DNA of 39,711 nucleotides. Origin: Acidobacteriota bacterium (GTDB taxonomy: Bacteria > Acidobacteriota > Thermoanaerobaculia > UBA5066). Shown piece by piece: positions 1 through 39,711 of this stretch; positions within the stretch are counted from its first letter, which is position 1; every line of letters begins with the position of its first letter. Under the pieces are notes generated by a model. That model was not told where the DNA came from. It made no database searches and was given only the letters and a program-made list of their open reading frames with translations. Location: positions 311 through 40,021 of the forward strand of contig PLZI01000132.1 in assembly GCA_003152095.1 (NCBI GenBank), read 5' to 3'. The translations under genes were made by a program, and so were the position numbers.

Positions 1-449
1 CCGCCGGAGTTCTCCGCCACGTTGCCGCCGAGCGTCGCGGCCTTCTGGCTCGCGGGGTCCGGCAGGTACTGATAGCCCAGCGGCGCCAGGGCGCTGCCGA
101 ACTCGAGGTTGAACATCCCAGGCTGCACCCGGGCCCTCAGGTTGGCCCGGTCCACCTCGAGGACCTTGTTCATCCGAATCATCTCGATGACGACCCCGCC
201 CTTGACGGGCACCGTTCCGCCGCTCAGGTTCGTGCCGCCGCCCCGGGCGACGAAGGGGGCGCCCCACTTGTTGCAGGCCTTGACCACTCCGACAACCTCG
301 TCTGTCGAATGGACGAAGGCTACGGCGTCAGGGCGCCTCTCCTCGAGGTAGGCGTCGTAGCCGTAGAGCGCCAGGTTCACGCCGGAATCCAGCACGTTGT
401 CCTTGCCGACGACCTGACGCAGATCCTCCGCGAGACAGGATGCTTTCAT
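1..449 (-). CDS. FAD-linked oxidase, GlcD-like, N-terminal part (cut by window edge)
   Basis: The reverse strand encodes about 149 residues running off the left edge of the window. They form the first half of a PCMH-type FAD-binding domain: the motif ARGGGTNLSGGTVP near residues 68-81 binds the FAD pyrophosphate, and GGNVAENSGG at the cut end is the second FAD-contact segment. This layout is typical of glycolate oxidase subunit GlcD, D-lactate dehydrogenase and related 2-hydroxyacid oxidases, which are about 450-500 residues long. Two in-frame ATGs lie 9 nt apart; I chose the inner one (449) because GGAGG then sits 9 nt upstream, whereas for the outer ATG (458) it would be only 1 nt away. The gene is transcribed away from the pnt operon. 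The substrate cannot be told from this half. Partner genes such as glcE/glcF would lie outside the window. Confidence 0.85.
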   Translation of the reverse strand, partial: MKASCLAEDLRQVVGKDNVLDSGVNLALYGYDAYLEERRPDAVAFVHSTDEVVGVVKACNKWGAPFVARGGGTNLSGGTVPVKGGVVIEMIRMNKVLEVDRANLRARVQPGMFNLEFGSALAPLGYQYLPDPASQKAATLGGNVAENSG

Positions 450-694
450 GGCCTTCATCCTCCTTCTTCCAGGGCGAACAGGCTGATGAGCGTGTGGGGC
501 ACGGAGGCACTCGGTCGCAAGCAGGTCTCGCCAGAGCCCATAGGCATCGGGTGCCCCTTCCCCCGCAACAATGCACCACACTCGAGCCCGTTTAACCATA
601 GTTAGTTTGATTCACCCCGGCCAGGGTTCGGGGTCGGTCGCTCATGAGCCTGTCTGATGAGGCGGACGATTAGACTCCGGAAAACGGGGTGGCC

Positions 695-1840
695 ATGAAG
701 TTGATTGTTCCAAGAGAAACCAGGGATGGCGAGAAGCGGGTGGCGCTCGTTCCCGAGTCCGTCAAGAAGCTCGTGAAGGCCGGCATTTCCGTGGCCATCG
801 AGCAGGACTCGGGTGCGGGGTCGTTCATTGACGATCGCGCTTACGTCGAGGCCGGTGCCATCGTCGCAACGGATCTCAAGGCATCGCTTTCAGAGGCAGA
901 TCTCGTGTTGAAGGTCAACCCACCCACCCTTGACGAGGTGGACCTGATGCGGCCGGGCGCCATGCTCCTCGTCCCCCTCACGCCCACCCGGAACCTCGAC
1001 CTGGTCCGAAAGCTCCTCGAGCACAAGGTGACGGCGTTTTCCACCGACACTATACCTCGCATCTCCCGGGCCCAGGCCATGGACTCCCTCTCCTCCATGG
1101 CCTCCATCGCCGGCTACAAGGCCGTGGTCATGGCCGCCGATACCCTCCCCAGGTATTTCCCCATGCTCATGACCGCCGCGGGTACGGTGCTGCCCGCTAG
1201 AGTGTTCGTGATCGGAGCCGGGGTCGCGGGGTTGCAGGCCATCGCCACCGCCCGGCGGCTGGGCGCCGTCGTGGAGGCCACCGACACGCGCCCGGCGGTG
1301 AGGACCGAAATCGAGAGCCTGGGAGCCAAGTACGTGGGCGTCGAGGCGGGCGAAGAGGCTCAGGACGCGGGAGGCTACGCGAAAGAGCTGTCCCAGGAGT
1401 TCTACCGCAAGCAGACGGAGCTGATCGCAAGACACTGTGCGGCCGCCGATGTGGTGATCACGACCGCGCTCATCGGCGGCGTCACGGCGCCGAAGCTGAT
1501 CACCGCCGAGATGGTCGACAAAATGAAGCCCGGCTCGGTCATCGTCGACCTCGCCGCCGCGGGGGGCGGGAACTGCACGCTGACGAAGCCCGGCGAGACC
1601 GTGGAGCACAACGGCGTGAAGATCCTCGCCCCTTTGAACCTTCCCTCGGAGGTGGCCTTTCACGGGAGCCTGCTCTACTCGCGCAACCTCACGGCCTTCG
1701 TCCTGGCCTTCTGGAAGAACGGGGTGTTCGCGCTCGACCTATCGGACGACATCCTCAAGGAGGCCACCATCACGCACGACGGCAAGGTGATTCACATCCC
1801 CACCGCACAGGCCCTGGAGAAAGAAGGAGCCCGCCCGTGA
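695..1840 (+). CDS. pntAA: NAD(P) transhydrogenase alpha subunit part 1 (NAD-binding domain I)
   Basis: This soluble subunit binds NAD(H) in the proton-translocating transhydrogenase, which moves hydride between NADH and NADP+ using the proton gradient. The start MKLIVPRETRDGEKRVALVP is the family N-terminus. The Rossmann motif GAGVAGLQAIATARRLGA lies near residue 172, followed by EATDTRP. The segment GSVIVDLAAAGGGNC is the alanine-dehydrogenase/PntAA signature. The length of 381 residues fits the three-subunit (Rhodospirillum-type) split. I start at ATG 695 because family members begin MKI/MKL; an in-frame GTG at 689 adds two residues. The stop overlaps the next start by 4 nt, so translation is coupled to pntAB. 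Confidence 0.95.
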   Translation: MKLIVPRETRDGEKRVALVPESVKKLVKAGISVAIEQDSGAGSFIDDRAYVEAGAIVATDLKASLSEADLVLKVNPPTLDEVDLMRPGAMLLVPLTPTRNLDLVRKLLEHKVTAFSTDTIPRISRAQAMDSLSSMASIAGYKAVVMAADTLPRYFPMLMTAAGTVLPARVFVIGAGVAGLQAIATARRLGAVVEATDTRPAVRTEIESLGAKYVGVEAGEEAQDAGGYAKELSQEFYRKQTELIARHCAAADVVITTALIGGVTAPKLITAEMVDKMKPGSVIVDLAAAGGGNCTLTKPGETVEHNGVKILAPLNLPSEVAFHGSLLYSRNLTAFVLAFWKNGVFALDLSDDILKEATITHDGKVIHIPTAQALEKEGARP

Positions 1841-2133
1841 ACACCGATCTCCTGATCTCGCATCTCTGGGTCTTCCTGCTGGCGACGTTCGTGGGGCTTC
1901 TGGTGATCCGGCGCGTTTCGCCCTTGCTCCACACGCCCCTCATGTCCCTCACCAACGCCATGTCGGCCATCGCGGTGGTGGGCTCCCTCGTCGTGACCGG
2001 GCGCCAGCAATCGACGCTCAGCACGGTCCTCGGCACCGTCGCCGTGACCGCTTCCATGATCAACATCGTCGGCGGCTACCTGATCACCTACCGCATGTTG
2101 TCCATGTTCAGGAAGGGCAAGCAGGCGAAGTGA
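1837..2133 (+). CDS. pntAB: NAD(P) transhydrogenase alpha subunit part 2 (membrane)
   Basis: A 98-residue membrane protein made mainly of three hydrophobic segments (roughly residues 10-26, 38-53 and 64-85). It is the domain II part of the alpha chain, which forms part of the proton channel with PntB. It starts at GTG within the GTGA overlap with pntAA and ends in the TGATG junction with pntB, the gene order expected for split-alpha transhydrogenases. No catalytic residues are expected here. The identification rests on size, hydrophobicity and position between two clear partners. Confidence 0.9.
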   Translation: MNTDLLISHLWVFLLATFVGLLVIRRVSPLLHTPLMSLTNAMSAIAVVGSLVVTGRQQSTLSTVLGTVAVTASMINIVGGYLITYRMLSMFRKGKQAK

Positions 2134-3527
2134 TGGGCGCCGAGTCCTGGATCCAGATCGTCTACGTTCTGTCTGCCCTTTGCTTCATCCTCGCCCTCAA
2201 CTGGTTGAGCGCGGTCCCCACCGCCCGCCGAGGGGTCCTCACGGGCGTCCTCGGCATGGCGCTCGCCGTCGGCGGCACCCTGCTCAACCCCGGGATCGTC
2301 AGCTACACGTGGATCGCCGTCGCTTTCGTGATCGGCTCCGTCATCGGCGTTCCCATGGCCATGATGCCGATGACCGCCGTCCCACAGCGGACGGCCCTCT
2401 CCCACGCTTTCGGCGCGCTGGCCGCGGCCCTCGTCGGCACGGCGGAGTACTTCCTCCGCGCCGGTGGCGCGGAGATGGACCGGTTCACCATGGGCGCCCT
2501 CGCCGTCGAGGTCATCCTCGGGTTTCTCACCTTCACGGCCAGCCTGATGGCGTTCGGCAAGCTGCAGGAGATTCTCCCTCAGCGGCCCATCACGTACAGG
2601 GGACAGAATCTCGTCAACCTCGGGATGCCGGCCGCGGCGGTGGCCCTCGCCGTCTGGCTGGTCATCCACCCCGGGAGCCATGGCCTGTTTCTGCTCATGT
2701 GCGGGTTGGCCCTCGGCTTCGGCGTGCTGCTGATCGTCCCCATCGGCGGCGCCGACATGCCGACGGTCATCTCCCTGCTCAACGCCTACGCCGGGCTCTC
2801 CGCGGCGGCCATGGGCTTCGTGCTCAACAACAAGCTGCTCATCATCGCGGGCTCGCTGGACGGCAGCTCGGGCCTGATCTTGTCCATCATCATGTGCAAG
2901 GCCATGAACCGGTCCTTTTCAAACGTCCTTTTCGGGGCTTTTGGCCAGGTCACGGCCGCGGTGGCGGCGGGCGAGCAGAAGAGTTACCGGAGCGCCAGCG
3001 CCGAAGAGGCGGCCAGCATCCTTTTGAACGCCTCGTCCGTGATGGTCGTCCCCGGCTACGGCATGGCCGCGGCCCAGGCCCAGCACAAGGTGAGGGAGCT
3101 TTACGACCAACTCACCAGACAGGGCGTGAACGTGAAATTCGCCATTCACCCCGTCGCCGGGCGCATGCCGGGCCACATGAACGTCCTCCTGGCCGAAGCG
3201 AACATCCCCTATGACGCCTTGCTGGATCTGGAAGAGGCCAACTCGGAGCTGCCCCAATGCGACGTGGCCCTCGTCATCGGCGCCAACGACGTGACTAATC
3301 CCGCCGCCCGCCACGACAAGGGGAGCCCCATCTACGGCATGCCCATCATCGATACTGACAAGGCCCGCACCGTGATGGTGATCAAACGCAGCATGAACCC
3401 CGGCTTCGCCGGCGTGGACAACGAGCTCTACACCCTCGACCGGACCCTCATGCTGTTCGGAGACGCCAAGGCTTTTGTCGCCGATCTCATCAAGGAAGTC
3501 GACGCCCAGAGCGGCGGGCGGGGCTGA
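2133..3527 (+). CDS. pntB: NAD(P) transhydrogenase beta subunit (membrane plus NADP-binding domain III)
   Basis: A 464-residue protein whose first ~270 residues are a run of hydrophobic helices that form the proton path with PntAB. The C-terminal ~190 residues are the NADP(H)-binding domain III: VPGYGMAAAQAQHKV is the dinucleotide motif, followed by HPVAGRMPGHMNVLLAEA and the GANDVTNPAA segment that contacts NADP. The length matches the family (about 460). ATG 2133 overlaps the pntAB stop as TGATG; a GTG at 2130 would give a 4-nt overlap instead. It is the last gene of the pnt operon. A gene-poor stretch separates it from the convergent redox operon, whose final gene ends at 4301. Confidence 0.95.
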   Translation: MGAESWIQIVYVLSALCFILALNWLSAVPTARRGVLTGVLGMALAVGGTLLNPGIVSYTWIAVAFVIGSVIGVPMAMMPMTAVPQRTALSHAFGALAAALVGTAEYFLRAGGAEMDRFTMGALAVEVILGFLTFTASLMAFGKLQEILPQRPITYRGQNLVNLGMPAAAVALAVWLVIHPGSHGLFLLMCGLALGFGVLLIVPIGGADMPTVISLLNAYAGLSAAAMGFVLNNKLLIIAGSLDGSSGLILSIIMCKAMNRSFSNVLFGAFGQVTAAVAAGEQKSYRSASAEEAASILLNASSVMVVPGYGMAAAQAQHKVRELYDQLTRQGVNVKFAIHPVAGRMPGHMNVLLAEANIPYDALLDLEEANSELPQCDVALVIGANDVTNPAARHDKGSPIYGMPIIDTDKARTVMVIKRSMNPGFAGVDNELYTLDRTLMLFGDAKAFVADLIKEVDAQSGGRG

Positions 3528-3545
3528 TTCGAGGAAGCGTGTGCG

Positions 3546-3623
3546 CCTACGCGCCCTTACGGCCGCCCTTGGACTGCGGCTTCGGCGGCGCAGGCTTGTC
3601 CGTTCCCTTCGGCTGGTCGCCGA
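3546..3623 (-). repeat. 78-bp copy of the 3' end of the small Cys-rich gene
   Basis: Positions 3546-3623 match 15275-15352 over 78 bp with three mismatches by eye, in the same orientation. On the minus strand both encode the same C-terminus (GDQPKGTDKPAPPKPQ followed by SKGGRKGA and a TAG stop). The copy here lacks the Cys-rich front half. Instead it is joined in frame to a segment reading ATFRFYAELNDFLP from an ATG at 3675, giving a 42-codon chimeric frame (3547-3675). That front segment resembles the start of Mut7-C/ubiquitin-like proteins, by recollection only. I regard the frame as a recombination scar rather than a proven gene. Confidence 0.75.
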
Positions 3624-3749
3624 CCGGGAGAAAGTCATTCAGCTCGGCGTAGAAGCGAAAGGTGGCGGCTCCCATCTGGCGTCGGTCCAGCCATCCACTC
3701 TCAACCCCCTCGCCCCAATGGAAGCGCAGGGGGGTCCTAATCCCTCACG

Positions 3750-3950
3750 CAGCTTCGACCCTGCCGAGCTCTTCGATCTGACGTTCGACCACCTCGGGCT
3801 TCTCTTCGCGCGAGCCACCGGCCCCGGCGCGCCGGCGAAGGTGATCGCAACCGGTTCGGTCGCGAGCCCGAGCTCCCCCTTCAGCCTGTCAGACCATACT
3901 TGCCAGTACACACACGGCCTCCTCGGCTCACAGCCCTCGTATTCAATCTG
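3750..3950 (-). pseudogene. Possible DUF169-like gene fragment, frameshifted
   Basis: The minus strand reads WSDRLKGELGLATEPVAITF, which resembles the start of DUF169-family proteins, where a helix is followed by a conserved PVA(I/V)-F strand. Shortly after, the plausible continuation (AREEKPEVVERQIEELGRVE) lies in another frame and soon meets a stop. Full family members exceed 200 residues, so only an N-terminal remnant is present. The assignment is from memory of the motif and is weak; boundaries are approximate. Confidence 0.3.
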
Positions 3951-4210
3951 GGGCAGGGTGGCGAGCCGCGTCAAGGACGAGGTGTTCCCGGCCTTCCGCG
4001 CCTCCTCGTGGCAGGCCGGGCGAAGGCCCGATAGATCTGCCATTTCGCGTCGAGTACCTCGACGCGGAGCGGATGTTGCCGGTGCTGGTTCGAAGAGCAG
4101 CCTGAAGGGCCGTCACGAAAGATCAGCGAAGGGCGCTGGAGTTGGCCGACGTACGCGCGCAGGGCTCGCGAACGACGACGACACCGTTGGGCTGTGCGCG
4201 CCAAGACGTC

Positions 4211-4299
4211 GGGCAATTCCCATTGCACCCCTACAGCGCACCGCAATTCCCACTGCGGCCCTGCAGCTTCCAGGGCGAATAACCTGTCGAGCGCTTACA
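4211..4299 (-). mobile_element. Remnant of an IS21-family-like terminus
   Basis: Read on the minus strand from 4299, the sequence begins TGTAAGCGCTCGACAGG and then carries three spaced repeats: TGGAAGCTGCAGG, TGGGAATTGCGGT and TGGGAATTGCCCG. A TGTAA-like tip followed by several related internal repeats is the terminal organisation I associate with IS21-family elements. No istA or istB reading frame follows, so this would be an orphan end. The tip lies 2 nt beyond the stop of the adjacent 1254-residue gene, so an insertion would have landed right at its 3' end. The hairpin GCCCTG/CAGGGC (4257-4275) lies within the first repeat. Confidence 0.4.
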
Positions 4300-4300
4300 G

Positions 4301-7300
4301 CTAGACGACGGGCAGCTCCCGGCGGGCCTTCTCGAAGATCTTGTCGAACCAGGCCGCGAAGCGGACCTCAAGGGTGTCGAGCCCGAGGGTGGGCACGGGG
4401 GCAAGCGGCCCTCCCAGCCCGGTGAACGGGACCCTAGGCAGCTTGAGGCCATCCGCGTCCCAGACCGCACCCGCGGAGCCAAGGTCGAGCCCCGCCCAAA
4501 TCGGCACCACCCGTCGGATTTCCGCGGTCACGTCCTGGGCGGACCCGTACTTCATCTTGAACCGGTAGCCGAGCAGGCTGGCGAGCTGGCTGAGGATCTC
4601 CCAGGTCTCCATCCCGCCCGCGGGGGGCACCGCGCGCTCCAGTCGCTGCACGCGGCGCTCGGCGTTGGTCATGGTGCCGCTCGTCTCGGCCGTGCTCGAC
4701 AGCGGCAAGGCCACTGTGGCGCAGGCGGCGGTGGCGGTGAGGAAGAGGTCGCCCACGAGCAGGAAGTCGGCGGCCAGCAGGCCGTCGCACAGGTCCTGCG
4801 GGAACCCGGGGGCGCCCACCGGGTCCTCGCCGAGCACGACGGCGACCCTGATCTTCTTGTCGCGCAGGAGCTGGGCCACGTCCAGGCTGGGCGGGGAAAG
4901 GTCGCGCAGGACCGCCCCCAGCTCCTTCTCCATCTGCTCCAGGGCCTCGCCGCCGGCGGGATCGACGTAGCCGGGCAGCCAGCGCGGGTCGGCGCCCATG
5001 TCGAGCAGCCCCTGGGTGTTCGCCTTCTCGCGCAGGGCGAGCAGCGAGCAGCCCAGGGCCGCAGCCGCCTGGGCGAAGAGCCGCTCGTCGTGGGCCAGCC
5101 GCGAGCCACGGTAGTCCTTGTTGAACAGCATCACCTTGAGGATGGTCTTAGCCAGGATGGCGGCCGCCTCGCGCGAGGCGGCGCGCGCCACCCCAGAGAG
5201 CTTCTCCAGGCGCTCGTCGGAGAGATCGGCCACCGCCTGGGCCAGCTCCGGCCGGTCGTCGAGGGCGCCCGGCCGCAGGGCGACGTAATCCTTCAACAAG
5301 CCGAGGACGGCAAAGGCTTGCCCGCCAGGCAGGCAGCGCAAGTGCAGCTCGGCAAAGCGCGAGGTGCGGTTGTCCTCGGGGCCGACGTAGACGAGGCGGG
5401 CGCCTTTGCGGATGGCCTGCTTGCAGGCGATGTCCACCGCGAAGCTCTCCTCGTCGAGGGCCGCGTTGACGACCAGCAGGGCCTGGGCGTCGACGATGTC
5501 CGCGTAGGAGGCCGTGGACACGACTTCCGGGGCCTGCAGCTCGCGGTTGACGAGGTGGGCCAGCGAGGTCACGTTATGCGTGCGCAAGGCCAGCCGGGCC
5601 AGCTTCTGGGCGAGGTAGATCTCCTCGTTGGTCAGGCGGGGGGAGACGAACACCGCGACCTGGTCGCCGCTGTAGTGGCGGGTAAGCTCCTTGAGCCGCA
5701 TGGCGGAGTAGCGCAGGGCCTCGTCGAGGCTGCTCTCCTGCAGCTCGCGCCCGACGCGCAGCATGGGCCAGCGCAGGCGCTCGGCCGACTGCACGTGGCC
5801 GTAGCCGAAGCGGCCCTTGCGGCAGTGGTTACCGCCGGTGCCCGCGTCGTCAGCCGCACGCGAGACCTGCACCAGGGTGGTGCCGGAGACCTCGTAGCCC
5901 AGCCGGCACCCCGCGCTGCAGTAGGGGCACACCGATTCCACCCGGGTGGTCTTCCAGGGGCCGGGCTTGGTCAGGGTCAGCTTCTCGGAGATGGCCCCCG
6001 TGGGGCAGGTACCGATGCACAGCCCGCAGCTCACGCACTCGGTGTCGAGCAGGGAGTCGCCCAGGGCGGGCTTGACCACGGTGTCGAAGCCGCGGTTGAC
6101 AAAGCCGTAGGCGGCCACCCCCACCAGCTCGCTGCAGATGCGCACGCAGCGGCCGCACAGCACGCACTTGTTGGGGTCGAGCACCAACAGCGGGTGGCGC
6201 CGGTCCACGGAGTGTTCGACGGCCGCGCCCATGAACGTCTGCACGTCGGCCCCGTACTCGGTGGCGTGGCGCCGCAGATCGCAGGTGAAGAGGGCGGTGC
6301 AGCCGCACTCCAGGCAGCGCGCCGTCTCCCGGCGCAGGTCCTCGCGACTGTACCCGGTCTCGACCTCGGCGAAGCTGAGGGCGCGCTCCGCGGGCGGGAG
6401 CACGGGCATGCTCCGCCGCCCCTCGGTGGAGCCTGGGGGCAAGTCCTCGATCTCGACCTTGTGGTACGCGTCCTTGCGGCTGTACACCTCCACCGGCTCG
6501 GGCTCGGCCCGGCCGGTGGCCACGTAGCGGTCGATGGCGTAGGCGGCCTTGCGTCCGGCGGCGATGGCCTCGATGGCGGTGGCCGCCCCCGTGACCACGT
6601 CGCCTCCCGAGAACACTCCGTCCACGGTGGTCTCGAAGGTGCGCTCGTTGACCTCCACGGTCTGCCAGCGGGTGAGGCTCAGCGTTTCGCCCAGGGGCAG
6701 GAAGTTGGGCACCCGCCCGTCCACCAGCTCCTTGACGCGCGTGCCCTGGCCGATGGCGGCGAGCACGAAGTCGCAGTCGATGCGGAACTCGGAGCCGCGA
6801 ATGGGCCTGGGACTGCGGCGGCCGCTCTGGTCTGGCTCGCCCAGCTCCATGCGGATGCACTCCACCCCTGCCACCCGGCCGTTCTCCCCGCACAGCACCC
6901 GAACGGGGGCGACCAGGAAGTCCATCTTCACGCCCTCGTGCTCCGCCTCCACGATCTCCGTCTCGTTGGCGGGCATCTCCTTGCGCGTCCGCCGATAGAG
7001 GATGCGAACTTCGGCGACGCCCAGGCGCAGGGCGGTGCGCGCGCAGTCGACGGCGGTGTTTCCGCCACCCACCACCAGCACCCTGCCGTGGATGTCGATC
7101 CTGCGCTTGAGGCCGAACTGCTTGAGGAAGTCGATGCCGGCCAGCACCCCCGGCGAGTCCTCGTCCTGCACACGCATCTTGGAGCTGTCCCAGGCCCCCA
7201 GCCCCAGGAAGATGGCGTCGTAACCGCCCTGCTTGAGGCTGGCCACCGTGAAGTCGCGCCCGAGCCGGACGTTGGTGGAGAGCTGGACGCCGAGGTCGAG

Positions 7301-8065
7301 GATCTGGTTGATTTCCAGGTCGAGCACGTCCTTGGGCAGACGGTACTCGGGGATGCCGTAGCGCAGCATGCCCCCCGCTTCGGGCTGGGCCTCGAACATC
7401 GAGACCTTGTAGCCGCGCAGGGCGAGGTAGTAGGCGCAGGAGAGCCCCGCCGGGCCCGCCCCCACCACCGCCACCTTCTTGCCGTTGGGAGGGGCGAGGC
7501 TCGGGCGCCAGGGATCCTTGTCACCCAGGTCGAGGTCGGAGAGATAGCGCTTGATGTAGTCGACGCCCACGGCCTCGTCGAGCAGGGTGCGCCGGCAGCC
7601 CTTGACCTCGCAGGGGCGTGTGCACACACGCCCGCACACCGCGGGCAGGGGATTGCGGTCCTTGATGAGAGCGATGGCGTCGCGGTGCTTGTTCAGGGCG
7701 GCCAATGCGATGTAGCCCTGGATGTCCACCCCCGCCGGGCACGCGAGCTGGCAGGGGCCGATGCAGTCCGCGTAGTGGTTGGAGAGCATCAGCTCCAGGG
7801 CTGCCTTGCGCGAGCGCCGGATCTCCGGGTTGGAGGTCTCCACCACCATGCCCGCCGCCACCCTGGTGGAGCAAGCCGGCGCCAGCGTGCGCGCGCCCTG
7901 CACCTTCACCACGCACAAGTAGCAGGAGGCGAAGGGCTCGAGGCGCCCGTCATGGCAGAGGGTCGGGATGGAGGTGATCCCGTTCTCGCGGGCGACCTCC
8001 AGGATCGTCATGCGGTTGTCGGCGATGACCCGTTTGCCGTCGATGTGAAGCTTGACGAGTTCCAC
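4301..8065 (-). CDS. NuoG-like ferredoxin / GltD-like flavoprotein / truncated molybdopterin-oxidoreductase fusion
   Basis: A 1254-residue soluble redox protein. Residues 1-75 are a NuoG-type [2Fe-2S] ferredoxin with Cys37, 48, 51 and 65. Residues 95-530 are a glutamate-synthase-beta-like module: N-terminal Cys cluster (101-157), FAD motif GAGPAG at 202-207, NAD(P) motif GGGNTA at 333-338 and the terminal FAD segment FSGGDVVTGAATAIEA. Residues 625-690 hold two [4Fe-4S] sites (Cys634/637/640/644 and 677/680/683/687). From residue 705 a molybdopterin-oxidoreductase fold begins with Cys713/716/720/748. It stops without the usual C-terminal pterin-binding domain, so like NuoG it probably binds no molybdenum (inference). 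The start is GTG 8065, 4 nt after the nuoF stop. The likely role is the third subunit of a NuoEF-containing NAD(P)/ferredoxin oxidoreductase. The domain set recalls Geobacter SfrA and SfrB in one chain. Confidence 0.85.
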   Translation of the reverse strand: MELVKLHIDGKRVIADNRMTILEVARENGITSIPTLCHDGRLEPFASCYLCVVKVQGARTLAPACSTRVAAGMVVETSNPEIRRSRKAALELMLSNHYADCIGPCQLACPAGVDIQGYIALAALNKHRDAIALIKDRNPLPAVCGRVCTRPCEVKGCRRTLLDEAVGVDYIKRYLSDLDLGDKDPWRPSLAPPNGKKVAVVGAGPAGLSCAYYLALRGYKVSMFEAQPEAGGMLRYGIPEYRLPKDVLDLEINQILDLGVQLSTNVRLGRDFTVASLKQGGYDAIFLGLGAWDSSKMRVQDEDSPGVLAGIDFLKQFGLKRRIDIHGRVLVVGGGNTAVDCARTALRLGVAEVRILYRRTRKEMPANETEIVEAEHEGVKMDFLVAPVRVLCGENGRVAGVECIRMELGEPDQSGRRSPRPIRGSEFRIDCDFVLAAIGQGTRVKELVDGRVPNFLPLGETLSLTRWQTVEVNERTFETTVDGVFSGGDVVTGAATAIEAIAAGRKAAYAIDRYVATGRAEPEPVEVYSRKDAYHKVEIEDLPPGSTEGRRSMPVLPPAERALSFAEVETGYSREDLRRETARCLECGCTALFTCDLRRHATEYGADVQTFMGAAVEHSVDRRHPLLVLDPNKCVLCGRCVRICSELVGVAAYGFVNRGFDTVVKPALGDSLLDTECVSCGLCIGTCPTGAISEKLTLTKPGPWKTTRVESVCPYCSAGCRLGYEVSGTTLVQVSRAADDAGTGGNHCRKGRFGYGHVQSAERLRWPMLRVGRELQESSLDEALRYSAMRLKELTRHYSGDQVAVFVSPRLTNEEIYLAQKLARLALRTHNVTSLAHLVNRELQAPEVVSTASYADIVDAQALLVVNAALDEESFAVDIACKQAIRKGARLVYVGPEDNRTSRFAELHLRCLPGGQAFAVLGLLKDYVALRPGALDDRPELAQAVADLSDERLEKLSGVARAASREAAAILAKTILKVMLFNKDYRGSRLAHDERLFAQAAAALGCSLLALREKANTQGLLDMGADPRWLPGYVDPAGGEALEQMEKELGAVLRDLSPPSLDVAQLLRDKKIRVAVVLGEDPVGAPGFPQDLCDGLLAADFLLVGDLFLTATAACATVALPLSSTAETSGTMTNAERRVQRLERAVPPAGGMETWEILSQLASLLGYRFKMKYGSAQDVTAEIRRVVPIWAGLDLGSAGAVWDADGLKLPRVPFTGLGGPLAPVPTLGLDTLEVRFAAWFDKIFEKARRELPVV

Positions 8066-8069
8066 GGCC

Positions 8070-9833
8070 CTACACTCTCGTGATCGCTTCGAAGCGGCAG
8101 GCCCGGTAACACTCGTCGCAGCGGGTGCACAGGCTGTGGTCGATGACGTGGGGCTTACCCTTCTCACCGGTGATGGCCTTGGCCGCGCAGGCCCGTCCGC
8201 ACACTCCGCAGCCGTTGCACTTCTCGTTGACGGTGTAGGTGAGCAGGGCCTGGCACTGGTGGGCGGGGCACTTGCGGTTGGAGATGTGCGCCTCGTACTC
8301 CGCCCGGAAGTACTTGAGGGTGGTGAGCACCGGGTTTGGTGCGGTCTGGCCCAGGCCGCACAGCGAATTGTTCCTCACCAGGGAGGCCAGGTTCTCCAGC
8401 CTCTCGATATCCCCCTCCTTGCCCTTGCCCTCGGTGATCCGGACGAGGACCTCCAGCATGCGCTTGGTGCCCACCCGGCAGAACGTGCACTTCCCGCAGG
8501 ACTCGCGCTGGGTGAAGTCCAGGAAGAATCGGGCCACGTCCACCATGCAGGTGGTCTCGTCGAGCACCACCAGCCCGCCCGACCCCATGATGGCGCCCGT
8601 CTTGTTGATGGACTCGTAGTCGATGACGGTGTTTTCCAGCTCCGCGGGGATGCAGCCCCCGGAGGGGCCGCCCATCTGTACGGCCTTGAACTTGCGGCCT
8701 TCCTTGATACCCCCGCAGACGTCGTGGACGATCTCCCTGATGGAGATCCCCATTGGGACCTCCACCAGCCCGCCCCGCCGGATCTTGCCGGCCATGGCGA
8801 AGACCTTGGTGCCCTTGCTGTTGGCGGTGCCGAGGCGGTTGAAGGCCTGCGCCCCGTTGAGCACGATCCAGGGCACGTTGGCAAATGTCTCCACGTTGTT
8901 GATGTTGGTTGGGCACTCCCACAGGCCCTTGACCGCGGGGAAGGGCGGCCGCATCCGCGGCATGCCGCGGCGTCCCTCGATCGAGGCGATGAGGGCGGTC
9001 TCCTCGCCGCACACGAAAGCTCCCGCCCCCTCCTTCAGCTCGACGTGGAACTCGAATCCGGTGCCGAAGACGTCGTCACCCAGGAGGCCGCGCGCCTCGG
9101 CCTGGGCGACGGCGATGTTCAGCCGCTCGACGGCCATGGGGTACTCGGCGCGCACGTAGATGTAACCCTGCGTGGAGCCGATGGCGTGGCCCCCGATGGC
9201 CATGCCCTCCAGCACCGAGTGGGGGTCGCTCTCCAGGACCGAGCGATCCATGAAGGCCCCGGGGTCGCCCTCGTCGGCGTTGCAGATCACGTACTTCTGC
9301 TTGCCCGGGGCCAGCCGCGTGAAGCGCCACTTCATCCCGGTGAGGAAGCCCGCCCCCCCGCGCCCTCGCAGCCCCGACTCGATGATCACGTTGATGAGGC
9401 CGTCGGGGTCGTTCTGGTAGAGAACCCTCTTCAAGGCCTGGTACCCGCCCACCTCCAGGTACTCCTCGATCTTCTCCGGGTCGATCACCCCGCAGTTGCG
9501 CAGCACGATGCGCTCCTGGCGGTCGAGGAAGGCCTTCTCCTGGCCCTTGCCGTCGCTGGTCCACACCAGCCACTCCTCGATGGGCTCGCCCTTCCCGACG
9601 TGCTCCTCGAGCAACCGGTCGACTCTATCCGGGGTCATCTGCCCGTACTGCCAGCGCTTCCCGTCGTTCTCGCGCACCTCCACGAGCGGCTCGCGGTAGC
9701 ACATGCCCACGCAGCCGGTCTTCCCCACCTTGCAGCTGCCGTGGAGCGTCCCCGTCCTGGCCAGGATCGCGGCGTAGGTCGCTCCGGCGCCCGCCGCCAC
9801 CCCGCACGTGCCCAGCCCCACAAGGATCCTCAC
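8070..9833 (-). CDS. NADH dehydrogenase (NuoF/HydB-like) flavoprotein subunit
   Basis: A 587-residue NuoF-type protein that oxidises or reduces NAD(H) on FMN and passes electrons to Fe-S clusters. The N-terminal ~100 residues are a thioredoxin-like [2Fe-2S] domain (Cys10, 34, 41, 45). The FMN site GLRGRGGAGFLTGMKW and the NADH site GAGAFVCGEETALI follow, then the [4Fe-4S] motif SCGKCTFCRVGTKRM with a distal Cys. The C-terminus adds two ferredoxin-type clusters (CNGCGVCGRAC and CTRCDECYRAC). This extended form is typical of HydB/HndC subunits in multimeric [FeFe]-hydrogenases and NADP-reducing complexes, not of respiratory complex I. Its start overlaps the nuoE stop by 4 nt. Confidence 0.92.
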   Translation of the reverse strand: MRILVGLGTCGVAAGAGATYAAILARTGTLHGSCKVGKTGCVGMCYREPLVEVRENDGKRWQYGQMTPDRVDRLLEEHVGKGEPIEEWLVWTSDGKGQEKAFLDRQERIVLRNCGVIDPEKIEEYLEVGGYQALKRVLYQNDPDGLINVIIESGLRGRGGAGFLTGMKWRFTRLAPGKQKYVICNADEGDPGAFMDRSVLESDPHSVLEGMAIGGHAIGSTQGYIYVRAEYPMAVERLNIAVAQAEARGLLGDDVFGTGFEFHVELKEGAGAFVCGEETALIASIEGRRGMPRMRPPFPAVKGLWECPTNINNVETFANVPWIVLNGAQAFNRLGTANSKGTKVFAMAGKIRRGGLVEVPMGISIREIVHDVCGGIKEGRKFKAVQMGGPSGGCIPAELENTVIDYESINKTGAIMGSGGLVVLDETTCMVDVARFFLDFTQRESCGKCTFCRVGTKRMLEVLVRITEGKGKEGDIERLENLASLVRNNSLCGLGQTAPNPVLTTLKYFRAEYEAHISNRKCPAHQCQALLTYTVNEKCNGCGVCGRACAAKAITGEKGKPHVIDHSLCTRCDECYRACRFEAITRV

Positions 9834-10339
9834 GAGCCCGCCTTCGTCTTCTGCTCCCGATAGGGCTTGAGCACCTTCCTGAGGTCGGCGGGCTTGAGGT
9901 TGCCGTGGGTGTCCTTGTTGATCATGAGCACCGGGGCCAGGCTGCAGCAGCCCAGACAGGCCACCGTCTCCAGGGTGAACTCGCGGTCCGGGGTGGTCTC
10001 CCCCTCCCCGACCCGCAGCTGGTCCTTCAGGGCCTTGGAGATCCCATCGGCCTGCGCCACGTGGCAGGCCGTGCCGTGGCAGACCTTGATGATGTTGCGG
10101 CCCACGGCGTGCTGCCGGAACTGCGCGTAGAAGGTGGCCACCCCGAAGATCTGCGAGAGGGGCACCCCCGTCTTCCTGTGGATCTCGGCGATCCGCTCGC
10201 GGGAGATGTAGCCGTCCTGGACTTGGAACTTTTGCAGGAGTGGGATCAGGACCCCGCCCGCCCCCTTGTAGTGGAGGTTCTTGAAGTCATACGCGCGTGG
10301 CGCTTCCACGTCGTGGGCTCCCGGCGCCGCGCTAGTCAT
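9830..10339 (-). CDS. NuoE-like [2Fe-2S] thioredoxin-fold subunit
   Basis: A 169-residue NuoE/HydC-like protein, the usual partner of NuoF. The N-terminal helical part (GVLIPLLQKFQVQDGYIS, then ATFYAQF) is the family pattern. The four cluster ligands appear as CHGTAC (with HV after) and CLGCCSLAP. It transfers electrons from the NuoF FMN through a [2Fe-2S] centre. It overlaps the zinc-ribbon gene by 8 nt upstream and nuoF by 4 nt downstream, so the three are translationally coupled. No other complex I genes are present, so this belongs to a soluble oxidoreductase. Confidence 0.93.
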   Translation of the reverse strand: MTSAAPGAHDVEAPRAYDFKNLHYKGAGGVLIPLLQKFQVQDGYISRERIAEIHRKTGVPLSQIFGVATFYAQFRQHAVGRNIIKVCHGTACHVAQADGISKALKDQLRVGEGETTPDREFTLETVACLGCCSLAPVLMINKDTHGNLKPADLRKVLKPYREQKTKAGS

Positions 10340-10733
10340 AGGGCGTCTCGAACATGCGGTTCATCAGGCTCATCATGTCGTCGATGTTGCCGGTGCCCCC
10401 GAGGGCATGGGCCTTGCACCCGCGCCGGGAGCAGAACTCCAGGTAGCCGCCTTTGGCAATGTCGAGCGACGCCATGGCGGCGCCGCAGATTTTGCAGGCC
10501 AGCGGCAGCATCAGGCTGGCCTCGCACTTCGGGCAGCTGAGATCAACGACGTCGCCCTCCTCCAGGGCGAGGTCCGTCTCCACGCCGTAGTCGCCGAAGA
10601 CGGCGCTCAGGGAGATCGCCCCCTGCTGGTGGGTCCGGCGCACGTGGCCGTCGAGATGCACGCGCGCGCCCTCGGTGAGCGCCGCGCCGCACTGGGGACA
10701 GCGCAGCTCCAGCACGAGCATCTGTTTAGTCAT
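10332..10733 (-). CDS. Small zinc-ribbon-type protein of unknown function
   Basis: A 133-residue protein with four pairs of metal-binding-type cysteines: CPQC (about residue 12), CPKC, CKIC and CSRRGC. The pattern suggests two zinc ribbons or rubredoxin-like knuckles. The C-terminal tail (DDMMSLMNRMFETPYD) is Met-rich and acidic. I do not recognise a named family. It overlaps the [FeFe]-hydrogenase-like gene by 8 nt at its start and nuoE by 8 nt at its end, which points to an obligate partner, perhaps an assembly factor or small subunit. That role is inference only. Confidence 0.8.
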   Translation of the reverse strand: MTKQMLVLELRCPQCGAALTEGARVHLDGHVRRTHQQGAISLSAVFGDYGVETDLALEEGDVVDLSCPKCEASLMLPLACKICGAAMASLDIAKGGYLEFCSRRGCKAHALGGTGNIDDMMSLMNRMFETPYD

Positions 10734-12066
10734 GGACTGGTTCCTTCGTGGAGGCCATCGCCTCCTGCAGCCTTTCGAGGCGGACGAACACGCAGTCCTC
10801 CAGCGCGGCCAGGCCGCGCACAACGTCCTCGGCGTGGGCGGCGCAGCTCGGGGCGCCGCACGCCGCACAGTCCTTCGCCGGCAGGTCCGCCATGACCCGC
10901 TCCACCTCGCGCTTGCGTGCCACCGACTCGCGCAGGTTGCGTCCCAGCGGGCGCACCGGACGGGCCTTGAGGTGCTCCTCGAGGTCGAAGAAGTGCTCGC
11001 GCAGCATCGCGCGCACCTTCTCCTCGGGCACCACCGCCCCTTCGCCCGCCTGCCGGCCGTGCCGGCGCACGATGTGCTGCACGGTGCGCCGGGCGGCGTA
11101 GCGGTTCTCCACCGTGAGCTGCCCGCTGATGCAGCCGTCCGGGCAGATGTACGCCTCGATGAAGTCGACGGCCTGAAGCTTGCCCTCCTCGATGTGGTCG
11201 AAGACCCGCAGCACGTCGCGCACGCCGGCCACGGTGATCGTGTTGGCGTTGCGCATGCCCGCGATCTCCCCGCCCGCCATCGCCCAGAGCAGCCCGCGCT
11301 CGCTGATGGGCGGGGGGTTCTCCACCGGCCCGTTGGCCTTGATGGCCTTCAGCAGCGGACCGTAGACCTCGGCGATGGAGAAGGCCCCGTCCAGGTACGA
11401 CGCCTCCAGGGCTTCCGGGTGGTGGATGGACTGCAGCATGGCGCTGCACGGAGTGATGAAGAAGATGCCGATGTCGCCGGGCGCGAGCCCCTTTTCCGCG
11501 ACGAGCCGGCGGCGCAGCAGCTTGGCGGCCAGCTCGCGCGCAGTCTCGATCGGCAGCAGGTTGTCGATCATGTCCGGGTAGCGGAGCTGGATCAGGTGGA
11601 TGATGGCGGGGCAGGTCACCGAGACCTTGGGCCAGGGACCGCGGCACTCCGAGAGGTAGGCGTCGGTGGCGCTCGCGTGCATGTCGCACATGGCGGACAG
11701 GTCGTAGACGTCGTCGAAGCCCAGGCTGCGGAGGGCCTGCAGCACTTGCCCCGGCTCCACGTCCCTGCCGAACTGGGAGTACAGGGTCAGCGTGGGCAGG
11801 GCCACCGTGTACTTGAAGCGCTTGAGGTCCGCGGAGGTGGCGGTCGCCGCGTGCATCGCCCCGTGCCGGCACCAGCGGATGCACTCGCCGCAGTCGATGC
11901 AGAGGTCGGGGTCGGCGACCGCGCACCCGGCCCGCACGCGGATCGCCGCGGTGGGGCAGGCCTTGCAGCAGTCGACGCACCCCACGCAGCGCTGCGGGTC
12001 GAAGACGATCGAATGCTCGCTCCTCGGGCGCTCGCCGTCCGCGACGTCAGGCAAGTCGCACCGCAT
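10726..12066 (-). CDS. [FeFe]-hydrogenase-like protein with altered H-cluster loops
   Basis: A 446-residue protein. Residues 20-70 carry two ferredoxin clusters (Cys27/30/33 or 34/37 and 56/59/62/66). Residues 85-330 align with the hydrogenase large-subunit core, but the signature loops differ. L1 is VTCPAI (Cys152) rather than TSCCPGW. L2 is TPCSAM (Cys207) rather than MPCTAKK. L3 is CPDGCISGQ (Cys308, Cys312) rather than MACPGGCxxGGGQP. The four cluster-ligand cysteines are kept, but the L1 cysteine thought to relay protons and the L2 lysine are not. A C-terminal Fe-S domain (CAACGAPSC, about residue 416) is typical of HsfB-like sensory or regulatory homologues. The context with DRTGG and RsbW-like proteins fits that group. 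No hydEFG maturation genes are in the window. Confidence 0.85.
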   Translation of the reverse strand: MRCDLPDVADGERPRSEHSIVFDPQRCVGCVDCCKACPTAAIRVRAGCAVADPDLCIDCGECIRWCRHGAMHAATATSADLKRFKYTVALPTLTLYSQFGRDVEPGQVLQALRSLGFDDVYDLSAMCDMHASATDAYLSECRGPWPKVSVTCPAIIHLIQLRYPDMIDNLLPIETARELAAKLLRRRLVAEKGLAPGDIGIFFITPCSAMLQSIHHPEALEASYLDGAFSIAEVYGPLLKAIKANGPVENPPPISERGLLWAMAGGEIAGMRNANTITVAGVRDVLRVFDHIEEGKLQAVDFIEAYICPDGCISGQLTVENRYAARRTVQHIVRRHGRQAGEGAVVPEEKVRAMLREHFFDLEEHLKARPVRPLGRNLRESVARKREVERVMADLPAKDCAACGAPSCAAHAEDVVRGLAALEDCVFVRLERLQEAMASTKEPVHD

Positions 12067-12466
12067 ACGTGAGCGTCGTGCCGACCCCGGGGGTCGACTC
12101 CAGCCGGAACTCGTCCGCGCTGTTCTTGATGTTCGGCAGGCCGAGGCCCGCTCCGAAGCCGCGGGCGCGCATCTCCGGTGTGGCGGTGGACCAGCCCGGG
12201 GTCATGGCCAGCTCGATGTCTGGGATCCCCCGGCCGCGGTCCGCCACCACCACCCGCACCGCCTCGGGCAGCACCTGGAAGCTCAGGTCCGCCTCGTCGG
12301 CGTGCATGATGACGTTCATTTCCGCCTCGAAGTTGGCGATCGAGAGCCGGCGGATGAGGTCCGGCCGGATCCCCAGGTCCTTGCAGATGGACTTGATGCG
12401 CGTGGCCACCTCTCCCCCGTGCTCGAAGTCGCCCCCGCGGATCTGGAAGGTCTCGGCATAGAGCAC
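12047..12466 (-). CDS. RsbW-like anti-sigma/histidine-kinase-type ATPase
   Basis: A 139-residue GHKL-fold ATP-binding protein. The N-box lies at ANFEAEMNVIMHA, the G1 box at DRGRGIPD and the G2 box at GFGAGLGLPNIK. There is no dimerisation/phosphoacceptor domain, so it resembles anti-sigma-factor Ser/Thr kinases such as RsbW/SpoIIAB. I start at GTG 12466, 5 nt after the previous stop. The end overlaps the hydrogenase-like gene by 20 nt. Genes of this type recur in operons of anaerobic [FeFe]-hydrogenase homologues. A regulatory role sensing redox state is an inference. Confidence 0.85.
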   Translation of the reverse strand: MLYAETFQIRGGDFEHGGEVATRIKSICKDLGIRPDLIRRLSIANFEAEMNVIMHADEADLSFQVLPEAVRVVVADRGRGIPDIELAMTPGWSTATPEMRARGFGAGLGLPNIKNSADEFRLESTPGVGTTLTYAVRLA

Positions 12467-12471
12467 CTCGC

Positions 12472-12840
12472 TCAGGGCGCGGTCCCCTGTTGCTTGGTGG
12501 AGGCGGGCAGGCCGCCCCGGTGCAGGCGGCCGCAGGCCTCGTACATGGTCAGGGTGGTGGACAGCAGGGGCAGGCCGCGCGCGCGGGCCAGGGCCAGCAC
12601 CTGCGCGTCGGGCCGCTTGTCGTTGACGTAGAGGATGGCCTGCGCGTCGACCACCTCGGCGGTGTGCACCGACTGCAAGTTGGTCAACCCGGTGATGAGC
12701 AGGGGCCCGTGCCCGCAGAAGGCCAGCACCTCGCTCATGAGGTCGGCGGCGAAGCAGCCAGCGATCTCCCGGCCGCCGGCCTGGTCGAGGGCCAGCAGGT
12801 CCGTGCAGCCGAGAAGCGTGACGATCTCCGCGAGAAGCAT
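12472..12840 (-). CDS. DRTGG-fold protein (second copy)
   Basis: A 122-residue protein resembling DRTGG-domain proteins, the small alpha/beta fold also found with CBS domains and phosphotransacetylase N-termini. The pattern is IAGCFAADLMSEVLAFCGHG followed by LLITGLTNLQSVHTAEVVDA. It aligns in outline with the 109-residue neighbour at 12874, so the two are probably ancient duplicates. The ATG at 12840 is preceded by a GGTGAGG-like ribosome site. Such proteins accompany sensory hydrogenase homologues; their ligand is unknown, though nucleotide binding is often proposed. Confidence 0.7.
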   Translation of the reverse strand: MLLAEIVTLLGCTDLLALDQAGGREIAGCFAADLMSEVLAFCGHGPLLITGLTNLQSVHTAEVVDAQAILYVNDKRPDAQVLALARARGLPLLSTTLTMYEACGRLHRGGLPASTKQQGTAP

Positions 12841-12873
12841 GCCCTCACCTCGGGGTCGCGTCCGGGCGGCCGT

Positions 12874-13203
12874 CTAGCGAATGCCGGCCTCATACAGCTT
12901 CGTGGCCATTTGCCAGCGATTCAGGGCCGTGGTGAACACCGTGATCTCGGCCTTCTCCGCCATCTTCACCACGTCGTCGGCGAGGGCCTTGCCCTGGGTG
13001 ATGACGATGGCGCAGGTGTCGACCAGGTTGGCGGCGGCGATCACGTTGGCGTGCGCCTGCGCGGTGACCAGTAGGTCGCCCGCCTTGGCGTTGGCGATCA
13101 CGTCGCTGACCATGTCCGATATGTAGACGCCCGTCACGTCCCGATCGAAGACCTTGGTGGCCGCCTTGAGCTCGAGCCGCTCCGCGAGTTCCTGAATCTT
13201 CAT
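12874..13203 (-). CDS. DRTGG-domain protein
   Basis: A 109-residue stand-alone DRTGG protein. The core reads VTGVYISDMVSDVIANAKAG, then LLVTAQAHANVIAAANLVDT and AIVITQGK, which fits the family well. The ATG at 13203 has AGGAG 6 nt upstream. It sits 10 nt after the stop of the unknown gene upstream and 33 nt before the second DRTGG-like gene. In many anaerobes such proteins are encoded beside RsbW-like ATPases and HsfB-type hydrogenase homologues, the same neighbours seen here. The biochemical role is not established. Confidence 0.82.
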   Translation of the reverse strand: MKIQELAERLELKAATKVFDRDVTGVYISDMVSDVIANAKAGDLLVTAQAHANVIAAANLVDTCAIVITQGKALADDVVKMAEKAEITVFTTALNRWQMATKLYEAGIR

Positions 13204-13213
13204 CCTGTGCTCC

Positions 13214-13816
13214 TCATTCCATGGACGTGAGGCCGAAGTCGACCGCGATCTGCTGGTAGGTGATCTTCCGGTGGAGGCCGAAGAAGTCGGGCAGGATCAG
13301 CACCTTCTTCTGGGGACTGGTCAGGCGCTCGTTGAAGAGCGCGTTGAGGATCCGGACCTTCTCAAGGGGCATGGGCGCATGGCCCTCCTCGCCCTCGGTG
13401 GTGATCGCCACGTAGAGCGAGACGCGCTGGTCGTGGGCCAGGTCGCCCATCTGGTAGACGGTGCTGTCCTTGGCGCAGCAGGCGTAGTACAGGAGCCCCG
13501 CCAGCTCGCCGAAGGGCACCACCTGGCCGGTCTGGGTGTCGCGGACGTCGAACTGGAAGGTCTGGGCCGCCTCCTGGGGCTTCCAGAACCGATTGCCCTC
13601 GCGGTACTCCTCCAAGGGCGGGGTCCGCTCTGCCACGAAGTAGCAGCGCCGGGCGAGAGTGTGGTTCTCCAGCTCGATCATCAGGTAGCCTGGCCGCACA
13701 TTGACCATCTCGTAGCGCCGGTCACGCTTAGCGGTCCTCTTTAGCGGCCTCACGACGCTCTCCTGCAGCAAGGATCGGGTAAGCTGGAACCCGGTGCAAT
13801 GAAACGTTCGCATCAT
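13214..13816 (-). CDS. Conserved-looking protein of unknown function, first gene of the redox operon
   Basis: A frame of up to 200 residues that I do not recognise. The N-terminal third is basic (RPLKRTAKRDRRYEM). The rest is mixed alpha/beta with no Cys motif, signal peptide or membrane segment; FGLHRKITYQQIAVDFGL near the C-terminus could be a helix-turn-helix-like stretch. The start is uncertain: ATG 13816 has no clear ribosome site, and an internal ATG at 13711 (MVNVRPGYLMIELENH) is an alternative giving 165 residues. It lies 10 nt upstream of the DRTGG gene, so it is probably cotranscribed. Confidence 0.6.
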   Translation of the reverse strand: MMRTFHCTGFQLTRSLLQESVVRPLKRTAKRDRRYEMVNVRPGYLMIELENHTLARRCYFVAERTPPLEEYREGNRFWKPQEAAQTFQFDVRDTQTGQVVPFGELAGLLYYACCAKDSTVYQMGDLAHDQRVSLYVAITTEGEEGHAPMPLEKVRILNALFNERLTSPQKKVLILPDFFGLHRKITYQQIAVDFGLTSME

Positions 13817-14155
13817 CCGCTGAAAGTCAAGTCGGTCAAGCGCTTAGCGAGTGTCTGTTCGAGACTCTTGCCGGATACGTGCGTTCTCTCTGCCTACCGA
13901 GCTGCCGCAGGGCAGACAGAAGCACTTGAAAAGAGGTTGAAGGCGCAGCTGGGGAATTTGTCGGTTGTCGCTCGTGCAATGGTCCCGGCTCGACGGGTCT
14001 GGTGGATTTAGGGGTGACCGTACACGAGGTCCCCGTCCAGCCCGCGTCCTCTTCTGTTAACCGTGGGATCCCTCCTCGGGGCCACCTGTTGAACGAAACC
14101 GCTTCGCGGTAGCTGCCCTCGGGACGAGGCGTCCAGACCCCGATCGCCGAGCTTT
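13817..14155. other. Intergenic region upstream of the redox operon
   Basis: This stretch must hold the promoter of the minus-strand operon, but I see no convincing -35/-10 or sigma-54 pair. A 70-codon plus-strand frame (13799-14011) overlaps the first operon gene, lacks a ribosome site and resembles nothing known, so I do not call it. The right half contains an attC-like hairpin (14055-14094) and then the left end of the IS3 element at 14156. Confidence 0.5.
14055..14094 (+). repeat. attC-like hairpin, weaker copy
   Basis: An imperfect hairpin with GTGG/CCAC and CCC/GGG arms (14063-14085) is bounded by TGTTAAC on the left and GTTGAAC on the right. The right box fits the integron R' consensus GTTRRRY; the left box fits RYYYAAC poorly. 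The 15-mer CTGTTGAACGAAACC at 14086-14100 recurs exactly in inverted orientation at 15191-15205, inside and beside the better attC-like site. At 40 bp it is short for an attC. Confidence 0.35.
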
Positions 14156-14194
14156 TGCTCCGCCCCCCATTTCTAGACACTTTTCGAGCCCAGA

Positions 14195-14488
14195 ATGGGC
14201 TCAGAAAGGTTGGCTGTCATGGAGGAGTTTTCTCGGAAGGCGGATGGTCGGCGGGTCTTTTCGGTGGCGTTCAAGCGGGAGACGGTGGCTCGGATCACGT
14301 CGGGTGAGAAGACCCTTGCCGAGCTCTCGCGAGAGCTCGGCATTTCGCCGAGCGTCGTTCGAAACTGGATGCGCCTGGTGGAGCGTGGCGGGACGACCGC
14401 GGTGGCGGCTGGCGAACCAGATCCTCTCCGTGACCAAGACGCGGGCTTCGTACGGCTACCGGCGCACGCACCGGCTCGTCAATCGTGA
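14195..14488 (+). pseudogene. IS3 transposase OrfA, truncated
   Basis: The first ~70 residues are a transposase_8 helix-turn-helix domain: FSVAFKRETVARITSGEKTL, then AELSRELGISPSVVRNWMRL. After about residue 70 (TTAVAAG) the expected leucine-zipper segment of OrfA is missing. The frame instead reads out-of-frame OrfB sequence until a stop at 14488. The start may be ATG 14195 or 14219. Only the DNA-binding part of OrfA remains. Confidence 0.8.
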
Positions 14489-15143
14489 GCGGGAGGCCAG
14501 CGGGGAGACGCCCTACAACCGCAAGAGAATCCGGCGTGTCATGCGGATCGCCGGCCTGATGCTTCCGGGGAAGAAGAGACATCGTTTCGATCGGCCTCAT
14601 ACCGGGAAAGTCGAGATGCCCATCTCCAACCAGCGTTGGTGCTCCGACGGATTCAACATCCCCTGCTGGAACGGAGACGTCGTGAGGGTCGCCTTCGCCC
14701 TCGACTGCCACGACCGCGAGGCTCTCGGGCACGTGGCCCGCGCCCGGGATCTTCGCGGCGAGGACATCAGGCTTCTGCTCGACGAGGCCCTCTGGTCCCG
14801 GTTCGGCGAACGCACTCTCACGGCTCCCGTCGAGATCCAGTGGCTCTCGGACAACGGCGGCCCCTACACTTCGACGGACACGGTCCTCTACGCCCAGACT
14901 CTCGGTTTCCGCCCGGTGACGACCCCGGCCTATAGCCCCGAGTCCAACGGCATGGCCGAGGCCTTCGTGAACACCGTCAAGCGTGACTACGTCCACGGCG
15001 CCGATCTCTCCGACGGGGAAACGGTCATCCGGCAGCTTCCCAGATGGATCGACGACTACAACAGAATCGCTCCCCACTCTTCCCTCGCAATGCGTTCCCC
15101 AAAGGAGTGTCGTGCCCTCAACCCTCAGATTTCATGTGTCTAG
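14406..15143 (+). pseudogene. IS3 transposase OrfB, N-terminally truncated
   Basis: The frame from about 14406 encodes the OrfB body starting at ANQILSVTKTRASYGYRRTH, followed by the rve integrase core. Candidate DDE residues are present: the Asp in RWCSDGF, the Asp in LSDNGGPYTS and the Glu in NGMAEAFVNTVKRDY. The N-terminal HTH_21 region normally upstream (about 50-60 residues) is gone. No start codon with a ribosome site is visible at the junction. Family resemblance is to IS2-like IS3 elements. Confidence 0.8.
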
Positions 15144-15196
15144 AAATTTGGGGGGCAGAGCATGCCCATAGAGCGTCGGCTCGGCCGCAAGGTTTC

Positions 15197-15257
15197 GTTC
15201 AACAGACGGATTACGTGCATGCGCTTCGCGACGCTCGTAATCCGCTCTGAGTTAAAC
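15197..15257 (-). repeat. attC-like recombination site behind a small gene
   Basis: Read on the minus strand, this 61-bp element starts with GTTTAAC (15257-15251), matching the integron R'' consensus RYYYAAC. It ends with GTTGAAC (15203-15197), matching R' GTTRRRY. Between them are perfect 9-bp arms CGGATTACG (15244-15236) and CGTAATCCG (15215-15207), acting as L'' and L', with unequal spacers (6 and 3 nt) and a 20-nt variable end. It lies 18 nt past the stop codon of the Cys-rich gene in that gene's orientation, as an attC lies in a gene cassette. No integrase gene is in the window. Confidence 0.6.
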
Positions 15258-15275
15258 GCTCCTGCGCTCTCTTCC

Positions 15276-15431
15276 CTACGCGCCCTTACGGCCACCCTTG
15301 GACTGAGGCTTCGGCGGCGCAGGCTTGTCGGTTCCCTTCGGCTGGTCGCCGATGACCGTCTTCAGGGGGCAGAACGAGAAGGCTGGACACTTCTTGCAAC
15401 CGACGGCGAGAGCGACGGGGCAGAGAGTCAT
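15276..15431 (-). CDS. Small Cys-rich protein (51 aa), function unknown
   Basis: From ATG 15431, with GGAG 6 nt upstream, the frame encodes 51 residues. The front half is MTLCPVALAVGCKKCPAFSF then CPLK, with four cysteines (Cys4, 12, 15, 21) spaced like a small metal- or cluster-binding knuckle. The tail is a basic, Pro/Lys-rich segment (PKGTDKPAPPKPQSKGGRKG). Its 3' end is duplicated at 3546-3623. I have an impression of similar short proteins in anaerobic and denitrifying proteobacteria but cannot name a family. The attC-like site just downstream suggests it was acquired as a cassette. Confidence 0.65.
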   Translation of the reverse strand: MTLCPVALAVGCKKCPAFSFCPLKTVIGDQPKGTDKPAPPKPQSKGGRKGA

Positions 15432-15593
15432 GTTGTGCTCCTTGGTGCCGGGGCAGCCTACACCCCGGGGGCAGAAGTTTTTAAGACGTCCTGGTTCCGG
15501 CACGCATTCTGCTTATATCGGCTATCCGGGCCCGAGCGCCCGGAGAACCTTGAAAAAAATACCGTCGACTCGGTCACGGCAGGAAAGGTCGTC

Positions 15594-16484
15594 ATGAAAA
15601 GTCTGGCTGCTCTTCTCGGAGCTCTCTTGGTTTGCTCCGTCCCCGCTGCCGCCCAGAAGTTTGAACTGCCCCCGCTCGTTGAGCCCGCGAACGCCGAGCA
15701 CCACGCCGGCAAGGTGATCTGGGCTGATCTGGCGACCCCGGACCTCGCCAGTGCGAAAGCGTTCTATTCAGGATTGTTCGGCTGGACCTTCCGCGACATT
15801 CATATCGGTAAGATGGACTACGCCGTCGCGTCCCTCGATGGCCGGCCGGTAGGAGGTCTGGTTCACCGGCCCCCGCCGTCTGGTGAGCTCCGGCAGCCGG
15901 CGTGGCTGACCTTCATCGCCGTTCGCGATGTCGATGCCGCGAAGCGGACCGCGCTGGAGCACGGGGCCAAGGTCGTGTCCGAGCCCAGAAGTCACCCGCA
16001 ACGCGGCCGCCAGGCGGTCTTTTCCGATCCCGAGGGGGCTGTTTTTGCCGTTCTCGCCTCCAGCAGTGGCGACCCAGGCGACTTCCTGGCGGCGCCCGGA
16101 GAGTGGATCTGGAGCGCGCTTCTTGCCCGAGATCCAGACAAGGAAGCGGCCTTCTATCAAACGCTGTTCGGCTATGACGTTTTCGACCTGCCGAGTGACG
16201 ACGGTTTGGAACACATGGTTCTTTCGACCGACGACTACGCTCGCGCGAGCGTGAATACCTTGCACAGAGATTCGTCCCGCCGTCATCCCCACTGGCTCAA
16301 CTTCGTACGGGTCGTGGATGCCGCCGGCGCGGCAGCCAAGGCGGTTGCGCTTGGCGGGCGCGTGCTGGTCGAACCGCATATCGATCGCCACGGTGGCAAG
16401 GTGGCGGTCATCGCCGATCCGACGGGAGCACCCTTTGGATTGATGGAGTGGTCGGATACCGACAGCAAAAAGGAGCCGAAATGA
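15594..16484 (+). CDS. Exported double-VOC (glyoxalase-fold) protein
   Basis: A 296-residue protein with a clear N-terminal signal peptide (MKSLAALLGALLVCSVPAAA, cleavage near AAA-QK), so it acts outside the cytoplasm. Two VOC/glyoxalase-like domains follow, about residues 38-150 (VIWADLATPDLASAKAFYSG) and 165-290 (WSALLARDPDKEAAFYQTLF). Each begins with the typical beta strand and the AKAFY/EAAFY helix. Metal ligands are not obvious, and the substrate is unknown. ATG 15594 has AGGAAAGG 5 nt upstream. The stop overlaps the next start as ATGA, so it is coupled to the lipoprotein gene. Confidence 0.85.
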   Translation: MKSLAALLGALLVCSVPAAAQKFELPPLVEPANAEHHAGKVIWADLATPDLASAKAFYSGLFGWTFRDIHIGKMDYAVASLDGRPVGGLVHRPPPSGELRQPAWLTFIAVRDVDAAKRTALEHGAKVVSEPRSHPQRGRQAVFSDPEGAVFAVLASSSGDPGDFLAAPGEWIWSALLARDPDKEAAFYQTLFGYDVFDLPSDDGLEHMVLSTDDYARASVNTLHRDSSRRHPHWLNFVRVVDAAGAAAKAVALGGRVLVEPHIDRHGGKVAVIADPTGAPFGLMEWSDTDSKKEPK

Positions 16485-16750
16485 ACATCGTGCCTCGACG
16501 TTGGAGGGTGAATGCGCTCGGGTTCCTGCTGCTCACGGCGCTGTATGCGTGCTTAGTACCCGACGGGGGATATGTCGGGGGCGTCTACGAGGCGCCCGGG
16601 TACGAGTACGGCGGCTGGGGGCCGGGTTATCACGTGGGACCGCCCCGCGGCGGCGAACGTCGCCCGGAGACGTCGTCTCCCCACGCCTATCGGCCGGCAC
16701 CCCGATCCCGCCCGAGTCCGTCGATTCCGACACGTCCGCATGGGCGTTGA
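16481..16750 (+). CDS. Small predicted lipoprotein
   Basis: An 89-residue protein with a basic start, a hydrophobic segment and a lipobox (LLLTALYAC, Cys at about residue 25), predicting a lipid-anchored envelope protein. The mature part is rich in Gly, Tyr and Pro (GGYVGGVYEAPGYEYGGWGP) and looks unstructured. ATG 16481 overlaps the VOC gene stop, and AAGGAG lies about 6 nt upstream. No family recognised; the close coupling suggests it works with the exported VOC protein. Confidence 0.7.
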   Translation: MNIVPRRWRVNALGFLLLTALYACLVPDGGYVGGVYEAPGYEYGGWGPGYHVGPPRGGERRPETSSPHAYRPAPRSRPSPSIPTRPHGR

Positions 16751-16863
16751 AAATATGTCCGATCTGAGCTGACTCTCCAAGCTGCTCGAGCACCGCTCCG
16801 GAGGATATGTCCACGGTGCGGTTCAGCCGTCGTGGGAGGTCTCAGCTTGCCGTAAAGATGCGG

Positions 16864-18546
16864 TCAGGGCTCCGGCCCGGCGGGGACGGGCTCGGCGGCC
16901 CCGAGAAGCGCCCGGGCCTCCTCGAGCGGCGCGTCGTCCCGGATCGAATCGAGGGGAAAGCGGGCGAAGCGCGCGGCGGCGTGCCGGAGAGGGTGTCCGT
17001 CGGGCAGGTGCGAGGCCTCGGCGACGAGGAGAGCGGCCTCGAGGGCGTGGCCCACCGTCAGGGCGAATCGCCGCGCGCCGGCCTCGAGCACCGTCGTGTC
17101 CGGGACGCGGGAGAGCCAGGCCGCGGCGTGCCGGACGGCCTCCGAGGCGCTCCGGGCCGCGGAACCGAGCGGTCCCCCAGCTCCCGCGAGGCATCGTGAG
17201 ACCTCGCGCTCGACGGGAGAGAGCCCTCCGACCTTCGTGAGCGCCCGGAGGAGGTCGAGGGCGAGGACGTTCGTCGTCCCCTCCCAGAGTGGCAGGACCT
17301 GAGCGTCTCTGAGAAGTCGTGGAAGACCTGTGTCCTCGATGTATCCGGCCCCGCCGAACGCCTCGAGGGCCTCGCTCGCGACGAGAATGGCCTGCTTTCC
17401 CGTCGTCAGCTTTGCGATCGGCGTCAGGAGCCGGAGGAGCCCGTCCTCTCTCTCCGAAAGAGCATCGTTCTCCTCGCGCCCGAGGAGCTCGACGACCCGG
17501 AACGTGAGGAGGAACGCCCCGGCATAGAGCGCCTCGAGGTCCGCGAGAGTCTCGGCGTGGAGCGGCTTTTCGGAGAGCGGCGTTCCGAAGGCGACCCGCT
17601 TCGCCGCGTAGTCGCGGGCGAGGTCGAGGGCCCGTCTCATCCCGGAAACCGCGGCGACCGCGTTCCAGGTCCGCGTCGTGTTCAGCATCGTCGTGATGTT
17701 CTTGACGCCGTTCGAAAGGCCTTTCACGGGGACCGCCCGGGCCCCGACGAGGTCGAGCTCCGCGGTCGGCAGCATCCGCGTCCCAAGCTTGTCCTTCAGG
17801 CGGTGAATGACGAGGCCGTTCGGGTCGCCCGCCCCGTCGCGGGTCTCGAGATAGAAGAGGGCGAGGCCCTTCCCGCCCGGCGGGTTCCCCTCGGGACGCG
17901 CCAGCGTCAGGGCCATCTCCGAGGTCGTCGCCGACGTGAACCACTTGGTTCCGTAAAGCCGCCATGTGTCGCCCTCGAGCCGGGCCACGGTTTCGCTCGC
18001 GGCCACGTCGGACCCCCCGATACGCTCGGTCATCCACTGGCCCGAGGTCCAGGCGCGGGCGGGGTCGCGCGCGGTCAGGCGCGGCAGCGCCCGGGCGACG
18101 AGGTCGGCGTGTCCGGAGACGAAGAGGGTCTTTGCCGCGCCGTCGGTCATCGCGAGCGGGCAGGAGGTGACGCCCGAAGAGGGCTCGAAGAGGTGGACGA
18201 GCGCAAACTGATGGAGGCGCGAGAAGGGGCCGTGCCGCCGTTCGTATGGAAGGGCGACGAGTCCCTTTTCGGCCGAGATCCGGAGCGTCTCCTTCCAGAG
18301 GCGCGTCAGCTCGATCCGGTCGATGCGGCGTCCCCACGGGTCCCACGAGGTCAGGACAGGGACCGACGCCTCGTCCTCCCGGAGAAGCTCGTGGAGCGGC
18401 CCGCCCGAGAGGGCCCCCATTTCCCGGAGAGAAGGCTCGATCTCCCGAAAGACCTCGGCCGGGAGGTGGTTTTCGAGGAAGGCGCGGAGAACGACGTCGC
18501 TCTTGTACGTGTTGCCAAGCGCCGGGGGAGCCTGGATGAAGGACAT
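16864..18546 (-). CDS. Acyl-CoA dehydrogenase family protein (AidB-like)
   Basis: A 560-residue flavoprotein of the acyl-CoA dehydrogenase superfamily. The middle region has the FAD/substrate strand [17 protein letters not shown], then [20 protein letters not shown], and the C-terminal signature [20 protein letters not shown] followed by [12 protein letters not shown]. The extra N-terminal ~150 residues and the length fit the AidB/isovaleryl-like long subgroup better than the 380-residue beta-oxidation enzymes. The start is uncertain: ATG 18546 ([17 protein letters not shown]) is favoured; GTG 18558 and ATG 18606, which overlaps the ABC ATPase gene, are alternatives. It is the last gene of the transporter operon. 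The substrate is not evident. Confidence 0.85.
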
Positions 18547-18586
18547 GGTGTCGCTCACGTTATCCCACTTCGCGACGACGTTGCGT

Positions 18587-19378
18587 TCACCCCTTCCGAA
18601 TCTCATCCTCCTCGTGTCTCCGCTGTTCCTCCATGACGAGGTCGGTGAGGTGGCGCTTGATGTCGTTGAACTCGGGCGAGGCGGTGTCGCGGGGGCGGCG
18701 GAGGGTGATCGGGACGACGGTCTTGACGGTGCCGGGGCGGTACGTCATGACGACGACGCGGTCGGCAAGGTAGATCGACTCCTCGATGCCGTGCGTGACG
18801 AAGAGGATGGTCTTCTTGAACTCCGTCCAGATCCGGAGGACTTCATCCTGGAGGTTTCTTCGCGTCAGAGCGTCGAGCGCGCCGAAGGGCTCGTCCATCA
18901 GGAGGATCGGGGAGTCGAGCGCGAGGACGCGGGCGATGGCGACGCGCTGGCGCATGCCGCCGGAGAGGTCCTTTGGGAAGCTGTTTGCGAACTCGGAGAG
19001 GGAGAGGAGCTGGAGGAGATCGCCGACCTTCCTGTCGATCGTCTCCTTCGGTTCGCCCTTTATTTCCAGCCCGAAGGCCACATTCTTCGCGACCGTCATC
19101 CACGGAAAGAGGGCGTACTCCTGGAAGACCATGGCGCGGTCCGGGCCAGGCTCGACGACGGCTCTGCCGTTGGCCACGAGCCGTCCGGAGGTGGGAAGCG
19201 AGAAGCCGGCGATGGCGTTCAAAAGGGTCGACTTCCCGCACCCGGAGGGGCCAAGCAGGCAGACGAACTCGCCGGGCTCGACGGCCAGCTCGATGTCGCG
19301 CAGCGCGACAACCTCCTGCCCGTCCGGCGACCGGAAGACCTTGTTGACCGCCTCGGCGAGGATCTGCGGTGCGCTCAC
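18587..19378 (-). CDS. ABC transporter ATPase (nitrate/sulfonate/taurine class)
   Basis: A 263-residue ABC ATPase that powers import with the adjacent permease and binding protein. Walker A is [15 protein letters not shown], the signature [13 protein letters not shown], Walker [17 protein letters not shown], and the switch His lies in VTHGIEES. The Q-loop region [14 protein letters not shown] is typical of the SsuB/TauB/NrtD group. GTG 19378 overlaps the permease stop by 4 nt (GTGA). An apparent N-terminal extension in this frame is the antisense reading of the permease gene. Confidence 0.93.
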
Positions 19379-20208
19379 GACGACTCCAGGCTCCGGTGCC
19401 AGCGAAGCAGGTGGTTCGACAGCCTGTTGAGGGCCGTGTCGATACCGAGACCGATGACGCCGATGGTGATCATCCCGGCGATGATCTTGTCGGGCCAGAA
19501 GAACTCGCGGGCCTCCAGGATCCGGTAGCCGAGGCCGCTGTTGACGGCGATCATCTCGGCCACGATGACGACGATGAACGACACGCCGTAGCCGACGCGG
19601 ACGCCGGTCAGGATGTGGGGCGCGGCGGCGGGGAGGATGACGCGGCGGAACATGACCGACCCCTTTGCGCCGAGGTTTCGCGCCGCCCGCACGTAGATGG
19701 AGTCGACGTTCCTCACGCCCGCTATGGTGTTGAGGAGGATCGGGAAGAACGCCCCGAGGCTGATCAGGAAGAAGGCAGGCGGGTTGCCCAACCCGAACCA
19801 GAGGATCGCCAGCGGGATGAAGGCGATGGGCGGGATGGGGCGGAGGATCTGGACCAGCGGGTTCATCAGCCGATAGACGGTGTTGCTGACCCCCATCAGA
19901 AGACCCAGTCCCAGTCCAAGTCCGCCGCCGATGAAAAAGCCGACGAAGACGCGGAAGAGGCTGGCCGCTGCGTCGTGGAGAAGCTCGCCCGAGACGAGCC
20001 ACGAAAGGTACGGCCCCTGCGCCGGGTCGTAGGACTGGAAAGGCTTTAGGTAGGCCCACCAGCGGATGACGACCTTCGACGGCGACGGAAGGATGAGCGG
20101 GTTAATGACCCCCGCGCGCGAGAGCCCCTCCCAAAGCGCGAGAACGGCAAACGGGATGAGGATCGACTGGAGAAGGCGCTTCCCCGCGGCGCCCGTGCCC
20201 GCGGGCAT
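19375..20208 (-). CDS. ABC transporter permease (SsuC/TauC-like)
   Basis: A 277-residue inner-membrane permease of the binding-protein-dependent class with about six hydrophobic helices. The cytoplasmic coupling loop is the EAA-like segment RAARNLGAKGSVMFRRVILP. It starts at ATG 20208, overlapping the binding-protein stop as TGATG, and ends in a 4-nt overlap with the ATPase gene. Similarity in outline is to SsuC/TauC and to thiamin-precursor or riboflavin permeases, so the ligand stays open. Confidence 0.92.
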   Translation of the reverse strand: MPAGTGAAGKRLLQSILIPFAVLALWEGLSRAGVINPLILPSPSKVVIRWWAYLKPFQSYDPAQGPYLSWLVSGELLHDAAASLFRVFVGFFIGGGLGLGLGLLMGVSNTVYRLMNPLVQILRPIPPIAFIPLAILWFGLGNPPAFFLISLGAFFPILLNTIAGVRNVDSIYVRAARNLGAKGSVMFRRVILPAAAPHILTGVRVGYGVSFIVVIVAEMIAVNSGLGYRILEAREFFWPDKIIAGMITIGVIGLGIDTALNRLSNHLLRWHRSLESS

Positions 20209-21191
20209 CACTTCGCGCCCAGCTCCTTCTTGGCTCTCTGGAGGAAGTCGAGCTTGACCCAGTCCCTGGCGACCGGCGGGTTCGCCATCTTCCCGACGCC
20301 CACCTTCTGCATGAAGTCGGTCGTCACCTGCACGTGCTCGACGGTGATGTCGTACGTGAAGGCGGCGTTCGACATCGCGTCCTTGTACTCCTCGGCCGTG
20401 AGCTGTCCCTTGAACATGTTTTCGCGGACGTACTTCTCGGCCAGCGCGGGGTTCGCGAGGAAGCTCTTCGTGGCGTCGACGAAGCACTTCAGGACGCGGG
20501 CCGCCACGTCGGGCTTCTCGACGTACATCTTCGAAGTCATGACGAGGGCGCGCACCGGCTCACCCATCGGCGTGTCGTAGGGCTTGACGATCTCGGCCGC
20601 GAAGCCTTTGGAGATGGCCTGCGTCGCCTGCGGCTCGGACTGGCAGATGGCGTCGACGTTCTTCCCGAGGAGGGCCTGATTCAGGTCGGCGTAGGCGAGG
20701 TAGACGATCTGGACGTCCTTTTCGCCCGGCTTGTCGGACCAGGTGAGGCCCGCCTTCTGAAGCTCGACGAGGAGGGCCAGCTCCTGCGCTCCACCACGCG
20801 GCACGCCGACCTTCTTCCCCTTCAGCGACGCGACCGACTTCAAGGCAAGGTCGGCGCGGCCGACGATCCTCACGCCTCCCTTCGCGAAGCCGGCCACGAC
20901 GTAGACGGACGCCCCGGCGGCGCGCCCGGCGACGGCCGCGTCGAGGGCGCTGGCGGCGATGTCGATCTCGCCCGCGATGATACCTGGAACGATGTCCAGC
21001 CCCTTGGCGAAAATCTTCTCGTCGATCTTCAGGTTGTACTTCGGCGCGATCTCCTTCATGTACCAGACGGCGCCGTAATGGGCGAACTTCAGGTTCCCGA
21101 GCCGGACGACGTCCTGGGCGAGGGCGGCCGGCGCGGCGATGAGGAGCGCCGCGCCGAGCGCGAGGGCTGCGGCGCGGAAGATCTTCTTCAT
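20208..21191 (-). CDS. ABC transporter substrate-binding protein (SsuA/NMT1-like)
   Basis: A 327-residue periplasmic binding protein with a signal peptide (MKKIFRAAALALGAALLIAA then PAALAQ). The fold markers are VRLGNLKFAHYGAVWYMKEI at the mature start, GLDIVPGIIAGEIDIAASAL, and SLKGKKVGVPRGGAQELALL, as in the NMT1/SsuA group. The ligand could be a sulfonate, nitrate, a carboxylate or a pyrimidine precursor; sequence alone does not decide. ATG 21191 has GGAGG 7 nt upstream. It is the first gene of the minus-strand operon and faces the IclR regulator across 97 bp. Confidence 0.9.
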   Translation of the reverse strand: MKKIFRAAALALGAALLIAAPAALAQDVVRLGNLKFAHYGAVWYMKEIAPKYNLKIDEKIFAKGLDIVPGIIAGEIDIAASALDAAVAGRAAGASVYVVAGFAKGGVRIVGRADLALKSVASLKGKKVGVPRGGAQELALLVELQKAGLTWSDKPGEKDVQIVYLAYADLNQALLGKNVDAICQSEPQATQAISKGFAAEIVKPYDTPMGEPVRALVMTSKMYVEKPDVAARVLKCFVDATKSFLANPALAEKYVRENMFKGQLTAEEYKDAMSNAAFTYDITVEHVQVTTDFMQKVGVGKMANPPVARDWVKLDFLQRAKKELGAK

Positions 21192-21242
21192 ATCGGGGCC
21201 TCCGTCGAAGTATCTCGTTTCAGGGAACGCGGCGATTCTAAT

Positions 21243-21259
21243 GCGGTATCGTGTACCGC
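21243..21259. promoter_or_regulatory. Palindromic operator candidate between the IclR and transporter genes
   Basis: The 97-bp gap between the divergent iclR-like and binding-protein genes contains GCGGTATCGTGTACCGC, a perfect 6-bp inverted repeat (GCGGTA/TACCGC) with a 5-nt spacer. IclR-family regulators commonly bind such palindromes in their own divergent promoters. No other strong palindrome is visible here. The assignment is positional inference. Confidence 0.5.
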
Positions 21260-21288
21260 TGCATTGAACGCACGAGGGTGATTGCAGA

Positions 21289-22116
21289 ATGACGAGTCCT
21301 TCCGCAACACCGGGCCGCGCGCGCAAGGCGGGGCCGTCCGCGCCGAAAGAGCAGCCCGACGTCGATCGGAAGTACGTGACCGCGCTCGGGCGCGGCCTGC
21401 AGGTACTGCGCTGTTTCGACTCGCGGGACCGCTGGTTGGCCAATCAGGAGATCGCGATGCGAACCGGCCTCGCGAAGCCGACCATCACCCGGCTGGCGTA
21501 CACGCTCGTCCAGACCGGCTACCTTCGCTACTCCCGCTCGCACGGCAACTACGCGCTCGGGAGCGCGGCGCGGAGGCTCGGCTTCGTCGCCATGGCCCAG
21601 ATGGACGTCCGCCGCGTCGCGCGGGAGCCGATGCAGAGTCTCGCGGAGTACGTCAAGGGCGCGATCCACCTCTCCGTGAGAGAGGGCCTGTCGATGGTCC
21701 TCGTCGATACCTACCGGAACCCGGACGCGTTCTTCGTCGAGATCGGGTCGCGAGTTCCCATCGCGACCACGTCGATCGGGCGCGCCTACTTCTGTGGGCT
21801 GCCCCAGGCGGAGCAACGGAAGCTCCTCGACGAGCTCCGCGAGGCGCACGCCGATCAGTGGCCGCAGCTGCGGAAGGCGTTCGATCAGGCCGTTCTCGAC
21901 CATCAACAGCGTGGGTTCTGCGTCGCCCTCGGCGAGTGGCGGCGGGAGGTGAACGGAGTCTCGGTTCCGCTCGCCCAGGCGGACGAGACCGAGCCGGTCG
22001 TCTTCAGTTGCAGTGGCGCCTCGTTCCAGCTGGATATCGACCTCCTGAACAAGGAGGTTGGCCCGCGCTTGCTCACGCTGGTGGGCAACGTGCGCTCCGC
22101 GCTGGCAGGCGCTTAG
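21289..22116 (+). CDS. IclR-family transcriptional regulator
   Basis: A 275-residue regulator. Residues 27-90 are the winged helix-turn-helix (GRGLQVLRCF, LANQEIAMRTGLAKPTITRL, GNYALG). The C-terminal ~170 residues are the effector-binding GAF-like domain, with the family segments TTSIGRAYFCGL and RREVNGVSVPL. The basic Ala/Pro-rich N-terminal tail resembles that of PcaR/PobR-type members. It is divergent from the transporter operon and 157 bp upstream of the codirectional beta-oxidation operon, so it could control either or both. A GAGGG about 11 nt upstream of ATG 21289 is the likely ribosome site. Confidence 0.93.
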   Translation: MTSPSATPGRARKAGPSAPKEQPDVDRKYVTALGRGLQVLRCFDSRDRWLANQEIAMRTGLAKPTITRLAYTLVQTGYLRYSRSHGNYALGSAARRLGFVAMAQMDVRRVAREPMQSLAEYVKGAIHLSVREGLSMVLVDTYRNPDAFFVEIGSRVPIATTSIGRAYFCGLPQAEQRKLLDELREAHADQWPQLRKAFDQAVLDHQQRGFCVALGEWRREVNGVSVPLAQADETEPVVFSCSGASFQLDIDLLNKEVGPRLLTLVGNVRSALAGA

Positions 22117-22166
22117 GAAGCGCTCCCGAGCCCCTGCGGCTCTTGCCGGACCGCGCCTTTCGTTTT

Positions 22167-22205
22167 CTGCGAAACTATGTATCGCCTGGCGAAAATACTT
22201 GCCGC
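22167..22205. repeat. Tandem near-repeat upstream of the beta-oxidation operon
   Basis: Two adjacent, similar units of 19 and 20 bp lie in the gap before the first acyl-CoA dehydrogenase gene: CTGCGAAACTATGTATCGC (22167-22185) and CTGGCGAAAATACTTGCCGC (22186-22205). This AT-richer patch stands out from its GC-rich surroundings. It could be a regulator binding region or overlap the promoter. No factor can be named. Confidence 0.4.
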
Positions 22206-22273
22206 AAATGGCGCCGATCTCGTAGACTCCGTCGCGTCGACTCTGAACGGGTCGGGCTTCGAAGGAGGACGTC

Positions 22274-23413
22274 GTGGACTTCACGCTTCCGGAAGAAGTG
22301 CTGGCGCTGCGCGACACCATCAGGAGGTTCGTCGAGCGCGAGCTCGATCCGATCTCGGAGCAGGTCGAGGAAGAGGACCGGATTCCCGACGGCGTGGCCG
22401 CGAAAATGGCCGACATGGGCCTCTTCGGCCTCGCCATCCCGGAGGAGTACGGTGGGCAGGGGCTGCCCGTGGTCGCGCAGTGCGTCGCCAACGAGGAGCT
22501 GTCCCGCACCAACGCCTGCTTCCGAACGCGCATCGGGACCAACAACGGCATCGGCTCGATGGCCATCCTCATCGGCGGGAGCGAGGAGCTGAAGCGGAAG
22601 TACCTGCCGGAGATGGCCGCCGGCCGGCTCATCGGCTCCTTTGCCCTCACCGAGCCCAACGCCGGCTCGGACGCCTCGCGCCTCCAGACCACGGCGGAGC
22701 TCAAGGGCGACAAGTACGTCATCAACGGCGTCAAGCACTTCATCACCAATGGCGACATCGCCGGCGTCCACACGGTGATGGCCATCACCGACAAGTCGAA
22801 GGGGCCGAAGGGCATCTCCGCGTTCGCGGTCGAGAAGGGATTCCCCGGCGTGTCGGTGGGCACGATCGAGAAGAAGATGGGCCTTCGCGGCTCGCATACG
22901 GTCGAGCTGGTGTTCGAGGACTGCGAGGTCCCCCGGGAGAACCTGCTCGGGCGCGAGGGCGAAGGGTTCAAGATCGCGATGAAGGTGCTCGACAAGGGGC
23001 GCCTCACCATGGCTGCCTGCGCGCTGGGCGCCATCGAGAAGCTCATCGCGCTCTCGACCGAGCAGGCCAAGACGCGGGTCACCTTCGGCGAGCCCATCGC
23101 CAAGCGTCAGGCGATCCAGTGGATGCTCGTGGACATGGCCATCTCGGCCTATGCGATCCGGCACGCCACCTATCACGCAGCCTGGAAGCTCGACCGCGGC
23201 GAGCGCGTCACCAAGGAAGCCGCCATGGTCAAGGTTTTCGCCACCGAGGCGGCGAACAAGGCCGCGGACAGCGCCGTCCAGATCCACGGAGGGATGGGCT
23301 ACATGAAGGGCACGGCCGTGGAGCGGTACTACCGCGATCTGAGGCTCATGCGGATCTACGAAGGCACGTCGGAGATCCTGCGGATGATCATCGCCCGCGA
23401 GATGATCGCGTGA
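22274..23413 (+). CDS. Acyl-CoA dehydrogenase
   Basis: A 379-residue standard acyl-CoA dehydrogenase, introducing the alpha-beta double bond and passing electrons to ETF. Motifs include FALTEPNAGSDASRLQTTAE (FAD/substrate), KHFITNGDIAG, QIHGGMGYMKGTAVERYYRD, and the base Glu in IYEGTSEILR at the C-terminus. GTG 22274 is preceded by AAGGAGG at about 5 nt. It opens a seven-gene plus-strand operon and is followed after 55 bp by the larger dehydrogenase gene. Short- to medium-chain acyl-CoA is the likely substrate class; exact chain length is not decidable. Confidence 0.94.
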   Translation: MDFTLPEEVLALRDTIRRFVERELDPISEQVEEEDRIPDGVAAKMADMGLFGLAIPEEYGGQGLPVVAQCVANEELSRTNACFRTRIGTNNGIGSMAILIGGSEELKRKYLPEMAAGRLIGSFALTEPNAGSDASRLQTTAELKGDKYVINGVKHFITNGDIAGVHTVMAITDKSKGPKGISAFAVEKGFPGVSVGTIEKKMGLRGSHTVELVFEDCEVPRENLLGREGEGFKIAMKVLDKGRLTMAACALGAIEKLIALSTEQAKTRVTFGEPIAKRQAIQWMLVDMAISAYAIRHATYHAAWKLDRGERVTKEAAMVKVFATEAANKAADSAVQIHGGMGYMKGTAVERYYRDLRLMRIYEGTSEILRMIIAREMIA

Positions 23414-23468
23414 AGCTCGAGCCGGAGCTCCTGGACGGCACCATTTCCGAAGAAGAGGAGTGGGCAAC

Positions 23469-25271
23469 ATGAGCGACAAGCTGGTCAACCTGCGCGACAT
23501 TCGATTCGTCCTGTACGAGGTGCTGAAGGTCGAGGGCCTGCTCGACTCCGAGCGGTACTCGATGCATTCGCGCGAGACGTTCGACATGGCGATCGACGCT
23601 GCGTACAAGCTCGCGCGCGAAGTCTGCTGGCCTGCCTATACGTCCATGGACAAGGCCGGGGTGAAGTACGATCCCAGGACCAGGAAGACCGAGGTGCCGG
23701 AGTCCATGCACAGGGTCTGGGCCGCCTCGAAGGAAGGCGGCTGGTTCGGCATCACCAGTGAATGCGAGCACGGTGGGCAGCAGTTCCCGGGCACGGTGGG
23801 GCGCGCGGTCGAGTTCATCCTCCACGCCGCAAACACCGCTGCGCGCATGTACGTGGGAGGAACCAACGGGGCAGCGCACCTGATCGCGGCGTTCGGCGAC
23901 GAGAAGATGAAGGCCACCTACGTCGAGAAGCTGACGGCAGGCGAGTGGGCCGGGACCATGGCCCTGACCGAACCCCAGGCCGGCAGCTCGCTCAGCGACG
24001 TCAAGACGACCGCCATCAAGGCCAAGGACCGCGACCACTACCTCATCACCGGGACCAAGTCCTTCATCTCCTCGGGCGATCACGATCTGGCCGAGAACAT
24101 CGTCCACCCCGTGCTGGCGAGGCTCCCGGACGCGCCGCCAGGGGTCAAGGGCATCAGCTTGTTCATCGTCCCCAAGTACCGCTTCAGGCCGGACGGCTCG
24201 ATCGGCGAGTTCAACGACGTGGTGACCGGCGGCGTCGAGCACAAGCTGGGCTTGAGAGGCCAGGCGACGGCCACGCTGAACTTCGGGGAGAACGGCGACT
24301 GTCACGGCTGGCTGATGGGGGAGCCCAACAAGGGCTTGGCGTACATGTTCCAGCTGATGAACGGCGCGCGCATCGCCACGGGCGTGCAGGCGACCGGGGT
24401 GGCGTCGAACGCCTACCAGCACGCTCTCCAGTACTCGAAGGAACGGCTGCAGGGACGTGCCATCACCGAGAAGGATCCGACCAAGCCCCAGATCGCGATC
24501 GTCAACCATCCGGACGTGCGGCGGATGCTGCTCACGCAGAAGGCGTACACCGAAGGGATGTTCGCCCTGCTCGCGTACGCGGCGAACCTGACCGACAGGA
24601 TACGCATCTCGTCGAGCGCGGAGGAGCGCGAACGCGCCCAGGACTTGCTGGAGATCCTGACCCCGGTCTGCAAGGCCTACGGTTCCGACATCTCCTTCCA
24701 GTCGACGGTCCTCGCCATCCAGGTCTACGGGGGGTACGGCTTCTCGGAGGAGTTCCCGCTCGCGCAGATGCTCCGCGACCAGAAGGTCTTCTCCATCTAC
24801 GAAGGGACGAACAACATCCAGGCGATGGATCTGCTCGGCCGCAAGGTGGTCATGAAGCACGGCGCCTCGTTCAAGGCGCTGGTGGGCGAGATCGCGAAGA
24901 CCATCGAGGAAGCGCGCGGCCTCGCGCCGCTGAAGGAGATGACCGACAAGGTGGAAGCAGCCCTGCGGACGGTCATCGACACCACCCAGCAGCTCGCCAA
25001 GCTGCTCGTCGAGATCGATCTCTACATGAGCTACGCGAGCCCGTATCTGCAGATGTTCTCGCAGCTGGTGATCTCGTGGCAGCTGCTCTGGGAGTCCGTC
25101 GTCGCGCAGAAGGCGCTGGATGGCGGGTCGTCCGAGCGGGACTTCTACCTGGGCAAGCTGGCGGCGGCGCAGTTCTACGTCAACAACGACCTGGCGTACG
25201 CCCATACGACGGCCAGGATTATCAAGACCGGCGACCGCGTGGCACTCGATTGCCAGGAGGCGTGGCTGTGA
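23469..25271 (+). CDS. Acyl-CoA dehydrogenase, large type with C-terminal extension
   Basis: A 600-residue acyl-CoA dehydrogenase of the FadE5/DmdC-like group. The core motifs are MALTEPQAGSSLSDVKTTAI, GTKSFISSGDHD, GVEHKLGLRGQATATL, QVYGGYGFSEEFPLAQMLRD, and the catalytic Glu in IYEGTNNIQAMDLL. The last ~130 residues form the acetyl-CoA-dehydrogenase-like C-terminal domain. ATG 23469 has GAGGAG 8-9 nt upstream. The subgroup includes long- and short-chain enzymes and 3-methylmercaptopropionyl-CoA dehydrogenase, so the substrate stays open. Operon neighbours point to fatty or dicarboxylic acyl-CoA oxidation. Confidence 0.93.
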   Translation: MSDKLVNLRDIRFVLYEVLKVEGLLDSERYSMHSRETFDMAIDAAYKLAREVCWPAYTSMDKAGVKYDPRTRKTEVPESMHRVWAASKEGGWFGITSECEHGGQQFPGTVGRAVEFILHAANTAARMYVGGTNGAAHLIAAFGDEKMKATYVEKLTAGEWAGTMALTEPQAGSSLSDVKTTAIKAKDRDHYLITGTKSFISSGDHDLAENIVHPVLARLPDAPPGVKGISLFIVPKYRFRPDGSIGEFNDVVTGGVEHKLGLRGQATATLNFGENGDCHGWLMGEPNKGLAYMFQLMNGARIATGVQATGVASNAYQHALQYSKERLQGRAITEKDPTKPQIAIVNHPDVRRMLLTQKAYTEGMFALLAYAANLTDRIRISSSAEERERAQDLLEILTPVCKAYGSDISFQSTVLAIQVYGGYGFSEEFPLAQMLRDQKVFSIYEGTNNIQAMDLLGRKVVMKHGASFKALVGEIAKTIEEARGLAPLKEMTDKVEAALRTVIDTTQQLAKLLVEIDLYMSYASPYLQMFSQLVISWQLLWESVVAQKALDGGSSERDFYLGKLAAAQFYVNNDLAYAHTTARIIKTGDRVALDCQEAWL

Positions 25272-25326
25272 CGCCCTCGGGCTCCACTGTTCTCGCGGCC
25301 GTTCGATCCCCTTCGACGGAGGACAT

Positions 25327-27420
25327 ATGAACTCGGCGGACTACTCGACGCATGGCGCGGTGGCGGTAGTGACCCTGAACAATCCGCCGGTGAACGGCCT
25401 CAGCCACGAGCTGCGCGGGGCGATCGTGGCCGGGCTCGACCAGGCGCTTGCGGACCCCGCCGTGAAGGCCATCGTCCTCATCGGCGCCGGCAAGGCATTC
25501 TCCGGCGGCGCGGACATCCGGGAGTTCAACACGCCCAAGGCGACCGCCGAACCGAACCTGGGGTCGGTCATCCGCGCCGTGGAGAGGAGTCCGAAGCCGG
25601 TGATCGCGGCGATCCATGACGTGGCGATGGGCGGCGGTCTGGAGCTCGCGCTCGGTTGCCACTACCGGGTGGCGGCGAAGGGCGCGCAGATCGGGTTTCC
25701 CGAAGTGAAGCTGGGCATCCTGCCGGGCGCCGGCGGGACGCAGCGCTTTCCGCGCGCCGTGGGTCCCGAGACGGCGGTCAGCCTGATCGTCTCCGGGAAC
25801 CCGGTACCCTCGGAGGCGCTGGAGAGCACGGGGTTGTTCGACCGGCTCATCGAGGGCGACCTGCTGCAGGGCGCGATCGCGTTCGCCGACCAGGTGGTGG
25901 ACCGGCGGCCGCTCAAGCTGGTGCGGGACATCAAGATCGACTACCCGCACGCGGAGGCCTTCTTCGCCTGGGCGCGCACCTCCGTGGGCGCGAGCTCGAA
26001 GGGGTTCCCGGCGCCAGTGAAGTGCGTGGAGGCGGTGGCGGCGTCGGTGTCCAAGCCGTTCGAGGAGGGGCTCAAGCTCGAGCGCGATCTGTTCACGCAA
26101 CTGGTGCAGTCCACCGAGTCGAAGGCGCTGCGGCACCTCTTCTTCGCCGAACGCGCCGCAGCCAAGATCCCCGACCTCCCGGAGGGCACGCCCACGCGGC
26201 CGATCAAGTCGGCAGCCGTCATCGGCGCCGGGACCATGGGGGGCGGCATCGCGATGAACTTCGCCAACGCCGGCATCCCGATCACGGTCCTCGAGGTGAA
26301 GCAGGAAGCGCTCGACAAGGGCCTGGCCGCCGTCCGCAAGAACTACGAGGGCCAGGTCAGGAAGGGGAAGCTGAAGCCGGCGGCGCTCGAAGAGCGCATG
26401 GGGCTCATCAAGCCCAGCCTCGACTACGCCGACCTGGGCCAGGCCGATCTCGTCATCGAGGCGGTCTTCGAGGACATGGCCGTCAAGGAGGCGGTGTTCA
26501 AGAAGCTCGATGAGGTGATGAAGCCGGGCGCCATCCTCGCCACCAACACGTCGACGCTGGACGTGAACCGGATCGCCGGGTTCACCCGGCGGCCGCAAGA
26601 CGTGATCGGGTTGCACTTCTTCAGCCCGGCGAATGTGATGAGGCTCCTGGAGGTGGTGCGCGGGAAGGCGACGGGCAAGGACGTCCTGGCGACGGCGATG
26701 GGGCTGGCGAAGAAGCTGAAGAAAACGGCGGTGGTGTCCGGCGTCTGCGACGGTTTCATCGGAAACCGCATGCTCGGGCCCTACGGGCGGCAAGCGGGGT
26801 TCCTCCTCGAGGCGGGCGCGCTGCCCTGGCAGGTGGACGCTGCGCTGGAGAGGTTCGGAATGGCCATGGGGCCGTTCCGCATGGCCGATATGGCGGGTGG
26901 CGACATCGGCTGGGCCGTTCGCAAGCGGCTCTACGTCGAGAAGCCGCAGGTGAAGTTCTCGAAGATCGCGGATCGCCTCTGCGAGCTGGGCCGCTTCGGG
27001 CAGAAGACGGGCGCAGGCTACTATCGGTACGAGCCGGGCAAACGCGACGCCATTCCCGATTCCGAGGTGGAGGCGCTCGTCGTCGGCTCCTCGAAGGAGC
27101 TGGGCGTCACCCGGCGCAAGATCACCGACGACGAGATCGTCGAGCGCTGCATCTTCGCGCTGGTGAACGAGGGCGCGAAGATCGTCGACGAGGGCATCGC
27201 CGCGCGAGCGTCCGACTGCGACCTGGTCTACATCACCGGTTACGGGTTCCCGCAGGTCCGCGGCGGCCCGATGTTCTACGCCAGCACGGTGGGCCTGTAC
27301 GACGTGGTGCGGTCGATGAAGCGCTTCCACGCCGATCCGCTCGGCGACCCTGGCTTCTGGAGGCCGGCCGAGCTGATCGAGAGGCTCGCTGCCGAAGGCA
27401 AGTCCTTCTCAAACACCTGA
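25327..27420 (+). CDS. Enoyl-CoA hydratase / 3-hydroxyacyl-CoA dehydrogenase (FadJ/FadB-like)
   Basis: A 697-residue bifunctional beta-oxidation enzyme. The N-terminal crotonase domain has the oxyanion segment [15 protein letters not shown] and both acid residues (Glu in [11 protein letters not shown] and in [17 protein letters not shown]). From about residue 298 the dehydrogenase domain begins with [20 protein letters not shown]; its catalytic His is in [20 protein letters not shown]. The C-terminal 3HCDH domain follows, with a second partial copy at the end ([16 protein letters not shown]). ATG 25327 has GGAGG 4 nt upstream. The length fits FadJ/peroxisomal bifunctional-enzyme homologues (about 700). 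Confidence 0.94.
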
Positions 27421-27436
27421 GCCACGGGAGGCCATC

Positions 27437-28615
27437 ATGACCGACGCCGTCATTGTCTCGACCGCTCGCACCGCGCTCGCGAAGTCCTGGCGCGGCGCCC
27501 TCAACCTGACCTACGGAGCGACCCTGGGAGGTCACGTCGTCCAGGCGGCCGTCGAGCGCGCCAGGATCGATCCGGCCGAGGTGGAGGACTGCATCATCGG
27601 CTGCGCCCTGCCCGAGGGCACCCAGGGCGGCAACGTGGCCCGCCAGATCGCACTTCGCGCCGGCCTGCCGGCGACGACGGCCGCCACCACGGTCAATCGC
27701 TTCTGCTCGTCCGGCCTGTGGGCCATCGCCATGGCCTCGCATCGCGTGATCGTGGATCGCGTGCCCGTGCTGGTCGCCGGGGGGCTGGAGAGCATCTCCT
27801 GCGTGCAGAACGACGTGAACAAGCTGATGTTCCGCGACCCGTGGCTGGTCGAGAAGAAGCCGGCCATCTACGACACCATGCTGCAGACCGCCGAGACGGT
27901 GGCTAAGCGCTACGGCATCCCGCGCGAGCGGCAGGACGAGTACGGGGCCCGCAGCCAGCAGCGCGCGTCCGCGGCTCAGGCGGCGCGGAAGTTCGACGCG
28001 GAGATCGTGCCGTTCAAGACGGTGATGGCCGTCGCCGACAAGGACACGGGCCGCATGATGACCAAGGAGGTCACGCTCTCCGAGGACGAGGGCATCCGCA
28101 CCGACACCACCCTGGAGGGCGTCTCCCAGCTCAGGACCGTGTTCCCCGGCGGCTGCATCACGGCCGGCAACGCAAGTCAGTTCTCCGACGGCGCCTCGGC
28201 GTGCGTGGTGATGGACGGCAAGCTGGCCGAGAAGCGCGGCCTCCAGCCGCTCGGGATCTTCCGCGGCTTCGCCGTGGCCGGCTGCGAGCCGGACGAGATG
28301 GGCATCGGGCCCGTCTTCGCCGTCCCCCGGCTCCTCGAGCGGACCGGCGTGAAGATGAAGGACGTCGGGCTGTGGGAGCTCAACGAAGCCTTCGCCGTGC
28401 AGGTGATCTACTGCCGTGACCGGCTGGGCATTCCCGACGAGCTGCTGAACGTGGATGGCGGCGCCATCGCCATCGGCCACCCGTACGGCATGTCGGGCTC
28501 GCGCCTCGTCGGACACGCGCTCATCGAGGGCAAGCGCCGCCGCGTGAAGTACGTCGTCGCCACGATGTGCATCGGCGGGGGGATGGGAGCCGCCGGTCTC
28601 TTCGAGGTGGCGTGA
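27437..28615 (+). CDS. Acetyl-CoA acyltransferase (thiolase)
   Basis: A 392-residue thiolase that releases acetyl-CoA in the last beta-oxidation step. Catalytic residues are visible: the nucleophile Cys in [15 protein letters not shown], the His in [16 protein letters not shown], and the second Cys in [20 protein letters not shown] sits upstream of ATG 27437, 16 nt after the FadJ-like gene. The stop overlaps the next start as TGATG. This is one of two different thiolases in the operon. Confidence 0.94.
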
Positions 28616-30132
28616 TGGCCACGTCCCCTGCGCCCGTGCTGGGCGTGGTCGGCTGCGGCGCCATGGGCCGCGGCATCGCGCAGATCGCGGCCCAGGCCGG
28701 CATCGCGGTCCGGCTCTTCGACGCGCGGCCGGAGGGAGCGGCGGAAGCGCGATCGGGCGTCGCCGATGCATGGCAGCGCCTCGTCACCAAGGGCAAGATG
28801 GCCTTAGCCGACGCCGAGGCGGCGGTCGAGCGACTGTGCGTCTGTCATGGCCTCGAGGCGATGGCCGGCTGCGATGTCGTGGTGGAGGCCATCGTCGAGG
28901 AACTGGAGGCGAAGCGCGCCCTCCTGCGTGCGCTGGAACCCATCGTCGGTGAAGGCTGCATCCTCGCCACGAACACCTCGTCGCTCTCGGTGACGGCAAT
29001 GGCGGCCGGTCTTTCCAGGCCGAAGCGCGTCGCGGGCTTCCACTTCTTCAACCCGGTCCCGCTCATGAAGGTGGTCGAGGTGGTGGCCGGGCTCTTGACC
29101 GATGCGGCCGTCGTGGATGCCCTGGTCGCCTTGGGCCAGCGCATGGGGCACACCGCGGTGCGTGCCAAGGACACGCCGGGCTTCATCGTCAACCACGCCG
29201 GGCGCGGCTTCGGCACGGAGGGGCTGCGGATCCTGGCCGAGGACGTCACCTCCGCCCCGGACCTGGACCGGATCCTGCGCGACACCGCGGGCTTCAAGAT
29301 GGGTCCGTGCGAGCTCATGGATCTCACGGGGCTCGATGTCTCGCACCCGGTGATGGAGTCGGTCTACCGGCAGTTCTATGATGAGCCGCGGTTCCGGCCC
29401 CAGCCGCTGACGCGCCAGATGCTCGCGGCGGGCCTGCTCGGCCGCAAGGCGGGGCGGGGCTTCTACGCGTATGAGGAAGGAGTTCAAGTGCGGGCACCGG
29501 AGCCGCCGGCTCCGGCGACACGGCCGTCGTCGGTGTGGGTGAGCGGGGCCCGGCCGCAACTCGCCGGGCGCATCGTCGAGCTGGTTCGCCAGCTCGGCGG
29601 GCACGTCGACGACGGGACGGTGCCGGCTGCCAGCAGCCTGTGCGTCGTGACGCCGCTGGGCGAGGACACGACGACACTCGCCGTGCGCGAGCGGCTCGAT
29701 CCAGCCCGCACCGTCGCCGTCGACGCCCTGTTCGACCTCGGCCGCCGGCGGGTCGTCATGACCTCGCCTGTGACGTCCCCGGCCATGCGCGACGCCGCGC
29801 AGGGCCTCCTCGCGGCCGACGGCGTGCCCGTCTCGGTGATCCGGGACAGCACGGGTCTCGTCGCCCAGCGCGTCGTGGCCACCATCATCAACATCGCGTG
29901 TGACATCGCGCAGCAGCGCATCGCGACGCCCGAGGACGTCGACCGCGCCGTGGTGCTGGGGCTGGGCTATCCGCACGGCCCGCTGGCCTGGGGGGACAGG
30001 CTCGGTCCTGTCACCGTGCTCGAGATCCTGGAGGCCATCCATGGCCTGTCCGGCGATCCTCGCTACCGCCCGAGCCCCTGGCTGCGGCGGCGCGCCCTCC
30101 TCGCCAAGTCTCTGCTGACCCCTGAGGCCTAG
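28615..30132 (+). CDS. 3-hydroxyacyl-CoA dehydrogenase, PaaH-like, with duplicated C-terminal domain
   Basis: A 505-residue NAD-dependent 3-hydroxyacyl-CoA dehydrogenase. The Rossmann motif is VVGCGAMGRGIAQIAAQAG at the N-terminus, and the catalytic His lies in AGFHFFNPVPLMKVVEVV. After the first C-terminal helical domain (to about residue 290) a linker and a second domain follow (about 400-490, GLVAQRVVATIINIACDIAQ). That architecture and length match PaaH/PaaC, the 3-hydroxyadipyl-CoA dehydrogenase of phenylacetate catabolism, better than the 280-residue enzymes. The start in TGATG couples it to the thiolase. It is the second dehydrogenase activity in the operon. Confidence 0.92.
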   Translation: MATSPAPVLGVVGCGAMGRGIAQIAAQAGIAVRLFDARPEGAAEARSGVADAWQRLVTKGKMALADAEAAVERLCVCHGLEAMAGCDVVVEAIVEELEAKRALLRALEPIVGEGCILATNTSSLSVTAMAAGLSRPKRVAGFHFFNPVPLMKVVEVVAGLLTDAAVVDALVALGQRMGHTAVRAKDTPGFIVNHAGRGFGTEGLRILAEDVTSAPDLDRILRDTAGFKMGPCELMDLTGLDVSHPVMESVYRQFYDEPRFRPQPLTRQMLAAGLLGRKAGRGFYAYEEGVQVRAPEPPAPATRPSSVWVSGARPQLAGRIVELVRQLGGHVDDGTVPAASSLCVVTPLGEDTTTLAVRERLDPARTVAVDALFDLGRRRVVMTSPVTSPAMRDAAQGLLAADGVPVSVIRDSTGLVAQRVVATIINIACDIAQQRIATPEDVDRAVVLGLGYPHGPLAWGDRLGPVTVLEILEAIHGLSGDPRYRPSPWLRRRALLAKSLLTPEA

Positions 30133-30138
30133 ATCACG

Positions 30139-31341
30139 ATGCTCGACGCATATATTTACGATGGTCTCCGTTCGCCCTTCGGGCGCCACGCCGGCGCCCT
30201 TGCCGCCGTTCGCCCCGACGATCTCGCGGCCGAGGTGATGCGGGCTATGGTCATGCGCTCGCCCTGGAAGCAGGAGGACGTGGAAGACGTCCTCCTGGGC
30301 TGCGCGAACCAGGCCGGGGAGGACTCGCGCAACGTGGCGCGGCACGCCGTCCTGGCGGCGGGCTTCCCGGCAGCGATCCCGGCACAGACCGTGAACCGGC
30401 TCTGCGCGAGCGGCCTCGCCGCGGTGATCGACGCCGCCCGCGCTGTCACCTGTGGCGAGGGAGAGCTGTACGTCGCGGGCGGCGTGGAAAGCATGAGCCG
30501 GGCGCCCTTCGCCGTGGCCAAGGCCGAGGCGCCCTACGCCCGTGAGCTCCGCGTCTATGACACCACGCTGGGCGCCCGGTTCCCCAATCCGAGGATCGTG
30601 AAGGGCTACGGCTCGGACTCCATGCCGGAGACGGGCGACAACGTCGCCAAGGACCACGGCATCTCGCGGAGTCAGGCCGACGAGTTCGCCGCGCGGTCGC
30701 AGGAGAAGTACGAGAAGGCGCGTGCCGCGGGGTTCTTCGCCGGCGAGATCCACCCCATCCAGGTTCCGACGGGCAAGAAGACCCCGCCCGCCATCGTGAG
30801 CGTGGACGAGCATCCCCGGCCCGAGTCGACGCTGGAGGCCCTGGCGAAGCTCCAGCCGCTGTTCGAGGGTGGCGTGGTCACGGCCGGCAACGCCTCCGGC
30901 ATCAACGACGGCGCCGCGGTGCTGCTCGTCGGGAGCCGCGCCGCAGGCGAGCGCGTCGGAGCGAAGCCCCTCGCCCGGATCGTGGCCTCGGGCGCCGCGG
31001 GAGTGGAGCCGCGCGTCATGGGTCTCGGCCCCGTGTACGCGATCCCGAAGGCGCTCGCCCGGGCGGGCCTCACGCTCGACCAGATGGACCTGGTCGAGAT
31101 CAACGAGGCCTTCGCCAGCCAAGTGCTGGGCTGCCTCAAGCTCCTCGGGATCCGCTTCGACGACTCTCGGGTGAATCCCAACGGAGGGGCCATCGCGGTG
31201 GGCCATCCGTTGGGGGCTTCCGGTGCCCGGCTGGCCCTCACGGCCGCCCGCGAGCTCCAGCGCCGGAACGGCCGCCATGCCGTCGTCAGCCTGTGCATCG
31301 GCGTGGGCCAGGGGCTCGCGATGATCATCGAGCGCCCGTGA
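30139..31341 (+). CDS. Acetyl-CoA acyltransferase, 3-oxoadipyl-CoA thiolase-like
   Basis: A 400-residue thiolase close in length and pattern to PcaF/PaaJ (3-oxoadipyl-CoA thiolase). Catalytic residues are the Cys in VNRLCASGLAAVIDA, the His in NPNGGAIAVGHPLGASGARL, and the second Cys in SLCIGVGQGLAMIIE. The start MLDAYIYDGLRSPFGRHAGA is typical of the PcaF group. It lies 6 nt after the PaaH-like gene. The two together suggest processing of dicarboxylic or aromatic-derived acyl-CoAs such as 3-hydroxyadipyl-CoA, but no ring-cleavage genes are in the window. Confidence 0.92.
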   Translation: MLDAYIYDGLRSPFGRHAGALAAVRPDDLAAEVMRAMVMRSPWKQEDVEDVLLGCANQAGEDSRNVARHAVLAAGFPAAIPAQTVNRLCASGLAAVIDAARAVTCGEGELYVAGGVESMSRAPFAVAKAEAPYARELRVYDTTLGARFPNPRIVKGYGSDSMPETGDNVAKDHGISRSQADEFAARSQEKYEKARAAGFFAGEIHPIQVPTGKKTPPAIVSVDEHPRPESTLEALAKLQPLFEGGVVTAGNASGINDGAAVLLVGSRAAGERVGAKPLARIVASGAAGVEPRVMGLGPVYAIPKALARAGLTLDQMDLVEINEAFASQVLGCLKLLGIRFDDSRVNPNGGAIAVGHPLGASGARLALTAARELQRRNGRHAVVSLCIGVGQGLAMIIERP

Positions 31342-31371
31342 CGTGATCGCAGCTCCAAGGGGAGGCTGAGA

Positions 31372-34011
31372 ATGGACCACTACCAACTGTTCATCGACGG
31401 TGAGTTCGTCGAGGCCGAGGGGGGGAGGACCTTCCCTTCGATCGATCCCGGGACGGGGGCTACGATCGCGACGGTGGCGCAGGCCGGGAAGGCCGAGGCG
31501 GAGGCGGCCATCGCGGCGGCGCGGCGCGCATTCGACAAGGGGGAGTGGAGCCGGATGACGCCGGCGGCGAGGGCGGAGAAGCTCTACGACTTCGCCGACC
31601 AGATCGCGCAGCTGGGGTCGCGACTGGGGTTGGTGGAGTCAATGGACTCGGGCCAGGTGATCCGGCTGGCGCGTTTCTGGGGCATGGCGGGATCGTCGCT
31701 GTTCCGCAACCTGGCTCATTACGCGGCCACCAAGTTCCCGTGGCAGGAGGAGATCCCGTACGCGGGGAACCTCTCACCTGGGCGCGACTATCTCCGGCGG
31801 GAGCCGGTCGGCGTGTGCGTGGGGATCATCCCGTGGAACTTCCCGGCGAGCATGGCCTTCTGGAAGATCGCCCAGGCCATCACCATGGGGAACACGGTGG
31901 TGCTGAAGCCGGCATCGGCGACGCCGCTCAGCGCCCTGATCATCGCCGAGGCAGCGCGGGTCGCCGGCATTCCCAAGGGGGTCATCAACGTCGTGACCGG
32001 GCCGGGAGGGGAGCTGGGCAGAACCCTGTGCAGCCACCCCGATGTGGACAAGGTGGCCTTCACAGGCAGCACCGAGGTGGGCCGCGAGATCATGCGAATG
32101 GCGTCCGAGGGCGTGAAGAAGGTGACCCTCGAGCTGGGCGGCAAGTCGGCCAACATCATCCTCGACGACGCCGACATCGACCAGGCCGTGGACGGCGCCA
32201 TCTTCGGCACCTTCTTCCACCAGGGGCAGGTGTGCGACTCGGGGACTCGAGTCCTGGTGTCGTCGAAGATCTACGACCAGTTCCTCGAGAAGATGAAGGC
32301 CCGCACCGAGAAGCTGCGGGTAGGCTACCAACTCGACCCGAAGAGCCACCTGGGGCCTCTCGTCAGCGCTTCGCAGCTGGCGATCGTCGAGGGCTACGTC
32401 GAGCTGGGGAAGCAGGAGGGAGCGGAGCTCGTCACCGGCGGCAAGCGCGTGGAGGCGCCAGGGACGAAGGGAGGCTTCTACTACGCCCCGACCATCTTTT
32501 CCGGGGTCGACAACAAGATGCGCATCGCCCAGGAGGAGATCTTCGGCCCGGTGGTCTCGGTCGTGAAGTTCGAGGACGACGAGGAGGCCGTGGCGATCGC
32601 CAACGACTCCATCTACGGGCTCGCCGGCGGGGTCTTCTCGAACAACGTCGGCCGGGCCGAGCGCGTCGCGCGAGAGATGCGGACCGGGACCGTCTGGATC
32701 AACGACTACCATGTGTTCGGCGACTTCTGCCCGTTCGGCGGATACAAGCAGTCGGGCGTCGGCCGGGAGCTGGGTCACGCGGGCCTGGCCGAGTACACGC
32801 AGATCAAGCGCGTGCGTGTGAGCGCGTCCGGGCGGACCTCGAGCCTCTTCCCTCAGAGCCGCGTCTCCTTCTTGCAGTACAACTGCCCGACCAACGTCAT
32901 TGCGGGACACGGGAGCCTCGCCTCGGTCAACCGGGAGGTGGTCAGGCTGGGCTGCCGCAGAGCGCTCGTCATCACCGATCCCGGCGTCCGGAAGGCGGGT
33001 CTCGTCCAACCGGTCCAGGATGTGCTGGCCGAGTTCTGCGCCGGCGTCTTCGAAGGCGTCGCCCAGGACGCCGAGTTGCACGTCGTGGACGCAGCCGCGG
33101 AACTGGCCCGGGAGCTCAAGGCCGACTGCATCGTGAGCGTCGGCGGCGGGAGCGTGCTCGACACGGCCAAGGCTGTTTGCGTGGTCATGCGGTCCGGCGG
33201 GCGGGCCAACGATCACATCGCCATCAACCGGCTCACCGAACCGCAGGCCCCGCACATCGCCATCCCCACCACCGCCGGGACCGGCAGCGAGGTGTCGAAC
33301 GTCTCGGTCCTGAAGAGCAGGTCCGCGGGACGCAAGGTGTACATCGTCGACGACCACATCGTCCCCAACACGGCCGTTCTCGACCCGCGCTTCACGCTCA
33401 CTTTGCCCAAGGCGCTCACCGTCAGCACCGGGATGGACGCCATGACCCACGCCATCGAGGCGATGACCTCCATCCTCGCTCAGCCCATCAGCGACGGACA
33501 GGCGCTGCAGGCGATCCGGATGATCCGGGCGAACCTGCCCAGGGTGGCGGCGAACGGCAAGGACGAGAAGGCCCGCTCCGAGCTGCAGATCGCCGCGACG
33601 ATGGCTGGCTGGGCTTTCACCGTCGCCCAGGTCGGCCTGGTCCACGCCATGGCTCACACCATCGGCATGCTGCACGGCGTTCACCACGGGACCGCCTGCG
33701 GCATCATCCTGCCCAAAGTCATGCGCTTCAACATCGATTTTGCCGCTGGCAAGCTGGCCATGGTCGCCCAGGCCCTCGGGGTCAACACCCTGGGCATGGA
33801 CGAGCGCACCGCCGGCCTCGCCGCCGCCGCCGCGATCGAGGCGCTGATGGAGGAGGTGGGCCATCCCATGAGGCTTCGCGACATGGGCGTCCCCAAGGAA
33901 GGGCTGCAGGCCGCCGGCGTCCACGCCCTCGCCGACTCCGCTGCGCTCTTCAACGCTCGCCCGGTCGGCGATCCCAGACTCGTGATCGAGCTCTTCGACC
34001 AGGTCTACTGA
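31372..34011 (+). CDS. Aldehyde dehydrogenase / iron-containing alcohol dehydrogenase fusion
   Basis: A single 879-residue frame with two oxidoreductases. Residues 1-480 are a classical NAD-dependent aldehyde dehydrogenase: general-base Glu254 in TLELGGKSANIIL and nucleophile Cys288 in HQGQVCDSGTR, 34 residues apart as usual. Residues about 495-879 are a group-III iron alcohol dehydrogenase: VSVGGGSVLDTAKAV, TTAGTGSEVSNVSVL, and likely metal ligands Asp689, His693, His758 and His772, the last two 14 apart as in FucO. AdhE has the same order, but its aldehyde half is CoA-acylating and lacks the general-base Glu; here the Glu is present. The enzyme could oxidise one aldehyde to acid and reduce another to alcohol, recycling NAD internally (inference). 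It closes the operon, 30 nt after the thiolase. Confidence 0.92.
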   Translation: MDHYQLFIDGEFVEAEGGRTFPSIDPGTGATIATVAQAGKAEAEAAIAAARRAFDKGEWSRMTPAARAEKLYDFADQIAQLGSRLGLVESMDSGQVIRLARFWGMAGSSLFRNLAHYAATKFPWQEEIPYAGNLSPGRDYLRREPVGVCVGIIPWNFPASMAFWKIAQAITMGNTVVLKPASATPLSALIIAEAARVAGIPKGVINVVTGPGGELGRTLCSHPDVDKVAFTGSTEVGREIMRMASEGVKKVTLELGGKSANIILDDADIDQAVDGAIFGTFFHQGQVCDSGTRVLVSSKIYDQFLEKMKARTEKLRVGYQLDPKSHLGPLVSASQLAIVEGYVELGKQEGAELVTGGKRVEAPGTKGGFYYAPTIFSGVDNKMRIAQEEIFGPVVSVVKFEDDEEAVAIANDSIYGLAGGVFSNNVGRAERVAREMRTGTVWINDYHVFGDFCPFGGYKQSGVGRELGHAGLAEYTQIKRVRVSASGRTSSLFPQSRVSFLQYNCPTNVIAGHGSLASVNREVVRLGCRRALVITDPGVRKAGLVQPVQDVLAEFCAGVFEGVAQDAELHVVDAAAELARELKADCIVSVGGGSVLDTAKAVCVVMRSGGRANDHIAINRLTEPQAPHIAIPTTAGTGSEVSNVSVLKSRSAGRKVYIVDDHIVPNTAVLDPRFTLTLPKALTVSTGMDAMTHAIEAMTSILAQPISDGQALQAIRMIRANLPRVAANGKDEKARSELQIAATMAGWAFTVAQVGLVHAMAHTIGMLHGVHHGTACGIILPKVMRFNIDFAAGKLAMVAQALGVNTLGMDERTAGLAAAAAIEALMEEVGHPMRLRDMGVPKEGLQAAGVHALADSAALFNARPVGDPRLVIELFDQVY

Positions 34012-34108
34012 GCTTTGGCGCCTTCAACAAGGCCTTCGCCACGCTCGAGGACGGTGTAAGGCAGCGTGGTCGCGTTGAAGCTTCGCGGCCGGCCAGTCGA
34101 GGGGCCGC

Positions 34109-34783
34109 TCAGAGCTCCCGGATGAGAGCCTGGCGTTTCTCCTGGTATTCCGCCTCGGAGAGAGCGCCGCTCTTGAAGAGCCGATCGGTCTCCTTGAGGC
34201 GCTCTTCGACCGAAGCGCGTGTCGCGGGCGCCGCCGCCACGCGGCCGCCAAGCCCGTCCGAGCCGCCCATCTGGGGCCGGGTGTGCGTGAAGAGAACGTT
34301 CCGGAACTCCTCCGGATGAAGGATGCGGGGGAACAGGACCGTACTGTCGCTCCCCGCGGTCTGCAGCTCGACGTCGCCGTAGGAGAGCCAGCGACCCCCC
34401 ATCGTCGAGCGCACGTTGACGTCCTGGATCTTCTCGAGCGGAATCTGACGGACGTTCCGCGTGATGAATCCGCTCTTCTTGATGACGCGGGAGGACGTGA
34501 CGGCGAACTCGTCGAAGGAATCGACGAGAGCGCGCCATCCCATGCCGAGGAGGCCCGCGAGGACGACGAAGCCGGCGACGTAGAGAAGAGGAGCCTGAAA
34601 ACCGGGAGGTCCGGCGCCCTCCGCCGCCGCGGGGACCAGCAGCAGTCCAATCGCGGCGACCGCGACGCCGAGCAGACTAACGGCCGCGGCCGGAACGAAC
34701 CTCACCCAGTGATACCGGGGCCTCAACAAGACCTCCTCACCGGGCATCAGATTCTTCCCGACGTACGACATCGGCAAGATCAT
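34109..34783 (-). CDS. Bacterial PH-domain membrane protein with SHOCT tail
   Basis: A 224-residue protein. Residues 30-95 contain two hydrophobic segments (FVPAAAVSLLGVAVAAIGLL and LLYVAGFVVLAGLLGMGWRA). Next comes a bacterial PH (YdbS-like) domain with EFAVTSSRVIKKSGFITRNV and IPLEKIQDVNVRSTMGGRWL. The C-terminal ~30 residues form a SHOCT motif (LFKSGALSEAEYQEKRQALI). The start is uncertain between MILP (34783) and MSYV (34771); no good ribosome site is seen for either. It converges on the ALDH-ADH gene and is divergent from the pilT-like gene 66 bp away. Function unknown beyond membrane association. Confidence 0.85.
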   Translation of the reverse strand: MILPMSYVGKNLMPGEEVLLRPRYHWVRFVPAAAVSLLGVAVAAIGLLLVPAAAEGAGPPGFQAPLLYVAGFVVLAGLLGMGWRALVDSFDEFAVTSSRVIKKSGFITRNVRQIPLEKIQDVNVRSTMGGRWLSYGDVELQTAGSDSTVLFPRILHPEEFRNVLFTHTRPQMGGSDGLGGRVAAAPATRASVEERLKETDRLFKSGALSEAEYQEKRQALIREL

Positions 34784-34849
34784 ACGAGAGGAGGCGCGGC
34801 GTCCGCGAGAAGAGAAACGGGTAAGGCGGGATGTCCGTAAACTCTTCTC

Positions 34850-36070
34850 GTGGACACGGACGAGCTGAACCAGCTGATCCGTTCGCTCAACCGGGGAGCG
34901 GCGGACCCGCGCGAAGCGGCCGAGCCCGAGCTGGAGCTCGTGCGCCCGGAGGAGACGGTGCCCGCCCTCGACCTTGACGCGAGCGCCGCGCACACGGCCG
35001 AGGACGAGGTCCCGCCCGACCTCGCCGCGCTTCTCTCCGAAACGGTGCGCCGCGGCGGGACGGATCTCCTCCTCGTGCCCGGCACCGCGCCGGTCGTGCG
35101 CGTGAACGGCTCCCTCGAGAAGGTGGGTGGAGGCGAGGTGCTCTCGGCCGAGAGGGCGTTCGACCTCCTGTCGCCATCGCTCTCGGCCGAGCGGCGCCGC
35201 CGCTACCGCGAGACGGGTATCGTGGACCTCTCGCTACGCCTCGCGGGCCTCGGCCGCTTTCGGGTGAACCTGCACCGCACGCGGCGGGGCGTGGCGGCGG
35301 CGCTGCGCGTGCTGCCGAAGCGCGTTCCTCCGCTTTCCGAGCTGGGCCTGCCGGAGATGCTCTACGACCTGACGAAGTCCGCGCGAGGCCTCATCCTCGT
35401 CACCGGCGCCACGGGCTCCGGCAAGACGACGACGCTGGCGGCCCTCGTGGACCGCATGAATCGCACGGAGAAGCGGCACATCGTCACGATCGAGGACCCG
35501 GTCGAGTACGAGCACACCCACGCGCGGTCGCTCGTCGAGCAGGTGGAGGTGGGCGTGGACGTGCCCAGCTTCGCCGCGGCGCTCGTTTCGGCGCTGCGCC
35601 AGGATCCGGACGTCATCCTCGTGGGCGAGATGCGCGACCTCGAGACGACGCGCGCTGCGGTGACGGCCGCCGAGACCGGCCACCTCGTCCTCACGACGCT
35701 CCACACGAACGACGTGCCACAGACGATCCACCGCATCCTCGACGTCTTCCCAGCCGAGCAGCAGGGTCAGGTGAGGCACCAGCTCTCGCTCGCGCTGTCC
35801 GCCATCGTTTGCCAGCAGCTCGTTCCGAGGAAGGACGGCTCTGGCCGCGCGGCGGCCGTGGAGATCCTCGTGGCGACCGATTCCATCCGCGCCCATATCC
35901 GCCGCGGCTCGTTCCACCAGATCCACACGGAGCTGACGCTCGGGAAACGGTTCGGGATGGTGACGATGGAGGACTCGCTGGCGGCGCTGGTGCGGGCGGG
36001 GACGATTTCCGAGGCCGAGGCCCGCTTGCGCGCGTCGCACCCGGACGATCTCGCGTCGCAGCTCGCCTGA
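34850..36070 (+). CDS. PilT-like type IV pilus retraction ATPase
   Basis: A 406-residue secretion-superfamily ATPase, probably the PilT/PilU motor that retracts type IV pili. Walker A is LVTGATGSGKTTTLAALVDR and the Walker B region ALRQDPDVILVGEMRDLETT. The His box is TGHLVLTTLHTNDVPQTIHR, and AIVCQQLVPRKDGSGRAAAV is the PilT C-terminal signature. The first ~55 residues are an acidic extension absent from the usual 340-370-residue PilT. The start GTG 34850 lacks a visible ribosome site; a downstream start is possible. No other pilus genes are nearby. Confidence 0.9.
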   Translation: MDTDELNQLIRSLNRGAADPREAAEPELELVRPEETVPALDLDASAAHTAEDEVPPDLAALLSETVRRGGTDLLLVPGTAPVVRVNGSLEKVGGGEVLSAERAFDLLSPSLSAERRRRYRETGIVDLSLRLAGLGRFRVNLHRTRRGVAAALRVLPKRVPPLSELGLPEMLYDLTKSARGLILVTGATGSGKTTTLAALVDRMNRTEKRHIVTIEDPVEYEHTHARSLVEQVEVGVDVPSFAAALVSALRQDPDVILVGEMRDLETTRAAVTAAETGHLVLTTLHTNDVPQTIHRILDVFPAEQQGQVRHQLSLALSAIVCQQLVPRKDGSGRAAAVEILVATDSIRAHIRRGSFHQIHTELTLGKRFGMVTMEDSLAALVRAGTISEAEARLRASHPDDLASQLA

Positions 36071-36128
36071 TGCACCTGATTCACGGAACGGCGCGGGCGA
36101 CGGCTTCACACTCTCCGCGGAGGGGTGC

Positions 36129-37256
36129 ATGCCTCAATACCGGATCGCGTGGCTTCCCGGCGACGGCGTCGGGCGGGAGGTCATGGACGCGACCCGCCTG
36201 GTCCTGGACGCCGTCCGCCTCGACGCCGTCTACCTGCCGGGCGACATTGGCTGGGAGTTCTGGTGTCGCGAGGGGGACGCGTTCCCGGCGCGGACGATCG
36301 ACCTGCTCAAGAACGTCGATGCGGCTCTCTTCGGCGCGGTCACCTCGAAGCCGACGAAGGCCGCCGACGCGGAGCTCGCCGCCGAGCTGAAAGGCAAAGG
36401 CCTCTCCTATCGCTCGCCGATCGTGCGGATGCGGCAGCTCTTCGACCTGTACGTCTGCCTGAGGCCCTGCAAGGCGTACCCGGGCAACCCGCTCAACTTC
36501 AAGGACGGGCTGGATCTCGTCGTCTTCCGGGAGAACACGGAGGACCTCTATGCCGGCGTCGAGTTCTCACCGGTCCCGATCGAGCTCTCTCAGGCACTCG
36601 CGCGGCTCGCCCCCGCGTTCGCGCCGTTCCAGGCGCTCGGGGAAGACGCCTACGCCATCTCCTGCAAGATCAACACGCGCAAGGGGTCCGAGCGAATCGT
36701 CCGCGCGGCTTTCGAGTTCGCGAAGACGAACGGGCGGAAGAAGGTGACGATCGTCCACAAGGCGAACGTCGTCCGCGCGTCCGACGGGCTCTTCCTCGAA
36801 GAGGCCCGGAAAGTCGCCGCGGACTATCCCGGCATCGAGACCGACGAAGCGAACGTCGACGCCATCTGCATGTGGCTGCTGAAGAATCCCGCCAGCTACG
36901 ACGTCCTCGTCGCACCGAACCTCTACGGTGACATCATCTCCGACCTCTGTGCCCAGATGGTCGGAGGCCTCGGCTTCGGCGCCTCCGGGAACATCGGCAC
37001 GAAGCTCGCGGTGTTCGAACCGTCACACGGCTCGGCGCCGAAATACGCCGGCCAGAACAAGGTCAACCCCCTCGCGACGATCCTTGCCGCGAAGATGATG
37101 CTCGACTGGCTCGGCGAGGCGGCGAAAGGGCGCGCCGTGGAAACGGCCGTCGCGGCCGTTCTGGGCGAGGGCCGGGTGCGCACGTACGACATGGGCGGCG
37201 CGTCGACGACGCTCGCAATGGGAGAAGCCGTCGCGCGCGCGCTTCCCCGCGATTGA
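36129..37256 (+). CDS. Isocitrate/isopropylmalate-family dehydrogenase
   Basis: A 375-residue beta-decarboxylating dehydrogenase acting on a 2-hydroxy acid with a neighbouring carboxyl. The start is IAWLPGDGVGREVM. The substrate helix reads SPIVRMRQLFDLYVCLRP, ICDH-like in its Ser and Arg positions and in DLYVCLRP. VVFRENTEDLYAGVEF and the metal site around NLYGDIISDLCAQMVGG follow, and the C-terminal loop is FEPSHGSAPKYAGQ. Isocitrate, homoisocitrate or a methylated analogue are all possible. ATG 36129 has GGAGGGG 4 nt upstream. It begins a four-gene unit with a lyase and a LeuCD-type dehydratase. Confidence 0.9.
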   Translation: MPQYRIAWLPGDGVGREVMDATRLVLDAVRLDAVYLPGDIGWEFWCREGDAFPARTIDLLKNVDAALFGAVTSKPTKAADAELAAELKGKGLSYRSPIVRMRQLFDLYVCLRPCKAYPGNPLNFKDGLDLVVFRENTEDLYAGVEFSPVPIELSQALARLAPAFAPFQALGEDAYAISCKINTRKGSERIVRAAFEFAKTNGRKKVTIVHKANVVRASDGLFLEEARKVAADYPGIETDEANVDAICMWLLKNPASYDVLVAPNLYGDIISDLCAQMVGGLGFGASGNIGTKLAVFEPSHGSAPKYAGQNKVNPLATILAAKMMLDWLGEAAKGRAVETAVAAVLGEGRVRTYDMGGASTTLAMGEAVARALPRD

Positions 37257-37267
37257 AAGGACATCCC

Positions 37268-38212
37268 ATGAAGAAGAGTTTCCTTCTGAAGACGGCCATC
37301 CTCGAGCGGCGTGCGCTCGTCGTCCCGGGCTGCCACGACGCGTTCAGCGCCAGGGTCATCGAGGCGACCGGCTTCGAGGCGATCCAGGTGTCGGGCTATG
37401 GCCTCGCCGCCTCGCTCCTCGCCAAGCCCGACGTCGGCCTCCTGCCGATGAAGGACGTCCTCGACCAAACCTGGAACATCGCGCAGGCCGTCTCGATCCC
37501 GGTCATGGCCGACGTCGACACCGGCGGCGGCAACGCCGTGAATGCCGCCTGGATCACGGAGCGGCTCGTCGCCATGGGCGTCGCCGGCATGAACATCGAG
37601 GACCAGGTCTTCCCGAAGCGCTGCGGGCACATGGCCGGCAAGGAGGTCATTCCGGCCGAGGAGATGGCCGGGAAGATTCGCGCGTGCGCGCGTGTCCGCG
37701 ACCGGCTCGATCCCGACTTCGTCCTGAACGCTCGAACCGACGCCTATGCGGTTCACGGCCTTGACGAGGCGATCCGGCGCTGCAACCTGTATCTCGCGGC
37801 CGGCGCCGATCTCGCCTTCATCGACGGGATCCGGAGCCGGCTCGACATCGAGAAGGCGGCCGCCGCGCTCCAGGGACCGCTTTCGGTCAATCAGATGGAT
37901 GCCGTCACCGGCATGAAGACGGAGCTGGTGCCGATCCCGGAGCTGAAGAAGATCGGCATCGGGCGGGTCTCGATCCCGGTGGCGTCGATCATGGTCGTCC
38001 ATCGTGCGCTCCTCGACTTCTTCCGCGCGCTGAAGAGCTCGCCGACGGGCCTCCTCGAAGGGCGGACCGATTTCGTGACGAGCTTCAAGGCATTCACCGA
38101 CTTCGTTGGTCTTCCGGCCTACCGCGCTCTCGAGGAGGAGTTCCTGCCGAAGGAGCGAGTCGAGGCGAAGTACCACGGGGCACCTGCCGTCGTGGCCTCC
38201 GTCGAGGCCTAA
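37268..38212 (+). CDS. Isocitrate lyase/PEP mutase superfamily lyase, possibly 2,3-dimethylmalate lyase-like
   Basis: A 314-residue TIM-barrel enzyme. The early motif ERRALVVPGCHDAFSARVIE, the metal-site strand VMADVDTGGGNAVNAA, and the loop KRCGHMAGKEV are visible. The Cys in KRCGH marks true lyases (isocitrate, 2-methylisocitrate and dimethylmalate lyases) rather than PEP mutases. EDQVFPKRCGH and NARTDAYAVHGLDEAI agree with that. The length is close to dimethylmalate or methylisocitrate lyase, which form pyruvate from a branched malate or isocitrate. ATG 37268 has AAAGGA 8 nt upstream. The LeuCD-type dehydratase beside it favours a dehydratase-lyase pair; which acid is cleaved is unknown. 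Confidence 0.88.
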   Translation: MKKSFLLKTAILERRALVVPGCHDAFSARVIEATGFEAIQVSGYGLAASLLAKPDVGLLPMKDVLDQTWNIAQAVSIPVMADVDTGGGNAVNAAWITERLVAMGVAGMNIEDQVFPKRCGHMAGKEVIPAEEMAGKIRACARVRDRLDPDFVLNARTDAYAVHGLDEAIRRCNLYLAAGADLAFIDGIRSRLDIEKAAAALQGPLSVNQMDAVTGMKTELVPIPELKKIGIGRVSIPVASIMVVHRALLDFFRALKSSPTGLLEGRTDFVTSFKAFTDFVGLPAYRALEEEFLPKERVEAKYHGAPAVVASVEA

Positions 38213-38213
38213 C

Positions 38214-39503
38214 GTGGGCGCCACCGTCGTCGAAAAAATCCTCGCGCGAGCGTCCGGCCGCGCATCCGTCTACGCCGGCGACGTCGTCGAGCCGCGCGTC
38301 GACCTTGCGATGTCGCACGAGAACGCAGCCCTCGTGATCAACCAGTTCCTCGAGATCCTCGAGGGAACCGGCCTTCCGGCCCGGCCGTGGGACCCCGCGA
38401 AGATCGCGATCATCTTCGATCACCGGGTCCCGGCGGAGTCCGCCAAGACCGCCACGAACCAGATGCGGGTGCGCGCCTTCGTCGCCGAGCACGGCATCGC
38501 GAAGTTCCACGACATCCGCGGCGACGTCGGCGGCATCTGCCACCAGATCCTCCCCGAGCGGGGTTACGTCCGGCCGGGGATGGTGGTCGTCGGAACCGAT
38601 TCCCACACGACGAGCCACGGCGCGCTCGGCGCCTTCGCGTTCGGCATCGGCGCCACCGAGATGGCAAGCGTGTGGGCCCTTGGAACCGCCGTCAACGTGG
38701 AGGTGCCCCGCACGATCCGGGTCGTGGTCGACGGGAGCTTCCCCGAGCTCGTCGGTCCCAAGGACCTGATCCTCCACCTCGTCGGCCTCCTGACGGCGCA
38801 GGGGGCGAACTTCCGCGCCTTGGAATTCTGCGGCGAGACGATCGAGCGGCTCTCGACCTCGGGCCGTCTCGTCCTTTGCAACATGTCGGTCGAGGCCGGC
38901 GCCACCTCCGGCATCGTGCCGGCAGACCAGGAGACGGTCCGCTACCTGCGCGGGGAGGCGGGAGTGAGCGAGCCGCTCGCCCTCGTCGCGAGCGACCGCG
39001 ACGCGGAGTACGAACGGGTCGTCGCGATCGACGTCTCGAACCTGCCGCCGCTCGTCGCATGCCCGCACACGGTCGACAACGTCAAGCCCGTGACCGCCGT
39101 GGCGGGGACGCCCGTCCAGCAGGTCGTCATCGGCTCGTGCACGAACGGCCGGCTGGACGACCTCGCGGTCGCGGCGCACATCGTGCGCGGACGCCGGGTG
39201 GCCGAAGGGACGCGCATGCTCGTCTTCCCGGCTTCGGCGCGCATCTACGCGGAGGCGCTCCGGCTGGGCTATCTCGGCGACTTCATCGCCGCCGGCGCCG
39301 TCGTGATGAATCCGGGCTGCGGCCCGTGCCTCGGAATCCACGAAGGGGCGCTGGGAGACGGCGAGACCGCGATCTCGACGACGAACCGGAACTTCAAGGG
39401 GCGGATGGGGAACCCGGCGTCCGAGGTCTACCTGTCGTCGCCGGCGGTGGCGGCCGCGTCGGCCCTGACCGGCGTCATCACCGACCCGAGGAAGGAGCAC
39501 TGA
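38214..39503 (+). CDS. Aconitase-family (LeuC/DmdA-like) dehydratase large subunit
   Basis: A 429-residue [4Fe-4S] hydro-lyase subunit. Cluster ligands are the Cys in VIGSCTNGRLDDL and the pair in NPGCGPCLGIHEG. VGTDSHTTSHGALGAFAFGI and IFDHRVP are further family markers. The size is that of the 420-residue LeuC2/homoaconitase/dimethylmalate dehydratase subgroup, not the 465-residue bacterial LeuC. It isomerises or hydrates an unsaturated dicarboxylate. It starts at GTG 38214, 1 nt after the lyase stop, and ends 1 nt before the small-subunit start, so it is tightly coupled. Confidence 0.9.
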   Translation: MGATVVEKILARASGRASVYAGDVVEPRVDLAMSHENAALVINQFLEILEGTGLPARPWDPAKIAIIFDHRVPAESAKTATNQMRVRAFVAEHGIAKFHDIRGDVGGICHQILPERGYVRPGMVVVGTDSHTTSHGALGAFAFGIGATEMASVWALGTAVNVEVPRTIRVVVDGSFPELVGPKDLILHLVGLLTAQGANFRALEFCGETIERLSTSGRLVLCNMSVEAGATSGIVPADQETVRYLRGEAGVSEPLALVASDRDAEYERVVAIDVSNLPPLVACPHTVDNVKPVTAVAGTPVQQVVIGSCTNGRLDDLAVAAHIVRGRRVAEGTRMLVFPASARIYAEALRLGYLGDFIAAGAVVMNPGCGPCLGIHEGALGDGETAISTTNRNFKGRMGNPASEVYLSSPAVAAASALTGVITDPRKEH

Positions 39504-39504
39504 G

Positions 39505-39711
39505 ATGGCCCGCGTTCTCCTGAAGCTCGACGACGACGTCTCCACGGACGTCATCTACCCAGGGCGTTACATGGCCACGGTGCTTCCGAAGGAGACGCCC
39601 GCTCACGCCTTCGCCGACCATCCAGCCTTCCAGGCGGCGCTGAACGGCGGGGCGATCCCGCCCGGATCGGTCGTGGCGGCCGGCCGGAACTTCGGCTGCG
39701 GCTCCTCGCGC
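39505..39711 (+). CDS. Aconitase-family (LeuD/DmdB-like) dehydratase small subunit, cut by window edge
   Basis: The first 69 residues of the swivelling small subunit partnering the large subunit just upstream. The start MARVLLKLDDDVSTDVIYPG and the motif VVAAGRNFGCGSSR, which lies at the active site, are the family hallmarks of LeuD, HacB and DmdB proteins of about 165 residues. ATG 39505 has AAGGAG 7 nt upstream. The rest lies beyond the window. Confidence 0.92.
   Translation, partial: MARVLLKLDDDVSTDVIYPGRYMATVLPKETPAHAFADHPAFQAALNGGAIPPGSVVAAGRNFGCGSSR

Follow-up and report, generated by a model that had tools for sequence, protein, structure and literature searches.

Gene organization of the operon

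The window (39,711 nucleotides, positions 311–40021 of contig PLZI01000132.1) derives from an acidobacterial genome of 3.64 Mb that is 99.28% complete (G000). Nine genes, numbered here in order, run along its minus strand from position 13816 to 4301, with intergenic distances of −20 to +33 nt. A first-pass annotation had described nine closely spaced or overlapping genes in this span; all nine were recovered, and the families assigned to them are backed by Pfam and NCBIfam. The span was right, but not every boundary: the fused subunit encoded by gene 9 most likely starts at a GTG codon at position 8065, 4 nt past the NuoF gene (gene 8), and not at 8167. For gene 6 the corrected start is 10733. 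Long open frames on the plus strand opposite the nine genes are taken for antisense artefacts due to the high G+C content. A scan of the operon for promoters and terminators gave nothing above the shuffled expectation, with one weak −35/−10-like site at 13839–13812.

Gene 1 (13214..13816, minus strand) encodes a 200-aa protein with no assigned family. It had no match in Pfam or NCBIfam, and its AlphaFold model (moderate, pLDDT 76) had no fold match in the PDB at E≤0.001. The gene is conserved as the first of the operon in fused-type loci (L040–L044) and in L060–L066; in split-type operons, where GltD is a separate gene, the homologous proteins have two zinc-ribbon-like CxxC motifs, which were lost in this branch. 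Gene 6 (10332..10733, minus strand) encodes a 133-aa zinc-ribbon-like protein, for which the Zn-ribbon matches were weak and below cut-off. It was found only in fused-type operons, with orthologues at 54–82% in L040–L042 and L044 and within the HydS frame of L043.

The transhydrogenase subunits

Sequence comparison gives good support for assigning genes 7–9 to the known StnABC/Nfn-Bfu family of electron-bifurcating transhydrogenases. Gene 7 (9830..10339, minus strand; PF01257, 156 bits) encodes the thioredoxin-like 2Fe-2S subunit that holds the gate cluster (StnA/BfuC/NuoE); its best PDB match was the NfnC subunit 9n5u_C, followed by 7t2r_C (subunit C of a NiFe-hydrogenase), 9bov_C, 8a6t_C (HydC) and 8oh5_A (StnA). 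Gene 8 (8070..9833, minus strand) encodes the FMN- and NAD(H)-binding bifurcating subunit (StnB/BfuB/NuoF), with an N-terminal 2Fe-2S domain and a C-terminal 2×4Fe-4S ferredoxin domain (Fer4 domains at residues 532–586). It aligns over residues 1–584 with 9bov_B, 9n5u_B and StnB (8oh5_B), which rank above all relatives from hydrogenases, formate dehydrogenases and complex I. The StnB loop NADEGDP, including E184 and D186, is identical in the alignment to 8oh5_B.

Gene 9 (4301..8065, minus strand; 1254 aa) combines in one frame a Fer2 (2Fe-2S) domain, a DPD_II/GltD-like FAD/NADP(H) module and a NuoG/FdhF-like molybdopterin module. The best PDB match was 9bov_A (E 5e-251), and StnC (8oh5_C) and NfnA (9n5u_A) were also matched. 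Aligned to 8oh5_C, its K172 corresponds to the cluster-C7 lysine K170 of StnC and its R242 to R239; both are invariant among the five orthologues of gene 9, which are 65–66% identical to it. The position of StnC C114 is occupied by I115 and is variable across the family. A Pfam search found no Molydop_binding domain in the NuoG part.

The operon thus has the BfuB core, the BfuC/StnA subunit and the BfuA-GltD fusion with K170/R239 equivalents by which StnABC/Nfn-Bfu enzymes are recognized. NfnAB is a different arrangement, having two subunits, one of them an FAD/2Fe-2S NAD(H) subunit, and no BfuBC; the operon has NuoE/NuoF-type subunits, and its likeness to the large Nfn subunit is confined to the GltD part. 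StnABC of Sporomusa ovata (8oh5/8oh9) and 9bov share with the operon the subunits, the fusion, the K170/R239 pair, the StnB loop residues and the ferredoxin domain. The operon differs from that of S. ovata in the Ile at the C114 position, the Acidobacteriota host and a six-gene front part upstream. With Nfn-Bfu/NfnABC (9n5u; the Thermococcus sibiricus enzyme, PMC9304861) it has in common the BfuBC bifurcating core and an NADP(H)-binding BfuA, although NfnA is shorter (963 aa versus 1254 here), a large portion of the FdhF-like part at the C-terminus being missing from it.

In a reversible reaction, StnABC links the oxidation of NADPH to the reduction of both NAD+ and ferredoxin; the electrons bifurcate at the FMN of StnB, and the FdhF-like domain of StnC is catalytically inactive (PMC10482914). 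The archaeal Nfn-Bfu of T. sibiricus likewise bifurcates NADPH to NAD+ and ferredoxin (PMC9304861). By homology, the operon's transhydrogenase would presumably have a comparable activity and direction. The first-pass annotation had guessed at bifurcation among NADH, NADPH and ferredoxin, a proposal strengthened by the end-to-end match of the three genes to StnABC and NfnABC and by the conserved key residues; the enzyme type has, however, already been described. The annotation had also pointed to the GltD-like domain carried by the third subunit. As the 2Fe2S-GltD-NuoG fusion defines the StnC/NfnA family, of which structures have been solved, it is not peculiar to this operon.

The DRTGG and RsbW-like proteins

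The front half of the operon, with two DRTGG genes, an RsbW-like ATPase and a group-D HydS, is its less ordinary part. Gene 2 (12874..13203, minus strand) encodes a stand-alone DRTGG protein (PF07085, 34.8 bits, above cut-off) with orthologues at 63–94% in fused-type operons. The second DRTGG-like protein, from gene 3 (12472..12840, minus strand), scored 22.1 bits against the same family, below the cut-off of 25.2, and has orthologues at 50–75% in the same position across loci. Gene 4 (12047..12466, minus strand) encodes an RsbW/SpoIIAB-like GHKL ATPase (HATPase_c, 34.8 bits, above cut-off), in which the N, G1 and G2 boxes are readable as EAEMN, DRGRG and GFGAGLGL. Its score for TIGR01925 (44.6 bits) is below the equivalog cut-off of 135 bits, and no STAS or sigma partner is encoded in the operon. 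The gene overlaps that of HydS by 20 nt. A literature search for DRTGG together with hydrogenase or RsbW returned nothing useful.

The HydS-like protein lacks a conserved lysine

Gene 5 (10726..12066, minus strand) encodes a group-D HydS-like homologue of [FeFe]-hydrogenases (PF02906, 84.6 bits; PF04060, 37.2 bits), whose structure as predicted by AlphaFold (pLDDT 87) shows the fold of [FeFe]-hydrogenases (Foldseek E 6e-20). The protein has two N-terminal 4Fe-4S motifs, the H-domain and a C-terminal Cx2Cx4Cx16C motif, and no PAS domain. The four H-cluster cysteines (C152, C207, C308 and C312) and the accessory cluster motifs are kept, so that 4Fe-4S clusters are expected, and T205 occupies the M353 position, where group D has Ser or Thr. 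No second Fe_hyd_lg_C gene was found in the genome, which also encodes one full-length [NiFe] hydrogenase.

In known enzymes the lysine of the PCxxK motif (K358 of CpI) contacts a cyanide of the [2Fe] subcluster. Its equivalent in gene 5 is M210 (11437..11439, minus strand). All six proteins of the clade to which gene 5 belongs have Met or Ile at this position, against Lys (100) or Arg (2) in the 102 other homologues. Since the six lysine-less proteins form a single clade (support 100), the loss counts as one evolutionary event. The cubane cysteines of the H-cluster are kept throughout this clade, and a loss of the [2Fe] site would therefore not be visible from the cysteines. No further lysine-less members were present among the matches listed in a pattern scan of genome contigs, and searching the order to which G161 belongs, and the class that includes G021, added none to those known. 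A literature search on K358 returned nothing useful.

The architecture of gene 5 is that described for TamHydS of group D (M2e; PMC8163306, PMC13104023), which likewise has two N-terminal 4Fe-4S motifs, the H-domain, the C-terminal Cx2Cx4Cx16C motif, Ser/Thr at M353 and no PAS domain; a neighbouring histidine-kinase-like ATPase, as found here, is also on record for it (PMC8163306). The proteins differ in the Met that replaces the PCxxK lysine here, in the lack of detected HydE, HydF and HydG in the genome, and in the partner, which is a transhydrogenase and not a hydrogenase. The C-terminal cluster of TamHydS is not reduced by H2 (PMC13104023).

Maturases in genomes with HydS

HydE, HydF and HydG gave no match above cut-off in the genome of the window, so that the maturases called for by a group-D hydrogenase were not detected there, nor in three others bearing the operon (G168, G185 and G161). 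The same searches gave clear matches for all three in G021 and G231, though the HydS of these genomes is also lysine-less. Within the phylum, neither HydF nor HydG scored above cut-off in 13 of 19 genomes with the HydS family. In a further set of genomes, which were reached by way of named loci, HydG was found in 5/5 from Bacillota, and 15 of the 20 from other phyla (WOR-3, Stahlbacteria, Zixibacteria, Ignavibacteria, Chlorobi, Sumerlaeota and others) were without HydG above cut-off (12 with none, 3 with weak or partial matches). These tallies are limited by sampling and by the incompleteness of MAGs, which can miss genes. A neighbouring HydA and HydG in the genome were associated in the expected direction, not significantly (3/4 versus 7/26; Fisher p 0.095). 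In HydG-less genomes outside the lysine-less clade the PCxxK lysine is usually kept; lysine and maturases are thus not tightly linked, and the lysine may have a second role.

Distribution and genomic context

Of 297 genomes sampled from the phylum, six have the nine-gene fused-type operon, the genome of the window among them. The first-pass annotation had proposed a search for the same gene order with the fused subunit, and held that homologous operons always splitting these genes would count against it. The identical order, fused subunit included, was found in G185, G161, G021 and G231, and G168 has the same nine genes split over two contigs (C88 and C48), so that the arrangement is not due to chance; fused and split forms share one context. 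Orthologues across the fused-type loci are ~65% identical for StnC and ~73% for NuoF. A genome of the same genus (G055) has neither HydS nor StnC, which makes the distribution patchy. The pntAB genes adjoin the operon here and were not found beside the other fused-type loci; they are therefore not counted as part of the system.

Related operons in the phylum have GltD as a separate gene (L060–L062, L064–L066), GltD fused to NuoF (L046, L049, L051, L053, L055) or a ferredoxin-rich BfuA (L045, L052, L056, L063), and no hydrogenase domain was found in ten proteins scanned from them. The HydS module pairs with Bfu complexes of differing composition, and the positions of the genes vary, sometimes with the opposite strand. 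In Bacillota, a DRTGG-RsbW-HydS-DRTGG-PHP module precedes genuine HydABC (Thermoanaerobacter wiegelii, L129, and many others), whereas in Acidobacteriota and several other phyla the regulatory module adjoins non-hydrogenase Bfu complexes. The order of DRTGG, RsbW-like ATPase and HydS matches that of the T. wiegelii module; the operon differs in that PHP and HydA are missing, both DRTGG genes precede RsbW, and genes 1 and 6 are added.

Proposed function and alternatives

We consider it reasonably probable that the operon combines a soluble bifurcating transhydrogenase of the StnABC type (Nfn-Bfu, BfuABC) with a regulatory module in which an H-cluster-free HydS reads the redox state. NADP(H) would react at the FAD in the GltD part of StnC, and the electrons would then pass along a chain of 4Fe-4S clusters in the GltD/NuoG part to the FMN of StnB, where they would be split between NAD+ and ferredoxin, with the 2Fe-2S cluster of StnA as the gate. 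In the reverse direction NADPH would be made from NADH and reduced ferredoxin, so that the enzyme could set the balance of the three carriers. The products of the front genes would lie outside the electron-transfer complex. As no maturase was matched and the PCxxK lysine is lost, HydS is probably a 'hydrogen sensor' protein without its hydrogen-binding metal centre: in this lineage it would lack the [2Fe] half of the H-cluster and retain up to four 4Fe-4S clusters. On the best reading, it descends from a group-D HydS and has taken on a new role for the transhydrogenase, as a redox sensor or a scaffold that has no H-cluster. It would most likely read the redox state of ferredoxin/NADPH, its N-terminal clusters being fed by ferredoxin or by the complex, and a change in its shape could be passed to the RsbW-like ATPase. 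The DRTGG proteins could be targets or could sense nucleotides, and together with the ATPase they may adjust the synthesis or activity of the transhydrogenase.

Other functions of HydS can be considered. Nar1/Narf, hydrogenase-like proteins of eukaryotes, are a precedent for a role in iron-sulphur assembly, and the HydS-like protein could by analogy be an assembly or maturation factor for the cluster-rich StnC. The loss of the [2Fe]-site lysine and that of the maturases, and the conserved linkage of HydS with several kinds of large FeS enzyme, are consistent with such a role. It would leave the accompanying RsbW-like ATPase and DRTGG proteins unexplained, however, and group-D relatives such as TamHydS can carry an H-cluster (PMC8163306). 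The successful production of active S. ovata StnABC in E. coli (PMC10482914) lowers the odds of an assembly factor further, and we regard one as rather unlikely. If HydS were a true H2 sensor, with its H-cluster complete and the transhydrogenase under the control of H2, this would account for the retained group-D architecture, the four cluster cysteines and the change of M353 to Thr, and the presence of a [NiFe] hydrogenase gene suggests that H2 is of importance to the cell. With HydE, HydF and HydG without a match above cut-off in four of the six operon-bearing genomes, and the lysine that contacts the [2Fe] cyanide lost, this function is improbable.

We give equally little credence to the picture drawn in the first-pass annotation, in which the hydrogenase homologue is an extra subunit of one large NADH/NADPH/ferredoxin machine. 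The shared operon and the overlapping genes speak for it, but in StnABC and the archaeal Nfn-Bfu three subunits already make up a complete, active enzyme (PMC10482914, PMC9304861), and the HydS module joins quite different Bfu complexes in varied positions, at times on the opposite strand. HydS appears instead to belong to a separate module of the signalling type that travels with many bifurcating complexes, and its maturases were not detected. That the enzyme part is an ordinary, non-bifurcating NADH/NADPH dehydrogenase or a formate dehydrogenase, as the NuoEFG-like names and the FdhF-like domain could suggest, is very improbable: the product of gene 8 combines an N-terminal 2Fe-2S domain with a C-terminal ferredoxin domain, as in bifurcating subunits of the BfuB type, Nqo1 and Fdh subunits are much poorer matches to it than StnB/NfnB, and the NuoG part is without a Molydop_binding domain, its counterpart in StnC being inactive (PMC10482914).

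In the reading preferred here, that of a transhydrogenase with an H-cluster-free redox sensor, the enzyme itself is already known and the new point would be an H2-independent HydS module: a lysine-less, apparently maturase-independent module attached to a known transhydrogenase. Group-D HydS proteins are proposed H2 sensors. The presence of their module beside non-hydrogenase bifurcating complexes, in genomes apparently incapable of making an H-cluster, suggests that redox (ferredoxin or NAD(P)H) is sensed and not H2; in the clade tied to the bifurcating transhydrogenase, even the lysine that contacts [2Fe] is lost. More tentatively, and with a probability a little short of even, DRTGG/RsbW/HydS could be a general redox-control module of BfuBC enzymes and not an H2 sensor, with the group-D HydS proteins outside Bacillota commonly being H-cluster-free FeS sensors. 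The HydS proteins of genomes apparently incapable of making an H-cluster offer natural, probably H-cluster-free versions with which sensing of redox and of H2 could be told apart. The operon also places StnABC-type bifurcation in Acidobacteriota, here beside PntAB, a proton-driven enzyme for the same conversion.

Genomic surroundings of the operon

A pntA1-(pntA2)-pntB operon for the proton-translocating NAD(P) transhydrogenase is located on the plus strand of the window (689-3527), convergent with the bifurcating transhydrogenase operon and about 770 nt away from it. According to the paper on StnABC of Sporomusa ovata (PMC10482914), PntAB and UdhA are both absent from anaerobes. No pntAB neighbour was detected at the other compared operons with the 2Fe2S-GltD-NuoG fusion.

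An IS3-type transposase (14195-15143, plus strand) is split between overlapping HTH_Tnp_1 and rve frames, and both this gene and the adjoining operon are bracketed by a 78-nt direct repeat, the copies of which (3546-3623 and 15275-15352) are 96% identical. Parts of the surrounding sequence are found again on two other contigs (C13 and C26). Given the flanking repeat, this recurrence and the absence of the operon from the same-genus genome, the region could be a mobile or replaced segment.

Related loci with a HydS module

In L046, L049, L051, L053, L055 and L073 a single frame of ~1030-1066 aa combines NuoF (BfuB) with a GltD module; in L046 a short BfuA comes next, then a protein (L046:11490-13073) that by eye looks glutamate-synthase-like, with the HydS module adjoining. 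In L045, L050, L052, L054, L056, L058 and L063, BfuA is ~590 aa long, with an N-terminal 2Fe-2S domain, several ferredoxin domains, at most a remnant of the Pyr_redox domain and no hydrogenase domain; a bifurcating complex with a third substrate is predicted.

A Stahlbacteria locus (L078) likewise encodes a fused 2Fe2S-GltD-NuoG protein (986 aa) in a HydS-module setting; its HydS retains the PCxxK lysine, and no match to HydG was found in that genome. The third H-cluster motif of HydS in L064 and L065 has His in place of its first cysteine (equivalent to C499), although both genomes carry HydF and HydG.
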